From: Streptomyces sp. NK15101
GTDB taxonomy: Bacteria; Actinomycetota; Actinomycetes; Streptomycetales; Streptomycetaceae
Direction of reading: 5' to 3'
Assembly (NCBI RefSeq): GCF_020400725.1
Contig: NZ_JAINVG010000002.1
Coordinates: 145,748-209,747 of the forward strand
DNA: 64,000 nt
The translations under genes and the position numbers were made by a program. This document shows, one piece after another, positions 1 through 64,000 of the stretch (positions are counted from its first letter, which is position 1; the number at the start of each line of letters is the position of its first letter). The notes below the pieces were generated by a model, which saw nothing but the letters and a program-made list of their open reading frames with translations, was not told the origin of the DNA and did not search any database.

Positions 1-74
1 GCTGATCGGCAAGCCGCTGCCGGGCGTCAAGCCGTCCGGGCAGTGGACCCGGGAGCGGTCTTCCGGACCGGCTC
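1..74. other. Unassigned window edge
   Basis: These bases lie just downstream of the leftward glycosyltransferase gene. Forward frame 2 has strongly GC-rich third positions up to about base 58 but no stop here. Forward frame 1 ends in a TAG at 76-78 that overlaps the glycosyltransferase stop in a CTAG. A leftward reading is also GC3-rich. I cannot decide which strand is coding without sequence to the left. Confidence 0.3.
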
Positions 75-953
75 CTAGATCACCGGCGGGCGGCCCAGAC
101 GGGTCATGCGGAGGACCGTGCTCCAGCGCATCGGGGTCCGGGGCCCGCCGGAGCGGCGGACGCCCTCCGCGAAGCCGCCGAACCAGGCCTTCAGGCCCGG
201 GAGCGAGCGGGTGCGGGCCAGGGTCAGGAGGGTCCACACGCCGAGGTAGACGGGGACGAGGAGGACCGGCAGGTTGCGCTTGGCCAGCCAGACGCGGTTG
301 CGGGCCGTCATCCGGTAGTAGACGGCGTGCCGGGCCGGACTGGTCCTGGGGTGCTGGAGCAGGAGTTCCGGCGCGTACAGGACCTTCCAGCCCGCGTCGA
401 GGGCCCGCCAGGCGAGGTCGGTCTCCTCGTGGGTGAAGAAGAAGTCCTCCGGCCAGCCGCCGATCCGGTCGAGCATCGGCATCGACAGGCCGTGGCCGCC
501 GCCGAGGAAGGTGGTCACCTCGCCGCCGCGCATCGGGTCCTTCGCCCCGAGGCGCGGGACGTGCCGGCGCTGGGTCTCGCCGGTCTCGTCGGCGATGCGG
601 AACGAGACGATGCCGAGGCGCGGGTCCGCCTCGTACAGGTCGACGAGGCGGCGGAAGACGTCCGTGTCGACGAGCAGGCCGTCGTCGTCGAGGTCCACCA
701 CGATGTCGACGTCGCCGAAGGAGCGCAGCGTCTCGATCGCGACGTTCCGCCCGCCGGAGACGCCCCGGTTCTCGGGGAGTTCGACGCCGGTGACGCCCTC
801 GGGCAGGTCCGGGAGCGACCCGGTGCCGTTGCCGACGACGACGATCCGGGCGGCGGGCTCGTCCTGGCGCGCCACGGCGTCGAGCAGCGCCCGCAGCTCG
901 GCGGGGCGCGTGCCCATCGTCAGTACCGCCACACCCACACGCGGTCGCGCCAC
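75..953 (-). CDS. Family 2 (GT-A) glycosyltransferase
   Basis: This 292-residue protein looks like a family 2 glycosyltransferase that moves a sugar from a nucleotide-sugar donor to a polysaccharide or lipid acceptor on the cytoplasmic face of the membrane. The N-terminus has the beta-alpha start VGVAVLTMGTRP, then NRGVSGGRN near residue 62, and an acidic metal-binding stretch VDLDDDG around residues 86-92. The later segment with HEETDLAWRA near 176 matches the catalytic ED-type motif of the family. A hydrophobic stretch near residues 230-245 may touch the membrane. The acceptor cannot be inferred. It is transcribed divergently from the Ser/Thr kinase gene at 1163, and no sugar-biosynthesis gene lies next to it. 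Confidence 0.85.
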   Translation of the reverse strand: MARPRVGVAVLTMGTRPAELRALLDAVARQDEPAARIVVVGNGTGSLPDLPEGVTGVELPENRGVSGGRNVAIETLRSFGDVDIVVDLDDDGLLVDTDVFRRLVDLYEADPRLGIVSFRIADETGETQRRHVPRLGAKDPMRGGEVTTFLGGGHGLSMPMLDRIGGWPEDFFFTHEETDLAWRALDAGWKVLYAPELLLQHPRTSPARHAVYYRMTARNRVWLAKRNLPVLLVPVYLGVWTLLTLARTRSLPGLKAWFGGFAEGVRRSGGPRTPMRWSTVLRMTRLGRPPVI

Positions 954-1162
954 GACCCACTCCGTCCCATGAACCTCTGCACCGGAACCTGCTCCGGGCC
1001 GCGATGCTAGCCGTCCGGGGACACCTCCTGTTCACCCGGACCACGGGTGCCGTGCACCGCACGGAAGCGCGGAGGGGGGAGCGCGGCGAGGAGCGGGGGC
1101 GGGCGGCTCTACGCTGGTTCCCTTCCGTCAGGTTGATCGATCGTCGAAAGGGTGGTCTCCAG

Positions 1163-2320
1163 GTGCTGGTCGCGGACCGATATCGGCTTCACGTGTGTAT
1201 CGGCCGGGGCGGCATGGGCGAAGTGTGGCAGGCCACCGACGAGGTGCTGGGCCGGCCCGTGGCCGTGAAGCTGATGCTGGCGCAGGCGACCGACCCCTCC
1301 GCCGGCGACCGCTTCCGGCTGGAGGCGCAGACCGCCGCGCGGCTGAGCCACCCGCACGTGGTGGGCGTCTTCGACTTCGGCACCTGGGACGGAAAGCTGT
1401 TCCTGGTCATGGAGTTGGTGGAGGGCGACAGCCTCGCCGGGAGCCCGTCCGATCCGCTGGTCCTGCCCGCCGAGCGGGTCGCGGTCGTCGCCGCGCACGC
1501 CGCCGCCGGGCTCGCGGCCGCGCACCGGCAGGGCGTGGTGCACCGGGACATCAAGCCGGGGAACCTGCTCGTCGACGGCGAAGGCACGGTCAAGCTGGCC
1601 GACTTCGGCATCGCGCGGTTCGTCGACGACCCCTCGGCCGCGCTCACGACGACCGGACAGATCGTGGGCACGGGGCTGTACCTCGCGCCCGAGCGGGCCC
1701 TCGGGCAGCCCGCGTCGCCCGCCTCCGACGTGTACTCGCTGGGCTGCGTGCTGTACCAACTCCTCACCGGAAGACCCCCGTTCCGCGCGGACACGGCGAC
1801 GGCACTGCTGTACCAGCACATCGACACCGCGCCGGTGCCGCCGAGCCGGCTCGGGGCCGCGCTGCCGCCCGACTTCGAGACGTACCTGCTGAGCCTGCTC
1901 GCCAAGCAGCCGGAACAGCGGCCCTCGGCGCAGGCGATCACGGACTGGTTCTCCTCCGGCGCCTGGCGCGGGTCCGGGTATCCCGGGGCCGCCCCCGTCG
2001 CGGGCCGGCCGCACGCGCCCCGTCAGCCCGCCGGTCCCGGGCCCGCCCTGTCGCACGCGCCCCACGGCTCCCACCAGCCGACCGGGTCCGCTCCCATGCC
2101 CATGCCCGCGCCGGTGCACACGCCCGCGCCGACCCCGCCGCCGATGAACCGGCCGCCGATGCCCCGGCCCGCGCCCGCCACCCGGCGGCGTCAGGCCCCG
2201 GCGAGCAGCGGCGGCGGGCTCGCCGAGCTCTCCCGGCGCCGCCCGCGCAAGACGGCCGCGGTGGCCGGGGCCATCGCCTTCGTGGTCTTCCTGATCATCG
2301 GGATGGCCTGGCTGTCCTGA
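1163..2320 (+). CDS. Membrane-anchored Ser/Thr protein kinase
   Basis: A Hanks-type kinase of 385 residues. I chose the GTG at 1163 because the kinase domain starts immediately after it and a purine-rich AAAGGG lies about 10 nt upstream; upstream in-frame sequence to 1004 is arginine-rich and not kinase-like. Visible motifs are the glycine loop GRGGMGEV at 14-21, Lys36 in AVKL, HRDIKPGN from 127 and DFG from 147. A Pro/Ala-rich linker of about 90 residues leads to one C-terminal transmembrane helix (about 362-384) with essentially nothing outside, so unlike PASTA kinases it has no ectodomain. All catalytic residues are present, so it should be active. Substrates are unknown. Confidence 0.9.
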   Translation: MLVADRYRLHVCIGRGGMGEVWQATDEVLGRPVAVKLMLAQATDPSAGDRFRLEAQTAARLSHPHVVGVFDFGTWDGKLFLVMELVEGDSLAGSPSDPLVLPAERVAVVAAHAAAGLAAAHRQGVVHRDIKPGNLLVDGEGTVKLADFGIARFVDDPSAALTTTGQIVGTGLYLAPERALGQPASPASDVYSLGCVLYQLLTGRPPFRADTATALLYQHIDTAPVPPSRLGAALPPDFETYLLSLLAKQPEQRPSAQAITDWFSSGAWRGSGYPGAAPVAGRPHAPRQPAGPGPALSHAPHGSHQPTGSAPMPMPAPVHTPAPTPPPMNRPPMPRPAPATRRRQAPASSGGGLAELSRRRPRKTAAVAGAIAFVVFLIIGMAWLS

Positions 2321-2346
2321 CGGGCCAGGGGCCGGGCGCGGCCGCT

Positions 2347-2406
2347 CGGCGAGCCGCGGACCGGCTCGGCACTGCCCGGCCGCCCCGGCGAGCCGCGGAC
2401 CGGCTC
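2347..2406. repeat. 39-bp-period direct repeat after kinase gene
   Basis: A 21-bp sequence at 2347-2367 (CGGCGAGCC...GGCTC) recurs perfectly at 2386-2406, a period of 39 bp. It fills the gap between the convergent kinase gene and the small gene ending at 2405. Similar tandem duplications occur at other convergent junctions in this window. Confidence 0.85.
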
Positions 2407-2686
2407 AGTACGGTCTCGGCGCCATCACGCGCGGCTCCTCGTCCACCGTCGCGAGCAGCAGGCAGCGCGGTACGCCGGGCCCCGGGATCGCGTGGACGGT
2501 CGCCGGTGTCGGCGGGTCGGTCGGCAGCTCGATCGTGACGGTGACCGGACGGTCGCCCTGGCCCGTGGCGTGGCCGGTCTCCTTGCCGTCGACGAGGACC
2601 TCGACGACCGGGACGTGCCCGGTCTGGACGGTCACGGAGACCGAGTGGCCGAGGTGGTCGGTGTGGAAGTGGTGGCGTGCCCTCAT
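2405..2686 (-). CDS. Small hypothetical protein, 93 aa
   Basis: I do not recognise the family. The reading frame has strong GC3 bias and an ATG start. The 93-residue product is soluble-looking and mostly beta-type: alternating hydrophobic residues such as VSVTVQTGHVPVVEVLVDG near residues 16-35 and VTVTIEL near 48-54, with a His-rich N-terminus (RARHHFHTDHLGH). There is no signal peptide, transmembrane segment or cysteine pair. It is convergent with the kinase gene and follows, with a gap of about 218 bp, the TPR regulator gene at 2905, so it probably has its own promoter. The gap shows nothing else I can name. Confidence 0.65.
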   Translation of the reverse strand: MRARHHFHTDHLGHSVSVTVQTGHVPVVEVLVDGKETGHATGQGDRPVTVTIELPTDPPTPATVHAIPGPGVPRCLLLATVDEEPRVMAPRPY

Positions 2687-2904
2687 GGGCCACCTCCGTA
2701 CCCCGGGGTCGACGCGGGCCGCTGGAACGGGACGCGTACCTCCAGGGTAGGCGGTCGGGGACCTTCGGGCCGTGGCGGTCCGGTCACCCTCTGTGTGCAG
2801 GCGGTCGGCGGGCGCGATGTCCCGCCCCGCTCTTGCCGTACGTGACGGAGCGCGGCGTCCGGTTTCCGGTCGTCAGCCCGTCACCGGCGCCCCGAAGGGC
2901 GGCC

Positions 2905-4296
2905 CTAGATCTCGCCCGACAGCGCGAACAGGCCTCGCCTCGCGCCCTCTTCGTAGGCCTTCCGCAGATCCGGATCGCCGAGCGGCGCCCCGAGCGCCTC
3001 CTCCCCGCGCGTGCGCGTGACCGCGCAGTACTCCGCCGGACGGTACGAGGCGTCGAAGACCGAGGTCCGCAACAGGTCGACCGCGCCCAGGAGATGGGCC
3101 GCCGCGGTGCGCTGTCCGTCCATCGCCCGCATCTGGGCGAGGAGTTCCGCCGCACAGGCCGCGCCCACCGCGGAGCCGAGCCGCAGATGCTCGCGCAGGG
3201 CCCGCCGGGCGTACTCCGCGGCACGCTTCCGGTCCCCGTCCCAGGCACCGAGTTCGGCCCGCACGTGGTACGCCCAGGCCTCGGCGAACACGTCACGGCC
3301 CACCCAGGCCCACTGGCTCTCCCGGTCCAGGTCCCCCTGGTCCAGCGCCTCCTGCGCGGCCTCCGGGTCGGAACGGCACAGGGAGAGCGCGAGCCCGACC
3401 CAGCACGCCTGCCGGCTCGGCCCGAACTCCGGGTGCTCCTCCATCAGCGCGAGGGCCTCCCGGAACTCGGCCGCCGCCGCGCGCGTACGCCCCTGGTAGA
3501 GGGCGGTGGCGCCGCGCAGATGGGCCAGGAGCGACAGGCAGCGCTCGTCGCCGTCCCGTACGGCCGCCGCCCAGGCCTGTGCGAGGAGCGGGTCGGCGTC
3601 CTCGGGGCGGCCCGACTCCAGCTCCAGGAAGGCCGCCAGCCACAGGGCACGGGCGGGCGGCGGTCCGGCGTGCAGGCTGAGGGCGTGCCGCAGCCGGGAG
3701 CGGCCCTCGGCGATCCGCCCGCAGGCCACCCACAGGAACCACAGGGAGACCGCGATCTCGACGGACGTCTCGGCCTCGGCGTTCGGCGACAGCGGCGCGG
3801 TCGTCGGGTCCATGGCGGCCGCCAGGTCCGGGAGTTCGCGCAGCGCCAGGTCCCGGGCGTCGAGCTGCCGGCCCCGCTGCCACCAGTCGGAGGTCCGCCG
3901 GGCCACCTTCGCGCACCATCTGCGGTGGTGCAGGAGGACGGCCCAGCGGTCGCCGCGTGCGGTGAGACGGCGGGCGCCGACGGCCCGCATCGGGTGCGGC
4001 ATCCAGTAGCGGGGCAGGCCGTCCTCGCCGTCGAAGAGGTCGTCGACGGGGAGGAGCGCGAGGGGCGCGAGGCGGTCCAGGACCGTCTGGATCTCCCCGG
4101 CGGGCAGCGTCCCGGAGGCGCAGACCTCGCGGACGGCCTCCCGGCCGAAGGCGCCCTCGAAGACGGAAAGCCGCTCCCACAGGAGCTGTTCGGCGGGGCC
4201 GCAGCCGTCGTAGCCGCGCTCGGCCGCGGCGATCTGGTCAAGGCCGATGTGTTCGCCCCACAGGCGTTCGGTCTCCGGTGGTTCTCCTGCCCACAT
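2905..4296 (-). CDS. TPR-type regulator fragment lacking NB-ARC ATPase
   Basis: The 463-residue protein matches the C-terminal half of streptomycete AfsR/LuxR-like STAND ATPases. It opens with a winged-helix-like segment (PAEQLLWERLSVFEGAF near residues 34-50), then an LPRYWMPHPMRAVGARRL region, then about 280 residues of Ala/Leu/Arg-rich helical repeats of TPR character with WFLWVACGRIAEGR near 187. There is no P-loop, Walker B or DNA-binding HTH, although these normally come first in the family. The start is an ATG, and upstream lies the divergent regulator gene at 4461. It may be a stand-alone sensor or scaffold, or a relic of a longer regulator that lost its first half; the intact frame argues for a product. 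Confidence 0.7.
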   Translation of the reverse strand: MWAGEPPETERLWGEHIGLDQIAAAERGYDGCGPAEQLLWERLSVFEGAFGREAVREVCASGTLPAGEIQTVLDRLAPLALLPVDDLFDGEDGLPRYWMPHPMRAVGARRLTARGDRWAVLLHHRRWCAKVARRTSDWWQRGRQLDARDLALRELPDLAAAMDPTTAPLSPNAEAETSVEIAVSLWFLWVACGRIAEGRSRLRHALSLHAGPPPARALWLAAFLELESGRPEDADPLLAQAWAAAVRDGDERCLSLLAHLRGATALYQGRTRAAAAEFREALALMEEHPEFGPSRQACWVGLALSLCRSDPEAAQEALDQGDLDRESQWAWVGRDVFAEAWAYHVRAELGAWDGDRKRAAEYARRALREHLRLGSAVGAACAAELLAQMRAMDGQRTAAAHLLGAVDLLRTSVFDASYRPAEYCAVTRTRGEEALGAPLGDPDLRKAYEEGARRGLFALSGEI

Positions 4297-4460
4297 GTAC
4301 TCCAGCCCCCGATGTCACTTCTCCGCCCTCTCCTGTGATCCAGGACGGATTCAATGGAAAACGGCCGACGCCGCGGCTTGAATGCATTTGCCCCGGTCCA
4401 CATCCTGGGGCCTTCCCGTGCCCGCACCCAGGGTTTCCCCGGGATCGACCAAGGAGGCAC

Positions 4461-5495
4461 ATGCATACCAGGGAATCCGTCCTGGGAGAGGTGGATCTGG
4501 CACTGATCCACGCACTGCAGCTCGCCCCGCGCGCCAGCTGGACGCAGCTCTCCGGCGTGCTCGCCGTGAGCCCGGACACCCTCGCCCGGCGCTGGGAGAC
4601 CCTCACCGCCGGAGGGTACGCCTGGAGTTCGCTGCTCGCCGCCCGGCGCGGCACGGAGGCCACCCTGTACGCGTGGGTCGAGCTGGAGTGCGTCGCCGGA
4701 GCCGCCGAGGCCACCGCGGTCGAGGTCGCGGGCGACCCGTGCACCCTCGGCGTCCACCAGGTGACCGGCGACGCCGATCTGGTGCTGCTCGTCAACTGCC
4801 CGGACCTCCACGCCCTCGACGGCTACCTCGCCGGCCGGGTGCGGCGGCTCCCCGGGGTGCTCAGGGCCCGCACGCAGGTCGTCACCCAGCTGCACAACCG
4901 CCCGTACCGCTCGCGGATCGAGCAGCTCACCCCGGCGCAGGCGCAGCACCTCGCCGAGCTCACCGGCGGCGACCGGCGGGCCCGGCCCTCCACGCGCGCG
5001 TACCCCCTCGTCACGGAGCTCGACCAGCGGATCATCGCGGAGCTGGCGGGGGACGCCCGGCGCAGCGCCGCCGAACTGGCCCGGCAGTGCGGCACCAGCG
5101 AGTCGACCGTGCGCCGCAGGCTGGACGCCCTGGGCGCGGCCGGCGCCGTGCACCACCACTGCCTGCCGGCCCCGCGCTTCTCCGGGCGGCCGGTGTGGGC
5201 GCTGGTCACGGCGGACGTACCGCCCCTGGAAGTGGCCGAGTCGGTGGCCTCGCTGACCCGGCTCCGCCAGACCCGCGTGATCACCTCGGTCACCGGCCCG
5301 CACAACCTGGCCCTCGCCATGTGGCTCCGTACGGTCGAGGAGCTCCACGACGTGACGGCGGCGCTGGTGCGGGCCGCGCCGGCACTGCGGATCACGGGCA
5401 CCTCGGTGTCCCTGCGCACCCACAAGATCGGCGCGCAGGTCCTCGGACCGGACGGCCGGCGCACCCACCACATACGGCCCGCCACCGACTCCTGA
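4461..5495 (+). CDS. Double-HTH Lrp/AsnC family regulator
   Basis: A 344-residue transcription regulator of the Lrp/AsnC type. I picked the ATG at 4461 because AAGGAGG sits at 4451-4457, ideally spaced. The N-terminal HTH (VDLALIHALQLAPRASW, residues about 9-25) is followed by a RAM-like ligand domain, then a second AsnC HTH around 185-235 with LAGDARRSAAELARQ and the recognition helix SESTVRRRLDAL, and a second RAM-like domain at the end. Tandem HTH-RAM proteins of this length are common in actinomycetes. The ligand is probably an amino acid or similar small molecule, but this is family inference. It is divergent from the TPR gene, with a 164-bp shared promoter region. Confidence 0.85.
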   Translation: MHTRESVLGEVDLALIHALQLAPRASWTQLSGVLAVSPDTLARRWETLTAGGYAWSSLLAARRGTEATLYAWVELECVAGAAEATAVEVAGDPCTLGVHQVTGDADLVLLVNCPDLHALDGYLAGRVRRLPGVLRARTQVVTQLHNRPYRSRIEQLTPAQAQHLAELTGGDRRARPSTRAYPLVTELDQRIIAELAGDARRSAAELARQCGTSESTVRRRLDALGAAGAVHHHCLPAPRFSGRPVWALVTADVPPLEVAESVASLTRLRQTRVITSVTGPHNLALAMWLRTVEELHDVTAALVRAAPALRITGTSVSLRTHKIGAQVLGPDGRRTHHIRPATDS

Positions 5496-5526
5496 CAGGG
5501 CGACCGGCGCGTGCTTTGATGGGCCC

Positions 5527-5826
5527 GTGGAGTTCGCCGTGTTCGTGACGCTGCCCGGCCTGGTCATCCTGCTGACCGTGATCGCCTTCGCCGACCAGTT
5601 CCTGCGCGTGACCGGACGCGGCAAGCGCGGCGGGCAGGTCTCCTCGACGGGCTTCGAGCAGCTGCACGCCACCTTCTCGCAGGGCAAGCAGAACGAGCTC
5701 AAGGAGCGGCAGAGCGCCCTGGTGCTGCGCGACGACGAGGAGGACGGCGCCCCGCCGCGCCACTCCACGGTGGATCTCGGCGGCGGGCGGGCCGTCATCA
5801 GGATCGGACCGGGCGGTGCGTCCTGA
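5527..5826 (+). CDS. DUF6191-like small membrane protein
   Basis: A 99-residue protein starting with GTG at 5527. The first 27 residues form one transmembrane helix (VFVTLPGLVILLTVIAF), followed by a short basic stretch and a hydrophilic cytoplasmic-type tail rich in Lys, Glu and Asp. The segment FEQLHATFSQGKQNELKERQ near 43-62 is the most recognisable part; small streptomycete proteins with it are grouped as DUF6191. No function is known. It follows the Lrp/AsnC gene by 31 bp on the same strand and may be co-transcribed with it. Confidence 0.75.
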   Translation: MEFAVFVTLPGLVILLTVIAFADQFLRVTGRGKRGGQVSSTGFEQLHATFSQGKQNELKERQSALVLRDDEEDGAPPRHSTVDLGGGRAVIRIGPGGAS

Positions 5827-5878
5827 CCCGGCACATCGGGCTCGGGCCGGACGGTGCGGCCTGACCCCGTGCATCGGG
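5805..5878. repeat. Tandem duplication of the DUF6191 gene end
   Basis: Bases 5805-5840 match 5843-5878 at 30 of 36 positions, a period of 38 bp. The first copy includes the stop codon of the DUF6191 gene. The second lies in the short gap before the convergent methyltransferase gene. Confidence 0.8.
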
Positions 5879-5879
5879 A

Positions 5880-6728
5880 TCAGGCCGGGCGGGACGCCTT
5901 GACCGAGTACATGAGGGGGATGCGGGGACGGTCCACGGGGAAGCGGTAGTAGCCGTCCTCGTGCCGCTGGAGGGCGCCGTAGCGGGGGAAGAGCGAGGCG
6001 TCGTGCTCGTGCAGGAACTCGATGCGCAGCCCCGCCCTCGCGAGGGCCGTGACGACCTCGCCGACCGGGTGCACCCACTCCACGCTGCGGTTGTGGACGG
6101 TGACGGCGTCGAGGTCGGCGTAGGTCCCCGGGGTGGTGTCCACCCACGGATCGCGGACGAAGTAGTCGTGCACGACCCGGCTGCCGGTCTCGTCGTCGAG
6201 CGAGTCGGTCAGCGGATGGAACTCGGCCACGTAGAGGAAGCCGCCGGGGGTGACGAGGGACGCGGCGGTCTCCGCCCAGCGCTCGATGTCGGGCAGCCAG
6301 CACAGCGCGCCGCTGCCGGTGTAGACGACGTCGTACGACCGGTCCGGGACGGCCTCGGCGGCGTCGTACACGTCGGCGGCGACGAAGGCGGCCCGCTCCT
6401 GCGAGAGGCCCAGGTCGGCGGCGAGCGCCCGGGCGGTCTCGACGGCCGGCTCGGAGAAGTCCAGGCCGACGACGTGGGAGGCGCCGTGCCGGGCCCAGGA
6501 GAGGGTGTCCAGGCCGATGTGGCACTGGAGGTGGAGCAGGGAGCGTCCGGTGACGTCGCCGACCTCCGCGAGCTCGAAGTCCCGCAGGGCGTCCTTGCCC
6601 GCGCGGAAGGCGTCGAGGTCGTAGAACTCGCTGGCGGCGTGGATCGGGACGCGCTCGTCCCACTTCGCGCGGTTGGCCTCGCGCCAGTCCTCGGGGGTCG
6701 GAGAGTACATGTCGGCGAGGTTATCCAC
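5880..6728 (-). CDS. Class I SAM-dependent methyltransferase
   Basis: A 282-residue soluble methyltransferase. The SAM-binding motif is LLHLQCHIGLDTLSWAR near residues 64-80, with the acidic residue that binds the ribose in VVGLDFS near 86-92, and a later DVVYTGSGALCWLPD motif near 133-147 in the position of motif IV. This variant of motif I (HLQCHIGLDT) recurs in an actinobacterial subfamily of unknown substrate. The start may be the GTG at 6728 or the ATG at 6710; no clear ribosome site decides. A TTATCCACA site overlaps the GTG. It is divergent from the S9 peptidase gene and convergent with the DUF6191 gene. Confidence 0.85.
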   Translation of the reverse strand: MDNLADMYSPTPEDWREANRAKWDERVPIHAASEFYDLDAFRAGKDALRDFELAEVGDVTGRSLLHLQCHIGLDTLSWARHGASHVVGLDFSEPAVETARALAADLGLSQERAAFVAADVYDAAEAVPDRSYDVVYTGSGALCWLPDIERWAETAASLVTPGGFLYVAEFHPLTDSLDDETGSRVVHDYFVRDPWVDTTPGTYADLDAVTVHNRSVEWVHPVGEVVTALARAGLRIEFLHEHDASLFPRYGALQRHEDGYYRFPVDRPRIPLMYSVKASRPA

Positions 6729-6729
6729 A
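6721..6729 (+). promoter_or_regulatory. DnaA-box-like nonamer
   Basis: TTATCCACA matches the general DnaA box exactly and fits the Streptomyces consensus. It sits in the divergent promoter region of the methyltransferase and peptidase genes. A single box may be chance, may titrate DnaA, or may act as a local regulatory site. This is not an origin. Confidence 0.4.
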
Positions 6730-6781
6730 GGCTACGGACGACGCGACCCGATTGTCGGCCGCGCGGAGCATGATGGGGGCC

Positions 6782-8620
6782 ATGACCACCGAGAGCAAGG
6801 ACTTCGACACCCCCGTCTGGGAGCAGCGCTTCCGGGCACCCCGCGTCTCCCTGCCCGAATGGGCCGAGGAGGCCCCGGACCGCTCACTCTTCGTGTCCAA
6901 CGCGACGGGGACGTACGAGCTGTACGCCTGGGACCGGGCGAGCGGTGAGCAGCGGCAGGTCACGGACCGGCCGAACGGGACGACGGACGGGGCGCTGTCC
7001 CCGGACGGCGCCTCGATCTGGTGGTTCGCGGACACCGACGGGGACGAGTTCGGGGTGTGGATGCGCCAGCCGTTCGCGGGCGGCGAGGACGAGCCGGCCG
7101 TGCCCGGCCTCGCCCCGTCCTACCCGGCCGGACTCGCCATCGGCCGGGAGGGCACGGTCGTGGTGGGCCGGTCCACGGACGAGGAGGGTTCGACGGTCCA
7201 TCTCGTACGGCCGGGGGCCGGCGCCCCGGTCGAGATCTACCGGCACCGGGAGTCGGCCGGCGTCGGCGACCTGTCCTACGACGGCTCGCTGATCGCGATC
7301 GAGCACACCGAGCACGGCGACGCGATGCACTCGGCGCTGCGCGTGCTCCGCGCCTCGGACGCGGGCGTGGTGGCCGAGCTCGACGACACCAAGGGCGGCA
7401 CGGAGGAGCTGGGGCTCACGGTCCTCGGCTTCGCCCCGCTGGCCGGGGACACCCGGCTGCTCGTCGGCCACCAGCGGCGCGGCCGCTGGGAGCCGATGCT
7501 CTGGGACGTGGCGACGGGCGCCGAGACCGACCTGCGGCTCGATCTGCCGGGCGACGTGTCGGCGGAGTGGTATCCGGACGGCTCGGGCCTGCTGATCGTG
7601 CACGGCTTCGAGGCCCGCAGCGAGCTGTGGCGGTACGAGATCGCGACCGGCGCCCTGATCCGGGTGGAGACCCCGTCCGGTTCGGTGTCGAGCGCGACGG
7701 CCCGGCCCGACGGCTCCGTGGAGTACCTGTGGTCCTCGGCCGCCGAGCCGCCGGTGGTGCGCTCCACGGCCGGTGGCGTCGTCCTCGACCCGCCCGGCCC
7801 GAAGGCGCCGCCGTCGGTGCCCGTGGAGGACGTGTGGGTGGACGGCCCCGGCGGCAGGGTCCACGCGCTCGTCCAGCGCCCGGCGGAGGGCCAGGGCCCC
7901 TTCCCGACGGTCTTCGAGGTGCACGGCGGCCCCGCCTGGCACGACAGCGACGCCTTCGCCTCGGGCCCGGCGGCCTGGGTGGACCACGGGTACGCGGTGG
8001 TGCGGGTCAACTACCGGGGCTCCACGGGGTACGGCCGGGAGTGGACCGACGCGCTCAAGCACCGGGTCGGCCTGATCGAGCTGGAGGACATCGCGGCGGT
8101 CCGTTCCTGGGCCGTGGAGAGCGGCCTCGCGGACCCGGCACGGCTCGTCCTGTCCGGCGGCTCCTGGGGCGGCTACCTCACGCTGCTCGGTCTGGGCACC
8201 CAGCCGGACGACTGGGCGGTCGGCCTCGCGGCCGTGCCCGTCGCGGACTACGTCACGGCGTACGAGGACGAGATGGAAGCCCTGAAGGCGCTGGACCGGA
8301 CGCTCCTGGGCGGTTCCCCGGAGGAGGTGCCCGAGCGGTACGCGGCCTCGTCGCCGCTGACGTACGTGGACGCGGTGAAGGCCCCGGTGCACGTGTCGGC
8401 CGGCGTCAACGACCCGCGCTGCCCGATCCGGCAGATCGACAACTACGTCGACCGGCTGGCGGCCAGGGGCGCGGTCCACGAGGTGTACCGGTACGACGCG
8501 GGCCACGGCTCCCTGGTGGTGGAGGAGCGGATCAAGCAGGTCGCCCTGGACCTGGACTTCGCGGCCAGGCACCTGGGGACCGAGCCGCCGGTGCGGGGAG
8601 GCGTCACGGGCGCGGCCTGA
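6782..8620 (+). CDS. S9 family peptidase (prolyl oligopeptidase type)
   Basis: A 612-residue serine peptidase with an N-terminal WD40-like beta-propeller and a C-terminal alpha/beta-hydrolase domain, the layout of acylaminoacyl-peptidases and dipeptidyl aminopeptidases. The propeller part (about 30-350) contains repeats such as SPDGASIWWF and SYDGSLIAIE. The catalytic triad is visible: Ser461 in GGSWGGY, Asp544 in NDPRCPI and His575 in AGHGS. No signal peptide is present, so it should cleave short peptides in the cytoplasm. I took the ATG at 6782, matching the usual MTTES start; in-frame codons to 6752 are possible. The SURF1 gene follows 62 bp later. Confidence 0.9.
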   Translation: MTTESKDFDTPVWEQRFRAPRVSLPEWAEEAPDRSLFVSNATGTYELYAWDRASGEQRQVTDRPNGTTDGALSPDGASIWWFADTDGDEFGVWMRQPFAGGEDEPAVPGLAPSYPAGLAIGREGTVVVGRSTDEEGSTVHLVRPGAGAPVEIYRHRESAGVGDLSYDGSLIAIEHTEHGDAMHSALRVLRASDAGVVAELDDTKGGTEELGLTVLGFAPLAGDTRLLVGHQRRGRWEPMLWDVATGAETDLRLDLPGDVSAEWYPDGSGLLIVHGFEARSELWRYEIATGALIRVETPSGSVSSATARPDGSVEYLWSSAAEPPVVRSTAGGVVLDPPGPKAPPSVPVEDVWVDGPGGRVHALVQRPAEGQGPFPTVFEVHGGPAWHDSDAFASGPAAWVDHGYAVVRVNYRGSTGYGREWTDALKHRVGLIELEDIAAVRSWAVESGLADPARLVLSGGSWGGYLTLLGLGTQPDDWAVGLAAVPVADYVTAYEDEMEALKALDRTLLGGSPEEVPERYAASSPLTYVDAVKAPVHVSAGVNDPRCPIRQIDNYVDRLAARGAVHEVYRYDAGHGSLVVEERIKQVALDLDFAARHLGTEPPVRGGVTGAA

Positions 8621-8682
8621 CCGGCGGGGCGCCCGGGGACCCGGTCGTCGGGGAGTCGGGTCCGCTTGCGTACCGTGGGGGC

Positions 8683-9423
8683 GTGTACCGGTTCCTGAGA
8701 ACGCCCCGCTGGTGGGGGATCAACGTCTTCGTCCTCCTCGCGATCCCGTTCTGCGTCTTCATGGGGACTTGGCAGCTCGGCAAGTTCGAGGACCGCGTCG
8801 ACTCCCATCGGGAGGCCGAGCGGCAGCCCGCCGCGCGCGCGGAGAAGGCCGAGCCGCTGGACTCCCTGCTGCCGGTGGACCAGAGGACCTCGGGCCGCTC
8901 GGCGCAGGCGCGCGGCCGGTTCGGGGAGCAGTTCCTCGTGCCGGACCGCGAGCTGGACGGCCGCACCGGCTCGTACGTCCTGACGCTGCTGAGGACCGAC
9001 GGCGGCCGGTCGCTGCCGGTGGTCCGGGGCTGGCTCCCCGCGGGCGCGAAGGCCCCCGCCCCGCCGTCCGGCGAGGTGACGGTGGTGGGCGCGCTCCAGG
9101 CCTCGGAGAACCCGGGCACGAAGGGCGTCCACACGGCGGGCGGGCTGCCCGAGGGACAGCTCGGCATGATCAGCGCGGCGTCCCTGGTGAATGTGGTCAC
9201 GGACGACGTCTACGACGCCTGGATCACCCTCGCGGACTCCCCCGCCGGGCTCACACCGGTCCCGGCGGTGGCCGCGGCGGGCACGGGCCTGGACGCGAAG
9301 GCGTTCCAGAACCTCGGCTACACGGCGGAGTGGTTCGTCTTCGCGGGCTTCGTCGTCTTCATGTGGTTCCGCCTCGTGCGCCGCGAGGCGGAGGCCTCCC
9401 GCGACGAGGCGCTGGGCCTGTAG
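8683..9423 (+). CDS. SURF1 family cytochrome oxidase assembly protein
   Basis: A 246-residue membrane protein of the SURF1/Shy1 family, which helps assemble cytochrome c oxidase, probably by handling heme a. It has the family plan: one N-terminal helix after YRFLRTPRWW (residues about 12-28, ending in GTWQLGKFEDR), a large extracytoplasmic domain, and one C-terminal helix (about 215-235, EWFVFAGFVVFMWFRL). The motif VVRGWLPAG near 110 matches the conserved VNRGWVP of the family. Translation begins at the GTG at 8683. The last codons are duplicated just past the stop (see the repeat at 9388). Confidence 0.88.
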   Translation: MYRFLRTPRWWGINVFVLLAIPFCVFMGTWQLGKFEDRVDSHREAERQPAARAEKAEPLDSLLPVDQRTSGRSAQARGRFGEQFLVPDRELDGRTGSYVLTLLRTDGGRSLPVVRGWLPAGAKAPAPPSGEVTVVGALQASENPGTKGVHTAGGLPEGQLGMISAASLVNVVTDDVYDAWITLADSPAGLTPVPAVAAAGTGLDAKAFQNLGYTAEWFVFAGFVVFMWFRLVRREAEASRDEALGL

Positions 9424-9594
9424 GCCGCGGAGGCCTCCCGCGCCGGGGCGCTGGGCCCGGAGGACCGGGGCGCAGGGCCTGAGGCCCGGAGCGGACGTCC
9501 GGGGCCCCGAAGCCCCGGGCGAACGTCCCGCGCCCGAGGGCCGGAGCCGGACGTCCCGCGCCCGAGCGCCGGAGCGAACGTCCAGCCGCCCGAG
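9388..9594. repeat. Duplicated SURF1 gene end plus 28-bp array
   Basis: The last 31 coding bases region of SURF1 (9388-9418) is repeated at 9427-9457 with two mismatches, a period of 39 bp. Further on, a degenerate unit starting ACGTCC occurs at 9495, 9523, 9551 and 9578, spaced about 28 bp, with a 16-bp core identical at 9523 and 9551. The whole gap 9424-9696 between convergent genes is made of such GC-rich repeats and has no plausible gene. Confidence 0.85.
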
Positions 9595-9696
9595 GACCGG
9601 GACCCGGGCCCGTGGCCCAGCAGCCCGCCCCCGCGGCCCAGGAGCCGGGGGCCCGGAGGGGCGCGGGTATCGCCGCCGGTGTTCCGGGCTCGCGTC

Positions 9697-10968
9697 TCAG
9701 GAGCCGGGCAGGGTGCCCGTGCGGTAGACGGTGCCGGCGCAGGCGTTCGGGATGAGGGCCGTGGCCATGGGGCCGCCCGGTTCCGCGGTGTGGCTGACCA
9801 CGATGCTGCCGTCCGCCGGGGCGCCGTCCTCGTGGACCAGCTGGGGTGCCGCGCCGGCGCCCTCCTCGGCACCGACCCCGGAGCCGCCGGTCTCGGTGCC
9901 GCCCGCCCCGCTCGTCGGGTCGTCCGTCGGGGTCGGCGTCGAAGTGGCCGTCGGGGTCGGTGAGGCGGGCGGTTCGCTCGGGGTGGTCGGCGTGGGGGTC
10001 GGGGTGGTGCCGGTCGTCGGGCAGGTCTCGCTCGGCACCCAGACGAACTTCACCTCGTAGCTGCCGCTCGGCTTCAGGACGACCGCGAGCGACTCCTGCG
10101 AGGGATCGGGCAGCCCGCTGCCCCCGTCGCCCGAGGTGTGCCGGACCACCGAGATCCGGGTCGGGTCCGCCGCTCCCCTGGCCTCGAAGCTGACGATGCC
10201 CGCGCCGTCCACCAGACAGGTCCGGTCGGAGACGTTGGCGATGCGGAAGGTGCCGTGGACCCTGCCCTCGGCGTCGGGCCCGCCGGCTCCCTGCCCGGCG
10301 ACGCCGAGCTGGTCGGCGGCGCACCGCGGGGTGGAGCCGAGGCCGGCGCCCAGCGTCTGGCTGGGGAAGCCGCCCGAGACGCCGGGGCCCGGTTGCTGCG
10401 GCTTGCCTGAGGCGCCGTCGGCTCCGCCGGGGCTCGGCGAGACGCCGCTCGCGGGGGCCTTGGAGCTCTGGCCGCCCTCGATGCCGGTCTCGGTGCCGGT
10501 GCCGCCCTGGGCCTGCTCGCCGTGGCCGGCGTTCACGGGGTTGGCGGCGGAGAGGCCGCCCGAGGCGGCGACGTGCACGAAGGCGGGGACGGCCGTGCCG
10601 ATGAGGACGGCGGCGGCCGCGGCGCCGACGACGGCCTGCCGCTTGCGGGCGCGCCGCGCGGGCACGGCACGGCGCAGGTGCTCCAGCGAGCCGAGGGAGG
10701 GCTCCATGCCGCCCACGGCCTCCTGGAAGAGCCGCCGCAGCGCGAGCTCGTCGTCGCCCTCGCCGGGTCCGGGCTCGATCTTCACCATGCGCTGTCCACT
10801 CAGCTCGTCACGTTCATCCAGGGCGTCGGGCTTCTCCGAGGTGGAGGCCGGAGCGGCGGGGGACGCGGTGTCGTCCTCGCGCGCCGTCTCGGCGGCATGC
10901 CTCTCGGGGACGTCGTCGCCGTCACCGTTCTCGTGGGCCACGCCGTCCCCGCCGGGTGCCTCGCTCAT
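9697..10968 (-). CDS. Membrane protein partner of sigma factor (putative anti-sigma)
   Basis: A 423-residue single-pass membrane protein whose ATG overlaps the sigma factor stop by 4 nt, so the two are translationally coupled. The N-terminal 110 residues are acidic and cytoplasmic. A helix at about 112-135 (AVVGAAAAAVLIGTAVPAF) is followed by a long Ser/Thr/Pro/Gly-rich exported region. This has a folded part with two likely disulfide cysteine pairs (RCAADQLG, RTCLVDG) and then a Thr-Pro rich tether near 345-385. The position, topology and coupling suggest an anti-sigma-like sensor, but no zinc anti-sigma motif is visible, so this role is inferred. Confidence 0.8.
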   Translation of the reverse strand: MSEAPGGDGVAHENGDGDDVPERHAAETAREDDTASPAAPASTSEKPDALDERDELSGQRMVKIEPGPGEGDDELALRRLFQEAVGGMEPSLGSLEHLRRAVPARRARKRQAVVGAAAAAVLIGTAVPAFVHVAASGGLSAANPVNAGHGEQAQGGTGTETGIEGGQSSKAPASGVSPSPGGADGASGKPQQPGPGVSGGFPSQTLGAGLGSTPRCAADQLGVAGQGAGGPDAEGRVHGTFRIANVSDRTCLVDGAGIVSFEARGAADPTRISVVRHTSGDGGSGLPDPSQESLAVVLKPSGSYEVKFVWVPSETCPTTGTTPTPTPTTPSEPPASPTPTATSTPTPTDDPTSGAGGTETGGSGVGAEEGAGAAPQLVHEDGAPADGSIVVSHTAEPGGPMATALIPNACAGTVYRTGTLPGS

Positions 10969-11693
10969 GTCGTCGCTCCCATCGCGACGCGCAGCGCCGC
11001 GATGCCCCGCGAACCGTACGCCTTCACCGAACCCAGGGATATCCCGAGCGTCTCGGCGACCTGGACCTCGGTCATGTCGGAGAAGTACCGCAGGGCGAGC
11101 ACCTCGCGCTGGCGCCGCTGGAGTCCGCGCATCGCCTTGATCAGGTCCTCGCGCTCCAGCTGCTCGTACGCCCCCTCCTCCGCGCTGGCCATGTCCGGCA
11201 TCGGCTTGGACAGCAGTTTCAGGCCGAGGATGCGGCGGCGGAGCGCGGACCGGGAGAGGTTCACCACGGTCTGCCGCAGGTAGGCGAGCGTCTTCTCGGG
11301 CTCGCGCACCCGCTTGCGGGCCGAGTGCACGCGGATGAAGGCCTCCTGGACGACGTCCTCGCAGGAGGCGGTGTCGTCGAGGAGCAGCGCGGCGAGACCG
11401 AGCAGCGACCGGTAGTGGGCGCGGTAGGTCTCGGTCAGGTGGTCGACGGTGGTGCCGGCGGCCGGGGCGGTCTCGGTGCTCCGGCGGGGCGACGGGATGC
11501 CTTCGACGCCGCCGGTGCGGGATCCGGTGGGCACGGGGGCGATCACCGGCAGGCCGCCGAGTGCGCGCGGACGCCTGAGCGGACGGACCGCGGAGCCGCG
11601 CACGGGGACGACGGCGCCGCTCCGCACGGGGAGCACCGCCGTGCCCGCGCCGCGCAGCGGGGCGATGGTCGCGATGTCGAGTACCTCTGCCAC
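10965..11693 (-). CDS. RNA polymerase sigma factor, ECF/SigE-type
   Basis: A sigma-70 group 4 factor. Region 2 is seen in YRAHYRSLLGLAALLLDD followed by EDVVQEAFIRVH, and region 4 in LQRRQREVLALRYFSDM and the HTH VAETLGISLGSVKAYGSRG. The GTG at 11693 gives 242 residues, of which about 75 at the N-terminus are low-complexity (Pro/Arg/Val-rich). The start is uncertain: in-frame sequence continues to 11912, and the sigma domain itself begins only near residue 80. It lies downstream of asd on the same strand after a gap of about 250 bp and is coupled to the membrane protein that follows. Confidence 0.85.
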   Translation of the reverse strand: MAEVLDIATIAPLRGAGTAVLPVRSGAVVPVRGSAVRPLRRPRALGGLPVIAPVPTGSRTGGVEGIPSPRRSTETAPAAGTTVDHLTETYRAHYRSLLGLAALLLDDTASCEDVVQEAFIRVHSARKRVREPEKTLAYLRQTVVNLSRSALRRRILGLKLLSKPMPDMASAEEGAYEQLEREDLIKAMRGLQRRQREVLALRYFSDMTEVQVAETLGISLGSVKAYGSRGIAALRVAMGATT

Positions 11694-11945
11694 GCTTGTT
11701 GGACACGCTTCCCCCCGACAGGGTTGTACGCGTACGCCATCCTTTTCGACGGCGAGTTGTTCGTCCTCATGCGTAACCGTTCTCCCCCGATGCCCCGTTT
11801 TCGGCGTGTCCCGCGCCACACGGTCGTGGGTGCACGCAGAGACGCGCCCCGCCCAACTCTGGTTGCAGTACGGGGGAAGTGCATCGTCGACCACGGCATC
11901 GCAGCAGTTCAAGGGGTATCTGACGCCTTTTTGCTCACAGGTCGT
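11694..11945. promoter_or_regulatory. Sigma factor upstream region
   Basis: This gap between asd and the sigma factor gene is less GC-rich than its surroundings. It contains a perfect 10-bp palindrome GTACGCGTAC at 11726-11735, about 35 bp before the chosen start. It presumably holds the sigma gene promoter. No gene is supported here. Confidence 0.4.
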
Positions 11946-13007
11946 TCACAGATCACGGAAATCCGTGACAAGCGATTCCGCGATCTGAAGCGCATTCAGG
12001 GCCGCGCCCTTGCGCAGGTTGTCGGCGCAGACGAAGAAGTCGAGCGCGCACTCGTCGTCGAGGGAGCGCCGGACCCGGCCGACCCAGGCGGGGTCGGTGC
12101 CGACGACGTCGGCGGGGGTGGGGAAGTCGCCGGCGGCCGGGTCGTCGCAGAGCACGACCCCGGGCGAGGTGGCCAGGACCTCGTGTGCGCGGCCGACCGG
12201 GACGGGGCGCTCGAAGCGCGCGTGCACGGAGACGGAGTGCCCGGTCACGACGGGGACGCGGACGCAGGTGGCCGCGATCCGGAGGCCGGGGAGGCCGAGG
12301 ATGCGGCGGGTCTCGTCGCGGACGCGCTCCTCCTCGGTGGAGGCCCCGTCGGCGCCGGGGACGCCCGACCAGGGCAGGACGTTGAGCGCGAGGGGCCCGG
12401 GGAAGGGGCCGGTGTTCTCGCCGACGGCCCGCCGTACGTCTCCGGGGAGGGTGCCCAGGTCGCCGTCGGCGGCCACCAGGGCGAGCTGTGCGCGGAGCGC
12501 GTCGACGCCCGCCTGTCCGGCGCCGCCGGCGGCCTGCTGGGCGGTGACGACGAGTTCGGCGAGCCCGAACTCGGCGTGCAGGGAGCCCACGGCGACGATC
12601 AGCGCGAGGGTGGTGGAGCCGGGTCCCGCGACGACGCCCCGGGGGCGCAGCCGTGCGGCGTGCGCGTTGAGTTCGGGGACGACGAGCGGCACGTCGGGGT
12701 CGGCGCGGAAGGCGGCGGAGGTGTCCACGACGACGGCGCCCTTGGAGACGGCGATCGGCGCCCAGCGGGCGGCGACGGCGTCGGGCACGAGGAAGAGGGC
12801 CAGGTCGACGCCCTCGAAGGCCTCCTCGCCCAGCGCGAGGATCTCGCACTCCTCCCCCCGGACGGGGGCCTTGCGGCCCGCCGAGCGGGGGGAGGCGAGC
12901 AGGCGGATCTCGCCCCAGACGTCCGCGTGGTGCGTGAGCATCTGGAGCATCACCGAGCCGACCGCCCCGGTCGCTCCCACGACCGCGAGCGTCGGCTTCG
13001 GGTTCAT
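11946..13007 (-). CDS. asd: Aspartate-semialdehyde dehydrogenase homologue, catalytic Cys replaced by Ser
   Basis: A 353-residue member of the Asd family, which reduces aspartyl phosphate to aspartate semialdehyde for Lys, Thr, Met and DAP synthesis. The NADP-binding start ([15 protein letters not shown]), [17 protein letters not shown] and the QAAGGAG loop are in the right order and spacing. The nucleophile motif, normally NPNCTT, reads GPGSTT: codon TCC at 12615-12617 encodes Ser131. The normal VDNS is VDTS. The gene is intact, overlaps ask by 4 nt and keeps the substrate Arg and active-site His. I infer that it is inactive or altered and that another asd may exist in the genome. Confidence 0.85.
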
Positions 13008-14275
13008 CGTCCGGTGCCTCCGTAGACGACGGCCTCGTCCGAGTCGCTGTCCAGACCGAAGGCGGTGTGGACGGCGCGCACGGCCTCGTTGACGTCGTCG
13101 GCGCGGGTGACGACCGAGATGCGGATCTCGGAGGTCGAGATGAGCTCGATGTTCACGCCCGCGTCGGACAGCGCCTTGAAGAAGTCGGCGGTGACGCCCG
13201 GGTTCGTCTTCATGCCCGCGCCGACCAGGGAGATCTTGCCGATCTGGTCGTCGTAGCGCAGGGACTCGAAGCCGATCGCGGTCTTCGCCTTCTCCAGCTC
13301 GTCGATGGCCTTGCGGCCCTCGGCCTTGGGGAGGGTGAAGGAGATGTCCGTGAGGCCGGTGGAGGCCGCGGACACGTTCTGCACGATCATGTCGATGTTG
13401 ATCTCGGCGTCCGCGACGGCGCGGAAGATGGCCGCGGCCTCGCCCGGCTTGTCCGGCACGCCGACGACGGTGATCTTCGCCTCGGAGGTGTCGTGGGCGA
13501 CGCCCGAGATGATGGCCTGCTCCACCTTGCGGTCCCCTTGCGGCTCGTTGCTGACCCAGGTGCCCTGCAGCCCCGAGAAGGACGAGCGGACGTGGATCGG
13601 GATGTTGTAACGGCGTGCGTACTCGACGCAGCGGTGCAGCAGCACCTTGGAGCCGGAGGCGGCGAGCTCCAGCATGTCCTCGAAGGAGATCCAGTCGATC
13701 TTCTTCGCCTTCTTCACGACGCGCGGGTCCGCCGTGAACACACCGTCGACGTCGGTGTAGATCTCGCAGACCTCGGCGTCGAGCGCCGCGGCGAGCGCGA
13801 CGGCGGTGGTGTCGGAACCGCCGCGGCCCAGCGTGGTGATGTCCTTCTTGTCCTGGGACACGCCCTGGAAGCCGGCGACGATGGCGATGTTGCCCTCGTC
13901 GAGGGCGGTACGGATCCGGCCCGGCGTGACATCGATGATGCGCGCTTTGTTGTGGACCGAGTCGGTGATGACGCCTGCCTGGCTGCCCGTGAACGACTGG
14001 GCCTCGTGGCCCAGGTTTTTGATCGCCATGGCCAGCAGGGCCATGGAGATCCGCTCTCCGGCGGTCAGCAGCATGTCGAACTCACGTCCGGCAGGGATCG
14101 GGGATACCTGCTCGGCGAGATCGATCAGCTCGTCCGTCGTGTCGCCCATCGCGGAAACCACGACGACCACCTGGTGGCCGTTCTTCTTGGCGTCCACGAT
14201 CCGCTTGGCGACGCGCTTGATGCCTTCGGCATCGGCAACGGAGGAGCCTCCGTACTTCTGCACGACAAGGCCCAC
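13004..14275 (-). CDS. ask: Aspartokinase
   Basis: A 423-residue aspartate kinase, the first enzyme of the aspartate amino acid pathway. It phosphorylates aspartate with ATP in the cytoplasm. It has the KYGGSSV nucleotide motif at residues 7-13, [13 protein letters not shown] near 70, [14 protein letters not shown] near 150 and [14 protein letters not shown] near 171. The C-terminal 160 residues hold two ACT domains ([14 protein letters not shown] and [14 protein letters not shown]), the site of feedback control by Lys and Thr. The internal start for the beta subunit, common in this family, is plausible but not shown. The next gene, asd, overlaps by 4 nt. Confidence 0.95.
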
Positions 14276-14513
14276 GTGCGCTCCTCGCTCAGTCTGTGCC
14301 GCAGCCGGCGCTGCGATCGACTCAGTCTATCGAGGGACCCGGAAACGCCGACCGTATATCGCATCCTGAGACAGGGCGCTCAGCAAGTGATCACCGGGGC
14401 GGTTCGGCGACTCTCCCGCCACGTGGCCCGTGCAGGGGTGGCGCTCGCCCAGGCCGCGCACGCAGACGGGCAGCGGGTCCCGGTACTCGGCCAGGGCCCG
14501 GCCGCTGCTTCCT
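14276..14513. promoter_or_regulatory. Promoter region of ask
   Basis: A 238-bp gap separates the DUF5063 gene (upstream in the leftward direction) from ask. It contains an AT-richer segment at about 14340-14375 that could hold the ask promoter. I see no open frame, hairpin or repeat in it that I would defend. Confidence 0.35.
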
Positions 14514-15182
14514 CTACTTCCTCAAAGACCGGATCCGCAGCCCCAGCGGGGTCGCGATCTCCTCCAGCATCACGCGGCCCGCCTCCTCCGCCAGGTCCTC
14601 CTCGGTGAGGTCCTCGTCCGTGTCCAGGCCGTCGAGCTCCGCGAGGGGCTGGTCGAGGCGGACGTGGGCGACGAGGGACTGGAGGGCACGGAGGGTGGCC
14701 GAGGCGGTCGGGCCCCAGTTGGAGAAGTACGAGAACTGCCACCACCACAGCGCCTCGCTGGTGCGGCCCGCCCGGTAGTGGGCGAGGCCGTGGCGCAGGT
14801 CGGTGACGATGTCGGCGAGGTTGTCGGAGATCCGGGCCGGCACCGGGGCCTTGCGCGGCTCGTACGGGTCGAAGACCTCGGAGAAGACGTCGACCGGCTC
14901 CAGCATCACCGCGAACCGCTCGCGCAGGTCGTCGACGTCCGGCTCGGGGCCCGTGTCCGGCTCGTACCGCTCGTCCGGGACGATGTCCTCGTGCGCCCCG
15001 AGCCGGCCGCCCGCCAGGAGCAGCTGGGAGATCTCCAGGAGCAGGAAGGGCACCGCGCTGTCCGGCTCGTCGCCCTTGGCGACCTCGGTCGTCGCGACGA
15101 TGAAGCTCTCGATCGAGTCGGCGATCTGGACCGCGAAGTCGTCCGGGTCCTGCGTGACGGAGTGCAGTGTGGGATCAGACAT
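14514..15182 (-). CDS. DUF5063 domain protein
   Basis: A 222-residue acidic soluble protein starting at the ATG at 15182. It has no signal peptide or membrane segment. Recognisable parts are FAVQIADSIESFIVATTE near 16-33, HEDIVPDERYEPDTGPEPD near 65-82, and WWWQFSYFSNWGPTASATL near 147-165. This matches the actinobacterial DUF5063 family found next to recR and ask in Streptomyces. No biochemical role is known. It follows recR by 44 bp on the same strand, so it is probably in the recR transcript. Confidence 0.85.
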   Translation of the reverse strand: MSDPTLHSVTQDPDDFAVQIADSIESFIVATTEVAKGDEPDSAVPFLLLEISQLLLAGGRLGAHEDIVPDERYEPDTGPEPDVDDLRERFAVMLEPVDVFSEVFDPYEPRKAPVPARISDNLADIVTDLRHGLAHYRAGRTSEALWWWQFSYFSNWGPTASATLRALQSLVAHVRLDQPLAELDGLDTDEDLTEEDLAEEAGRVMLEEIATPLGLRIRSLRK

Positions 15183-15226
15183 CGAGCAGCCTTCCTGAGA
15201 ACGCGCGGCGCGCGCCGGCCCTGTCG

Positions 15227-15826
15227 TCATACATCTAGCAGCCGCCGCCCCTCGAAGGCACGGCCGAGGGTCACCTCGTCGGCGTACTCCAGGTCGCCGC
15301 CGACCGGGAGGCCGCTGGCGAGCCGGGTCACCTTGAGTCCCATGGGCTTGATCATCCGCGCCAGGTACGTCGCGGTGGCCTCGCCCTCCAGGTTCGGGTC
15401 GGTCGCGAGGATCAGCTCGGTGACGGTGCCGTCCGCGAGCCGTGCGAGCAGCTCGCGGATGCGCAGGTCGTCCGGACCGACCCCCTCGATGGGGCTGATC
15501 GCGCCGCCGAGGACGTGGTACCGGCCGCGGAACTCGCGCGTCCGCTCGATCGCCACGACGTCCTTGGGCTCCTCGACCACGCAGATGACGGTCAGGTCGC
15601 GGCGCGTGTCGCGGCAGATGTTGCACCGCTCCTGCTGTGCCACGTTCCCGCAGACCGCGCAGAACCTGACCTTCTCCTTGACCTCCAGGAGGGCGTGCGC
15701 GAGACGGCGGACGTCCGTGGGCTCCGCCTGGAGGACGTGGAAGGCGATCCGCTGCGCGCTCTTGGGACCGACGCCGGGCAGCCTGCCCAGTTCGTCGATG
15801 AGGTCCTGAACCACGCCTTCGTACAA
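15227..15826 (-). CDS. recR: Recombination mediator RecR
   Basis: A 199-residue RecR protein, which works with RecF and RecO to load RecA on gapped DNA. It contains the HhH-like [22 protein letters not shown] at the N-terminus, the four-cysteine zinc finger ([16 protein letters not shown], residues 57-72), and the Toprim domain with [20 protein letters not shown] and [14 protein letters not shown]. Length and motifs are standard. It lies 77 bp after ybaB, the usual bacterial pairing. Confidence 0.96.
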
Positions 15827-15903
15827 CGGAACGCCTCTCTCGGAGTGCTTGATTCTTACGGTAGTGGCTGGGAGCGAGCCTTAGAAGGGCTCAGGAGAAG
15901 GGC

Positions 15904-16245
15904 TCAGAAGCCGAGGCCCGGCATGCCGCCCATGCCCTGGGCGAGCGGACCGAGCTTGGTCTGCTGGAGCTGCTGCGCGTTGTCGTTGGCGGCCTGCACG
16001 GCGGCGACGATCAGGTCGGCCAGCGTCTCGGTGTCCTCGGGGTCGACCGCCTTGGGGTCGATCTCCAGGGCGCGCAGCTCGCCGGCGCCGGTGACGGTCG
16101 CCTTGACCAGGCCGCCGCCGGCCTGCCCGTCGACCAGGGTCGCCGCCAGCTCCTGCTGGGCCCGGGCGAGGTCCTGCTGCATCTTCTGGGCCTGCTGGAG
16201 AAGCTGCTGCATGTTGGGCTGGCCACCACCGGGGATCACGGTCAC
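15904..16245 (-). CDS. ybaB: YbaB/EbfC nucleoid-associated protein
   Basis: A 113-residue DNA-binding protein of the YbaB/EbfC family that forms tweezer-like dimers and coats DNA. The N-terminal Gln-rich coiled helix ([23 protein letters not shown]) is followed by the beta strands [18 protein letters not shown] and a C-terminal helix. It begins with GTG at 16245. It is directly upstream of recR in the same direction, the classical arrangement, although dnaX is not adjacent here. Confidence 0.93.
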
Positions 16246-16358
16246 TCCTCAGGTTCGATATGTCGGTATGCCGAGCCTACGTGGTCGCGGACCGGGGCGC
16301 CGACGCAACTCTTTCGAGTGAGAAACTGCGGGCTCCTCTACCTGATCAACACCCTCTT

Positions 16359-16396
16359 GTGGGCGGAAATCCCGGGATTCCGGGCCCATCGCCCAC
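16359..16396. other. Nested inverted repeat in divergent promoter
   Basis: GTGGGCG (16359-16365) and CGCCCAC (16390-16396) are inverted repeats that enclose a perfect 12-bp palindrome AATCCCGGGATT at 16368-16379. They sit in the 236-bp gap between the divergent ybaB and SLATT genes, about 90 bp before the SLATT start. This could be an operator for a dimeric repressor or a structured leader. Confidence 0.5.
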
Positions 16397-16481
16397 CATT
16401 CGGCGGTAGGAAGGGCAGGCACCACGTGCACCGCACGTCACAGAAGGACACGAGCGCTGAGCTGAACAGAGGAGTCCCCCG

Positions 16482-17204
16482 GTGAGCCAGCAGCCGGAGA
16501 TGCAGCCACCGGGACCCCCCGGGGGAGACGTCCACCGCGATCTGACCGGTACGCCCTTCCCCCTGGGCGACTGGGGCGAGCCGGCCGAACGGCTCGACGA
16601 GCTGTACCGCTGGGTCGAGAGCAACGCCCTGCGCACCGCCGAGTGGTACCTCTCCGACCGCGTCTGGAAGCGCCGGGCCGCCCGGATCCTGCGGATCGGC
16701 ACGGCCGTGGGGGTGATCGCGGGCGCCGCGCTCCCGCTGCTCGACCTGACCGGGGTCGCCGAGGGCATCGCGGGCTGGGGCTATCTGTCGCTGCTGCTCG
16801 GCGCCGCCTGCATGGCCTGCGACCGGTACTTCGGGCTGACGTCCGGCTGGATAAGGGACGTGGCGACGGCACAGGCCGTGCAGCGCCGGCTGCAGGCGCT
16901 CCAGTTCGACTGGGCCTCGGAGAGCGTCCGGGAGGTCCTGGGCCCCACGGAGGGCACGGCGAGCGAGGCGGCCGAGCGCTGTCTCGGCGTGCTGCGCCGC
17001 TTCTCGGAGGACGTGACGGAGCTGGTGCGGGCGGAGACCGCGGACTGGATGGTCGAGTTCCGATCGGGTCCGGCGCCGCTGGCGCTCCAGTCGGTCGGCG
17101 TGGTCCCGGCCAGGCCCGAGAGCCCCCACCCCTCGGGCCGTTTCCCGCTGCCGCCGGGCACCCGGCCGAACATGCCGCGTCAGCGGCCCCCGGAGACCCG
17201 CTGA
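16482..17204 (+). CDS. SLATT-domain two-transmembrane protein
   Basis: A 240-residue protein with two transmembrane helices close together (about 70-88, ILRIGTAVGVIAGAALPLL, and 100-118, GYLSLLLGAACMACDRYFG), flanked by long amphipathic helices. This is the plan of the SLATT family, two-TM proteins predicted to act as pore-forming effectors in nucleotide-signalling conflict systems. There is no SMODS or SLOG partner nearby, so it may be one of the free-standing actinobacterial members with a household role. It starts with GTG after AGAGGAG. The C-terminal 40 residues are Pro-rich. Three tandem repeats follow the stop. Confidence 0.78.
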   Translation: MSQQPEMQPPGPPGGDVHRDLTGTPFPLGDWGEPAERLDELYRWVESNALRTAEWYLSDRVWKRRAARILRIGTAVGVIAGAALPLLDLTGVAEGIAGWGYLSLLLGAACMACDRYFGLTSGWIRDVATAQAVQRRLQALQFDWASESVREVLGPTEGTASEAAERCLGVLRRFSEDVTELVRAETADWMVEFRSGPAPLALQSVGVVPARPESPHPSGRFPLPPGTRPNMPRQRPPETR

Positions 17205-17234
17205 CGCGGGCTGCTCCGGGGGCCTCGGCCGAGA

Positions 17235-17302
17235 ACGGCCCGGAGGGACCTCCCCCGGGGACGGCCCGGAGGGACCTTTCCCGGGACGGCCCGGTGGGCC
17301 TC
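17235..17302. repeat. Three-copy 25-bp repeat at convergent junction
   Basis: ACGGCCCGGAGGGACCT occurs at 17235 and 17261, with a diverged copy at 17286-17302. The unit is 25-26 bp long and the copies are separated by C/G runs. The array fills the gap between the convergent SLATT gene and the gene ending at 17301 and overlaps that gene's stop. Confidence 0.85.
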
Positions 17303-17951
17303 AGCTCAGGATGATCATCGAGCCCTGGGCGAGGCTCCGAGTCGCCGCCGCGTGCAGTCCCAGCCAGACGTGCCGCTCCCGCGCGAAGGGATGGCCGTCG
17401 TACGGCACGGCCGCGGCAGGCTCCTCCAGGGTGGTGGGCCGATCCGGCGGCAGCGGGGCCGCGGGCGGGTTCGCCGGGTCGATGCCGATCGAGGGCGCCA
17501 CGAACTCCAGCTCCCGCAGCAGCCCGTACGAGGAGCCGAGCGGGCCGCCGCCTTCGAGGAGCTCGTCGTTGGCGAGCGGCACGGGGAAGTCCACCGGCAC
17601 GTAAGCGCCCGCGTGGTCGTAGTGCCAGACCAGGTGGGACTGCTGGGCGGTGGCCTCGAACATCTCCAGGAGCTGCTCGTAGTCCCCGCCGAGCTCGTCG
17701 ACGGGCTCGACCGGCAGCCCGCACATCCGGAGCAGATAGGCGCGGCGCAGGAAGTGCAGGGCCGTGTAGTCGAAACCGGCGACCGGAGCGACGTCCCCGG
17801 AGAGCCCCGGCATGTACGCGTAGACGGGCACGGTCGGCATGCCGGACGCGGTCAGCACGGCGTCGTAGGCGGCTATCTCTTCGGCGAAGGGATTGTCGGG
17901 GCTGTGGCACAGCACGTCGACGAGGGGGACCAGCCACAGGTCACAGGCCAA
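17301..17951 (-). CDS. Hypothetical protein, 216 aa
   Basis: I do not recognise the family. The frame is coding-like throughout, and no ATG or GTG fits the 5' end, so translation probably starts at the TTG at 17951 (about 216 residues). The product is soluble and acidic, with CDLWLVPLVDVLCHSPDNPFAE at the start split over residues 3-24, a HYDHAGAYVPVDFP segment near 110, and many Pro-rich turns. No cofactor or catalytic motif stands out. It is convergent with the SLATT gene and is preceded by the GntR gene, 112 bp away, on the same strand. Confidence 0.65.
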   Translation of the reverse strand: MACDLWLVPLVDVLCHSPDNPFAEEIAAYDAVLTASGMPTVPVYAYMPGLSGDVAPVAGFDYTALHFLRRAYLLRMCGLPVEPVDELGGDYEQLLEMFEATAQQSHLVWHYDHAGAYVPVDFPVPLANDELLEGGGPLGSSYGLLRELEFVAPSIGIDPANPPAAPLPPDRPTTLEEPAAAVPYDGHPFARERHVWLGLHAAATRSLAQGSMIILS

Positions 17952-18063
17952 GGGAGGCTCGCTCTCCGTCAGATGCAGGGACGGCCAGGGTAGTCGGCCG
18001 GGCCGACGACGCCCACCCGTCGATGACCTGCCCCCGCGGGCCCGGCCTCAACCCGACGGGGGC

Positions 18064-18771
18064 TCAGCGGGCCCGCGCCTCCAGGCGGTCGGCCCATTCC
18101 AGCGAGTGCGCGTTGTAGGCCCGGACGAGTGCGACGGCCGCCTCCGCGTCGCCGCGGGTGATCGCGTCGACCAGGTCCACGTGTCCGCTCCACAGCCAGC
18201 CGAGGACGTCCCGCTCGGAGCGCAGGTAGGGCACGGAGAAGACCCAGGCCTGGACGCGGAGCCGGTGCAGGAAGTCGGCGATGTAGTCGTTGGCGGAGAC
18301 GAGGCGGCCCAGCTCGCGCCAGTAGCGGATGTCGTAGCCGATGAGGACGTCGAGGTCCCCGGCGCGGGCGGCGCGGGCGGCGGCCTCGCCCCGGCGGCGG
18401 ACGGAGACGAGCGCGACACCGATGTTGAGGTCGGGCTCCGGGGCGGAGGGCGGCGGGGTCGTCGCGGGGGCGTGGCGGCGGAAGATGCCGTCGACGACGA
18501 GCATCCGGGCCTCGACCATGCCCCGGTAGTCGTCGATCGAGTACTGGTGGACGCGGAAGCCGCGGTGCTGGTCGGAGTCGAGGAGGCCCTGGGCGCAGAG
18601 GTCGACGAGGGCTTCGCGGACGGGCGTCGCGGAGACGCCGTACTGCTCGGCGATCTGTTTGACGGTGAATTCCTCGCCGGGCTGGAGACGGCCTGCGAGC
18701 ACCTCGTCACGGAGCGCGTCCGCGATCTGCTGTCGCAAGGTGTTGCGCGTGACAGCTCCGCTCGCGGGCAT
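18064..18771 (-). CDS. GntR family regulator (FCD type)
   Basis: A 235-residue transcription regulator. The N-terminal winged helix is classical GntR: LRQQIADALRDEVLAGRLQPGEEF, split by residue 15 to 38, then KQIAEQYGVSATPVREALVDL. The C-terminal half is all-helical, as in the FadR/VanR-type FCD domain, with metal or ligand-binding His and Asp/Arg residues (IGYDIRYWRELGRLV, GHVDLVDAI). It follows the aminotransferase gene by 68 bp in the same direction and probably controls that gene in response to its substrate. Confidence 0.87.
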   Translation of the reverse strand: MPASGAVTRNTLRQQIADALRDEVLAGRLQPGEEFTVKQIAEQYGVSATPVREALVDLCAQGLLDSDQHRGFRVHQYSIDDYRGMVEARMLVVDGIFRRHAPATTPPPSAPEPDLNIGVALVSVRRRGEAAARAARAGDLDVLIGYDIRYWRELGRLVSANDYIADFLHRLRVQAWVFSVPYLRSERDVLGWLWSGHVDLVDAITRGDAEAAVALVRAYNAHSLEWADRLEARAR

Positions 18772-18839
18772 GTGGTCGGTCCCCTCCGTACGGTTCCGGA
18801 CACCCTAGTCCAGACGGAGGGGACCTCCCGGTACTGCGG

Positions 18840-20201
18840 TTATGCGGTGTGCTCGTCGGCGACCGCGAGGGCCGCGTCCAGGGCCGCCAGGCCCTCCTTG
18901 GCCTCGGCCTCGGAGACGTTGCAGGCGGGAACGGCGTGGGTGCGGTTCATGTTCACGAAGGGCCACAGGCCCTGCTTCTTCGCCGCGGCGGCGAAGGCGG
19001 CCATCGGCGCGTTGGCCTCGCCCGCCGCGTTGTACGGGACGAGCGGCTCGCGGGTCTCCTTGTTCTTGACGAGGTCGAGCGCCCAGAAGACGCCCGTGCC
19101 GCGGACCTCGCCGACGGACGGGTGGCGCTCGGCGAGCTCGCGCAGGCCGGGGCCGAGGACGGTCTCGCCGATGTGGGCGGCGTGCTCGACGACCTTCTCG
19201 TCGGCCATCACCCGGAGGGTGGCGACGGCGGCGGCGCAGGCCAGCGGGTGACCGGAGTAGGTCAGGCCGCCGGGGTAGGGGCGCTTGTCGAAGGTGGCGG
19301 CGATCTCGGCGCTGATGGCGACGCCGCCGAGCGGCACGTAGCCGGAGTTCACGCCCTTGGCGAAGGTCATCAGGTCGGGGACGACGTCGAAGTGCTCGGC
19401 GGCGAACCACTTGCCGGTGCGGCCGAAGCCGGCCATGACCTCGTCGAGGATGAAGACGATGCCGTACTTGTCGCAGATCTCGCGGACGCCGGCGAGGTAG
19501 CCGGGCGGCGGGGTCATGATGCCGGCGGTGCCGGGCACGGTCTCCAGGATGATCGCGGCGATCGTCGCCGGACCCTCGAAGGCGATCGTGTCCTCCAGGT
19601 GCTGGAGGGCCCGCGCGCTCTCCTCCGCCTCGGTGGTGGCGTAGAAGGGCGAGCGGTAGAGGAACGGCGCCCAGAAGTGCACGACGCCCGCGGAGGCTGT
19701 GTCGGAGGCCCAGCGGCGCGGGTCGCCGGTCAGGTTGATCGCGGTGGAGGTGGCGCCGTGGTACGAGCGGTAGGCGGAGAGCACCTTCGTGCGGCCGGTG
19801 TGCAGCCGGGCCATGCGGACGGCGTTCTCGACGGCCTCGGCGCCGCCGTTGGTGAAGAAGATCTTGTCCAGGTCGCCCGGGGTGCGCTCGGCGATGAGGC
19901 GTGCGGCCTCGGAGCGGACGTCGATGGCGAAGGCGGGCGCGAAGGTCGCGAGCTTACCGGCCTGCTCCTGGACGGCGGCGACGACCTTGGGGTGCTGGTA
20001 GCCGATGTTCGTGTAGACGAGGCCGCTGGTGAAGTCGAGGTAGCGGTTGCCGTCGTAGTCCCAGAAGTACGAACCCTCCGCGCCGGCCACGGCGAGCGGG
20101 TCGATCAGGCCCTGGGCGGACCAGGAGTGGAAGACGTGCGCGCGGTCGGCGGCCTTGACGGCCGCGCCGGCCTGGGGGTCGGGTTCGACATGAGGGGTCA
20201 T
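18840..20201 (-). CDS. Class III PLP-dependent aminotransferase
   Basis: A 453-residue aminotransferase of the omega-amino acid:pyruvate / GABA type, cytoplasmic and PLP-dependent. It starts at the ATG at 20201 (MTPHVEPDP); the frame extends upstream but without coding character. The motifs FTSGLVYTNIGYQHPKV, FTNGGAEAVENAVRMAR, the PLP-pocket YRSYHGAT, ILDEVMAGFGRTG with the cofactor Asp, and the Schiff-base lysine in MTFAKGVNSGYVPLG are present in order. The substrate is not defined by sequence. It pairs with the FCD regulator downstream and is divergent from the membrane protein at 20317. Confidence 0.9.
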   Translation of the reverse strand: MTPHVEPDPQAGAAVKAADRAHVFHSWSAQGLIDPLAVAGAEGSYFWDYDGNRYLDFTSGLVYTNIGYQHPKVVAAVQEQAGKLATFAPAFAIDVRSEAARLIAERTPGDLDKIFFTNGGAEAVENAVRMARLHTGRTKVLSAYRSYHGATSTAINLTGDPRRWASDTASAGVVHFWAPFLYRSPFYATTEAEESARALQHLEDTIAFEGPATIAAIILETVPGTAGIMTPPPGYLAGVREICDKYGIVFILDEVMAGFGRTGKWFAAEHFDVVPDLMTFAKGVNSGYVPLGGVAISAEIAATFDKRPYPGGLTYSGHPLACAAAVATLRVMADEKVVEHAAHIGETVLGPGLRELAERHPSVGEVRGTGVFWALDLVKNKETREPLVPYNAAGEANAPMAAFAAAAKKQGLWPFVNMNRTHAVPACNVSEAEAKEGLAALDAALAVADEHTA

Positions 20202-20316
20202 GGCGTCGAGGGTAAGGAAGCGCAGGTGGGAGGGGCCATGGCCATCTTGTCCACCGAGACCGGGGCGGACCCGACACGTTGCGGGGTGGGGGGCGGACCC
20301 TCCTATGCTGCGCGGC

Positions 20317-21214
20317 ATGTACACGCCCGGTCGCAGCGCCGCCACGACGTTCACCGGCTGGGGAATGCTCCTCAGCGCCTGGGCGGCCGTGCTCGTCTCC
20401 CTCGCGGGGGTCTCCCCGTACCCGCCGCTCGTGGCGCCGCTGGCGCTCGCCGGACTCGCCGTCCTCTTCGCCGCCGCCTGGGCCGTCGCCTCGCACCGGG
20501 CCGGCGCCCGCTCCCGGGACCCGCTGGCCAAGCCGTACCGCGAGACCCGCCGGCCGAACCGTGTCCTGCGGTACGTGCTCGGCTTCGGCATCTCCTTCGC
20601 CACCGCCGCCGCGTTCCTGACGCTCTTCGTCGACAGCAGTGCGTACGGCCGCGAGACCGAGCGCCTGGAGCGCGTCGGGTACGGCGAGTACGAGGTCCCC
20701 GTGGTCCGCCTCGCGGGCGATCCCGTGTTCCACGAGGGCGACGAGGACCGCGATCCGTACTACCTCACCGACCTCGTACTGCGGATCCCGTACGAGTCCG
20801 GCCCGCGCGAGGTCACCGTCCGCGGGCTCTACACCCGTTTCGAGCCGCCCGTGCCCGGCCGCACGAAGGTGGAGGTGTACTTCGCGCCCCGCGACCCGGA
20901 GGTGCCCGTGGTCGAGAACGGCACCCGCGACGGGCGGCTGTTCGGCCTCATCGCCTTCGCGGCCTTGGGCGGCCCGTGGGTCCTGATCGTGGGCGGGGGG
21001 GCTGACGGGCCACATGGACACCGACGACCTCCACCGGCTGCGCCGCTTCGAGCCGGGCGTCCACCTGCCCGCGCTCGGCATCCTCCTCGCGGGCCTGGTC
21101 CTGCTCCTGCCGATGGCCCTGGAGTTCCAGGTGGCGGGCCTCGACCGGCCTCTCGCCCTCCTCGCCGTGCCGGCTCCGGCCCTGGCCCTCACCTGGCTGG
21201 TCAAGCGGGTCTGA
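20317..21214 (+). pseudogene. Multi-pass membrane protein split by a G7 frameshift
   Basis: An open frame starts at the ATG at 20317 with two N-terminal helices (about 10-30 and 33-52), a third near 85-105, and an exported beta-type domain, and enters a fourth helix (LFGLIAFAALGGPWVLIVG). At 20995-21001 a run of seven G shifts the frame. Removing one G joins it to the downstream frame, MDTDDLHRLRRF..., which has two more helices and ends at 21214, giving about 298 residues. Either this is a sequencing or mutational frameshift, or the run is a switch. As sequenced, the first frame continues as Pro/Arg-rich nonsense. The family resembles DUF3592-type membrane proteins only in outline. Confidence 0.72.
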
Positions 21215-21231
21215 AAGGGTTCGGACCGGTT

Positions 21232-21663
21232 TCACCGCGCCCGGACGGCGTACGGGTCGGCGAACAGTTCCGTCACCGCGCTCCGCAGCAGCAGCGGGTG
21301 CACGAAACGGTCCGCGCACGTCGGCGGGCAGCGCCACGCCAGGGGCCAGGTCCGGCCCGTCAGCGCCGGGACCGGCACGTAACTGATGTGCGCCGGGCCC
21401 GCGTTGAGGCGCGTCACCCCGCGCGGCCACGCCCGGCGGGCCGTCGACCCGGGCGGTACGAGGAAATAGACCCCGCGTCGGCCGTTCGCCTCGATGACCA
21501 CCGGCCCCGGGTCCCCGCCCGTCAGCGCCTCCATCCAGTCGGCCAGTCGACGCCCTTCGTCACCGTCCACGCGAACGGCGTCGAATTGCACTCCCGCCTT
21601 ACGGAGTTGGAATCCGGAAACTGGAATCCAATCCACCTTCACTTCCCGATCCTCTTCATTCAC
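21232..21663 (-). CDS. Hypothetical protein linked to XRE/DUF397 locus
   Basis: About 143 residues from a GTG at 21663; the start is uncertain. Coding character is clear in the C-terminal 110 residues: FDAVRVDGDEGRRLADWM, PGPVVIEANGRRGVYFLVPPGS and HISYVPVPALTGRTWPLAWRCPPT. Small proteins with the same flow (VRV..., VYFLVPPG, YVPVPP) occur beside XRE/DUF397 genes in Streptomyces and may relate to primase-polymerase N-terminal domains; this is from memory, not a search. It is divergent from the XRE relic, so it belongs to that locus. The base composition before the start is less GC-rich. Confidence 0.55.
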   Translation of the reverse strand: MNEEDREVKVDWIPVSGFQLRKAGVQFDAVRVDGDEGRRLADWMEALTGGDPGPVVIEANGRRGVYFLVPPGSTARRAWPRGVTRLNAGPAHISYVPVPALTGRTWPLAWRCPPTCADRFVHPLLLRSAVTELFADPYAVRAR

Positions 21664-21820
21664 GAGACCATGTTCCCGCGTCGGCGCCAGCGTTTTCCAC
21701 GACTGCGGCGGGCGCGTCGACAACCCCTTGACCTGCGTCAACGCGCCTCGCGCGCAGTCGAATTCGGCGGGGAGCAGTTGAGACCGATTGAGATCGGTTG
21801 AGTCCGGATGGGGAGCATGA

Positions 21821-22422
21821 ATGGCACGAGCGGAGAGCAGGGAAACGGTCGGCCCCGCGGCCAGGATGGCGGCCACCGTAGCGAAGCGATTGCGACAGAA
21901 GAAGGGGTGGACGCAGGAATGCCTGGGCGCCCGGACGGGTTTCACGGGCGCGGCCGTCAGCGCCATGGAACGGCTCATCCATCCGGTGAGCGACGAGATG
22001 CTCGTCCAGCTCGAACGCGTCCTCGGCGACGGGACGGGCATCTTCGAGGAGATGCGGGAACTCGTGCGGCTGGAGAAACTGCCGGAGCAGTTCCGGGGGT
22101 ACGCGCCGATCGAGCAGAAGGCGGTGGCGCTGTGCCTGTACGCGAACCACGTCGTGCACGGCCTGTTCCAAACGGAGTCGTACGAGCGGGCGTTGATCGC
22201 GGACGGCTATCCGAAGCCGACGCCGGAGCGGCAACTCGACGGTCATCGAGACCCCCACCCACGACCACGTGACGTACCTGGAGATCCAGGGGGATCCTGC
22301 TGATCACCGACCGGGCGAAGGTCAGCACCCACCGGCAGCGGTACGCGAAGATCCGGGCACAGGCCCTGGATCCGCGCAGGTCGCCGGGCTTCATCGAGGA
22401 GTTCGCGGGAGCACGGAGGTGA
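21821..22422 (+). pseudogene. XRE regulator with DUF5753, internally deleted and frameshifted
   Basis: The N-terminus is a clear XRE helix-turn-helix (VAKRLRQKKGWTQECLGART, then AAVSAMERL), followed by the start of a DUF5753 ligand domain (EQFRGYAPIEQKAVALCLYA, HVVHGLFQTESYERALI). After PTPERQLD about 100 residues of the usual domain are missing. The next recognisable piece, VIETPTHDHVTYLEIQGDPAD, is in another frame, and the final piece, LITDRAKVSTHRQRYAKIRAQ, in a third, reaching a stop at 22420-22422. The gene is therefore broken by a deletion plus two frame changes. Normally such proteins regulate, and are paired with, DUF397 proteins, which follow here. Confidence 0.85.
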
Positions 22423-22517
22423 ACGACGCCCCGCACTGGTTCAGGTCCAGCTACAGCGACAGCGGCGGCGGGGGATGCGTCGAAGACACCGTTTCCTTTG
22501 GTTGGCTGGCGCGTTGA
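22419..22517 (+). pseudogene. DUF397 gene, 5' fragment
   Basis: A GTG at 22419 overlaps the XRE stop, the usual spacing for the pair. It encodes 22 residues of DUF397 (PHWFRSSYSDSGGGGCVE) and then loses homology at about 22485, where the insertion-element sequence begins. The frame ends after 32 codons. The second half of the domain is missing. Confidence 0.8.
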
Positions 22518-23347
22518 GCTTGGCGTGGAGGGTCTTGCCGAGCGTCTGGTGCCTGACGAACTGTGGGAGTTGTTCAGACGGGTGGTTCCGGAGACGGTCA
22601 CCCGGCGTCCGCAGGGAGGCGGTCGACGTCGTGCTGGCGACAGGGAAACGCTGGCGGCGATTGTTTTCGTAGCCACGTCGGGCTGCACCTGGCGACAGTT
22701 GCCGCCGGTGTTCGGGCCGTGCCGGCAGACCGTGTACCGGCGGTTTGCCCAGTGGAGCCGCGACCGTGTCCGGGCACAGCTGCACCGCGTGATCCTGGAC
22801 GAGCTTGGCAGTCGCGGAGAGCTCGACTGGTCCCGGTGCGCGATCGACTCTGTGAGTATTCGCGCCACCAAAGGGGGCCCCTGACCGGACCGAATCCGAC
22901 CGACCGCGGCAAGAAAGGGTCGAAGATCCACCTGATCTGTGACCGCAACGGCCTCCCGATCTCGCTCGGCGTCTCGGCCGCCAACACCCATGACATCCTG
23001 GCTCTGCAACCGCTCGTCCAGGGCATCCCGCCGATCGTTCGCGCCGTGGGCCGCGCCGGCGACGACCGGGCAAGCTGCACGCGGACAAGGGATACGACTA
23101 CGACTACCTGCGCCGGTGGCTTCGAGGCCGGGGGATCCAACACCGGATCGCCCGCCGCGGGATCGAGCCCTCCGGTCGCCTGGGCCGCCACGGGTGGGTG
23201 GTGGAGCGGACCGTGTCCTGGCCGGCTGGGTGCCGACGGCTCCACCGCCGCTACGAGCGAAAGTCCGAGCACTTCCTCGGCTTCGCAGGCATAGCCGCCG
23301 CCTTCATCTGCTTCCGACACCCGGCGGCTGCCCGGCACTCTGCCTGA
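22485..23347 (+). mobile_element. IS5-family insertion element, defective
   Basis: The element interrupts the DUF397 gene. Its left end is set by the loss of DUF397 homology near 22485; its right end is taken as the transposase stop at 23345-23347, since the usual C-terminal residues are altered there. I could not find convincing terminal inverted repeats or a target duplication, so the outer boundaries are approximate and the right end may be deleted. Confidence 0.75.
22498..23347 (+). pseudogene. IS5-family transposase, two frame changes
   Basis: Three frames together spell a transposase. Frame A (22498-22884) has VPDELWELFRRVVPET, FVATSGCTWRQLPPVFG and the catalytic-Asp segment DWSRCAIDSVSIRATKGG. 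Frame B, minus one at AAAGGGGGCCCC (22870-22881), gives KKGSKIHLICDRNGLPISLG with the second part of the core. Frame C, again minus one near 23035-23045, gives KLHADKGYDYDYLRRWLRGRG, then RHGWVVERTVSW with the catalytic Glu. The first shift could be programmed slippage, as IS5 relatives use. The second looks like a one-base deletion, so the copy is probably dead. No ATG start is visible. Confidence 0.85.
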
Positions 23348-23599
23348 TCAAATGTGCTCAAGGCCCAGCGCACTCGGAATGTCCCGGATCCAGGCAGCGC
23401 GGTCCGGCTCCGCAGCGGCGACACGATCCAGCGCCTCGATGAACCGCCGACCTTCCCCTGAGTCCATCTTGCCGAGCTCAAAGGCGATCTCTTCCAAGGT
23501 GCTCAACGCCATCTGTGAGTCGGGCCCGACCTTGACGAGATCCTCCAGGGTCGCCACCGCCGCCAAAAGTGCCCGCACCACCTCGTCTCCCTGAAGCAC
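23348..23599 (-). CDS. Small hypothetical protein, 83 aa
   Basis: An 83-residue acidic, helical protein of unknown family, convergent with the transposase remnant. I prefer the GTG at 23599 because GGAGAGG lies about 8 nt before it; a GTG at 23629 would add 10 residues. It reads VVRALLAAVATLEDLVKVG, then TLEEIAFELGKMDSGEGRRF and a C-terminus AAWIRDIPSALGLEHI. There is no membrane segment or cysteine. It lies between the IS relic and a DUF397 remnant, so it may have arrived with the disruption. Its stop directly abuts the transposase stop. Confidence 0.55.
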   Translation of the reverse strand: MLQGDEVVRALLAAVATLEDLVKVGPDSQMALSTLEEIAFELGKMDSGEGRRFIEALDRVAAAEPDRAAWIRDIPSALGLEHI

Positions 23600-23728
23600 G
23601 ACTTCACCCTCTCCAACGCCAGCGATCACGAGGTGATGCTGCCACCCCGCGTGCGTTCAGAACACCTCACGCGCGGCTGATCGACTCACGACACGTCACT
23701 CAGACAGAGCGCCTTCATGTCCCGTTGA

Positions 23729-23944
23729 GCAGGCGCCCACGGTGATCAGCGGGCCAAAAGAAACACCGTCGAAGTCGCCTTCGCCTGGCACAAGTCCTCG
23801 TACAGCGACGACGGCGGCGGCAACTGCGTGGAAGTCGCCGCCTGCCCCCACGCCGTCCACCTCCGGGACTCGAAGGTGCAGGACGGCCCCACGTTCGCCG
23901 TGGAACCGTCCTCGTGGACCGCGTTCGTCGCCTGGCAGGGATGA
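23729..23944 (+). pseudogene. Second DUF397 gene without a start
   Basis: The frame contains an almost complete DUF397 domain: FAWHKSSYSDDGGGNCVEVAA, split over about 21 residues, then HAVHLRDSKVQDGP and WTAFVAWQG before a TGA at 23942. No ATG, GTG or TTG lies between the in-frame TGA at 23726 and the domain. A GTG at 23742 in the next frame would fit a normal start, so a one-base frameshift probably killed it. Tandem DUF397 genes after an XRE gene are usual. This copy is not the other half of the 22419 fragment. Confidence 0.7.
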
Positions 23945-23948
23945 ATCC

Positions 23949-24839
23949 CTAGCAGTACAGGTTCGCCCCCGCGGGCACACCCAGGATCTGGGTGAACTGC
24001 TGGTACTTGGTGACCCGGCTCTGGACCTGGGCCGGGTTGCCGCCGTTGCACTCCAGGCTGCCGTTGATGGCCCAGATGGTCTGGCCGAAGCCGGCGCCGT
24101 TGACCATCGCGTTGTGGGCGGTCATCGTGCCGGGGCCGTTCTGGGTGTTCCAGTACCAGAGGCCCGTCTGCATGGCGACGGCCGGATCCTGCTCGACCCG
24201 CCACGGGTTGTTGAGCAGGTCGATGCCGAGGGCGTCCCCCGCGGCCTTGTAGTTGAAGTTCCAGGAGAGCTGGATGGGACCGCGCCCGTAGTAGGCGGCC
24301 TGACCGGCCGGGCAGCCGTAGGGCCGGGTCGTGTCGCAGTAGTGCGGGTAGTTCGCCGTGTTCTGCTCGACGATGTAGTAGAGCCCGCCCGTCTCGTGGG
24401 AGACGTTCGCGAGGAAGGCCGCGGCCTCCTGCTTCTTCACCGTGTCGCTGCCGGTGGTGGCGAAGCCGGGGTACGACTTGAGGGCGGCGACGAGGCCCGC
24501 GTACGTGTAGAAGGGGCTCCGGTTCGGGAACATCTGGTTGAACTGGGCCTCGGAGACGACGAATCCGGAGGGGCTCGGGTCAGTGCCGCCACCGCCCGTT
24601 CCGCAGACGCCCTCGTCGCGCCAGACGTCGGAGGAGCCGGGGCGCTCGTTCTGGGTCCACCACTTGGCGTACCAGTTGTGGCCGTTGTACGAGGCGGTCA
24701 TGCCGCCCGTGTAGACGCTGGAAGAGTTCCAGGCGGCCACACAGGCGGGGGCGGCGCCCGCCGAGGCGGTGGGGAGGAGTATCGCGAGGCCGACCGCCGT
24801 ACAGAGCGCGGCGATCAGGGTGACCAGCTTGCGCAGCAT
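23949..24839 (-). CDS. Secreted GH19 chitinase with chitin-binding domain
   Basis: A 296-residue exported family 19 chitinase that cleaves chitin, an important carbon and nitrogen source for soil streptomycetes. Residues 1-29 are a signal peptide ending ASAGAA. A chitin-binding domain of the CBM5/12 type follows (VAAWNSSSVYTGGM, HNWYAKWWTQNE). After a Gly/Thr/Pro linker the GH19 domain begins at about residue 90 (GFVVSEAQFNQMFPNR). It has the catalytic Glu in NVSHETGGL, then YYGRGPIQLSWNFNY and WAINGSLECNG. It resembles the single-module chitinases ChiF and ChiG of Streptomyces. Its promoter carries the TGGTCTAGACC repeats described at 24891. Confidence 0.95.
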   Translation of the reverse strand: MLRKLVTLIAALCTAVGLAILLPTASAGAAPACVAAWNSSSVYTGGMTASYNGHNWYAKWWTQNERPGSSDVWRDEGVCGTGGGGTDPSPSGFVVSEAQFNQMFPNRSPFYTYAGLVAALKSYPGFATTGSDTVKKQEAAAFLANVSHETGGLYYIVEQNTANYPHYCDTTRPYGCPAGQAAYYGRGPIQLSWNFNYKAAGDALGIDLLNNPWRVEQDPAVAMQTGLWYWNTQNGPGTMTAHNAMVNGAGFGQTIWAINGSLECNGGNPAQVQSRVTKYQQFTQILGVPAGANLYC

Positions 24840-24890
24840 GCGTCTTCCTTCCGGGTGGGGTCCGGGTGGGAAGCCACAGCGAAGCGCGAT

Positions 24891-24918
24891 TGGTCTGAAC
24901 CTGTCAAGGTCTAGACCA
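24891..24918 (-). promoter_or_regulatory. Chitinase promoter repeats / DasR dre-type site
   Basis: Read leftward, TGGTCTAGACCT (24918-24907) and AGGTTCAGACCA (24902-24891) lie 4 bp apart. They flank and overlap TTGACA (24907-24902), which fits a -35 hexamer. Direct repeats of TGGTCTAGACCT overlapping the -35 are the known signature of Streptomyces chitinase promoters, and the core also matches the DasR responsive element. This predicts induction by chitin oligosaccharides and repression by DasR. Confidence 0.85.
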
Positions 24919-24921
24919 GAA

Positions 24922-24954
24922 AGAGGGCGCTCCGGCCGTACCGGAGCGCCCTCT
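24922..24954 (-). terminator. Hairpin terminator after azoreductase gene
   Basis: AGAGGGCGCTCCGG (24922-24935) and its exact inverse CCGGAGCGCCCTCT (24941-24954) form a 14-bp stem with a 5-nt loop. It lies just past the azoreductase stop at 24972 and would end that leftward transcript before the chitinase promoter. Confidence 0.85.
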
Positions 24955-24971
24955 TCGGACGAACGGGACCG

Positions 24972-25595
24972 CTAGGCGGCCGACTGCACCGCCAGCTCCT
25001 TCGCCAGGGACTCCGCCGTCGCGAGGGACTCCGCGCGGGAGGATTCGAAGAGCGGGACGAGCCCGGCCATCGCCGGAACGTGCGGGGCCAGCGTCAGCTC
25101 GGGGACGATGAAGCTGACGTCCAGGCCGAACACGTCGCCGAGGGCCAGCCGGAGGTAGTTCTCGACGTAGTCCTTGCCGTACTGGGGGGTGCCCTCGCGG
25201 TAGGAGCCGCCGCGGCTGGTCACGACGACGGCCCGCTTGCCGGCGAGCGAGGGGTTCTCGGTGATCGAGGTGCGGCCCACGAGGAAGACGTGATCGAGCC
25301 ACGCCTTCAGGGTGGAGGGGATCGTGTAGTTGTACATCGGCGCACCGAGCAGGATCACGTCCGCCCGCTCGGCCTCCTCGATCAGCCTTCCGCGCAGCGC
25401 GAAGGCGGGCGCCGCGCTGTCGGCGTAGTAGGCGGCGGCGTCCAGGTGCGGGATCGGATCCGCCGCGAGGTCGCGGTAGATCACCGTCCCCTCGGGGTGC
25501 TCCGTCTCCCAGGCCTCGCGGAAGGCGGCGGTGACGGCGCGGGAGTGGGAGTCGTCGCCGTTGAAGGAGGTGTCGATGTGCAGCAGTGTGGCCAT
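24972..25595 (-). CDS. azoR: FMN-dependent NADH-azoreductase / quinone reductase
   Basis: A 207-residue flavodoxin-like reductase of the AzoR family, which transfers electrons from NADH to quinones and azo compounds through FMN. It starts at the ATG at 25595 after AGGAGA. The FMN phosphate loop follows LLHIDTSFNGDDSHSR, the flavin-binding motif GAPMYNYTIPSTLKAWLDH is near 84-102, and TSRGGSYREG near 130 matches the conserved TSRGG. The promoter holds a perfect inverted repeat (25644), probably an operator for a redox-sensing repressor. A terminator follows. Confidence 0.9.
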   Translation of the reverse strand: MATLLHIDTSFNGDDSHSRAVTAAFREAWETEHPEGTVIYRDLAADPIPHLDAAAYYADSAAPAFALRGRLIEEAERADVILLGAPMYNYTIPSTLKAWLDHVFLVGRTSITENPSLAGKRAVVVTSRGGSYREGTPQYGKDYVENYLRLALGDVFGLDVSFIVPELTLAPHVPAMAGLVPLFESSRAESLATAESLAKELAVQSAA

Positions 25596-25643
25596 GGGGA
25601 TCGTCTCCTGGAGTCGCAGGGGCCGGTGGGAGAGATCCTTCTT

Positions 25644-25661
25644 CCTCAACCAAAGTTGAGG
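25644..25661. promoter_or_regulatory. Operator-like inverted repeat upstream of azoR
   Basis: CCTCAAC, CAAA, GTTGAGG form a perfect 18-bp inverted repeat about 50 bp before the azoR start, in a local AT-rich patch. Spacing and length fit a MarR or HxlR/DUF24 dimer. No such regulator gene is adjacent. Confidence 0.6.
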
Positions 25662-25708
25662 TCCAGCCCCTGTGACCCGGATCACGATCCCCGTGGATCC
25701 CGGCCCGC

Positions 25709-26659
25709 TCAGATCATCAGGATCATCCGGCCCGGCCTGTGGCCCGCCTCCGCCCTGCGGTGCGCCTCCGCGACCTCCTCCAGGGGCATGACGTCGGCCA
25801 CCCGGGTGGTCAGCTCACGGGCCGCCACCTTCCGCAGGCTCTCCGCGAGCCGGGCGGCGTCCGGCTTGGCCCGTACGGTCTCGACGCGGATGTCCCGCTC
25901 GGCGGCCGGGACCCGGTCGGGCGCGAGCGCGAGGAACACGCCGCCGTTCTTGAGGGCCGGAAGGAGGGCGTCGCCGATGATCGCCCCGTCGAAGATCGCG
26001 TCCACGCCGTCCGGGTCGCCCGCGAGGACCTTCGCGACCACGTCCTCCGGGGTGCCGCGGGTGACGACGTGGTCCGCGCCGAGGACCCGCAGTTCGGGTT
26101 CGTCGCCCTCGTGGGCGACGGCCACGACCCGCATGCCGGCGGCCGAGCCGTACTGGACGGCCAGACGGCCCACCACCGCGCTCGCGCCGGTCACGAGCAG
26201 CGTCGCCCCCTCCGGGAGGTCGAGCCGGTCGAGGCCCTGCTGGGCGGTGGCCGAGGCCAGCGGGAGGGAGGCGGCCACGGTGAAGTCCACGTCGTCCGGG
26301 ACCGGGGCCAGCCACTCCGGGTCGGCCCAGATGATCTCCGCGTACGTGCCGTCGCCCGTCAGCATCTCGAACCAGGGCACGAAGCCGGCCACCCGGGCGC
26401 CGGGCTCCATCCCGGCCACGGGGTCGAGGAGCTTGCCCGCGAAGTCCGTCCCCAGGACGAACGGCGGCCTGAGATCGCCGACCGCGTCCGCGTACCTGCC
26501 CGCACGGATCCGCAGGTCCGCCTGGTTCACTCCGGCCGCCTTCAGCCGCACCCGCACCCTGCCCGGGACGGCCCCGGCCTCCGGCTCGGGCCGGCGGGCC
26601 ATCCTGAGGACCTCCGGTCCTCCGTAGGCGGTCACTTCGACGACACGCATCGAGCGCAT
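25709..26659 (-). CDS. Zinc-free MDR quinone/NADP oxidoreductase
   Basis: A 316-residue medium-chain dehydrogenase/reductase of the quinone oxidoreductase group. It starts at the ATG at 26659 after GAGGAG. The N-terminal fold shows VTAYGGPEVL and LKAAGVNQADLRIRAGRY (the usual NxxD), then LGTDFAGKL. The catalytic zinc cysteines of alcohol dehydrogenases are absent, as expected. The Rossmann motif is LLVTGASAVVGRLAVQ near 155-170. The end, PLEEVAEAHRRAEAGHRPGRMIL, is typical. It precedes azoR on the same strand by about 113 bp, so both may form a redox or quinone detoxification unit, with the azoR operator between them. Confidence 0.87.
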   Translation of the reverse strand: MRSMRVVEVTAYGGPEVLRMARRPEPEAGAVPGRVRVRLKAAGVNQADLRIRAGRYADAVGDLRPPFVLGTDFAGKLLDPVAGMEPGARVAGFVPWFEMLTGDGTYAEIIWADPEWLAPVPDDVDFTVAASLPLASATAQQGLDRLDLPEGATLLVTGASAVVGRLAVQYGSAAGMRVVAVAHEGDEPELRVLGADHVVTRGTPEDVVAKVLAGDPDGVDAIFDGAIIGDALLPALKNGGVFLALAPDRVPAAERDIRVETVRAKPDAARLAESLRKVAARELTTRVADVMPLEEVAEAHRRAEAGHRPGRMILMI

Positions 26660-26830
26660 GGGGTACTCCTCACACGGAAGGCCCCCTCGTCGCCATTACA
26701 CCCACGCTCCGGACCCCCGGCAACCCATGTCCGTCCACCCGAGTAGCCCTCCCTGAACGAAGGGCGAAGTCCAGGTGGCGGCCCGCTACACCGCCCCCGC
26801 CCTCGTACTGGCGTACGTACCGTCCCGGCC

Positions 26831-28357
26831 ATGGAGTGGATTACCGCAGAGAACGTCATCGCCGTGGGGACGGCCCTCGTCGGTGTCCTGGTCACGCTCG
26901 CCGTCGTCTGGATCGACCGGTTCTCGCCCCAGCGCAAGCGGCTCGGCTACCGCGTGCAGCTCAACACCCCGCTCCACCGGGAGGAGAACCGCGACAGCGA
27001 GGTCATGACCGTGCGGGAGGGCCAGGTCGTGGGGATGGCCGCGCCCGCGAACGGATCCACGCTCGTCCTCCTCCGCATCGAGAACGACCGCGAGCTCGAC
27101 ATCAGCCCCGAGGACTACGGCGCCTCCGCCGAACCCCACGGCCTGAGGATCACCTTCGGCGAGCGGACCGTCCAGGGCGTGGTCGCCACCATCCCGGCCG
27201 GCTGGGACTCCGTCCGGGACGACCTGGAGCGCGCCCCCAAGCTCGGCCGGGACGGCAACGCCGTCCTCGTCCCCAAGGTGGCCCTCGAACGCGGGCAGTA
27301 CTTCAAGCTGCTCGTCCAGCTCTCCGGCGGCGTCGCCGACCGGGACGTCAAGATCGACGGAAGCCTCCAGGGCGGCACGATCCGGCGCAACCGGAGCACC
27401 ACGCCCGACGAGAAGCCGGCCAGGTTCAGCCCGACCGCGCGGAACGTCACCGTCGTCCTCACCGCCTGCGTCATGGCCCTGGCCGCGATCATCGTCCGCG
27501 AGCAGACCCCGCCGCCCATCGGCTGCACCCGGGGCGCCCTCACCCTCACCGGCTCGACGGCCTTCGCCCCCGCCCTGCGGGCGGCGGCACGGCAGTACGA
27601 GAAGGACTGCGAGGGCTCCACCGTGACCGTGGACGTGCACGGCTCGACCGCCGGGATCCGGGAGCTCGCACAGGCGGGGGCGGAGGGGGACGCCGTCATC
27701 GCCTTCTCCGACGGGCGCAAGCCGGGCGGTTTCCCCGAGCTGCGGGAGAACATGGTCGCCGTCTCCCTCTTCACCCTCGTCGTGAACGACGGGATCCCCC
27801 TCGACGACCTCACCCTGGACCAGATCCGGCGCGTCTACCGCGGCGAGATCCGGAACTGGGGCGAGCTCGTCCCCGGCGTCGACCGGCCGGTCCTCCTCGT
27901 CAGCCGGGACGCCGGCTCCGGCACCCGGCAGGTCTTCCAGCGCCGGGTCCTCGGACGCAACGAACCCGCCAACTCCTCGCAGGACTGCGAGACCTCCGAC
28001 GACCCCGAGTCGAAGGTCGTCCGCTGCGAACTCGACTCCACCGAACAGGTCCTCGGCACCGTCGCCGAACTCCCCGGCGCCCTCGGCTACGCCGAACTCC
28101 GCGCCACCGAAGGGCGCGAGGGCCTGCACCGGGTGGCCGTCGACGGACGGCGGCCCCTCGTGGAGGAACTGGGCGAGTCCGGCTACCCGTACCGGGAGAC
28201 CGAGTACGCCTACACCCGGGGCCTGCCCCCGGCCGACTCCCTGACCTCCAGCTTCCTCGCGTACCTCCGGTCGGGACGCGGCCAGGACGTCATCAGCGCG
28301 CACGGACACCTGCCCTGCGCGACCCCGGAGGGGCTGCCGGTGTGCGGAGAGGGCTGA
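26831..28357 (+). CDS. Membrane-anchored PstS-like substrate-binding protein
   Basis: A 508-residue protein with two transmembrane helices, at about 7-27 (VIAVGTALVGVLVTLAVVW) and 204-223 (VTVVLTACVMALAAIIV), separated by about 175 residues that are predicted to be cytoplasmic. The C-terminal 270 residues resemble a phosphate-type periplasmic-binding protein: LTLTGSTAFAPALRAAARQY, VDVHGSTAGIRELAQAG, IRRVYRGEIRNWGEL and the anion loop SRDAGSGTRQVFQ. Here the binding domain is tethered instead of being a lipoprotein, and no ABC transporter follows. Instead a sensor kinase gene starts 34 bp later, so I infer ligand sensing rather than uptake. Confidence 0.82.
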   Translation: MEWITAENVIAVGTALVGVLVTLAVVWIDRFSPQRKRLGYRVQLNTPLHREENRDSEVMTVREGQVVGMAAPANGSTLVLLRIENDRELDISPEDYGASAEPHGLRITFGERTVQGVVATIPAGWDSVRDDLERAPKLGRDGNAVLVPKVALERGQYFKLLVQLSGGVADRDVKIDGSLQGGTIRRNRSTTPDEKPARFSPTARNVTVVLTACVMALAAIIVREQTPPPIGCTRGALTLTGSTAFAPALRAAARQYEKDCEGSTVTVDVHGSTAGIRELAQAGAEGDAVIAFSDGRKPGGFPELRENMVAVSLFTLVVNDGIPLDDLTLDQIRRVYRGEIRNWGELVPGVDRPVLLVSRDAGSGTRQVFQRRVLGRNEPANSSQDCETSDDPESKVVRCELDSTEQVLGTVAELPGALGYAELRATEGREGLHRVAVDGRRPLVEELGESGYPYRETEYAYTRGLPPADSLTSSFLAYLRSGRGQDVISAHGHLPCATPEGLPVCGEG

Positions 28358-28391
28358 TCGCCGATCTCGTCGTCTGGCATGCTCTGGCGAC

Positions 28392-30278
28392 GTGGAGTCA
28401 TTGAACGCGGAAGATCCGGTCAGCGTCGGCCCGTTCCGTCTGATCGGCCGCCTCGGGGTCGGCGGGATGGGCCGGGTGTTCCTGGCGCGCTCGGCCGGCG
28501 GGCGGACCGTCGCGGTCAAGGTGGTGCACGCGGAGCTGGCCGCCCAGGACGAGTTCCGGCGCCGCTTCGCCCGCGAGGTCGCCGCCCTGGAGCGGGTCGG
28601 CGGCACCGGCACCGCGCCCGTCCTCGGCTCGGACACCACCGCCGACGCGCCGTGGGTCGCCATCGGATACGTACCGGGCCCCTCGCTGCGGACCGTCGTC
28701 GGCGACGAGTTCGGGCCGCTGCCGCCGGCGACCGTACGGGCCCTGGCCTCCGGGCTCGCCCGCGCCCTCGACCACATCCACGCCGCCGGACTCGTCCACC
28801 GCGACCTCAAGCCGTCCAACGTGCTGCTGACCGTCGACGGGCCGCGGATCATCGACTTCGGCATCGCCCGCGCCGTCGACGCCGTCGCCGACGGCGGCAA
28901 CCTGACCACCACCGGGGCGGTCGTCGGCTCCCCCGGCTTCATGTCGCCCGAGCAGGTCCGCGGCGACCACGTCGGCCCCGCGTCGGACGTCTTCTGCCTC
29001 GGGTCCGTGCTCGCGTACGCGGCGACCGGCCGCGCCCCCTTCGGCACGGCGGACAGCGGCGTCCACGCCACCATGTTCCGCATCGCCCACGACGAGCCCG
29101 ACCTGACGGACCTCCCGCCCGAGCTCTCCGGACTCATCCGGGCCTGCCTCGCCAAGGACCCGGCGGCCCGGCCCACGGCCACCGAGATCGTCGAGACCCT
29201 CCCGGTCGCCGACCCCTGGCTCCCGGCGGACGTCCTGGCACGGCTCGGCCGGCACGCGGCGCAGCTGCTCGAGGCGGAGGGAGCCGCCCCCGCGGCGGGC
29301 GCCCCGGCCGCCTCCGACACTCCCCCGCCGGCCGGCGGCGCGGTCCCCGGCGCCGGTACCGCCGCCGCGCCCGCTCCGCCCCGGCGCCGGGGCCGCACCG
29401 CCCTCCTCGCCGCCGCCACGGCCCTCGTCGTCGCGGCGGCGGCCACCGTCGCGTACGTCTACTGGCCCGGCCGGACCGACGGCGGCAGCGGCGGCACCGC
29501 CGACGGCGGCCGGAAGAACGGCACCGCCACCGGCCGCCCCGCCGGGATCGTCCCCGCCGCCTTCCTCGGCGCCTGGGAGGGCGTCCTCAAGGGCACGGCG
29601 AACGCGCCCTACGAGACCAGCCGGATCGAGATCACCCAGGGCCCCAGGGGCGCCAAGGCCGCCGTCTACACCCACGTCACCGGCGAACTGCTGTGCATCG
29701 GCCGGGCCACCCTGATCTCCGCCACCGACAGCGAACTCGTCCTCGGCGACGCCGAGGTCACCGAGAGCGTCCCCGCCCAGCGCTGCACCCCGGCCGCCCG
29801 CCAGACCCTCAGGCTGCGCTCGACCGACGTCGTCGAATGGGGCTCCGGCGTCGCCAGGAGCACCTTCCAGCGGGTCAAGGCCGGACCGGACGTCGTCCCC
29901 GCCGCCTACGTCGGCACCTGGAAGCAGGCGCCGGACACGGTGACCCAGCCCGAACCCGACCGCTGGTCCTACCGGGTCACCATCACCCAGGGCCCGGTCG
30001 GAGCCCCGCTCGTGCGCTTCGAGCAGTCGTACCCGCGCATGGACGACCAGGGGAACCTGCTCGCCGAGGACATCGACTGCGCGGCCACCGCCGTCGTCGG
30101 CGGCGCGGGCTCCCTCCTCGTCATCGGCCCGGAGACCCGCGACCCGGCAAGCTGGGACCCGGACTGCGCCGAGAACGGCTCCAGCAACCTCCGCATCGCC
30201 CACTGGAAGGGCCAGGAGCGGCTCCAGGTCTACGGGATGACGGCGGACGGGGAGCCGGCGGAGTTCGTCCGGGACTGA
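28392..30278 (+). CDS. Ser/Thr protein kinase with duplicated ectodomain
   Basis: A 628-residue receptor-like kinase starting at the GTG at 28392. The kinase domain has GVGGMGRV at 22-29, Lys43, HRDLKPSN from 136 and DFG from 155; all are intact. After an Ala/Pro linker, one helix (about 334-355, RTALLAAATALVVAAAATVAYVYW region) leads outside. The ectodomain of about 240 residues is two copies of one module, each beginning PAAFLGAWEG or PAAYVGTWKQ, with the shared IEITQGPRGA / VTITQGPVGA strand and paired cysteines. It is the second gene after the PstS-like protein and probably its signalling partner. Confidence 0.88.
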   Translation: MESLNAEDPVSVGPFRLIGRLGVGGMGRVFLARSAGGRTVAVKVVHAELAAQDEFRRRFAREVAALERVGGTGTAPVLGSDTTADAPWVAIGYVPGPSLRTVVGDEFGPLPPATVRALASGLARALDHIHAAGLVHRDLKPSNVLLTVDGPRIIDFGIARAVDAVADGGNLTTTGAVVGSPGFMSPEQVRGDHVGPASDVFCLGSVLAYAATGRAPFGTADSGVHATMFRIAHDEPDLTDLPPELSGLIRACLAKDPAARPTATEIVETLPVADPWLPADVLARLGRHAAQLLEAEGAAPAAGAPAASDTPPPAGGAVPGAGTAAAPAPPRRRGRTALLAAATALVVAAAATVAYVYWPGRTDGGSGGTADGGRKNGTATGRPAGIVPAAFLGAWEGVLKGTANAPYETSRIEITQGPRGAKAAVYTHVTGELLCIGRATLISATDSELVLGDAEVTESVPAQRCTPAARQTLRLRSTDVVEWGSGVARSTFQRVKAGPDVVPAAYVGTWKQAPDTVTQPEPDRWSYRVTITQGPVGAPLVRFEQSYPRMDDQGNLLAEDIDCAATAVVGGAGSLLVIGPETRDPASWDPDCAENGSSNLRIAHWKGQERLQVYGMTADGEPAEFVRD

Positions 30279-30310
30279 GGCGTGTCCGGTCCTGAGCCGC
30301 CGGGCGCCCC

Positions 30311-30628
30311 CTAGCGGCCGAGCAGCTGCTGCACGGCCAGGACGGCGTCCAGGAGCGGCTGGCCGACGCCGCCGACGGTCGCGGCGACGGCCCGCAGGAC
30401 CGCGAGCCCGCCCTGCCGCGTCTGCGGCACCGCGAGGGCGGCCGTGGCCCCGTCCAGCTCCTCGGCGACCTCGGGCGCCACCTGGCCGCGCAGCTCCTCG
30501 ACGCGTGCGAGCACCTCCGCGAGCAGCCGCTCCACCTCCGGCGAGGAGTGGTAGTGCACGATGCCCCGGTTGCCGTGCCCGCCGTGCATGTTCACGACGT
30601 CGCCGTAGTAGTTGTCCCCGGCCATCAC
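30311..30628 (-). CDS. Small helical protein with N-terminal Gly/Asn motif
   Basis: A 105-residue soluble protein whose start overlaps the stop of the DUF6232 gene by 4 nt. The first 28 residues, around NYYGDVVNMHGGHGNRG, closely repeat the last 22 residues of the DUF6232 protein. The rest is predicted helical: SPEVERLLAEVLARVEELRG looks like a short coiled coil, followed by an Ala/Val/Leu-rich segment to LLAVQQLLGR-like residues at the end. I know no family function. Such a terminal Gly/Asn motif shared by two neighbours recalls amyloid-type signalling motifs that link receptors to effectors. That is inference only. Confidence 0.72.
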   Translation of the reverse strand: MMAGDNYYGDVVNMHGGHGNRGIVHYHSSPEVERLLAEVLARVEELRGQVAPEVAEELDGATAALAVPQTRQGGLAVLRAVAATVGGVGQPLLDAVLAVQQLLGR

Positions 30629-31236
30629 TTCACCATCCCCGTGTTGCCGCTGCCGCCGTACATGTTCACGGCGTCCCCGAAGTAGTAGTTGCCGTAGTTG
30701 GTGACCGCCAGCGTCCCCACCGAGGCCTGGAACTCCGCGTTCGGCTTGTCGATCGCCTCGGCGATCTCGCGGACGAGCCGGTCGAGGTACTCGCGCTTCC
30801 CGGTCACCAGGGCCGTGGAGCGCCCGTTCGTCTCGACGGCGAGGACGTCGTGGGACCTGGCGAAGACCACGGAGGCCATGACGCCGAAGTAGTAGGCCAG
30901 CAGGAGCGCGGCGCAGGCCAGGACGAAGCTGAGGACGTCGTCGAGGTCGCTGCCGTCCGATCCGTACTCGTACGAGCTCGACGACGAGTCCGTGAAGTTC
31001 ATGAGGATCAGCAGGACGGCGAGCGTGATCCCGCCCCGCTTCAGGAAACGGCCGAACGCCTCCGCGCGCCGGGGCCGGAGCACGAAGGTGTAGACGCGGA
31101 CGATGTTCTCCAGCGGGTAGGCGGCTCCGTAGACCCAGAGCAGCCGCTTGCTGATGACGAGGCCGTTCCGGGGCGGGGAGGCGGCCGGGACCGGTGGCCG
31201 GGTCGGCTTCGGCGGCGGTGTTCCGTGAGTCTCCAT
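30625..31236 (-). CDS. DUF6232 membrane protein with C-terminal Gly/Asn motif
   Basis: A 203-residue membrane protein. LVISKRLLWVYGAAYPLENI near 26-45 and VRVYTFVLRPRR are typical of DUF6232. Two transmembrane helices follow, at about 68-82 (GGITLAVLLILMN) and 102-125 (VLSFVLACAALLLAYYFGVM), and then a cytoplasmic helical part with VETNGRSTALVTGKREYLDRLVREI spread over 130-160. The C-terminal end is NYYFGDAVNMYGGSGNTGMVK, which the next gene repeats at its N-terminus. The pair overlaps by 4 nt and is convergent with the kinase gene. A role as membrane-bound partner of the small protein is inferred. Confidence 0.8.
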   Translation of the reverse strand: METHGTPPPKPTRPPVPAASPPRNGLVISKRLLWVYGAAYPLENIVRVYTFVLRPRRAEAFGRFLKRGGITLAVLLILMNFTDSSSSSYEYGSDGSDLDDVLSFVLACAALLLAYYFGVMASVVFARSHDVLAVETNGRSTALVTGKREYLDRLVREIAEAIDKPNAEFQASVGTLAVTNYGNYYFGDAVNMYGGSGNTGMVK

Positions 31237-31358
31237 GCGTCCCCCCGAGATGGACCGGCTACGGCGTGTCCCTCATTACGCATCCGAACCAGCCTTCCCA
31301 CAAGGCGAGTTCAGGCCTGGCGCGAGGCGGGTCCGGACACCGGGGCGGCTCACGCGAC

Positions 31359-31401
31359 TGGACCCGCACCACCAGTGCACTGTGCACGGGGTGCGGGTCC
31401 A
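31359..31401. terminator. 12-bp stem hairpin, distal to purA
   Basis: TGGACCCGCACC (31359-31370) and GGTGCGGGTCCA (31390-31401) are exact inverses with a 19-nt loop that contains a nested GTGCAC pairing. It lies about 90 bp beyond the purA stop, in the 254-bp gap before the DUF6232 gene. It probably ends leftward transcription from purA. The rest of the gap is empty of genes. Confidence 0.75.
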
Positions 31402-31437
31402 GGTGCGGAGCCTCTGGCGCCGGTAAAGGCGCCGTTC

Positions 31438-31482
31438 CGTTGTGCCCACCCGTTCCGCCCCGCGGAACGACTGCCCACAACG
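31438..31482. terminator. Double-stem hairpin just after purA
   Basis: CGTTGTG (31438-31444) pairs with CACAACG (31476-31482). Inside, after a symmetric 7-nt internal loop, GTTCCGC (31452-31458) pairs with GCGGAAC (31462-31468) across a 3-nt loop. It begins 8 nt past the purA stop, so it is the first of two tandem terminators or an mRNA-stabilising 3' end. Confidence 0.7.
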
Positions 31483-31490
31483 AAGGGGGC

Positions 31491-32774
31491 CTACAGGAAG
31501 GAGTTGATCTCGATCGTCTCCGTGCGGCCGGGGCCCACGCCGATCGCGGAGATCGGGGCGCCCGACATCTCCTCCAGCGCCTTCACGTACGCCTGCGCGT
31601 TCTTCGGCAGGTCCGCGAAGGTCTTCGCCTTGGTGATGTCCTCGGACCAGCCCGGCAGCATCTCGTAGACCGGCTTCGCGTGGTGGAAGTCGGTCTGCGA
31701 GTACGGCAGCTCCTCGACGCGCTTGCCGTCGATCTCGTACGCGACGCAGACCGGGATCTGCTCCCAGCCCGTCAGCACGTCGAGCTTGGTGAGGAAGAAG
31801 TCCGTCAGGCCGTTGACCCGGGTCGCGTAGCGGGCGATGACCGCGTCGAACCAGCCGCAGCGGCGGTCACGGCCGGTGGTGACACCGCGCTCGCCGCCGA
31901 TGCGGCGCAGCGCCTCGCCGTCCTCGTCGAACAGCTCCGTCGGGAACGGGCCGGCGCCGACGCGGGTCGTGTACGCCTTGAGGATGCCGATGACGCGGGA
32001 GATCTTCGTCGGGCCCACGCCCGCGCCCGTGCAGGCGCCGCCCGCGGTCGGGTTCGAGGAGGTGACGAAGGGGTACGTGCCGTGGTCGACGTCGAGGAGC
32101 GTGCCCTGGCCGCCCTCGAAGAGCACGACCTTGTCCTCGTCGAGCGCGTTGTTGAGGATCAGGGTGGTGTCGGCCACGTACGGCTTGATCTGCTCCGCGT
32201 ACTGGAGCATCTCCTCGACGATCTGCGCGGCGTCGATCGCGCGGCGGTTGTAGAGCTTGGCGAGGAGCTGGTTCTTGCCCTCGAGCGCCGCCTCGACCTT
32301 CTGGGTGAGGATCGACTCGTCGTACAGGTCCTGGACCCGGATGCCGACGCGGTTGATCTTGTCGGCGTAGGTGGGACCGATGCCCCGACCCGTGGTGCCG
32401 ATCTTGCGCTTGCCGAGGAACCGTTCCGTCACCTTGTCGAGGGTGACGTTGTACGGGGTGATCAGGTGGGCGTTGCCGCTGATCAGGAGCTTCGACGTGT
32501 CGACGCCGCGCTCGTTCAGTCCGCTCAGCTCGGAGAGCAGGACCGCCGGGTCGACGACGACACCGTTCCCGATCACCGGGGTGCACCCCGGGGAGAGGAT
32601 TCCGGAAGGGAGGAGATGCAGCGCGTACTTCTGGTCGCCCACGACGACCGTGTGGCCGGCATTGTTGCCGCCCTGGTAACGCACCACGTAGTCCACGGAT
32701 CCACCGAGCAGGTCGGTGGCCTTTCCCTTGCCCTCGTCACCCCACTGAGCACCGAGCAGCACAAGTGCGGGCAC
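31491..32774 (-). CDS. purA: Adenylosuccinate synthetase
   Basis: A 427-residue cytoplasmic enzyme that joins IMP and aspartate with GTP to make adenylosuccinate, the first step from IMP to AMP. The P-loop-like [14 protein letters not shown] at 10-23 carries the catalytic Asp, and NNAGHTVV near 38 the catalytic His. [14 protein letters not shown] and the C-terminal aspartate-binding loop [13 protein letters not shown] are standard, as is the length. The start is the ATG at 32774. It has its own promoter region, divergent from the DAGK-like gene, and is followed by two hairpins. Confidence 0.97.
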
Positions 32775-32917
32775 AGGCGTACACCCCTTCCGGGTGGGGC
32801 ATGTCCAAGGTCAGGGGGCGTACGCCGCCTCACCGGTGTGCCCCGGAATAGACGAAGCCCCTGGCGCAATAGCGCAAGGGGCTCTTGCACAAAGATGCTA
32901 CCCGAGGAAGGACCGAG

Positions 32918-33739
32918 GTGTCGGATCACGACCAGCTGCTGGTCATCGTCGACCCGGTCGCCCGCCGAAATGACGGCGAGTCCGTACGGATCGCGAAAGA
33001 CGTGCTGTCCGCGGGCGCGGAGGCGAAGATCTGCCTGCCGGACGGCCCCGAAGAATTCTGCCGGGCCCTGGCCAGGCGCGGCTCCCGGCGCCCCGTGGTC
33101 CTCGGCGACGACCGCGCGCTGCTCCGCACGGTGGCCCTGCTGCACCGCGAGCGGGAGCTCGCCGAGGGGGCCCTCTCGCTCGTCCCGATCGGCGCCCCGG
33201 ACGACCTGGAGGTGGCCCGCGCGCTCGGCGTGCCGCGCTCCACGCCGGCGGCGGCCCGGGCGGTCCTCCACGGGGCCGTGCGCCGCCTCGACCTGCTCGT
33301 CGACGACAGCGACGGCGTCGTCCTCGGCGACCTCCTCGTCCCCGGCGCGCCGGACCTCGCCCCGGCGGCGTCCGTGTGGGGCACCTGCCGCTCCCTCGTC
33401 CGCACCCTCGTCCGGCCGGCCCCCTCGGCCCTCGCCGTCCGCACGCACCGGCTGCGGGTGGAGGCGGACGGGGTGCTGCTCGCCGACGTCGACGCGCCGG
33501 TGGAGGGCCTGTCGGTCCGCTCGGCGGGCGGTACGGCGGAGGTGACCGTCCACCCGTCGGCGGCCCCGCCGCGCCGCGCCACCGCCCGCACCCTCACCGT
33601 CTCGGGCCCCGACTTCCGCTACCGCGCGGACGGCCGGGTCGCGGGGCCGGTGCGGCGGCGGACGTGGACGGTGCGGGCGGGGGCGTGGGGGCTGACCCTG
33701 CCCCGCGACCCGGTCCGGGAGCTCCTGCCGCCGGCCTGA
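32918..33739 (+). CDS. Degenerate diacylglycerol-kinase-like protein
   Basis: A 273-residue protein, starting with GTG at 32918 behind GGAAGGACCGAG. It has the overall plan of the DAGK/NAD-kinase fold: LLVIVDPVARRNDG at the start, a beta sandwich-like second half, and ARALGVPRSTPAAARAVL near 104. Where family members have the nucleotide motif GGDGT, it has GDDRALLR, and where they have GTGND it has IGAPDDLE. So the catalytic site appears lost, and calling it a kinase would be misleading. It is divergent from purA. It may bind a lipid or nucleotide without turnover. Confidence 0.75.
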   Translation: MSDHDQLLVIVDPVARRNDGESVRIAKDVLSAGAEAKICLPDGPEEFCRALARRGSRRPVVLGDDRALLRTVALLHRERELAEGALSLVPIGAPDDLEVARALGVPRSTPAAARAVLHGAVRRLDLLVDDSDGVVLGDLLVPGAPDLAPAASVWGTCRSLVRTLVRPAPSALAVRTHRLRVEADGVLLADVDAPVEGLSVRSAGGTAEVTVHPSAAPPRRATARTLTVSGPDFRYRADGRVAGPVRRRTWTVRAGAWGLTLPRDPVRELLPPA

Positions 33740-33762
33740 GCCGCCCCGTACGGCGGCCCCGC

Positions 33763-34338
33763 TCAGGAGCTCCGTACGACCCGGTGGCGGAGGAGGACCG
33801 AGCGGCCGTCGAAGATCCGGGTCTCGACGGTCTCCAGGTCCGTGCGGTGCTCGGCGGGGCGGAAGGCCGGGGTGCCGCCGCCGAGGACGACGGGGTGGAC
33901 GACGACGCGGTACTCGTCGACGGCGCCGTGCGCGCCGAGGTGGGCGGCGAGCTCGGCGCCGCCGAACAGCACCAGGTTCTTGCCGGTCGCGGCGAGCGCG
34001 GTCAGCCGCCCGGCCACGTCGTCGGAGACCACCGTGGTGTCGAAGCCCGGGTCCTGGCCGGCGAGCGTCCGGGAGACCACGACCTTGGGGGCCTCCCGCC
34101 AGACCGGCGCGAAGGCCAGGTCGTGCGGGTCCCGCGAGTACCGCTCGGCGTTCGGCCAGAAGCCGGACATGAGGTCCCAGACCTTGCGGCCGTAGAGGAA
34201 GACCGTGTCGCCGGCGGTCAGCTCGGCGGTGTACGCGGAGAGCTCGGGGCCCATGGCCGGCCAGTCGAACTCGCCGTTCGGCCCGGCGATGAAGCCGTCG
34301 AGGGACTGGTGGACGAAGTGGATGATCCGGCCGCTCAC
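33763..34338 (-). CDS. Dihydrofolate reductase-like (RibD C-terminal) protein
   Basis: A 191-residue reductase of the RibD-C / DHFR-like family. I chose the GTG at 34338 because the family core IIHFVHQSLDGFIAGPNGEFDWP, split over residues 4-26, begins there; upstream codons to 34446 are arginine-rich. Other motifs are DTVFLYGRKVWDLM near 55, PKVVVSRTL near 92 and NLVLFGGAELAAHL near 132. These proteins bind NADPH and their substrates are mostly unknown. It is convergent with the DAGK-like gene by 23 bp. Confidence 0.82.
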   Translation of the reverse strand: MSGRIIHFVHQSLDGFIAGPNGEFDWPAMGPELSAYTAELTAGDTVFLYGRKVWDLMSGFWPNAERYSRDPHDLAFAPVWREAPKVVVSRTLAGQDPGFDTTVVSDDVAGRLTALAATGKNLVLFGGAELAAHLGAHGAVDEYRVVVHPVVLGGGTPAFRPAEHRTDLETVETRIFDGRSVLLRHRVVRSS

Positions 34339-34539
34339 GAGGTCCTGCCTTCCGGTGGCGCGTACCGCCCCTGCGGTCCGCTCTCGCCCATGGGTCGGAG
34401 CCCCCGGGCGCCGCTCGACATCCGTCATGGAGCGATTTCCGGTCATCTTGTTCCGGCCGACGCCGGGGCGCGGCTTGGCCGGGGCGCCGGGCGGGACCTA
34501 GCGTCGACCGACATCTACCGGTGGGCGGGGGGACGTGCG

Positions 34540-35871
34540 ATGACGGGTGCGCTGGACGTCGGGGCGGGGGCGCTGGGCGTCGGGGCGACGGCGGGGGCGC
34601 TGGAGCGGTACCGGCGAAGAGCGGGGCGGCTGATCGGCGCGGGCGGCGTGACGCTCGCCCTGACCGCCGGCCTCGGGGCCCTCGGGGTCCCCGGCCCGGT
34701 CCTCACGATCCTCGCGCTCGGGATCGTCGCGCTGGGCGCCGGGGCCGGCTCGCTGGTCCTCGCGCGGCGGATGCGGCGGGCCCTCGGCGCGGGCGTCTGG
34801 TCGGCGCACCCCGCCGTGGCGGTCGGTCACAGCCGGTACGCGACGAGCGTCGTGCTGCGCTCCCCGGACGGCGGCGAGGCGTGGCCGCTGACGGTGATCG
34901 CGACCCGGCAGCGCTACGAGCTGCTGCGGCCGGGCCCGGACGGCGTGCTGTGGTGGTGCGGCGACCCGCGCGCGGGCGGGGTCCTCGCCCCGCCCGGCGG
35001 CGGGGAGCTGATCTGGGCGAAGCGGCTGCGCGGCGGGCGCGTGCGCCGCCGGATCGTGGCGCACGCGGAGGCGGAGGGCCTGATGTGCCGGGCGGCCCCG
35101 AAGCAGCCGCAGGAGCCCGTGACCGTCACCGAGCACGTCATCGTGGACGGCCTTTCCGCACGCCTCGACGAGCCGCCCCGCACGGCCGGGCCGACGTACG
35201 CGGTGCTCGCCGCGCACGCCCTGCGCCAGGCCGGGCCCCAGGGCAAGGCGCTCCGCCCGGAGGCGGACGTGCGCGAGGTGCCCTGGTGGCGGGTGCGGAG
35301 CCTGCGGAGGATCGCCGGAGTGACCCGGGTGCTGGTCGCGCTCGCGTTCTGCGCGGCCGTCGGCGCGGCCGCGCTGACCGGACCGCCGGAGGGCGACGCC
35401 GTGAAGCTGTACGCCATCGGCGTCCTGGTCCTGGGCGCCCTCGCGCACTCCTGCTACCGGACGGTGGCCGTCGGCAGGCCCGCGGCGCGGCTGATGGCCC
35501 GGGCCGCGACCTCCTCCCCGCCCACCCCGCGCCGGTACGCCCTGCTGTACGACCCGCACGGCGGCGATCCGGTCCTGGTGCTGTTCCCGATGCACGGCGG
35601 CCCGTGCGCCCAGCCCGAGGGGCTGCTCCCGCTGGTTCCCCCCGGCCCGCCCAAGGAGCCGCGCCGGGGGCTGCCGGCCCTGCCCGTCGGCACCGCCTGG
35701 CTGCACGGCCGGCGGCACTTCACCGCCGACCGCCCCGTGTCGTTCGTCGTGCCCTGGATCGACGGGCGCCCGCTGTGGCCGGCGGGGCCGTACCGGGAGA
35801 CGGGCGGGCGGCCGGAGTTCACCGCGCTCCTGGACCGGCTCGCCCCGCCGCCGGCGGACCGGCCCCTCTGA
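34540..35871 (+). CDS. Hypothetical membrane protein, 443 aa
   Basis: A 443-residue protein with four predicted transmembrane helices in two pairs: about 34-48 and 52-70 (LILTILALGIVALGAGAGSLVL-type), then about 270-285 (VTRVLVALAFCAAVGAAAL) and 295-310 (AIGVLVLGALAHSCYR). Two beta-rich soluble domains separate and follow the pairs: LRSPDGGEAWPLTVIATRQRY, WWCGDPRAGGVLAPP, and in the second RYALLYDPHGGDPVLVLFP and VGTAWLHGRRHF. The two halves look alike, so it may be an internal duplication. The family is not known to me. It is followed at zero distance by the convergent MarR-type gene. Confidence 0.75.
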   Translation: MTGALDVGAGALGVGATAGALERYRRRAGRLIGAGGVTLALTAGLGALGVPGPVLTILALGIVALGAGAGSLVLARRMRRALGAGVWSAHPAVAVGHSRYATSVVLRSPDGGEAWPLTVIATRQRYELLRPGPDGVLWWCGDPRAGGVLAPPGGGELIWAKRLRGGRVRRRIVAHAEAEGLMCRAAPKQPQEPVTVTEHVIVDGLSARLDEPPRTAGPTYAVLAAHALRQAGPQGKALRPEADVREVPWWRVRSLRRIAGVTRVLVALAFCAAVGAAALTGPPEGDAVKLYAIGVLVLGALAHSCYRTVAVGRPAARLMARAATSSPPTPRRYALLYDPHGGDPVLVLFPMHGGPCAQPEGLLPLVPPGPPKEPRRGLPALPVGTAWLHGRRHFTADRPVSFVVPWIDGRPLWPAGPYRETGGRPEFTALLDRLAPPPADRPL

Positions 35872-36372
35872 TCAGACCTCCCGCGCCTTCTTGTGGGCGC
35901 GCCAGCGGTCCATGATCCCGGCCATCTCGCCGTGCAGGAAGGCGAAGAACTCGGCCGTCTCCGCGACGCGGCGGCCCGCCGCGCTGTCCGTCCCGAGGGT
36001 CGCGGCGCCCTCGTCGAGGACCTTCTCCCAGCGGGTGAGGGTCTGGTCGCGGCGGGTGAAGGTCTCGTACCAGAGCTCGTTGTGGAGGACGTACCGCTCG
36101 CGGCGGGTGCCGGGGTCGCGCTCGCGGCTGACCATGCTGACCTGGGAGAGGTAGCGGATCGCGCCGGAGACGGCCGCCGGGCTGATCCGCAGCTGTTCGG
36201 CCAGCTCGGCCGAGGTCATGGAGGCCGTCTCGGAGGCGAGGAGCGCCGCGAAGACGCGGCTCGCCATGCGCTGCATGCCGGCGGCGGTCATCTCGGCGGC
36301 GAAGCGCTCCACGAAGCGGGAGACCGCCTCTTCGCCGGCCCCGTCGGTCCTCGTCGTCATCTCGCTCTCCAT
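35872..36372 (-). CDS. MarR/GbsR-type transcription regulator
   Basis: A 166-residue winged-helix regulator. The HTH lies at about 50-75 (TSAELAEQLRISPAAVSGAIRYLSQVSMV) and is followed by the wing with RERDPGTRRERYVLHNELWYE. The C-terminal helices (FFAFLHGEMAGIMDRWRAHK) form the dimer. Such GbsR/MarR proteins in actinomycetes sit beside ABC exporters and repress them. Here the exporter genes start 62 bp away in the opposite direction, with a perfect palindrome between. The start may be the ATG at 36372 or the one at 36360. Confidence 0.87.
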   Translation of the reverse strand: MESEMTTRTDGAGEEAVSRFVERFAAEMTAAGMQRMASRVFAALLASETASMTSAELAEQLRISPAAVSGAIRYLSQVSMVSRERDPGTRRERYVLHNELWYETFTRRDQTLTRWEKVLDEGAATLGTDSAAGRRVAETAEFFAFLHGEMAGIMDRWRAHKKAREV

Positions 36373-36398
36373 CCTCTGACTTTATACGGTTCCTTAAC

Positions 36399-36414
36399 TT
36401 CACAAATTTGTGAA
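36399..36414. promoter_or_regulatory. Perfect 16-bp operator palindrome TTCACAAATTTGTGAA
   Basis: This perfect palindrome lies in the AT-rich gap between the MarR/GbsR gene and the ABC exporter genes, 20 bp before the ATPase start. Size and site fit an autoregulatory operator that also controls the exporter. Confidence 0.8.
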
Positions 36415-36434
36415 ACTACCGTACGTTCAGAAGC

Positions 36435-37334
36435 ATGACGAAGGCAATCAGCGTCATCGGACTCCACAAGTCCTTCGGGCGCACCCACGCCCTCGACGGC
36501 CTCGACCTCACCGTCGAGACCGGCGAGGTCCACGGCTTCCTCGGCCCCAACGGCGCCGGGAAGTCCACCACCATCCGGGCCCTCCTGGGCCTGCTGCGGC
36601 CCGACTCCGGCGCCGCCCGGCTCCTCGGCCGCGACCCCTGGCGCGACGCCGTCGAGCTGCACCGCCGGATCGCGTACGTCCCCGGGGACGTGACGCTCTG
36701 GCGCAACCTGTCCGGCGGCGAGGTCATCGACCTGTACGGGCGGCTGCGCGGGAACGGCGGCCTCGACAGGGCCCGGCGGGCCGAGCTGATCGAACGCTTC
36801 GAGCTCGACCCCACCAAGAAGGGCCGCACCTACTCCAAGGGCAACCGGCAGAAGGTCGCCCTGGTCGCCGCCTTCGCCGCCGACGTCGACCTGCTCGTCC
36901 TCGACGAGCCGACCAGCGGCCTCGACCCGCTGATGGAGGAGGTCTTCCAGAGCTGTGTCGAGGAGGCCCGCGACCAGGGCCGGACCGTCCTGCTGTCCAG
37001 CCACATCCTCAGCGAGGTCGAGGCGCTCTGCGACCGGGTCAGCATCGTCCGCAAGGGCCGGACCGTCGAGTCGGGCTCGCTCGCGGAGCTGCGGCACCTG
37101 ACCCGTACCAGCGTCACCGCCGAACTCGCCGGGCCGCCCGACGGCCTCGCCCGGCTGCCGGGCGTCCACGGCCTGGACGCGCAGGGCAGCCGGGTCAGGT
37201 TCCAGGTCGACACCGACAAGCTCGACGCCGTCCTCCGCTCCCTGACCGCTTCGGGCGTACGGAGCCTGACCTCCACCCCGCCCACCCTGGAAGAGCTCTT
37301 CCTCCGGCACTACACGGACGAGGTGGCGTCATGA
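36435..37334 (+). CDS. ABC exporter ATP-binding protein
   Basis: A 299-residue ABC ATPase of the drug-resistance exporter type. Walker A is GPNGAGKST at 37-45. The Q-loop region is [17 protein letters not shown] near 78. The signature is the variant [11 protein letters not shown] near 135, Walker B is [13 protein letters not shown], and the switch His lies in [15 protein letters not shown]. It starts 20 bp after the palindrome and overlaps the permease start by 4 nt, so it works with that permease. Confidence 0.93.
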
Positions 37335-38896
37335 CCCTCGCCGGCACCGGCGCCCTCACGCGGCTCGCGCTCCGCCGCGACCGGCTGATGCTCCCCGTCT
37401 GGGCGCTCGTCACCGGCGGCATGGTCGCGAGCGGCGCCGGCTCCCTGGAGGGGCTGTACTCCACGGCCGCCGAGCGGGCCGAGCTCGCCGCCTCCATGAC
37501 CGCCAACAGCTCGATGCGCGCCCTGTACGGGCCGGTCTTCGACGACTCCCTCGGAGGGCTCGTCGCCTGGCGCTTCGGCACCTTCGGCGCGGTCCTCGCC
37601 GCCGTCGCGAGCCTGATCGTGGTGGTCCGGCACACCCGCGAGGAGGAGGAGACGGGCCGTCAGGAGATGCTGTCGGCGGGGGCCGTGGGCCGCCGGGCCC
37701 CGCTGACGGCGGCGCTCCTCGCCGCCCTCACCCTCAACACGGCCGTCGCCCTCGTCGTCACCGCCGGCCTCGCCGGACAGGGCGCGGCCGGGGCGCTCGC
37801 GCTGGGCCTCGCGATCGGCGGCACCGGCATGGTCTTCGCGACCACGGCCGCGCTCGCCGCCCAGTTCACGGAGAGCGCCCGGCTCGCCAAGGGCCTGTCG
37901 GCCGCCGTCCTGGGCCTGGCGTTCGCCCTGCGCGCGGCCGGCGACTCCGGCACGGCGGACGGTTCGTCGGTGCTGACCTGGGTCTCGCCGATCGGCTGGG
38001 CCGAACACGTCCGCGCCTTCGCCGGCGAACGCTGGTGGGTGCTGCTCCTGATCCTCGCCGCCGTGCTGGCGCAGACGGCGGCGGCGTACGCGCTGACCGC
38101 CCGCAGGGACGTCGGCGCGAGCTTCCTCGCGACCCGGCCGGGCCCGGCCGAGGGCCGGCTCGCGACGGCCGGGGCGCTCGCCTGGCGGCTCCAGCGCGGC
38201 ACGCTCCTCGGCTGGTCCCTCGGCTTCCTGCTCGGCGGGCTCGTCTTCGGCGGGATGGTCGAGGGCGCGGCCGACATCGTCGGCGACAACGAACGGGCCC
38301 GGGAGATCTTCGAGCGGATGGGCGGCCAGAGCGCGCTGACCGACGCCTTCCTCGCCACCATGGTCTCCCTCCTCGGGATGCTCGCCGCGCTGTACGCGGT
38401 CGGGGCCGTGCTGCGGCCGCACGGGGAGGAGACCTCGGGCCGGGCCGAACCGCTCCTCGCGGGCTCCCTCGGCCGGCTCCGCTGGGCCGCCGGGCACCTG
38501 GTGATCGCCTTCGGCGGTTCGGCCCTGATCATGGTCCTCGGCGGGCTCGGCCTGACCCTCGCGTACGGGCACGAGGCCGGCCCGGTCCTCGGCGCCGCGC
38601 TCGTCCAGCTGCCGGCCGTCTGGACGCTCGCCGGGCTCGCGGTCCTGCTCTGGGGCGCCGCTCCGAAGGCCGCGACCGCCGCGTGGGGCGTGGCCGGGCT
38701 CTGCCTGGCCCTCGGCTGGATCGGCCCCGCCCTCGACCTGCCGCGGGCCCTCCTGGACGCCTCCCCCTTCGGGCACCTGCCGAAGCTGCCGGGCCCGGAC
38801 ATGGCCTGGACGCCGGTCCTGGTCCTGACGGCCCTGGCGGCGGCCCTGACGGCGGCGGGCCTGGCGGGGCTGCGCCGCCGGGACGTGCTGACCTGA
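37331..38896 (+). CDS. ABC exporter permease, 521 aa
   Basis: A polytopic membrane protein with about 12 hydrophobic segments in two similar halves, as expected for the large ABC-2/tetronasin-type exporter permeases of actinomycetes. The first half opens with [22 protein letters not shown] and contains [18 protein letters not shown], and the second half contains the parallel [17 protein letters not shown]. This repeated motif shows the internal duplication. It is coupled to the ATPase by a 4-nt overlap. The likely substrates are hydrophobic drugs or antibiotics, inferred from the family. Confidence 0.9.
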
Positions 38897-38908
38897 CCGC
38901 CCGGGGGG

Positions 38909-40105
38909 TCACACCTCCACGAGCAGCTCCTCGAAGCCCCGGATGACGTACCCCGGCTTCCACACCGGTTCCGCCGCGAGCCTCAGCCCCGGCGCGCGCC
39001 TCAGCAACTCGCCGAACACGGCGGTCAGTTCGAGGCGGGCGAGCGGGGCGCCGAGGCAGTAGTGGATGCCGGCGCCGAAGGTGATGTGCGGGTTGTCGGC
39101 CCGTTCGAGGTCGAGGACGTCGGCGGTGGGGCCGAAGCGGGCGGGGTCGCGGTTGGCGGAGCCGAAGAGGAGGGCGACCTCGGAGCCGCGCGGAACGGTG
39201 ACGCCGCCGAGCTCGATGTCGTCGAGGACCCAGCGCTCGAACATCTGGAGCGGCGTGTCGTAGCGCAGGAGTTCCTCCACAGCTGTGGACAACTTTTCGG
39301 GATCCGGACGGACGCCCTCCCTGAGCAGCGTCCACCAGCCGTTGACCGTGGTGTTCACCGTGGCCTCGTGGCCCGCGTTGAGGAGCAGGACACAGGTGGA
39401 GATCATCTCCTGTTCCGTCAGCTCCTCCACCGCGATCAGGGACGAGATCAGATCGTCCCCCGGGCTCTTCCGCCGACGCGCGATCAACTCCCGCAGATAG
39501 TCCGAGAACTCCACCGAGGCCTCGACCGCCCGCCGGGCCGTCTCCTCCGAGGGGTTCAGCTCGAACATCCCGCAGATCGCCGCCGACCAGGGACGCAGCC
39601 GCCCCCGCTCCTCGTCCTCCGCCGGGATCCCGAGCATCTCGGCGATCACCGCGACCGGCAGCGGCTCGGCGACGGCGGACAGCAGATCGCCGCCGCCCGC
39701 CGCGACCAGGTCCCCGACCAGCCCCGCGGCGAGGCCCCGTACCGTCGGCGCCAGGTTCTCCACCGTCCTCGGCGTGAACGCCTTCGACACGAGCCGCCGG
39801 ATCCGGGTGTGGTCGGCCGCCTCCAGATCGAGCAGCCCGTGGTCGTTGAGCGTGTGGAACGGCTCGTGCGCGGCGTCCGGCGCCTCCCGCCCGAACTCCT
39901 CGTGCGTGAAGCGATGGGTGTACGTCCGGCCCAGGCGCCGGTCCCGGAGGAGGGCCGAGACGTCCTCGTAGTGCGGGATCAGCCACTGACGGGTGGGGGC
40001 GTGCCAGTGGGCGCGGCCGGCGGCGCGCAGCTCGGCGTAGGCGGGGTAGGGATCGGCGACGAACTCCGGGGACCAGGGGTCGTAAGCAGCGTCAACAGCG
40101 TCCAT
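38909..40105 (-). CDS. Cytochrome P450
   Basis: A 398-residue soluble bacterial P450 monooxygenase. Visible are the I-helix oxygen-activation motif LLLNAGHEATVNTT near 238-250, the K-helix ExxR (EELLRY), and the heme-binding loop FGAGIHYCLGAPLARLEL with the thiolate cysteine near 346. Acidic substitution patterns give no substrate. No ferredoxin is adjacent. It is convergent with the exporter permease by 12 bp and stands alone, so it may be a tailoring or xenobiotic enzyme. A DnaA-box-like site lies inside it. Confidence 0.93.
   Translation of the reverse strand: MDAVDAAYDPWSPEFVADPYPAYAELRAAGRAHWHAPTRQWLIPHYEDVSALLRDRRLGRTYTHRFTHEEFGREAPDAAHEPFHTLNDHGLLDLEAADHTRIRRLVSKAFTPRTVENLAPTVRGLAAGLVGDLVAAGGGDLLSAVAEPLPVAVIAEMLGIPAEDEERGRLRPWSAAICGMFELNPSEETARRAVEASVEFSDYLRELIARRRKSPGDDLISSLIAVEELTEQEMISTCVLLLNAGHEATVNTTVNGWWTLLREGVRPDPEKLSTAVEELLRYDTPLQMFERWVLDDIELGGVTVPRGSEVALLFGSANRDPARFGPTADVLDLERADNPHITFGAGIHYCLGAPLARLELTAVFGELLRRAPGLRLAAEPVWKPGYVIRGFEELLVEV
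39276..39292. promoter_or_regulatory. Palindrome and DnaA-box-like site within P450 gene
   Basis: TCCACAGCTGTGGA (39276-39289) is a perfect palindrome; with the following CAA the leftward strand gives TTGTCCACA (39292-39284), the Streptomyces DnaA consensus. It encodes ordinary protein (LSTAVEELL) and may be chance. Confidence 0.3.
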
Positions 40106-40152
40106 GCCCGGACGCTACTCCCCCGACCGGATCCCGCCCCCGTACCGGCGCC

Positions 40153-40812
40153 TCACCCGCCGACCCGCACCAGCCCCGCCTCGTACGCGAAGACCGCCGC
40201 CTGCGTGCGGTCGCGCAGGCCCAGCTTCACCAGGATCCGGCTGACGTGCGTCTTGATCGTCGACTCGGCCACCACGAGGTGGTCGGCGATCTCGGCGTTC
40301 GACAGGCCCTGCGCGATGAGGACGAGGACCTCCGTCTCCCGCTCGGTCAGCTCCCCGATCTGCGCCATCGCCGGCGGGCGCGGAGAGCCCGGCGCCTTCG
40401 CGAACTCGGTGATCAGCCGCTTGGTGACGGTCGGCGCGAGCAGCGCCTCGCCGGCCGCGACCACCCGGACGCCGTCCGCGAGCTGCCGGGCCGAGGCGTC
40501 CTTGAGGAGGAAGCCGGAGGCCCCGGCGCGCAGCGCCTGGTACACGTACTCGTCGAGGTCGAAGGTGGTCAGGACGAGCACCTTCGCGTCCGCGTCGGCG
40601 GCGACGATCTCCCGCGTGGCCTCGATGCCGTTCAGCTCGGGCATCCGGATGTCCATGAGGACCACGTCGGGGCGGAGGGCGGCGACCTGTGCGATCGCCT
40701 CCCGGCCGTTGACCGCCTCGCCGACGACCTCGATGTCCGGCATCGCGCCGAGCAGCACCGAGAAGCCCTCGCGGACCATCATCTGGTCGTCGACGATCAG
40801 TACGCGGATCAC
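40153..40812 (-). CDS. NarL/LuxR-type response regulator
   Basis: A 219-residue response regulator. The receiver has VLIVDDQMM at the N-terminus, the phosphoacceptor Asp in VVLMDIRMPELNG near 54, and the conserved Lys in SGFLLKDAS near 105. The C-terminal LuxR HTH is LTERETEVLVLIAQGLSNAEIADHL followed by STIKTHVSRILVKLGLRDR, with its residues near 155-205. Its start overlaps the histidine kinase stop by 4 nt, so the pair is translated together. Targets are unknown. Confidence 0.94.
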   Translation of the reverse strand: MIRVLIVDDQMMVREGFSVLLGAMPDIEVVGEAVNGREAIAQVAALRPDVVLMDIRMPELNGIEATREIVAADADAKVLVLTTFDLDEYVYQALRAGASGFLLKDASARQLADGVRVVAAGEALLAPTVTKRLITEFAKAPGSPRPPAMAQIGELTERETEVLVLIAQGLSNAEIADHLVVAESTIKTHVSRILVKLGLRDRTQAAVFAYEAGLVRVGG

Positions 40813-42182
40813 GGCTGCGGCTCCTCACGGGTCTCTTCGCGGCTCACGGGGACGAAGGCCGTCACCTCGTAGCCGCCGTCGTCGGTGGCCTCGGCCGTCA
40901 TCTCCCCGCCCAGCATCGTCACACGCTCCCGCATGCCGGTGATGCCGTGCCCGGCGCCCATCGAAGGGGACGGGCGCAGCCCTCCGTCAGGAGTGGTGGC
41001 CGGGTGGCGGGTGGGCTTCACCGGACCTCGGACCGGTCCGTTGGCGATGCGCAGACCGAGACCGCCCAGGACGTAGCTGACCTCGACCTTCGCAGCCGCG
41101 CCCGGCGCGTGCCGCAGCACGTTCGACAGGGCCTCCTGGACGATCCGGTACGCGGAGAGCTCCACGCCCTGCGGCAGCTCGCGCACCGCGCCGGTCACCG
41201 TCTTCGTCACGTCGAGCCCGGCCTCGCGGACGTTGCCGACGAGCGCGTCCAGGTCGGCGAGGGTCGGCTGCGGCGCGTCGGGCGCCTCGTAGTCCTCGGC
41301 CCGGACGACCCCGAGGATGCGGCGCAGCTCGGTGAGCGCGGCGACGGCGTTCTCCCGGATGGTGAGGAAGGCCTGCTCCAGCTCCGGCGGCGGGTTCTCC
41401 ACCCTGTAGGGCGCGGCCTCCGCCTGGATGGCGACCACCGACATGTGATGGGCGACGACGTCGTGCAGCTCACGGGCGATGGTCGTCCGCTCCTCCAGGA
41501 GGGTCCGCTTGGAACGCTCGACGGCGGTGACGGTCTCCTGGGCGGTGACGTCGCGGCGCGCCTGACGGCGGACCTGGACGACGGTGACGGCGAGCAGGGC
41601 GAGGGCCGAGACGAACAGCAGGGGCATCGAGTCGGAGCCGCGGCCCACCCCGAGGAACATCTCGGCGAACAGGGCGTAGCCCGCCGTCCCGGCCCACATC
41701 CACCCCGCCGTACGGGGCCCGGTGCGGGCGGCCACGACGGTGAGGACCACCAGATGGGCGGCGAAGGCGTTGTCCGTCCAGGGCCAGCCGCTCCAGTAGC
41801 CGCCCAGGAACGCCAGGAAGGGCGTCGAGGCGAGGGACGCCCAGAAGGCGAAGACCGGCCTGATCAGCGTGGCCAGCACGATCGCGGGCGACACCCAGGC
41901 GAAGACGAACGCCGCGGGTCCGAAGCCGTCGTCGACGCGGTCGTACCCGATCAGGAAGACGACGAAGGCGCAGAAGGCGACCACCGCGTGCGGGAACAGG
42001 CCGGCGTAGACGCGTATCCGCTTCGGCAGCCGGCGCGCGGGCCCGCTGTCCACGTCCATGCGCGGCAGCGGCCGGTAGGCGAAGGCGTCGTGGAAGAGTT
42101 CCTGGCGCAGCCCGCCGAGCGCCACCTGCACCAGGCGGAACTCGGGGCTGCGGCTCGTCTCGGGGGACTGTGTCTGGGTCAC
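40809..42182 (-). CDS. NarL-family sensor histidine kinase
   Basis: A 457-residue membrane histidine kinase. Residues about 52-205 contain four to five transmembrane helices (VAFCAFVVFLIGYDRVD, WVSPAIVLATLIRPVF, LLFVSALALLAVTVVQV) with only short loops, so it senses in the membrane. The HisKA_3 phosphoacceptor helix is IARELHDVVAHHMSVVAIQ near 236-255, and the HATPase domain has AYRIVQEALSNVLRHAPG (N-box) and GHGITGMRERVTMLGG. It pairs with the overlapping response regulator gene. A hairpin separates it from the upstream FG-GAP gene. Confidence 0.93.
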   Translation of the reverse strand: MTQTQSPETSRSPEFRLVQVALGGLRQELFHDAFAYRPLPRMDVDSGPARRLPKRIRVYAGLFPHAVVAFCAFVVFLIGYDRVDDGFGPAAFVFAWVSPAIVLATLIRPVFAFWASLASTPFLAFLGGYWSGWPWTDNAFAAHLVVLTVVAARTGPRTAGWMWAGTAGYALFAEMFLGVGRGSDSMPLLFVSALALLAVTVVQVRRQARRDVTAQETVTAVERSKRTLLEERTTIARELHDVVAHHMSVVAIQAEAAPYRVENPPPELEQAFLTIRENAVAALTELRRILGVVRAEDYEAPDAPQPTLADLDALVGNVREAGLDVTKTVTGAVRELPQGVELSAYRIVQEALSNVLRHAPGAAAKVEVSYVLGGLGLRIANGPVRGPVKPTRHPATTPDGGLRPSPSMGAGHGITGMRERVTMLGGEMTAEATDDGGYEVTAFVPVSREETREEPQP

Positions 42183-42202
42183 ACCGAAACGGTACGGGCG
42201 GC

Positions 42203-42248
42203 GGGGGACCCGGTCGTCCCGCTGGATGCGGATCCTTCCGGGTCCCCC
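42203..42248 (-). terminator. 11-bp stem hairpin after FG-GAP gene
   Basis: GGGGGACCCGG (42203-42213) and CCGGGTCCCCC (42238-42248) are exact inverses with a 24-nt loop. The hairpin begins 19 nt after the FG-GAP gene stop and should end that transcript before the histidine kinase gene. Confidence 0.7.
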
Positions 42249-42267
42249 TTGAGGACTAGGGCGGGCC

Positions 42268-44508
42268 TCAGGAGACGTTGTTGAACTTGGTGCCCTCGCC
42301 CGCGTACAGGTTCGTCGTCATGCGCGCGAACGGCGCCGTGGCCGAGCCGGTCGAGCGGTAGACGTACGTGCCGCCCGACCCGTACGCGATCAGGTCCGGG
42401 CGCCCGTCGTTGTCGAGGTCGCCGGCACCGACGAGCTGGGAGAAGACACCCCAGCCGCCGCCGATCCTCACCCGGGGGGCGAAGCCGCCGGCGCCGTTGC
42501 CCTGGTAGAGCCAGAGGACGCCGTAGGTGTCGCGGGCGACCAGGTCACCGGCGGCCGTGCCGGCGATGTTCCCGACGGCGGTGATGTGGTTGTAGATCTG
42601 CCAGCCGCCGCCGATCCGGACCCGCGGCGCGTACGGCTTCGCGTAGTTCCCGGTGCCCTTGTAGAACCACAGGACGCCCGCGCCGTCCGTGCCCACCAGG
42701 TCGGCACGGCCGTCGCCGTCGAGGTCCGAACCGCCGGTGATCTTGTTGTAGATCTGCCAGCCCGTTCCGACCTGCACGCGGGGGGCGAACGTGCCGTCGC
42801 CCTTGCCCAGGTAGAGCCACTGCACGCCGGAGCCGTCGACCGCGATCAGGTCGCCGGTGGCGGCACCGCCGGCGTTGCCGACGGCCTCGATCTGCTTGTA
42901 CACGCCCCAGCCCGTACCGATGCGGGTGCGCCCGGCGACGTTGACCTGGCCGTTCACCGGCCGGTCCCGCAGGTCGTCGCGCCACAGCACGCCGGAGGTG
43001 TCCCGGGCGAGGACGTCGGTGGAGCCGTTGTTCGTGTAGTCGTGCGGGTTGGGCGTCCGGCTGAGCTCCATACGCCGGGTGTCCCGGATGGTCTCTCCGA
43101 TGGCATCGACCTGCGTGGCCTGCATCGCGACCGTGTACGCGCCGTTCGGTGCGTCGTCGGTGTGGGGTGCGTTGGGTCCGAAGACCTCGCCGGCCCAGTC
43201 GAAGGAGAAGCGGGAGGTGCCGTCCGTGACGGGTCCGAGCTGCTGGCGGAAGACCTTGCCCGTCGCGATGTGGGTGAGCGTCACGTCCATGGTGGCGTCG
43301 GGGCGCGACAGCGTCCACCCCAGCGCCACCTTGCCGCCGCTCTTGTCGAGGTTGACCGTCGTGGGGACGTGGGACTGCACGACGGCCAGGGGGACGCCGA
43401 GCTCCATGTCCGCGATCTTGGTGACGGCCAGGTCGCCGTTCTCCGCGTTCCCCAGCCGGAACAGGCCGCGGGTGCCGTCGGGGCGCTCGCCGCTGACCAC
43501 TGACGTGCCCTCGCCCTCGGCCGCCAGACCGGTCGTACCGGAGCCGTTGGTGACGGGGCGGCTGTCGCCGGAGGACAGGGAGTAGGCCCTGACGCCCGCC
43601 GACGGGTTTCCGAGGATCAGCCAGTCGCCCGCGAGCGCGGTGAGGTCGGTCTCCGCGGCACTGAGGATCTTCGTGGTCCGCTTCGGGTCCTGGCCGCGCG
43701 AGACCGTCGTGAGGGTGATCGCGGTGCCCTCACGCTCGTACCAGCCCACGTACGACTCGGAGAACAGCAGGTGGCTGAAGTCGATGCCGCCCTCGTCGGC
43801 GCCGTACGTGAGAACGACGGACCCGGAGGCGATGTCGATGACGGACCGACCGCCGGCCACCGGGTCGCTCTTGCTGGCCATGTGGCCGACAAGGACCTGC
43901 CCGTTCACGATCGGCGCGTCGCTCCAGAAGTGCTGGGCGTAAGCGGGCAGACCGGTCACCGGCTCGGTCTCGAGCGCGGCGCCGTTCCTGGTCACCACGA
44001 GCAGCTCCGCCTCGCCGTCGCCCTTCTGTACCTGCGCGAGGACGCTCGTCGGGCCGAGGACGGTCACGTAGGAGGCGTTCAGGGAGGAAAGGTCGATGGT
44101 CACGCTCGGGGCGGCCGGGTCGGCCATGTTCCGCAGGGTGACCGCCCGCATGTCGCGGGCGGACGGCGCGTCGCCGACGACGAGCACGTCGCCGCCGGCC
44201 GAGGCCCACCCGCCGCCGTCCGGCACCGCGACCGGCGTCGGCGTCCCGCCGTCGTACGGGGTCCAGAGCAGTGCCGAGGTGCTGCCACCGGACACGAACC
44301 GGTCGTGCGTGAGGAAGCCTGAAGGCCCTGTGGCCAGGACCTGAGCGCCCGTCGGAAAGACGGGCAGAGTGCTGGTCTCGGCGGCCGCCTGGGCGGGTGC
44401 CGCGAAGACCGCCGGTGCCGTCGCCAGGGCGCCGGCACCGAGGGCCGTGACGGCGAGGACTGCCGTCACGGCCGAGGCCAGACGGGTACGGGTGGTGCGG
44501 AGCTGCAA
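42268..44508 (-). CDS. Secreted FG-GAP/VCBS repeat protein
   Basis: About 746 residues, most likely from the TTG at 44508 (MQLRTTRTRLASAV) behind GGGGG, although a GTG at 44538 is in frame. A signal peptide ends near APAQAAA. Residues about 40-380 form a beta-propeller-like domain, then a FlgD-like Ig module (WTLSRPDATMDVTLTHI and FSFDWAGEVFGPN), then five to six FG-GAP repeats such as GGSDLDGDGRADLVGTDGAG and GAGDLDNDGRPDLIAYGSG with calcium-binding Asp residues. Streptomyces encode many such proteins and their role outside the cell is unknown. Confidence 0.87.
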   Translation of the reverse strand: MQLRTTRTRLASAVTAVLAVTALGAGALATAPAVFAAPAQAAAETSTLPVFPTGAQVLATGPSGFLTHDRFVSGGSTSALLWTPYDGGTPTPVAVPDGGGWASAGGDVLVVGDAPSARDMRAVTLRNMADPAAPSVTIDLSSLNASYVTVLGPTSVLAQVQKGDGEAELLVVTRNGAALETEPVTGLPAYAQHFWSDAPIVNGQVLVGHMASKSDPVAGGRSVIDIASGSVVLTYGADEGGIDFSHLLFSESYVGWYEREGTAITLTTVSRGQDPKRTTKILSAAETDLTALAGDWLILGNPSAGVRAYSLSSGDSRPVTNGSGTTGLAAEGEGTSVVSGERPDGTRGLFRLGNAENGDLAVTKIADMELGVPLAVVQSHVPTTVNLDKSGGKVALGWTLSRPDATMDVTLTHIATGKVFRQQLGPVTDGTSRFSFDWAGEVFGPNAPHTDDAPNGAYTVAMQATQVDAIGETIRDTRRMELSRTPNPHDYTNNGSTDVLARDTSGVLWRDDLRDRPVNGQVNVAGRTRIGTGWGVYKQIEAVGNAGGAATGDLIAVDGSGVQWLYLGKGDGTFAPRVQVGTGWQIYNKITGGSDLDGDGRADLVGTDGAGVLWFYKGTGNYAKPYAPRVRIGGGWQIYNHITAVGNIAGTAAGDLVARDTYGVLWLYQGNGAGGFAPRVRIGGGWGVFSQLVGAGDLDNDGRPDLIAYGSGGTYVYRSTGSATAPFARMTTNLYAGEGTKFNNVS

Positions 44509-44626
44509 GGTGAAACCCCCACGAGGAAGATCGGGCACGGGAGCGTGTGCCCGATCAGACTCGTGATCCGTTCGAAGGGTTGTACGGAATCTCAGGGGAA
44601 TCCCGGATTCCGAGCCCGCCCGCCGC

Positions 44627-45496
44627 TCACCACGCCAGCTGGGCGATCTCCTCCGCCACCACCGCGCACGCGTCCGCCGCCGGGTCGATCAGCGGGAAGT
44701 GGCCGATGCCCTCCAGGAGCGTCAGGCCGACCTCCTCGCCCGCCTTCGCCGACGCCTCCGCGTACGCGTCGGCCACCGCGTACGGCACGACGACGTCCTC
44801 GCGGCCCTGGACGAGGGTCGTCGCGATGCCGGTCGGCAGGAGGGCGGCGGGGTCCGCGGACGCCGCCCTCGCCGCGTACTCCCCCTCGCCGCCGAGGAGT
44901 TCCGTGACCGCGCCGCCGCACACCCCGAGCTCCACCGCCCGCCCGAAGTGGGCGATCGGGGCGAGGGCGACGACCCCGCGCAGCTCCGGCGGGGCGGGGA
45001 GCCGCCACGGGGAGTCCGCGGGCAGGACGTGCCGGGCGGCGGCCCACAGCGCGAGGTGGCCGCCCGCCGAGTGGCCGGTGAGGACGGTCCGCCGCGGGTC
45101 GGCCTGCGGGAGGTGCGCGGCGGCCAGGTCCGTCACGGCGTCGAGCGCCGCCGCCACGTCGTCGAAGGTCTCCGGCCAGCGCCCGGCGACCGGGGCCGTG
45201 CCGCCCTGACGGGGGAGGCCGGAGCCGCGCCGGTACTCGACGTTCGCCACGGCGAAGCCCCGGCGGGCCAGGAAGTCCACGAAGGGGGTCAGGTGCCGCC
45301 GGTCGTACGGCGCCCGCCAGGCGCCGCCGTGCAGGGCGACGACGAGCGGGGCCCGGGTGCGCCCGTCGCGCGGGGCGTAGAAGTCGACCACCTGGTCCGG
45401 GTGGTCGCCGTACGCGGCGGTGGCGTCCGGGGCGACGGCCGGGTGCGAGAAGGCCGACGCCTCTTCGGCGGCATCGCGCGCGGCGGGGTCCGGCAT
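44627..45496 (-). CDS. Alpha/beta hydrolase, kynurenine-formamidase-like
   Basis: A 289-residue cytoplasmic hydrolase of the esterase/BD-FAE group. The oxyanion motif is ALHGGAWRAPYDRRHL near 54, the nucleophile Ser is in TGHSAGGHLALWAAA near 143, the acid is in VQGREDVVVP near 228 and His in EGIGHFPLID near 260. Because TDO and KynU are encoded just upstream on the same strand, it is a good candidate for the missing N-formylkynurenine formamidase. A hairpin lies between, so coupling is not tight. A general esterase role cannot be excluded. Confidence 0.8.
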   Translation of the reverse strand: MPDPAARDAAEEASAFSHPAVAPDATAAYGDHPDQVVDFYAPRDGRTRAPLVVALHGGAWRAPYDRRHLTPFVDFLARRGFAVANVEYRRGSGLPRQGGTAPVAGRWPETFDDVAAALDAVTDLAAAHLPQADPRRTVLTGHSAGGHLALWAAARHVLPADSPWRLPAPPELRGVVALAPIAHFGRAVELGVCGGAVTELLGGEGEYAARAASADPAALLPTGIATTLVQGREDVVVPYAVADAYAEASAKAGEEVGLTLLEGIGHFPLIDPAADACAVVAEEIAQLAW

Positions 45497-45531
45497 GCTG
45501 TTCCAACCTCTCGGGTGCGGGGCCGAATCGG

Positions 45532-45578
45532 CCTGACCTGCGGGGACGGTACCAGGACCGGAGCCCCCGCAGATCAGG
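45532..45578 (-). terminator. Hairpin after kynU
   Basis: CCTGACCTGCGGGG (45532-45545) pairs with CCCCGCAGATCAGG (45564-45577) with one mismatch, and an inner ACGGT/ACCG pairing extends it. It lies just beyond the kynU stop and may end or attenuate the kyn transcript before the hydrolase gene. Confidence 0.65.
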
Positions 45579-45590
45579 CGATGATCCGAC

Positions 45591-46832
45591 CTACGCGCCC
45601 GGTATGTCCCGCAGGACGTCCGCGAGGATCCGCGCCGCCCGCTCCGCGTCCGCGAAGCCGACGTACAGCGGGGTGAAGCCGAACCGCAGGACGTCCGGAC
45701 GGCGCAGGTCCCCGACGATCCCGCGCTTGATCAGCTCCGTCATGACGGCGGGCGCCTCCGCGCAGCGCAGCGCCACCTGGCTGCCGCGCTCGGCGCCCGC
45801 GCCGGGGGTCACGGAGGTGACGCGGCCCTCGGGGACGTACGCCTCGACGCACTCCAGGAAGAAGTCCGTCAGGGCGAGGGACTTGGCCCTCACGGCCTCG
45901 ATCGCGACCCCGTCCCAGACGTCGAGCGCCGCTTCGAGGGCCAGCATGGACAGGATGTCGGGCGTGCCGACCCGGCCCCGGAGCGCGCCGGACGCCGCCT
46001 CGTAGCCGGGGGTCATGCCGAACGGGTCGGCGTGCGAGTTCCAGCCGGGCAGCGGCGAGTCGAAGGCGGCCTGGTGGCGCTCGGCGACGTACAGGTACGC
46101 GGGCGAACCGGGGCCGCCGTTCAGGTACTTGTAGGTGCAGCCGACGGCCAGGTCGACCCCGTGGGCGTCCAGGCCGACGGGCAGGGCGCCCGCGCTGTGG
46201 CACAGGTCCCAGACCGCGAGCGCGCCCGCCGCGTGGAGCGCGGCGGTGAGCCCGGGCAGGTCCTGGAGCCGGCCCGTGCGGTAGTCGACGTGGTTGACGA
46301 GGGCGAGGGCGGTGCGGTCGCTCACCGCGGCCGCCATGTCGGCCGGGTCGCATGCCACGATCTCGTGACCCGTCAGCCGTGCCGCGGACTCGGCGATGTA
46401 CCCGTCCGTGGGAAAGGTCGTCGCGTCGACGAGGATCTCGTCCCGGTCGTCGCCGTTCAGCCGGGCGGCCGCGACGACCGCCTTGAAGACGTTCACGCTC
46501 GTCGAGTCGCCGACCACGATCTGCCCCGGGGCGGCGCCGACGATCGGGGCGATCCGGTCGCCGATCCGCTCGGGCGCGGTCCACCAGCCGGACTCGTCCC
46601 AGGAGCGGATGCGCAGCTCGCCCCACTCGCGGGTGATGACGTCGGCCATGCGGGCCGGGACGTGCGCGGGCAGCGCGCCGAGGGAGTTGCCGTCGAGGTA
46701 GACGGTCTCCTCGTCGAGGGCGAACTTCTCGCGGTGCCCGGCGAGGCCGTCGGCCGCGTCGAGCTCCAGGGCCCGCCGGAGGAGGTCGTCGGCGTCCGGG
46801 CGCCCGGCCTTCTTCTCGTACGGCTCAGACAT
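45591..46832 (-). CDS. kynU: Kynureninase
   Basis: A 413-residue PLP enzyme that cleaves kynurenine to anthranilate and alanine. Motifs include FALDEETVYLDGNSLGALP near 36-54, IVVGDSTSVNVFKAVVAAA near 103, VDYRTGRLQDL near 170, and the Schiff-base lysine in VGCTYKYLNGGPGSP near 228. It overlaps the TDO gene end by 8 nt, so the two form a unit. The product anthranilate could feed tryptophan synthesis, catabolism, or a specialised metabolite; no NRPS or PKS that would use it lies in the window. Confidence 0.95.
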   Translation of the reverse strand: MSEPYEKKAGRPDADDLLRRALELDAADGLAGHREKFALDEETVYLDGNSLGALPAHVPARMADVITREWGELRIRSWDESGWWTAPERIGDRIAPIVGAAPGQIVVGDSTSVNVFKAVVAAARLNGDDRDEILVDATTFPTDGYIAESAARLTGHEIVACDPADMAAAVSDRTALALVNHVDYRTGRLQDLPGLTAALHAAGALAVWDLCHSAGALPVGLDAHGVDLAVGCTYKYLNGGPGSPAYLYVAERHQAAFDSPLPGWNSHADPFGMTPGYEAASGALRGRVGTPDILSMLALEAALDVWDGVAIEAVRAKSLALTDFFLECVEAYVPEGRVTSVTPGAGAERGSQVALRCAEAPAVMTELIKRGIVGDLRRPDVLRFGFTPLYVGFADAERAARILADVLRDIPGA

Positions 46833-47676
46833 GGCTGCGGGCCGTCCAGAGCTCGGGGAACACGTTCTTCTGGGCCCGCTTCTCCAGCCAGGCCACGCCG
46901 GCGGAGCCGCCGGTCCCGGTCTTCGCGCCCATCGCGCGCCGGGTCGCCACCAGGTGGTCGTTGCGCCAGCGCCAGACCAGCTCGGCGACGTCGCTCAGGG
47001 CCTCGCCGAGGCGGACGAGCTCGCCGTTCTGGTCGGCGTCCGCGTAGATCCCGGCCCAGACCGCCTCGACCTCGGGCGAGGGCTCGTACCGCTGCGCCAG
47101 GTCGCGGCCCAGGACCGAGGCCGGCACGGGCAGGCCGCGCCGGGCGAGGAACCCGAGGACCTCGTCGTACAGGCTGGGCTCGTGCAGCGCCTTCTCCAGC
47201 TCGGCGTGGACGCGGGGCGCGCCCCGGTGCGGGACGAGCATGGACGCGGACTTCTCGCCGAGCAGGAACTCCATCCGCCGGTACATCGCCGACTGGAAGC
47301 CGGAGCCCTCGCCGAGTGCCGCCCGATAGGCGTTGAACTGGCCGGGGGTGAGCTGGGCGAGCGGCCGCCAGGAGTGGTTGAGGGCCTCCAGCTCGCGCAC
47401 CGAGCGCTTGAGCGCGTCCATCGCGACGGGGACCCGGTCCTCGCGCAGGGCGCGGCTCGCGGTCTCCCACTCGTGGACGATCACCGTGAACCACAGCTCC
47501 ATGACCTGGGTCGTGACCAGGAAGACCATCTCGCCGGGGTCGTCCGAGCGGAGGTGCTGGAGGTGGGTGAGGACGTCCGCCTGGACGTAGTCCTCGTACG
47601 GCGTCGTGCCCGCGAAGTCGAGGTTCGGGTCGTCGACGACCGAGCCGGCTCCGGAGGCATCGGGGAAGGTGGACAT
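46825..47676 (-). CDS. kynA: Tryptophan 2,3-dioxygenase
   Basis: A 283-residue heme dioxygenase that opens the indole ring of tryptophan to N-formylkynurenine. I use the ATG at 47676 after GGAGAC; the frame upstream to 47799 is arginine-rich. Motifs include LDFAGTTPYEDYVQ, the helix FLVTTQVMELWFTVIVHEW near 52-70, RMEFLLGEKSASML and the C-terminal heme-side segment WRNDHLVATRRAMGAKTG followed by GTGGSAGVAWLEKRA. Position 56, usually a distal-pocket His in TDO (H-Q-x-x-E-L-W), is Thr here. kynU follows with an 8-nt overlap. Confidence 0.9.
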   Translation of the reverse strand: MSTFPDASGAGSVVDDPNLDFAGTTPYEDYVQADVLTHLQHLRSDDPGEMVFLVTTQVMELWFTVIVHEWETASRALREDRVPVAMDALKRSVRELEALNHSWRPLAQLTPGQFNAYRAALGEGSGFQSAMYRRMEFLLGEKSASMLVPHRGAPRVHAELEKALHEPSLYDEVLGFLARRGLPVPASVLGRDLAQRYEPSPEVEAVWAGIYADADQNGELVRLGEALSDVAELVWRWRNDHLVATRRAMGAKTGTGGSAGVAWLEKRAQKNVFPELWTARSHV

Positions 47677-47795
47677 TTCTGTCTCCTCGATACGGGCTAC
47701 CGGGTAGCGGTCCGCTCCACCGCGCGCTCTGCTGGGCGCCACGGGAGCTCCGGTCCCCTCGGGAGGCGTGCTTCTTCGCGCGCGTCCCAAGCGCA

Positions 47796-48668
47796 TCATG
47801 ACACGATCGGGCCCGTGATGTAGATCCCCTCTTCGTCATACGGAAAAGCGTTCGATCGGCAGCCGTTCAGGCCCTTGATCTGCTGCATCATGGCGGGCGC
47901 GAGCCTGCCCGGGCCCGGGCAGCCCATGTGCGAGCGGATGCCGATCTCGTGTCCCACCTCGTGGTTGATGATCAGGTGCCGGTACTCCGCCGGCTCCCCC
48001 GCGAAGGTCGGCGAGCCGAGCATCCACCGCTTGAGGTTCACCACGACGCCGTCGACGGTCTCGCAGTTCAGCTCGCCGTGGGTGTTGTAGCCCTGCCGCG
48101 CGCAGAGCGCGTCGGCGGTGTCCGGGGTGGCGATCCTGATGACGAAGTCGGCGTTCTCCGAGACCAGCTGGAACCGGCCCCGGCCGTGCGCGGCCCAGCC
48201 GCGCGGATGGGCCAGGATCCGCTGGATCTCCGCGGCCGTCTCGCGCGCCGAGAGCGCGATGCCGTCCTCGACCTGGACCCGGTAGCGGCGCAGGGTGCCG
48301 CCGTGGCCGACGGGCGCCCCGGAGGCCCGGGCGGTGGTGAAGGCGCCGGAGCCGGACTGCGGGACGGTGGTCCTCTCCGGCGCGGGCCCGGCCGTGGGGC
48401 GCCGTGTCCTTTCGGGGGCCGGCCCGGAGGGCTTCGGCGGCGGCTTCGGCTTCGCCGTCGCGGGCGGGGCGGTCGGAGCGGCCGTCGGCGGTCCCACCGC
48501 CCCGGGGGCCGCCGTCACGTCCGGAGCCCCGCCCCGCAGGTGTGCGAGCGCGGCCCCGGCGCCGAGCGAGACCATCGCCAGGACCAGGGCGGGCAGGGCC
48601 AGACGAGGCCCTGACCTGCGTTTTCTCCTCGTTCCCCGCCGTCCTGCGGATAGAGCACGTTTTCCCAC
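47796..48668 (-). CDS. Exported DUF3152 protein with metzincin-like motif
   Basis: A 290-residue exported protein. After a basic N-terminus a signal anchor (LALPALVLAMVSLGAGAALAH, about 26-46) leads into a Pro/Ala/Thr-rich linker, then the DUF3152 domain from about residue 125 (GGTLRRYRVQVEDGIALS). It carries HEVGHEIGIRSHMGCPG near 240, the HExGHxxGxxH zinc pattern of metzincin proteases. Cysteines near 190, 205, 250 and 270 could pair outside. Function is unproven, but a cell-surface protease is likely. It precedes... in the leftward order it lies upstream of TDO by about 120 bp, without overlap. Confidence 0.85.
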   Translation of the reverse strand: MGKRALSAGRRGTRRKRRSGPRLALPALVLAMVSLGAGAALAHLRGGAPDVTAAPGAVGPPTAAPTAPPATAKPKPPPKPSGPAPERTRRPTAGPAPERTTVPQSGSGAFTTARASGAPVGHGGTLRRYRVQVEDGIALSARETAAEIQRILAHPRGWAAHGRGRFQLVSENADFVIRIATPDTADALCARQGYNTHGELNCETVDGVVVNLKRWMLGSPTFAGEPAEYRHLIINHEVGHEIGIRSHMGCPGPGRLAPAMMQQIKGLNGCRSNAFPYDEEGIYITGPIVS

Positions 48669-48767
48669 GACAGACTCCCCCCTGGGTCCTGCGGTTCCGG
48701 GGATCGTACCGGCCGCTTCGAACGCCTTCGAACGGAACGGGCGGACGAACCGGTCGGGACGGGCGGA

Positions 48768-50147
48768 TCAGGCCACCGGCGACCGCAGCTCGATCACGCT
48801 GATGTCCGGGGCCGTTCCGACCCGGACCGGCGGGCCGAAGAAGCCGGTCCCGTTGGTGACGTACACCTGCGTGTCCCCGACCCGGCCGAGGCCGGAGAGG
48901 ACCGGGTTGGAGAGGGCGGCGACGGCGGTGAGCGGGAACATCTGGCCGCCGTGGGTGTGGCCCGAGAGCTGGAGGTCCACGCCGTTGCGCGAGGCCTCCT
49001 CCGCCAGGACGGGCTGGTGGGCCAGGAGGACCAGCGGGTCGGCCTCGTCACGGCCCCCCAGCGCCCGGCCGAAGTCGGGCCCCCGGCCGTGCTCCTCGCC
49101 GGTGACGTCCTCCACCCCGGCCAGGTCCACGGCGGCGCCGTTGTGGGTGAGGGTGAGGCGCTCGTTGAGGAGCGGGCGGACGCCGAGGTCGCGCAGCTCG
49201 CCGACCCAGCCCTCCACGTCGTCGTAGAAGTACTCGTGGTTGCCGGTGGCGAAGTAGGTGCCGTGCCGGGACTCCAGGGAGCGGAAGGGCGTGATCGCGG
49301 AGCCGAGCTGGCGGCTGGTGCCGTCGGCGAGGTCTCCGACGATCGCGACCACGTCGGCCTCAAGGCCGTTGATCATCCGGACGACGCGCTCGGTGTGCGA
49401 GCGGCCGAGCATGGTCCCCAGGTGCAGGTCGCTGATGACCGCGATGCGCAGGCCGGACGCCCTCGGGTCGAGCTTCGGCAGCACGATCGGCACCCGCTTG
49501 ATCCGCGGGTCGCCGAGCGCGACGGACACCCCGTACCCGGTGGTGCCGAGCGCGGTCGCCCCGACGATCGCGCCGACCGTCCGGCCGAGGAAGAGACGCC
49601 GGCCGACCAGCCGGGGCGCGGGCGTGCCGGCACCGTCCCCGGCCCCGGCCGGAGGCGCCGCCGGCACCCCGGCCGGCCCGTTCGCCCCGGTCGTCCCGGC
49701 CGTCTCCCCGCGCTCCCCCGTACGGAGGTCCACGGACGTCGTCGCCGCGCCCGCCGCCACCGGCTCGGGCGCCACGGCCGGGACGGGCTCAGGGACGGAC
49801 ACGGGCGCCGGGACGGACACGGCCGCCGCCCGCTCCTCCGCGCGGATGCGCCGTGCCAGGAGCGCGCGCGGGACCTCCGCCACCGCGAGCCCGGTCAGCA
49901 GGTACAGCAGCACCCCGATCAGGACGTATCCGGGCCAGGCGATCCAGCGCCCGTCCGTCGGCCCCAGGTAGGGGATGGAGATCCGGGTGGCGGGCGCGAG
50001 CACCGCGGAGACCACGACGGCGGCCGTGCCCAGGGCGCGGCCCCGGGTCCCGGGGCGGGTGGTGTCGCGCACCAGGCGGACCCACAGGTAGTAGTGGATG
50101 ATCGCGGAGCCCACGACCATGGCCGCGTAGAGGCCGATTCCCAGCAT
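48768..50147 (-). CDS. Membrane metallophosphoesterase
   Basis: A 459-residue protein with two to three N-terminal helices (LGIGLYAAMVVGSAIIHYYLW, VVVSAVLAPATRISIPY, GYVLIGVLLYLLTGLAV), an Ala/Pro/Val linker, another hydrophobic segment near 195 (GAIVGATALGTTGYGVSVAL), then a calcineurin-type phosphoesterase. Metal ligands are in ISDLHLGTMLGR, VAIVGDLADG, GNHEYFYDD and LSGHTHGGQM. It resembles YkuE/YaeI-like enzymes, some acting on lipid or undecaprenyl phosphates. It stands between the signal operon terminator at 50186 and the DUF3152 gene. Confidence 0.9.
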   Translation of the reverse strand: MLGIGLYAAMVVGSAIIHYYLWVRLVRDTTRPGTRGRALGTAAVVVSAVLAPATRISIPYLGPTDGRWIAWPGYVLIGVLLYLLTGLAVAEVPRALLARRIRAEERAAAVSVPAPVSVPEPVPAVAPEPVAAGAATTSVDLRTGERGETAGTTGANGPAGVPAAPPAGAGDGAGTPAPRLVGRRLFLGRTVGAIVGATALGTTGYGVSVALGDPRIKRVPIVLPKLDPRASGLRIAVISDLHLGTMLGRSHTERVVRMINGLEADVVAIVGDLADGTSRQLGSAITPFRSLESRHGTYFATGNHEYFYDDVEGWVGELRDLGVRPLLNERLTLTHNGAAVDLAGVEDVTGEEHGRGPDFGRALGGRDEADPLVLLAHQPVLAEEASRNGVDLQLSGHTHGGQMFPLTAVAALSNPVLSGLGRVGDTQVYVTNGTGFFGPPVRVGTAPDISVIELRSPVA

Positions 50148-50185
50148 GGGGTGCTTCTCTCTTCCGTTCCTTGCCGACGAGGGGC

Positions 50186-50218
50186 CCGGGGGCGGCCCGT
50201 CGCGCGGGCCGCCCCCGG
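50186..50218 (-). terminator. 14-bp stem terminator after the eight-gene operon
   Basis: The arms 50186-50199 and 50205-50218 (CCGGGGGCGGCCCG and its inverse) pair perfectly across a 5-nt loop. It lies about 35 nt past the stop of the last MMPL gene and should end the leftward operon. Confidence 0.85.
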
Positions 50219-50253
50219 ACCCCGGGGTTCTCCGTCCGGTCGGTCCGCGCCGG

Positions 50254-52500
50254 TCAGTCCGCGATGCCGAAGCGGGCGTGCAGGCGCTTCAGCGGCGCCG
50301 GGGCCCACCAGTTGGCCCGCCCGGCCAGCCGCATCAGGACGGGGACGAGGACGGCGCGGATGAGGGTGGCGTCGACGAGGATCACCACGACCATGCCGAG
50401 GCCGAGCATCTTGAGGTAGACGATCCCGGAGGAGGCGTAGGTCGCGAACGAGGCCGCGAGGATCACCGCCGCCGCCGTGATCAGCGGGCCGCTGCGCTCC
50501 AGGCCCCAGGCCACGGCGGCCGAGGTGTCGCCGGTCCGGTCGTACTCCTCCTTGATCCGGGACAGCATGAACACCTCGTAGTCCATGGACAGGCCGAAGG
50601 CCGTGCAGAACATCAGGATCGGGATCGACGGCTCCAGGGTCCCGGTGGAGGTGAAGCCGAACAGCGAGGAGAGGTTGCCGTCCTGGAAGATCCACACGAG
50701 GGCGCCGAACATCACCGCCATGGAAAGGGCGTTGAGGACCATCGCCTTCAGCGGGATCAGCAGACTGCCCGTCATCAGGAAGAGGATGACGAAGGTGACG
50801 AGCAGGATCAGGCCGAAGACGACGGGCAGCCGGTCGACCAGGACGCTGCGGAAGTCGCCGAGTTCGGCCGGGTAGCCGCCGACGCGCACCTCGTCCGCGG
50901 GGCCGGCCGCCGCGCGGACGTCGGCCAGGATCCGGTCGGGGTCCGCGGAGAGCGCCTTCTGGTTCGGGACGGCGGAGAACCACGTGTCGGCCCCGTCGGC
51001 GAACCGCCGGGACGCGTCGTTCGGGCCGAGGATCCGGCGGCCCTCCGCGTACGAGCCGGTCAGCGCGTCGACCTGCTGGACGCCGGGGACCTCGGAGAGC
51101 GCCAGCGCGGTCTTCTCGATGTCGCCCGAGCTCTCGGCCGTACCCGGCAGGCCCTTGCGGAGGACCTGCAGCGCGTCCATCTCCTCCGCCGCGAAACCGG
51201 CCCGGATCTGGTCCTGGACCACACGGCTGGACGTCGAGGCGGGCAGCACCCGGTCGTCCGGCGTGCCGAAGGTGATGCCGAGCGTCGGGGAGGCCAGGGC
51301 GAGCAGCACGGCCAGCGCCGGAACGCCGTACGCCAGGGGGCGGCGCATCATCCGCAGGGCGGTGGTGTGCCACCAGCCCGTCCCGCCGGCGGGGGCGGGC
51401 TTCTTGCGCTGGATGCGGTGGCCGAGCCGGGTCAGCGCGGCCGGAAGGATCACGAGCGCGGCGAAGACCGAGGTCAGGACGACCGCGATGCCCGAGTACG
51501 CGAAGGAGCGCAGGAACGGGAAGGGGAACAGCATCAGGCAGGCGAGCGACACGATGACCGTGAGACCGCTGAACGCGACCGTGCGGCCCGCCCGGCCTAC
51601 CGCCTGCCGGGTCGCCTCGGCGACCTCGCGCCCGGCCGTCAGCTCCTCGCGGAAGCGGCTGATGACGAAGAGCGAGTAGTCCACGCCGAGGCCGACGCCC
51701 ATCACGAGCGTGAGGTTGGCGGCGAACGTCGACACGTCCGTGAAGGAGGTCAGGATGCGCATCAGCGCCAGGGTGGTGACGACCGAGAAGAGCCCCATGC
51801 CGAGCGTGAGCAGCGCCGCGTTGAAGCGCCGGTAGATCAGGGCGAGGAGCAGCAGCACCAGCGGGAAGACGATCAGTTCGGCGCGCAGGAAGTCGGTCCG
51901 CGCCTGCGCGGCCGCCTGCCGGAACACCTCGTCGCCGCCGCCGACCTCCACCCGCACGGTGGCGTCGTCACGCGCGAACTCCGGCGAGAACTCGGCGAGT
52001 TTCGTACGGGCCTCGGTCACCGTGCCCGCCATGCGGGCGATGACCAGCGCCTGCCCGAAGTCCTCCGAGCGCATCACGGGGGAATCGCCGCGGGACCAGA
52101 ACGAGGCGGTCTCGGCCACCCCGTCCTGCGCGGCCAGCTCCTTCTCCAGGGCCCGTCCCGCCCGCTCCACGGCCGGGCTGTCGACCCGCCCCTGCTTGGC
52201 GGTGACGAGCAGCAGCACGCTCGGCGTCCCGGTGTCGAACTGCTTCTCCAGCGCGGTCCGGGTGTCCACCGACTCCGACGACGGGGACTCGAAGCGGCTG
52301 AGGACGAGCCGGTCCATCGCGCCCGCGGCCAGCACCAGGCCGACCACGGCGAGGGCCACGCCGATCCAGATCACCAGGCGGGGGCGGCCCGCGATGCCGG
52401 AGCCGAGACGGTGCAGGGCGGAGTCTTCGGGGCCGGAGCCGGTGGAGGCCCCTGCCCCCGGGGCGGGGCCCGGTCGGGGAGTGCGGGACGAGATGGCCAC
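50254..52500 (-). CDS. MMPL family transporter (second of two)
   Basis: A 748-residue RND/MMPL exporter with about 12 transmembrane helices in two halves. The first half has RLVIWIGVALAVVGLVLAAG, the exported loop, then LTLVMGVGLGVDYSLFVISRFREEL near 268-292; the second half repeats it as ILMFCTAFGLSMDYEVFMLSRIKEEYD, with the Asp-Tyr pair of proton relay sites in both. Mycobacterial relatives export lipids; streptomycete ones export specialised metabolites. It is the last gene of the operon and follows hydrolase 1 after a 102-bp gap containing a strong hairpin, so its level may differ from the genes before it. Confidence 0.92.
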   Translation of the reverse strand: MAISSRTPRPGPAPGAGASTGSGPEDSALHRLGSGIAGRPRLVIWIGVALAVVGLVLAAGAMDRLVLSRFESPSSESVDTRTALEKQFDTGTPSVLLLVTAKQGRVDSPAVERAGRALEKELAAQDGVAETASFWSRGDSPVMRSEDFGQALVIARMAGTVTEARTKLAEFSPEFARDDATVRVEVGGGDEVFRQAAAQARTDFLRAELIVFPLVLLLLALIYRRFNAALLTLGMGLFSVVTTLALMRILTSFTDVSTFAANLTLVMGVGLGVDYSLFVISRFREELTAGREVAEATRQAVGRAGRTVAFSGLTVIVSLACLMLFPFPFLRSFAYSGIAVVLTSVFAALVILPAALTRLGHRIQRKKPAPAGGTGWWHTTALRMMRRPLAYGVPALAVLLALASPTLGITFGTPDDRVLPASTSSRVVQDQIRAGFAAEEMDALQVLRKGLPGTAESSGDIEKTALALSEVPGVQQVDALTGSYAEGRRILGPNDASRRFADGADTWFSAVPNQKALSADPDRILADVRAAAGPADEVRVGGYPAELGDFRSVLVDRLPVVFGLILLVTFVILFLMTGSLLIPLKAMVLNALSMAVMFGALVWIFQDGNLSSLFGFTSTGTLEPSIPILMFCTAFGLSMDYEVFMLSRIKEEYDRTGDTSAAVAWGLERSGPLITAAAVILAASFATYASSGIVYLKMLGLGMVVVILVDATLIRAVLVPVLMRLAGRANWWAPAPLKRLHARFGIAD

Positions 52501-52546
52501 GTCGGATCGCTTTCTGTCAGGAGGTGGACGGAAGGGGGAAGGGGGA

Positions 52547-52583
52547 GGGACCGGGCCCCCCGGGGGAAGTGGGGCCCGGTCCC
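52547..52583 (-). terminator. 13-bp hairpin inside the operon
   Basis: GGGACCGGGCCCC (52547-52559) and GGGGCCCGGTCCC (52571-52583) pair perfectly across an 11-nt loop. It lies between hydrolase 1 and the second MMPL gene, which have the only large gap of the operon. It could be a partial terminator or an attenuator. Confidence 0.75.
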
Positions 52584-52602
52584 GGTCTCGGGGGCCGGGT
52601 CG

Positions 52603-53877
52603 TCAGGCGTGCCGGCGCAGCCAGCGGTCCACCCGGTCGTAGAGGCGGTCCGCGTCGTGGTCGACGGTCACGAAGTGCCCGGACCTCGGCAGGGTCAGCT
52701 CCTCCACGTCCTCGCTCGCGGTGAAGAGCGACGGGTAGCGCTCGACGCCCTGGCGCAGGACGTCCTTGGCGCCGAACGCCAGGAACACGGGCTGTTCGAT
52801 CCGGCCGATCAGGGAGAGGTCGGTGAGGATGCCGGACGGCTCCGAGGCCATGACCCCGCAGGGGTTGCGCGGCCAGAGCGGGGTGACGGCCCGGACGACC
52901 GCGGGGTCCGCGTCCGGGCCGAGGCCGCCGGCGAGGAAGTCCTCGCGCACCGGGTCGAAGTGGACGTACCCCTCGGGGTCGGCCGCCTTCGCCTTGTGCT
53001 CGCCGCCCTGCCGGCAGACCTCGTAGGCGGCGAGGAAGCGGCGGTTGGTCTCCCCGGTGACGCCGACGGCGGCCCAGCCGGTCAGGACGAGCCCGTCGAC
53101 GTCCCCGAAGGAGGCGGCGACGGTCTCGGCGACCAGCGCCCCGCTGGAGTGCCCGGCGAGGAAGACCTTGCCGAAGCGGTACGGGGCCCGCCCGGCGTCC
53201 GGGGCCTTCGCGGCGTCCGGGGCCTTCGCGGGGCGCTCGCCGGCCGTCGGGGCGCCGTCGATCGTGTACGTGCCGGCGCGGAGCTGCCCGACGACCTGGT
53301 GGGCGATGTCGGCGTGCGCCCCGCTGCACGAGGCGAAGCCGTCGGGGATGTCGCTGCTCCCGTAGCCGAGCCGGTCGATCGTGACGGAGGCGTGGCCCCT
53401 GCGGGCCAGCTCCCGGACGTGGTCGCGGCCCTCGACGTCCAGGCGCCAGATCCACTCGCCGGTGTTGGTGCCGTGGACGTACAGGGTCACCGGGGGCCGG
53501 CGGCCGCCCGCGAGGAGCGCGCGGGGCGCGGTGAGGTGGCCTCGGACCGTGTACGTACGGCCGTCGGTGGTGCACTGGCTCTTCGTCCGGTTGACGTTGC
53601 GGACGACGAAGGAGACCGGCAGGTCGACGGGGTCGGCGGCGGACGCGTCCCGGACCGTCGTGCCCCCGGCGGCCGGGGACGCCTCCGGGGTCACCGTGAC
53701 CCGGCGCTCGGGACCCACCGCCGGTCCGGCCGGCTCGGCGACGGCGGCGGTGGCCACCAGTTCGCAGGTCACCATGGCGACCGCCGCGGCGGACACGGCG
53801 GCACGGACGAGCCCGGCCCGCAGGCCGCGGCGCCGTCGTCGCGCGGGGTGCGCGGGAGCGGGGGTGCCGGTGTTCAC
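52603..53877 (-). CDS. Secreted alpha/beta hydrolase, Ser nucleophile
   Basis: A 424-residue exported hydrolase. The GTG at 53877 overlaps the previous stop by 4 nt. A basic start and hydrophobic segment (about 22-45, AAVSAAAVAMVTCELVATAAV) form a signal peptide. The mature part has LPVSFVVRNVNRTKSQCTTD, then DGRTYTVRGHLTAP, the oxyanion-side VTLYVHGTNTGEW, the nucleophile Ser in FLAGHSSGALVAE, and the His in PRSGHFVTVDHD. It is a paralogue of the next gene at 53874 but keeps the usual GxSxG. Likely substrates are esters or lactones outside the cell. Confidence 0.85.
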   Translation of the reverse strand: MNTGTPAPAHPARRRRRGLRAGLVRAAVSAAAVAMVTCELVATAAVAEPAGPAVGPERRVTVTPEASPAAGGTTVRDASAADPVDLPVSFVVRNVNRTKSQCTTDGRTYTVRGHLTAPRALLAGGRRPPVTLYVHGTNTGEWIWRLDVEGRDHVRELARRGHASVTIDRLGYGSSDIPDGFASCSGAHADIAHQVVGQLRAGTYTIDGAPTAGERPAKAPDAAKAPDAGRAPYRFGKVFLAGHSSGALVAETVAASFGDVDGLVLTGWAAVGVTGETNRRFLAAYEVCRQGGEHKAKAADPEGYVHFDPVREDFLAGGLGPDADPAVVRAVTPLWPRNPCGVMASEPSGILTDLSLIGRIEQPVFLAFGAKDVLRQGVERYPSLFTASEDVEELTLPRSGHFVTVDHDADRLYDRVDRWLRRHA

Positions 53878-55034
53878 GGCGTGAGTCCCTTCTGTTCGAG
53901 CCAGTCGGCGAGGAAGTCGTGGATCTGCCGCGCCCCGCGCTCCAGCGCGAGGAAGTGGCCGCTGCCGCGGACGGTGAGGAGCGCGGTGTCGGCCGTCCCC
54001 GTGAACCGGGCCCGGTGTGCGGAGCCGCCCCCGACCCTGCGGTCCTCCGCGCCGAGGACCAGCGCCACGGGCACGCGGATGCGGTCGAGCCGGCGGGTGT
54101 CGACCAGGACGCCCTCCAGCTGCGCGGCCTGCTCGCCGCAGGAGTGCCTGCTCTGCCGGGCGAGCGCCACGTCGAGGACCCGGGGGTCGGTGTCGGCGAA
54201 GTTGCCCTGCGCGAACTCGCGCGGGCCCGGGTCGAGATGGACGTATCCCACCGGGTCGTCCGGCGCGACCGCCGGGACACCGCCCTGCATGCAGGAGGTG
54301 AGGGCGGCGAAGAACCGGGCGTCGTCCTCGTCGGTGAGCCCGCCGTCGCTCCAGCCGGTCAGCACGAGCCCGTCCACGTCGTGGAAGGAGTACGCGGCGA
54401 TCTGCGCGATCTGCGCGCCCCGGTCGTGCCCGGCGAGCGCCACCTTCCCGAAGCGGGGCGCGGTGGCCCGCCCCTTCACCGTGTACGCGCCCGAGCGCAG
54501 CAGGCCGACGATCTGGTGCGTCATGTCGGCGGCCCCGCCCAGGCAGAGCTGCCGGCCGTCGGGCCGGTCGCTGGCCCCGTACCCGACGCGGTCGAAGGTC
54601 AGCGAGATCTGGCCGCGGCGGGCCATCTCCTCGCTGTGGTGGTATCCGGGCACGTCGACGCGCCAGTACCACTCGGCGGCCTCGAAGCCGTGCTGGTAGA
54701 CGGTGACCGGGGGCCTGCCGGGGCCCGGCCGGTCGAGCAGCCCGGCCGGGGCGGTGAGGTGGCCCCGGACCGTGTACGTGCGCCCGTCGGTGTTGCAGGC
54801 CAGGGCGGACCGGTTCCGGTTCACCACCCGGAACTCCACCGGCAGGTCGACGATCCCCCCGGCCTTCATCCGTTCCGCCGTACGGGCGCGGGCCTGCCCG
54901 GCGTCGTACGACCGCCCGGCGGCCGTCTCCGGCGTACCGCCCCCGTCCTCGCCGAGCGCGCCCGCGACGGGCGGGCCGCCGAGCACCACGGCGACGGCGA
55001 GCCCCGCGGCCGCCCTCCTCAGACCTCTGCCCAC
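53874..55034 (-). CDS. Secreted alpha/beta hydrolase, Asp at nucleophile site
   Basis: A 386-residue exported hydrolase whose GTG at 55034 lies behind a perfect AAGGAGG and overlaps the MMPL gene end by 16 nt. The signal peptide is about 1-27 (AAAGLAVAVVLGGPPVAGALG). It shares VNRNRSALACNTDGRTYTVRG with its neighbour. The nucleophile elbow reads LAGHDRGAQIA, with Asp where the paralogue has Ser; GHDRG is typical of haloalkane and haloacetate dehalogenases and related to the GHDWG of epoxide hydrolases. His lies in RGSGHFLALER. So it may open an epoxide, or dehalogenate, rather than hydrolyse an ester. Confidence 0.83.
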   Translation of the reverse strand: MGRGLRRAAAGLAVAVVLGGPPVAGALGEDGGGTPETAAGRSYDAGQARARTAERMKAGGIVDLPVEFRVVNRNRSALACNTDGRTYTVRGHLTAPAGLLDRPGPGRPPVTVYQHGFEAAEWYWRVDVPGYHHSEEMARRGQISLTFDRVGYGASDRPDGRQLCLGGAADMTHQIVGLLRSGAYTVKGRATAPRFGKVALAGHDRGAQIAQIAAYSFHDVDGLVLTGWSDGGLTDEDDARFFAALTSCMQGGVPAVAPDDPVGYVHLDPGPREFAQGNFADTDPRVLDVALARQSRHSCGEQAAQLEGVLVDTRRLDRIRVPVALVLGAEDRRVGGGSAHRARFTGTADTALLTVRGSGHFLALERGARQIHDFLADWLEQKGLTP

Positions 55035-57385
55035 GTCCGTGTCCCTCCTTGTTCCCCACGGGTCCGGCCGGACGGACCGTCCGGGACGGTCCGGTCGTCG
55101 CGGTCGGTCCGGTCGTCGCGGCCGGGCCGGTCGGGTTCCGTCCCCGCGCCGGCCCCGGCGCCCTCCTCGCTCAGCCCGAACCGCGCGTGCAGCCGCCGCA
55201 GTCCGGCCGGGGCCCACCAGGTGGCACGGCCGCCGAGGGCCATCACCGAGGGCACCAGGAGGCACCGCACGACGGTGGCGTCCATGACGACCGCGAGGGC
55301 CACCCCCGTCCCGAGCACCATCGTGTTCGTGATGCGGGACCAGCCGATGGCGACGAGCACCACGGAGAGGATCAGCGCGGCGGCGGTCACGATGCCGCCG
55401 GTCCGCCTCAGTCCCCGCTCCACCGCGGCCCGGTCGCCGGCGCCCCGGTCGTGCTCCTCCTTCATCCGGGCGAGCAGGAACACCCCGTAGTCCATGGAGA
55501 GTCCGAAGGCGAGGCAGAACATCAGGACCGGGACCGTGGTGTCGACGAACCCCGTCGGGGTGAAGCCGAGGACCCCGGACAGCCGGCCGTCCTGGAAGAC
55601 CCAGACGACGGCGCCGAACATCGCCGTGAGGCTGAGGGCGTTGAGCACGACCGCCTGGAACGGGATCAGCACGCTGCCGGTGAGCAGGAAGACCAGCAGC
55701 AGCGTCGTGACCACGATGAGCGCCAGCGCCCAGCCGAGCCGTCCCGTGATGCTGTCCTGGGTGTCCACCAGGGCCGCCGCCTGTCCGGCGGGCCGTGCCT
55801 CCACTCCGGGCGCGGTGCGGATCTCCCGCATCTCCCGGACCAGTCGCTGGCTGCGGGGCGAGACCGTCTCCACCCCGTGCACCGGGACGACCTGGACCCA
55901 GGCCAGGTCGCCCGACTCGCGCAGGGCGTCGACGGGGGTGCGCGGCTCGGTCCTGCGGCCGTCGGCGAAGACGCCCGCCGGGGTGCGCACCTCGGCGACG
56001 TCGGTGAGTTCGGAGACCTTCGTCGCGTACGCGGCGACGGCCTCCCCCGAACCTCCGGCCCCGCCGGCCCGGACGCCGCTGACCAGGACGTCGACGACCG
56101 CCGTCTCGCTGCCGTCGAACCGCTCCCGGACGATCTCCTGCACGGTGCGCGGCTCGGCCCCCGCGGGCAGCTGCCGGTCGTCGGCCATGCCGAACTCGGC
56201 CCGCAGGAAGGGCAGTCCGAGCAGGACGAGCAGGGCGAGCGATCCGGCCGCGAAGACCGGCGCGCCCCTGCCGGTGACCGTCCGGGTGAACCGGGACCAG
56301 GCCCGGCCGGCGCCCGGGGTCCTCCCGGCGCGGTCGCGGCGGAGGAGCCGGCGCAGCGGGCGGACCGGGTCCAGGGCGTCCACGCGGTGGCCGAGGACCG
56401 ACAGCAGCGCGGGGAGCACGACCAGGGCCGCGGCGGCCGCGATCAGCACCACCGACACGCCCGCGTAGGCGAAGGACCGCAGGAAGAACAGCGGGAAGAG
56501 CAGCAGGGCCGCGAGCGCGACGGAGATGGTGAGCGCGGAGAAGACCACGGTGCGCCCGGCGGTGGCCAGCATGGTCCGGACGGCCTCCGGCACCGGCCGG
56601 CCCGCGGCCAGCTCGTCGCGGAAGCGCCGCAGCATCAGCAGGGCGTAGTCGATGGCGAGGCCGAGGCCGAGCGCGGTGGTCAGGCTCTGGGCGAAGACGG
56701 ACACGTCGGTGTAGCCCGCGATCACCCAGAGGACCATGTTGGTGCCGGTGATGGCGACCACGCCGACGGCGAGCGGCAGCAGCGCGGAGACCGCGCTGCG
56801 GAAGACCAGGACGAGGACGAGCAGGGTGATCGGCAGGGCGAGCAGTTCCGACCTGACGAGGTCCTCCGCGATGGTCGTCTCGACCGTGTTGAGGATCTCG
56901 CCGGTCCCGCCCGCCCGGACCGTGAGCCCGTCGTGCGCGCCCCGGTAGGCGGCGGCGAGCCGCTTCGTCGCCCGGCCCACCGCCGCCTCGTCGCCGTCGA
57001 CGTGGGCGGCGACGACGGCGTACTCGCCGTCGGTCGACTTCAGCGCGTCCGAGCCGCTCTGCCAGTACGACACGACGCCGCTGACCGCGTCCTCGTGGGC
57101 GAGGCGGTCGGCGAGCCGCAGTCCGGTGCGGGCCGCCTTCCGGTCGTTGACGCCGTCCGGGGCGTGCGCGAGCAGCACGAAGTTCGGGCTGCTCGCGGGG
57201 AAGTGCTCCTCCAGGACGTCGGCGGCGAGGGCGGACGGGGCCGAGGGGTTCTCGGTCCCCTGTCCGGCCCGGAGACGGTCCGCGGCCCCGGAGCCGAGGA
57301 CCGCCGAGAGCACGACGAACAGCAGGGCCGCGAGGAGCACGGCCCGCGGGCTCCTCGACACGGCGGCGGCGAGCGGACGCAGCAC
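55019..57385 (-). CDS. MMPL family transporter (first of two)
   Basis: A 788-residue RND/MMPL exporter, about 12 transmembrane helices in two halves with two large exported loops. Landmarks are LAAAVSRSPRAVLLAALLFVV at the start, LTTALGLGLAIDYALLMLRRFRDEL near 253-277, and the matching LMFCLAFGLSMDYGVFLLARMKEEHD near 625. The paralogue at 50254 shares the plan but not close identity. It starts 3 bp after the SDR gene and overlaps the hydrolase gene. Its C-terminus is a Gly/Arg/Asp-rich tail. It most likely exports the product of the upstream enzymes. Confidence 0.92.
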   Translation of the reverse strand: MLRPLAAAVSRSPRAVLLAALLFVVLSAVLGSGAADRLRAGQGTENPSAPSALAADVLEEHFPASSPNFVLLAHAPDGVNDRKAARTGLRLADRLAHEDAVSGVVSYWQSGSDALKSTDGEYAVVAAHVDGDEAAVGRATKRLAAAYRGAHDGLTVRAGGTGEILNTVETTIAEDLVRSELLALPITLLVLVLVFRSAVSALLPLAVGVVAITGTNMVLWVIAGYTDVSVFAQSLTTALGLGLAIDYALLMLRRFRDELAAGRPVPEAVRTMLATAGRTVVFSALTISVALAALLLFPLFFLRSFAYAGVSVVLIAAAAALVVLPALLSVLGHRVDALDPVRPLRRLLRRDRAGRTPGAGRAWSRFTRTVTGRGAPVFAAGSLALLVLLGLPFLRAEFGMADDRQLPAGAEPRTVQEIVRERFDGSETAVVDVLVSGVRAGGAGGSGEAVAAYATKVSELTDVAEVRTPAGVFADGRRTEPRTPVDALRESGDLAWVQVVPVHGVETVSPRSQRLVREMREIRTAPGVEARPAGQAAALVDTQDSITGRLGWALALIVVTTLLLVFLLTGSVLIPFQAVVLNALSLTAMFGAVVWVFQDGRLSGVLGFTPTGFVDTTVPVLMFCLAFGLSMDYGVFLLARMKEEHDRGAGDRAAVERGLRRTGGIVTAAALILSVVLVAIGWSRITNTMVLGTGVALAVVMDATVVRCLLVPSVMALGGRATWWAPAGLRRLHARFGLSEEGAGAGAGTEPDRPGRDDRTDRDDRTVPDGPSGRTRGEQGGTRTWAEV

Positions 57386-57388
57386 GGG

Positions 57389-58489
57389 TCACCGCCTCCC
57401 CGGGGCGGCGGCGGCCGCCGGGAGCTGCCCGTGGGTCCGGTGCCAGGCGGCCTGGTCGGCGAGCGTCCGCTCCAGGGGCCGGAAGACGACGCCGAGTTCC
57501 CGTTGGGCGCGCGCGGAGGAGAACCGGGCCCGGTCCCCCTCGGTGAGCGTCCTGATGCCCGTGCGGGTGGCGACGGGGGTGCCGCCGGTCAGCCGGGCCT
57601 TCGCCTCGGCGATGCCGGCCACGCCGTGGGCGACCGCGGCCGGGATCGGCCGGGGCACCGTGCCGGTGCCGGCGGCCCGCACGATCCCGCGGCAGATCTC
57701 GTCCAGGGAGTACCAGGAGCCGGCCACGACGTACCGCCGGCCGCTCTCCCCCCGCAGCGCGGCGGCGATCATGGCGCCGGCCACGTCGCGGGCGTCCACC
57801 ACGTGGTTGCCGACGCGGGGCAGGGCCCGGACCGCGCCGGAGGCCACCGCGAGGAACAGCCGTCCGGCGGAGGTGGGCGCCTGGTCGCCGGGGCCCCACA
57901 TCCAGCCGGGGAGCACCACGGGGACCCGTACGCCGTCCGGTCCCTGCCGTTCGGTGAAGGCCCGCACGACGGCCTCGGCCCTGACCTTGCTCGCCCGGTA
58001 GGCGTGGGGCTGGTCGGGGGAGCCGTTGGGCGTGGACTCGTCGGCCGGGCGGCCCGGGTGGGCGTCGGGGTCGAGCGCGCCGGTGGAGCTGGTGTGGACG
58101 ACGGTGCGGACGCCGGAGTCGGCCGCCGCGCGGAGGAGTTCCTCCACGGCGGTGACGTTGGTCCGCAGGAGCAGGTCCCGGTCCGCGTTCGGCTGGTAGT
58201 ACTCGCGGAAGTAGGCGGCCAGGTGGAACACCGCGTCGGCGCCCGGGAGGGCGGGGGCGAAGCCGGGGACGTCGGTCACGTCGCCGCGGACGATCCGCAG
58301 GGCGGGGTGGTCGGGCAGCACCCGCCGGGCCCGCTCCTCGTCGCGGACGACGGCGCGCACCTCGGTCCCCCGCTCCAGGAGGGCCGTGACGACGGCGGTG
58401 CCGAGGAGCCCGGTCGCTCCGGTCACCACCGCGGTGCGGAGGGGCGTGTCCCCGGGGCGGCCGGGGGACACGGGAGACGGCTCGGTCAT
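57389..58489 (-). CDS. NAD(P)-dependent epimerase/dehydratase (extended SDR)
   Basis: A 366-residue extended short-chain dehydrogenase. The nucleotide motif TGATGLLGTAVVTAL is near 24-38, then RGDVTDVPGF, and VFHLAAYFREYYQPNAD. The active site has Ser in VVHTSSTGAL and the pair Tyr and Lys in HAYRASKVRAEAV near 187. Similar enzymes act as ketone reductases, in dihydroflavonol-type families, or as sterol-type dehydrogenases. In this operon it could provide the keto reduction needed in butyrolactone synthesis, the role of BprA-type reductases. Its start overlaps the FAD gene end by 4 nt. Confidence 0.87.
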   Translation of the reverse strand: MTEPSPVSPGRPGDTPLRTAVVTGATGLLGTAVVTALLERGTEVRAVVRDEERARRVLPDHPALRIVRGDVTDVPGFAPALPGADAVFHLAAYFREYYQPNADRDLLLRTNVTAVEELLRAAADSGVRTVVHTSSTGALDPDAHPGRPADESTPNGSPDQPHAYRASKVRAEAVVRAFTERQGPDGVRVPVVLPGWMWGPGDQAPTSAGRLFLAVASGAVRALPRVGNHVVDARDVAGAMIAAALRGESGRRYVVAGSWYSLDEICRGIVRAAGTGTVPRPIPAAVAHGVAGIAEAKARLTGGTPVATRTGIRTLTEGDRARFSSARAQRELGVVFRPLERTLADQAAWHRTHGQLPAAAAAPGRR

Positions 58490-60294
58490 GCGCCGTCACT
58501 CCCCTGCCGCGCGCCGGCCACGGATCCGGCCGCCGCGCCGCCCTCGGAGGCGTCGGCGCCGGTGTCCGGGCGCACCGCGCCGGTGTCCGGGCGCACCGCG
58601 TCGGCGTCCGGGCGCACCGCGTCGGCGCCGGCGTCCGGGCGCACCGCCGGTACGTGCCGGAGCAGCTCCCGCCAGCGGTCGGCCGTGGCGAAGGCCGCGG
58701 TCACGCCGTCCGGGCGGACGTACAGCACCAGGGGCGCGTGCGGCGCCCAGCGGGTGAACAGGGGCTCGCGTTCCACGGCGACGGCGTACCGGCCACCGGC
58801 CTCCGCGCCGTCCCCGGCCCGTCCCGCGAGCAGCAGGACGTCGATCCGGGCGGCCAGCGGGGACTGCCGTACGGACCGGACGAGGCGCTCCGCGGTCTCG
58901 GCGGCCGTGCCCCCGGGCGTGCCGGAGGTGACGACGAGCAGGGTGTGGTGGCCCGTGGCGAGGAAGCCGTGGGCGGTCCTGGCGCGGGTCCCCGCGAGGG
59001 GCTCCCACCCGGTGTCGGGCAGCCGCCGGCCGGTCTCCGGCCGGGGCCCCGGGGCGGGCCGGGCGCCGCCCGCGGCGTCCAGACCGCCCGGTACCGCCGG
59101 ACTGCCCGTCAGGTCCGGCGCGATCTGCGCCAGTTCGGGGACCAGCTTCCGGTCCAGGGCGCCGCTGCGGGTCGCCAGGGTCAGGACCCGGTCCCGCACG
59201 GTCCGGCGCAGGCCGGACCGCAGCATCCACAGCTTGGTCTGCCGGTCGGAGTTCCGCAGGGCCCGCAGGGCGGCGGGCCGCCGCTCGGTCTCGTAGCTGT
59301 CGAGGAGTACGGGGGAGGCGCCCCGGGCGACCGCGGCGAGCTTCCAGCCGAGGTCGAAGCCGTCCTGCACCCCGGTGTTGAGGCCCTGTCCGCCGGCCGG
59401 GCTGTGGCAGTGCGCGGCGTCGCCGGCGAGGAAGACGCCGCCGCGCCGGAAGGTCGCGGCGACCTTGGTGTGGACGCGGAAGGTGGACCTCCACCAGGTG
59501 CGCTCCAGGGACCAGCCGGCCGGGCCGCGTTCGTCGAGGTAGCGCTGGAGTTCCGGCTCGGTGGGCGGCGCGGTCTCGCCGGCCGGCTCCCGGTCGAAGA
59601 AGATCCGGTGGCCGCCGCCGGGCAGCGGCACCACCACGAGCACCCCGTGCGGGGTGAGGTGGTACTGCACCTCGTCCTCGGGCAGCCGGCCGCCGTACTC
59701 GCCGTCGCCGAGGAGGAAGTCCCGCGCGTAGGAGCCTCCTTCGAAGGGGATGCCGACCGCTTCCCGCACCCGGCTGTGCGCGCCGTCGGCGGCGACCAGG
59801 TAGCGGGGCGCGACCTCCTCCGCGCGGTCGCCCCGGCGCGCGGTCAGGGTGACCTCGGCGGCGGTGTCGCCGCCCGCCGGGACGGTGCGGAGGCCGGTGG
59901 CCTCGGTGTTCCATTCGACCTGGCCGCCGAGTTCGAGCAGCCGCTCGTAGAGGACGCTCTCGGTGACGGACTGCGGGACGCACAGCGGTGCGGGGAACGC
60001 GGTTCCTTCGAGGGCGCCGAAGCGGACCGCGCCGACCTGGCGGCCGCGGGACCAGTAGCTCGCGCCGGCCAGCGCGAGGCTCCGGTCCCGCAGCGGCCCG
60101 GCGACGCCGATGCGGCGCAGGATCTCCAGCGCGCCGCTCCACAGGATGAGGGCCTTGGGTTCGGACGCGGGCCCGCCGCGCCGGTCCACGACGCGGCACT
60201 CCACGCCGTGCTGGAGGAGGGTGCAGGCGGTGGCGAGGCCGGTCGGCCCGGCCCCGACGACCAGGATGTCGCCCGCCTTCGCTGTGATGCTCAT
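58486..60294 (-). CDS. FAD-dependent aromatic-hydroxylase-type monooxygenase
   Basis: A 602-residue flavoprotein of the PHBH / UbiH-like class A group. The FAD dinucleotide motif is ILVVGAGPTGLATACTLL near 10-27, then LVAADGAHSRVREAVG near 173 and the second FAD site FLAGDAAHCHSPAGGQGLNTG near 305-325, split over the loop. The C-terminal thioredoxin-like part is common in polyketide hydroxylases. The very end carries a short VRPDTGA-type repeat. Start and stop overlap the neighbours by 4 nt each. In AHFCA clusters an oxidoreductase occupies an equivalent place, but this enzyme is a monooxygenase by motif. Confidence 0.88.
   Translation of the reverse strand: MSITAKAGDILVVGAGPTGLATACTLLQHGVECRVVDRRGGPASEPKALILWSGALEILRRIGVAGPLRDRSLALAGASYWSRGRQVGAVRFGALEGTAFPAPLCVPQSVTESVLYERLLELGGQVEWNTEATGLRTVPAGGDTAAEVTLTARRGDRAEEVAPRYLVAADGAHSRVREAVGIPFEGGSYARDFLLGDGEYGGRLPEDEVQYHLTPHGVLVVVPLPGGGHRIFFDREPAGETAPPTEPELQRYLDERGPAGWSLERTWWRSTFRVHTKVAATFRRGGVFLAGDAAHCHSPAGGQGLNTGVQDGFDLGWKLAAVARGASPVLLDSYETERRPAALRALRNSDRQTKLWMLRSGLRRTVRDRVLTLATRSGALDRKLVPELAQIAPDLTGSPAVPGGLDAAGGARPAPGPRPETGRRLPDTGWEPLAGTRARTAHGFLATGHHTLLVVTSGTPGGTAAETAERLVRSVRQSPLAARIDVLLLAGRAGDGAEAGGRYAVAVEREPLFTRWAPHAPLVLYVRPDGVTAAFATADRWRELLRHVPAVRPDAGADAVRPDADAVRPDTGAVRPDTGADASEGGAAAGSVAGARQGSDGA
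58562..58648 (-). repeat. 21-bp tandem repeat at the 3' end of the FAD gene
   Basis: A 21-bp unit starting GTGTCCGGGCGCACCGCG is repeated at about 58563, 58584 and 58605, with a fourth copy after a 6-bp insertion near 58632. It encodes VRPD-x-x-A heptads near the C-terminus, so copy number can change without a frameshift. Confidence 0.8.
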
Positions 60295-60977
60295 GCCGCG
60301 GACGTCCTCGTCGGGTAGGCACCGCGCTCGCCCAGCAGGGCGTCGACCGCCCGCAGGGTGGCGCCGGTGGTGGTGAAGCCGATCGTGGTCATCCCCTGGG
60401 CCTCGGCCGCCGCGCGGTTCTCCGCCAGGTCGTCGACGAAGAGGCACTCCTCCGCGGGTACGGGGAGCCGGTCGAGGAGCCGCCGGTAGATCTCGGGGTC
60501 GGGCTTGCGGACGCCCTCGGCGGAGGAGTCCACGACGGTGTGGAAGATCTCGTCGAGGGGCAGGCCCGCGCGCCAGCGGGGGCCCCACTCCTTCACGTTG
60601 TTGGTGAGGAGGGCGATGAGGTAGCCGTCCCGGTGGAGCTCCCCGAGGCGCTCGACGAGCGGTTCGTTGACGAGCCGGGCGCGGAACCACAGCTCGCCGA
60701 AGGGCACTCCGCCGAGCAGTTCGAGGCCGGGCGAGCCGGGGAGCCGGCTCAACACGCGGAGGACCATCTCCTCCTCGGTGCACCGGCCGGTCTCCAGGTC
60801 GGCCATGGGCGAGCGTCCGTCGGCCGCGGTGGCCGCGGCGAACGCGGCGCGGAGCTCCTCGAGGGGGACGCCGACGGTGTCGGCGAACGCCGCGAACGTC
60901 TCGTGGAGCGGGTTGGTGAGGACGCCGCCGTAGTCGAGGACGACGGCCCGGATCCGGGGGGCGGCGGTGCCGCTCAC
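60291..60977 (-). CDS. HAD family phosphatase
   Basis: A 228-residue haloacid-dehalogenase-type hydrolase. Motif I is VVLDYGGVLTN near 12-22, with the catalytic Asp. The second Asp is replaced, as in the YihX and epoxide-hydrolase N-terminal group. Motif II is ALLTNNVKEWG, motif III the Lys in GVRKPDPEIYR, and motif IV FVDDLAEN. It starts with GTG, overlapping the AfsA-like gene by 4 nt. In gamma-butyrolactone and AHFCA pathways a phosphatase removes the phosphate left from dihydroxyacetone phosphate, and this fits that step. Confidence 0.87.
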   Translation of the reverse strand: MSGTAAPRIRAVVLDYGGVLTNPLHETFAAFADTVGVPLEELRAAFAAATAADGRSPMADLETGRCTEEEMVLRVLSRLPGSPGLELLGGVPFGELWFRARLVNEPLVERLGELHRDGYLIALLTNNVKEWGPRWRAGLPLDEIFHTVVDSSAEGVRKPDPEIYRRLLDRLPVPAEECLFVDDLAENRAAAEAQGMTTIGFTTTGATLRAVDALLGERGAYPTRTSAA

Positions 60978-61966
60978 TGGGCCACCTCCAGCTTGAGGGA
61001 GGCGACGGTCCGGTCGCGCTGCTCGAAGTCGACGACGACCGGGACGACGAGCGTCCCGAGGGTCTCGTCGTGCCGCAGCCGCTCGACGCGGGCGACGGCC
61101 CTGGTCTGCAGGTCCAGCTCGGCGAACTCCCGGAAGTCGACGTCCACGCTGACGACCTGGAGCCCGTCGGGGGCGATGCCGTGCAGGTGCGCGACGGCGC
61201 CGGTGGCCAGCTGGCGGGCCGCTTCCAGGAGCAGGTTGCCCGGGACGTGGTCGAGCCGGTGGTCGAAGAGGTGAGGGTGGCTCTGGTCGGCCACCACCAT
61301 CGCCGCCATCGCGCTGTCCCCCGCGGACAGCGGCTGCGTGATCACCACGTTGTACGGATTGCGGCGCCCGACCGTCGAGGGGTCCGCCCGGACGTACTCC
61401 GGCACGAGGCTGTCGGTGCCCTCGACGCCGGCCCGCTGCCGGGTGCGGAGCGCCTTGTAGACCGGCTTGGAGAAGAAGGCGAGGCCGCCGTCGATGCCGA
61501 TGGCCTCCTCGCCGTCGATGGCGAGCGAACCGGTGAAGTCGAGGGCCTGCACCCGGCCGTTGCGCTTGCGCTGCGGCAGGCAGGTGAGGGTGACGACCGC
61601 CTCGGCGGGCCGGTCGCCGGTGCGGATCGCCGTGAGGTTCGTCAGCCGGGTCCGCAGGCCGCGGAAGATGAAGGACTCCTCCAGGGGGACGTCCTCGTAG
61701 CGGTGGGCTATGTAGACGCCGGACTGTCTGATGACCTCCAGCAGGAGCAGGAAGTCGTGGGCGCCGGCGGTCTCGCCGATGATGTGGGCCCGGGGCAGCT
61801 GCGCCGCCACGTCGAAGGTCTCCTCCTTGCCCGGGGTGGGACGCGAGTCGGTGAGGAAGACCTCGGCCACGGCGGCGCGGTGGACCATGGCACGCGGAAC
61901 CGTGGCGTCGTAACGCAGCGAGGGTCGCGCGGGAGTCGATGCTTCTGTATCGGCTGTGCTGGTCAT
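60974..61966 (-). CDS. AfsA-family butyrolactone/AHFCA synthase
   Basis: A 330-residue AfsA/ScbA/MmfL-type enzyme that condenses a beta-ketoacyl thioester with dihydroxyacetone phosphate, the first step to gamma-butyrolactone or AHFCA hormones. It starts at the ATG at 61966 after GGGAGG. Two AfsA hot-dog repeats are seen: VPRAMVHRAAVAEVFLTDS and PRAHIIGETAGAHDFLLLLEVIRQSG in the first, and NVVITQPLSAGDSAM followed by HPHLFDHRLDHVPGNLLLEAARQ in the second, with the conserved Glu/Arg pair. It is the first gene of a leftward eight-gene operon and is divergent from a SARP gene. No ArpA-type receptor gene is in the window. Confidence 0.93.
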   Translation of the reverse strand: MTSTADTEASTPARPSLRYDATVPRAMVHRAAVAEVFLTDSRPTPGKEETFDVAAQLPRAHIIGETAGAHDFLLLLEVIRQSGVYIAHRYEDVPLEESFIFRGLRTRLTNLTAIRTGDRPAEAVVTLTCLPQRKRNGRVQALDFTGSLAIDGEEAIGIDGGLAFFSKPVYKALRTRQRAGVEGTDSLVPEYVRADPSTVGRRNPYNVVITQPLSAGDSAMAAMVVADQSHPHLFDHRLDHVPGNLLLEAARQLATGAVAHLHGIAPDGLQVVSVDVDFREFAELDLQTRAVARVERLRHDETLGTLVVPVVVDFEQRDRTVASLKLEVAQ

Positions 61967-62157
61967 GGTGCCTCCCTGATCGGGTAGCGGACCTGCGGAA
62001 CCCTGCACGAAGGCGCTGGAAGACCCGCTGGAAGATCCCGTGAAGGAAGGAGGAAGGGGCACGAGCGACGCCCGGCCCTGTGATCCACATCTCAGGAACA
62101 GAGGTTCCTCGCCACGTCAAGGGGTCGGATGGCAATCGTTCGCACAAACTCCCTGGG

Positions 62158-62175
62158 GCAACCGGTCGGTAACAC
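62158..62175. promoter_or_regulatory. Candidate butyrolactone-receptor (ARE-like) operator
   Basis: The segment CAACCGGTCGGTAACAC (62159-62175) has the palindromic core ACCG-GT-CGGT, like the ACCGNNCGGT centre of autoregulatory elements bound by ArpA/ScbR-type repressors. It is about 195 bp before the AfsA-like start and 90 bp before the SARP start. The AT flanks fit the consensus only partly. Confidence 0.5.
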
Positions 62176-62261
62176 GTAGCGTCGACCTAGTCGCACAGGT
62201 GCGCCCCGTGCCGTCGGCCAACATGACCGCGGCAAGCCGCCCGGCGCACCGGAAGGGTGAT

Positions 62262-63197
62262 ATGTCCAGCGTTCTCTTACGCCACACCGGCCCGGACCGG
62301 GGCGACGGAAGACCCCGCCTCCACCTGACCCTGTTCGGCCCCCTGCAGGGCCTGGTCGACGGCACCCCGCTCGAACTGGGGCCGCCCAAGCAGCAGGCCC
62401 TCCTGGCCGTCCTGCTGCTCCGTCCCGGACTCACCTCCGGACCCGAGCTGCTGACCGGCGCGCTGTGGGGGGACGAGCCTCCCGCCTACGCCAAGAACCT
62501 GCTCCAGAAGTACGTCTCCGGTCTCCGTGCCGCGTTCACCGCCTTTCCCGCCGCCGACACGGGGGAGCCGGGGCGCGTCCCCACCGACATGCCCCGCATC
62601 CTCTGGACCTCCGGCGGATACCGGCTGCTGACCGGCGACGCCTTCGTCGACCTCCAGGAGTACGAGCGTCTCGCCGCCGCCGGGACCGCCTCGGCGCTCA
62701 CGGGCAACCTCCACGAGGCGGCCCGCTACCTCGACGACGCCCGCATCCTGGTCACCGGTCCCCTGGCCGAGGGGATCGAGGCCCCCGCCCTGGCACGGGA
62801 ACGGGTCTACCGGGACGAGCGGTTCCTCGCCGACATGGAGCTGCGCACCGAGATCGAGCTCGACCTCGGCCGGCACCGCAACGCCGTCCCGTACCTCTAC
62901 TTCCTCCTGCACCGCCATCCGCTCAGCGAGCGCCTCGTCTGGCTGCTCATGCTCGCCCTGTTCCGCGCCGAGCGGGGCGCGGAGGCGCTCCGTCTCTACC
63001 GGGACTACCGCCACCGCACCACCACGGAGCTCGGCACCGAACCGGGCCGTGCCCTGCAGGACCTCCAGCGGCGCGTGCTCGACCAGGACCCCTGTCTGAT
63101 GACCCTGCGGACGCTCTCCCCGTCCGGCCCCGTCCAGCGCACCGCGAAGGACAGGAGCCGGAGCAGGGCGCCCGCCGAATCCGAATGCAACCGCTGA
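62262..63197 (+). CDS. SARP family pathway regulator with TTA codon
   Basis: A 311-residue Streptomyces antibiotic regulatory protein. The start is the ATG at 62262 after GGAAGGG. The OmpR-like DNA-binding part runs through RLHLTLFGPLQGLVDGTP, GPPKQQALLAVLLLRPG and the Trp-containing LLTGALWGDEPPAYAKNLLQKYVSGLR region. The bacterial transcriptional activation domain follows, with VDLQEYERLAAAG, EIELDLGRHRNAVPYLYFLL and FRAERGAEALRLYRDYRH. It has no ATPase part. Codon 6 is TTA (62277-62279), read only by the bldA tRNA, so translation should be tied to development. It likely activates the divergent operon. Confidence 0.92.
   Translation: MSSVLLRHTGPDRGDGRPRLHLTLFGPLQGLVDGTPLELGPPKQQALLAVLLLRPGLTSGPELLTGALWGDEPPAYAKNLLQKYVSGLRAAFTAFPAADTGEPGRVPTDMPRILWTSGGYRLLTGDAFVDLQEYERLAAAGTASALTGNLHEAARYLDDARILVTGPLAEGIEAPALARERVYRDERFLADMELRTEIELDLGRHRNAVPYLYFLLHRHPLSERLVWLLMLALFRAERGAEALRLYRDYRHRTTTELGTEPGRALQDLQRRVLDQDPCLMTLRTLSPSGPVQRTAKDRSRSRAPAESECNR
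62277..62279 (+). promoter_or_regulatory. TTA (bldA-dependent) codon in SARP gene
   Basis: The sixth codon of the SARP gene is TTA, the rare leucine codon that only the bldA tRNA reads in Streptomyces. Its placement right after the start gives strong translational control, as for other pathway activators. Confidence 0.8.
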
Positions 63198-63323
63198 CCG
63201 ACGACGACGCGCACCACCAGGCGCGCCCCGTGCTCACTCCGTGACACCGAGGGCGTGACCCCCCACTCCACGCCTCCCTCGTCGCCCGGCCGGCCGCCGG
63301 TTCCCTGGTGGCAGACTGCACGC

Positions 63324-63743
63324 ATGGACATTCACCAGAACCTGCTGAGCGGGCCGAACCCGACCTACCTCCCGGAGAACGAGGAGGCGAACCGCCTGCT
63401 CGTCGAGGAGTCGAAGCCTCCGGTCGAGGTCGTCGCCGCCCACCCCACCTTCTCCCTGGCCTGGGCCCTGCTCGCCGACGAGGCGTGGGGGGCGGGCCGC
63501 GTGGTCGAGTCGTACGCCTACGCCCGCACCGGCTACCACCGGGGTCTCGACGCGCTGCGCCGCGCGGGCTGGAAGGGCCACGGCCCCATCCCCTGGGAGC
63601 ACGGCGCCAACCGCGGTTTCCTGCGCTGCCTGGCCGCGCTCGCCCGCGCCGCGGAGTCGATCGGCGAGCGGGACGAGGCCGAGCGCTGCGAGCAGTTCCT
63701 GAAGGACAGCAGCGCCGAGGCGTACGCCGAGCTCTCGAAGTAA
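63324..63743 (+). CDS. DUF3151 protein
   Basis: A 139-residue soluble protein starting at the ATG at 63324. It matches the actinobacterial DUF3151 family: MDIHQNLLSGPNPTYLPE, then PTFSLAWALLADEAWGAGR near 48, AYARTGYHRGLDALRRAGWKG near 70, and PWEHGANRGFLRCLAALARA near 95. It is helical and TPR-like at its end (ESIGERDEAERCEQFLKD). No function has been assigned to the family. It is separated from the SARP gene by about 126 bp and is a conserved streptomycete core gene, which marks the right border of the signal locus. Confidence 0.88.
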   Translation: MDIHQNLLSGPNPTYLPENEEANRLLVEESKPPVEVVAAHPTFSLAWALLADEAWGAGRVVESYAYARTGYHRGLDALRRAGWKGHGPIPWEHGANRGFLRCLAALARAAESIGERDEAERCEQFLKDSSAEAYAELSK

Positions 63744-63750
63744 CGGCGGC

Positions 63751-63780
63751 CGACGGCCCGGGACCGGAGCCCGGCCGTCG
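63751..63780. terminator. Hairpin between convergent genes
   Basis: CGACGGCCCGGG (63751-63762) pairs with CCCGGCCGTCG (63770-63780) with one bulged C and a 7-nt loop, 8 nt after the DUF3151 stop. The remaining gap to 63890 is made of GC-rich degenerate repeats such as GCTCAGGGCCC. Confidence 0.7.
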
Positions 63781-63890
63781 GGCCCGGGAGCGGCGGGCCG
63801 GGGTCCCGGCCCTCCGGTCGAGGAGCCGCGGGCCGGGGCCTCGCGGCTCAGGGCCCTGCGACTCAGACCCCCGCTCAGGGCCCCGTCGGC

Positions 63891-64000
63891 TCAGCCCCCC
63901 GCGTCCCGCCGGCCCGGGTCCAGGGGCGGGGCCTGCACCCCGCAGTGGACCTTGCACTCGGGGTGGCAGTCCGCCGACGCGGCCGGGGGCCTCATGGTCG
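63891..64000 (-). CDS. C-terminal end of a Cys-rich protein (partial)
   Basis: The leftward frame running into the window edge has GC at every third position and ends in TGA at 63891. It gives 35 codons, including ADCHPECKVHCGVQAPP, with three cysteines and two histidines in a short space, which suggests a metal-binding tail. An ATG lies 2 codons from the edge, so the gene may even be very short, but more likely it extends beyond the window. The family is unknown. Confidence 0.5.
   Translation of the reverse strand, partial: TMRPPAASADCHPECKVHCGVQAPPLDPGRRDAGG

Follow-up and report, generated by a model that had tools for sequence, protein, structure and literature searches.

Matched terminal motifs in a DUF6232 membrane protein and its small overlapping neighbour in Streptomyces: a candidate NLR-free amyloid-type signalling pair

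We wanted to establish what joins two overlapping genes of Streptomyces sp. NK15101 whose products carry one motif at facing ends. The genes, called D and Q here (Table 1), lie in a window of 64,000 nucleotides, by which we mean the whole stretch of DNA that was analysed. A sequence-only reading had noticed a motif at the C-terminus of D and at the N-terminus of Q, together with a 4-nt overlap of the genes, and had likened the arrangement to bacterial amyloid signalling. The tail of D and the head of Q indeed share one motif, GD-x-VNM-x-GG-x-GN-x-G. The overlap is 4 nt if Q starts with GTG and 1 nt if it starts with the ATG directly after; the database protein copy of Q (P0001) starts at the Met of that ATG. 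With the GTG start Q begins (V)MAGDNYYGDVVNMHGGHGNRGIV, and its NYYGDVVNMHGGHGNRGIV motif sits behind a short leader. The two motif copies are close together, with 14 nt between 30613 and 30628.

Table 1. Features of the D-Q locus, in positions of the window.
Feature	Position	Strand	Basis
Gene D, DUF6232 predicted membrane protein, 203 aa	31236..30625	minus	ORF and Pfam
Gene Q, motif and helical protein, 105 aa	30628..30311	minus	ORF
Overlap of D stop and Q start (GTG)	30625..30628	minus	4 nt
Predicted transmembrane hairpin of D, residues 57-85 and 96-124, between beta strands	30865..31068	minus	AlphaFold m01718788ece0
C-terminal motif of D, NYYFGDAVNMYGGSGNTGMVK	30628..30690	minus	translation, alignment
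N-terminal motif of Q, NYYGDVVNMHGGHGNRGIV	30557..30613	minus	translation, alignment
Helical body of Q, distantly DUF5955-like, helices 30-47, 52-65 and 68-104	30317..30541	minus	AlphaFold

D is a member of DUF6232 (PF19744), a family whose function is unnamed, and exceeded its Pfam gathering cut-off (74.4 bits against 27.4, E = 1.3e-20, residues 27-162). AlphaFold (52 sequences, mean pLDDT 77) modelled D as four strands, the two long helices of the hairpin, two strands and a helix. The hairpin was strongly hydrophobic: 31 of the 37 D proteins examined had two windows with a mean of at least 1.6. A Foldseek search with the D model brought up no solved relative at E ≤ 0.001; a second look gave mostly helical-hairpin matches and barely probed the beta part. 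A PH-like fold, that is a PH domain split by the membrane hairpin, was considered and is not claimed, since Foldseek returned nothing at that threshold. One relative of D weakly matched Saf_2TM (E = 0.0047), which we treat as a lead only.

In the Q model (53 sequences, mean pLDDT 78) residues 4-25 had pLDDT below 50 and were followed by the three helices of Table 1; Foldseek found no solved relative at E ≤ 0.001. The motif residues 192-203 of D likewise had pLDDT below 50. The motif was therefore of low confidence and unstructured in both monomer models, and the possibility raised against the sequence-only reading, that it belongs to a normal globular fold, was not borne out by these models. 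The last helix of Q was of borderline hydrophobicity (23 of 40 proteins; 1.53 in window Q), and no signal peptide was seen in Q by eye. Window Q had no significant Pfam match, no NTPase domain and no match to DUF5955 (PF19380) at E ≤ 1. The body of many Q relatives did align weakly with DUF5955: 19 of 34 aligned family members, window Q not among them, matched PF19380 at E ≤ 1 (best 2.3e-5), and some relatives passed its gathering cut-off (Q of genome G029, 32 bits against 27.1). Canonical DUF5955 is near-universal in the genus (38 of 41 genomes), and the 29 copies viewed had no motif in the stretch shown. Because the match is weak and the canonical copies viewed are motif-less, Q looks like a motif placed before a distant DUF5955-like head. 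No mention of the name DUF6232 or of DUF5955 was found in open-licence PMC papers, and neither D nor Q of the window matched NCBIfam or the PADLOC defence models up to E = 1.

We then asked how regularly the two genes occur together. A profile of 34 Q sequences matched 95 of 392 Streptomyces-type genomes (24%) at E ≤ 1e-6; a search with a single Q sequence matched 57 of 295, and an earlier single-sequence round had yielded 59 D-Q pairs among 65 loci. In the fetched Streptomyces-type loci there were 124 distinct Q places from 96 genomes, with Q matches of fewer than 40 profile positions (motif-only) excluded. D stood immediately upstream on the same strand at 109 of these places. Taking as Q start the candidate nearest to the D stop, we counted an overlap of 4 nt in 88 of the 109 pairs and of 1 nt in 11. 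A search at E ≤ 0.001 found DUF6232 in 68 of 291 Streptomyces-type genomes, and 86 places exceeded the family cut-off. Comparison of coordinates put 80 of the 86 directly before a same-strand Q (among these 80, one D was fused to Q and two places were halves of one broken gene). The six without a Q behind them were the upstream D of genome G074, the D of genome G063, L002 in the window's own genome, L227, whose tail has decayed, L228, of whose tail motif a remnant is left, and L229, a fragment. The genes are thus adjacent in most cases, which favours the sequence-only reading; the exceptions are these six D places and the 15 Q places without D.

In a phylum-wide sample of 296 genomes, DUF6232 exceeded the cut-off in the window's own genome and otherwise only in G491, whose three copies showed neither the motif nor a Q. 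In a class-level sample of 296 genomes the Q profile matched ten at E ≤ 0.001. Half of these ten belong to the genus of the window, its own genome among them. Of the five from elsewhere, three (L142-L144) look like chance and were set aside; the other two, in another family of the class, are proteins of ~480-550 aa (L140 and L141, genomes G644 and G690) that carry a GPVAGTV(YA)-type stretch directly before a Q-like helical C-terminus. A protein search with the Q profile listed 99 proteins, most of them named Streptomyces; Kitasatospora, Actinacidiphila, Amycolatopsis and Nonomuraea contributed a few. RefSeq annotates a D-Q pair in Streptomyces clavuligerus (WP_009999275.1 and WP_003953204.1, at NZ_CP065250.1 4800-5734), also with a 4-nt overlap, in which the D tail is NYYFGDNVNMYGGSNNVGMANS and the Q head NYYFGNTVNMHGGENNTGMVNHQ. 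The 17 plasmid records matching D were all from S. clavuligerus, in which copies lie on the larger plasmids; the 18 matching Q came from S. clavuligerus and from Streptomyces sp. Alt1, the latter beside a DUF6232 gene. Phage records searched with D gave no match, and a scan of a genome-contig collection with window D confirmed no relative.

Further, we compared each D tail with its own Q head and with letter-shuffled controls. For 105 of the 109 pairs the own match exceeded the controls with z > 5, and two more reached z > 3, which makes 107 (median 12.8). The two pairs with z ≤ 3, L203 and L205, look like broken genes, and the Q of L205 lacks the motif; L036 (z = 3.6) and L189 (z = 4.7) matched weakly. 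The shared motif first seen in the window is therefore real, and its presence in both partners is the rule, with L205 as an exception. In the D alignment (A2) G187 was invariant and G194, N198 and G200 nearly so; in the Q alignment (A1) G9 was invariant and G16 and G22 nearly so. The motif consists of ~22% Gly, 15-16% Asn and 10-11% charged residues, compared with 20% charged residues in the Q body.

The motif occurs in several versions: GDxVNMxGGxGNxGxV, NNYGPVVNMNGGxxNxGI, GDxVxQxGxxNxGxI, IGSMRDFYNASGxGxVGR and IGQVGDNFxVxGxxNxGK, and a second D subfamily has a version of its own, GDxIxxYGxGSIGKAxHTGSGDI. D and Q partners carry like versions. The GPV version was found in both partners of 13 pairs, in D only in 3, in Q only in 6 and in neither in 87 (Fisher p = 5e-10 in 109 pairs, kinship not removed; p = 2e-4 in 52 non-redundant pairs, kinship likewise left in). 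The association of versions between D and Q is imperfect.

For a quantitative analysis the 109 pairs were reduced to these 52 non-redundant ones. The mean motif score was 74.8 for D with its own Q, 45.3 for D with another Q and 55.8 for D with another D. When partners were permuted the mean was 45.9 (sd 2.0), and the observed 74.8 was reached in none of 20000 permutations. In 43 of the 52 pairs the own Q motif lay nearer to the D motif than the median motif of another D, and in 49 it lay nearer than the median motif of another Q. We repeated the comparison in a set of 40 pairs (57 of the 59 pairs of the earlier round, two with Q cut short being left out, then reduced at 75% identity). With the distances of the D and Q bodies regressed out, the motif distances still gave a partial Mantel r of 0.54, reached in none of 5000 permutations. 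The own Q ranked first for only 15 of these 40 D motifs and as low as 27th for others, since near-identical versions are common to many pairs.

Seventeen genomes contain two pairs or, as G689 does, three. The true pairing was the best assignment in all 17, narrowly in genome G863, and the own match beat the cross match in 48 of 50 comparisons (the failures were L205 and L189). This suggests that paralogous pairs within one genome are insulated from each other. Such pairs are old subfamilies inherited as units, and inheritance alone would not make the motifs of two different proteins alike. A profile of the motif alone, run over 21 related genomes at E ≤ 1, gave seven strong matches in three genomes, all of them D or Q genes, and two further matches elsewhere with E of 0.3-0.4. 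It did not detect the second-subfamily motif of genome G012, so exclusivity to D and Q holds for the main versions only. For these, and as far as the 21 genomes were searched, the motif is private to the D-Q pair; the profile search that the sequence-only reading had proposed came out in its favour to that extent.

At the sequence level it is thus established that D and Q are mostly neighbours, that their facing ends carry matching motifs and that the two motif copies diversified together. Since every pair retains a matching version of its own, the motif is likely a plug joining D and Q, perhaps an amyloid-like one. A dedicated partnership of D and Q through the motif is very probable. For the nature of the contact we lean, by analogy with known systems, to amyloid-like stacking of the motif, which we hold to be somewhat probable. 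If the motifs instead formed an ordinary beta interface of finite size, such as a two-rung beta-arch or a small solenoid, D and Q would make a stable complex with no polymer and no switch; this would explain adjacency, co-variation and insulation equally well, and one motif copy per chain suits a heterodimer. However, two unrelated chains carry the same motif and not complementary ones, which favours self-like stacking, and the motif is Gly/Asn-rich, charge-poor and of low confidence in either chain alone. We consider such an interface rather unlikely.

We also examined the unpaired, fused and swapped cases. Seven of the 15 D-less Q places keep a recognisable motif (L042, L052, L100, L188, L193, L202 and L209), three are apparent one-motif D-Q fusions (L050, L059 and L099), and the remaining five have another stretch or none. 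Among the neighbours lying up to 3 kb from the D-less Q genes, no terminal stretch stood out as a match. We dropped the three fusions as Rosetta-stone evidence and read them as products of deletion or decay, because L099 departs from Q after GAF and L050 and L059 lack most of D. Two small D-less proteins (L221 and L223) start MSDYRFHVGGDFNGVVGDRNVV and MNEFHTRAGGDIHGVIGSGNIV and combine a differing GGD/GN stretch with a Q-like body. The window's own genome contains a second DUF6232 gene (L002 / L098, contig C153) with an intact GPVVNIRGG-type tail motif and no Q seen behind it. In G074 (L230) there is a D-D-Q run joined by 4-nt overlaps, in which both D carry the motif and one Q follows.

In G063 (L226) the DUF6232 protein ends GDVVMGDKAGRDQYK / HGDVVMGDKAGRDQYKMSGSGN and the next small protein starts GDVVHGDKVGRDQYK / EHIHGDVVHGDKVGRDQYKAGDN. 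The motif they share, GDVVxGDKxGRDQYK, forms a separate class, and between the body of this partner and Q no homology was detectable (hhalign probability 9%). In this one case key and partner were both exchanged with the match kept, so both appear exchangeable. Matches of the G063 partner in three genomes (L234-L236) fell in histidine-kinase-like proteins, kinases by our own reading, and were taken as chance.

The surroundings of the pair were variable. In the window D-Q is flanked on one side by the minus-strand gene at 31491-32774, which we take to be purA, and on the other by a converging Ser/Thr kinase gene (28392-30278, plus strand). A gene for a PBP-like protein (26831-28357) precedes the kinase gene. 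A kinase domain resembling that of the window was found at 14 of 122 D-Q loci, so the kinase is no fixed component of the pair. The fetched DNA included the presumed purA at 4 of 122 loci, or at 1 of 37 when loci of at least 10 kb alone are counted, which indicates differing genomic sites. The most frequent neighbour cluster occurred at 13 of 105 loci (ORFs of at least 100 aa with high third-position GC).

A small overlapping two-gene cassette that is present in about a quarter of the genomes, at differing sites, and whose D seldom occurs without Q could be a toxin-antitoxin-like pair, in which D would perturb the membrane and Q would neutralise it through contact of the motifs. This is improbable, as D precedes Q, the window's genome tolerates a D that has its motif intact but lacks a partner, and the order D-D-Q exists in one genome. 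Least probable is that DNA exchange (gene conversion or recent duplication) keeps the copies alike while the products make no physical contact: the copies do lie close together, the one-motif fusions do resemble deletions between repeats, and identical motif residues had identical codons slightly more often than body codon use predicts (966 of 1410, 0.685, against 0.634), but this value is near the expectation for independent codons, so that recent DNA copying is needless for the likeness, and the conservation of Gly/Asn columns in D and Q alike speaks for selection at the protein level.

Amyloid-like stacking was considered on the basis of known systems. According to PMC7889193, BASS are two-gene clusters of NLR and Bell genes in filamentous bacteria, including actinobacteria, with several motif families; one short motif stands at the C-terminus of one protein and at the N-terminus of the product of an adjacent or overlapping gene, as in D-Q. 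However, the partner with the N-terminal motif is there an NLR (a STAND NTPase with repeats), whereas Q is a protein of ~100-125 aa with a helical head and no NLR. The partner with the C-terminal motif is a Bell, TIR or CHAT protein, whereas D is a DUF6232 protein with no such Pfam annotation. We compared the motif with one BASS3 and one BASS3-like peptide only: 18.5% and 13.7% of 233 motif segments, respectively, reached shuffle p ≤ 0.05, compared with 3.2% of Q-body controls. Since this likeness is weak, we assign the motif to no named amyloid family. The earlier suggestion of an amyloid-signalling-like motif pair is therefore upheld as regards paired conservation, co-variation and low confidence in the monomers, and is little helped by likeness to the two peptides.

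In fungi, as the same paper describes, the HET-S/NWD2, HELLF/FNT1 and HELLP/PNT1 amyloid signalosomes and the systems of the RHIM/PP motif also combine adjacent genes with matched motifs, in several versions that do not cross-seed within one species (PMC7889193). The multi-pair genomes suggest such parallel versions for D-Q as well, here compared by sequence alone; D-Q differs in having no NLR, no recognised HeLo-type domain and another motif. It was by motifs at facing ends of adjacent genes, in parallel versions that do not mix, that amyloid signalling linked to NLRs came to be recognised in fungi and in filamentous bacteria (PMC7889193, PMC9815663, PMC8086366, PMC12261475, PMC12881547). The passages of PMC8195603 examined contained nothing on such motifs. 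Among the matches listed for bacterial amyloid signalling in open-licence PMC literature there was no NLR-free DUF6232 pair. D-Q therefore appears to be an NLR-free form of paired amyloid-type signalling that has not been described previously.

We propose the following course of events. In resting D and Q the motifs would be flexible. Some cue would make Q oligomerise through its DUF5955-like helical head. The motifs of Q would next adopt a cross-beta fold and serve as a seed on which the like motif in the cytoplasmic tail of D is templated. The motifs could meet in the cytoplasm if both ends of D lie there and Q has no signal peptide. Clustering of D would gather the membrane hairpins and change the membrane; to judge from HET-S and Bell proteins, the hyphal compartment would then likely be arrested or die. 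Q would accordingly be the trigger or adaptor and D the membrane-acting end, and the reverse direction is also possible. D is placed at the membrane-acting end because it has a C-terminal motif and a hydrophobic hairpin, like the effectors of BASS pairs, and the Q head is an unlikely killer domain because its motif-less relative DUF5955 is almost universal in the genus. Taken as a whole, that D and Q are joined through their pair-specific motif by homotypic amyloid-like stacking at the membrane, where D acts, is in our view slightly favoured. More tentatively, the pair may be a minimal two-protein, prion-like membrane switch without an NLR. The very small helical protein in the cytosol would then act as template for the DUF6232 transmembrane protein by means of a motif key private to the pair, and several such keys, mutually insulated, would operate side by side within a single Streptomyces genome. 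Membrane damage or cell death as the actual outcome is more doubtful still, although plausible by analogy.

Bacterial amyloid signalling was found by searching beside NLR genes, and a review of these studies states that the searches are biased to NLR and executor architectures and that other mining criteria would be welcome (PMC7889193). D-Q would be such a case beyond NLR-centred searches, in which two families without assigned function gain a testable joint role in about a quarter of the genomes searched. The annotated pair of S. clavuligerus makes the system accessible, and the genomes with several pairs are a natural experiment in the separation of parallel assembly pathways by short motifs. 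In summary, if the proposal is true, amyloid signalling would extend beyond immune receptors, and D-Q would be among the shortest such circuits.
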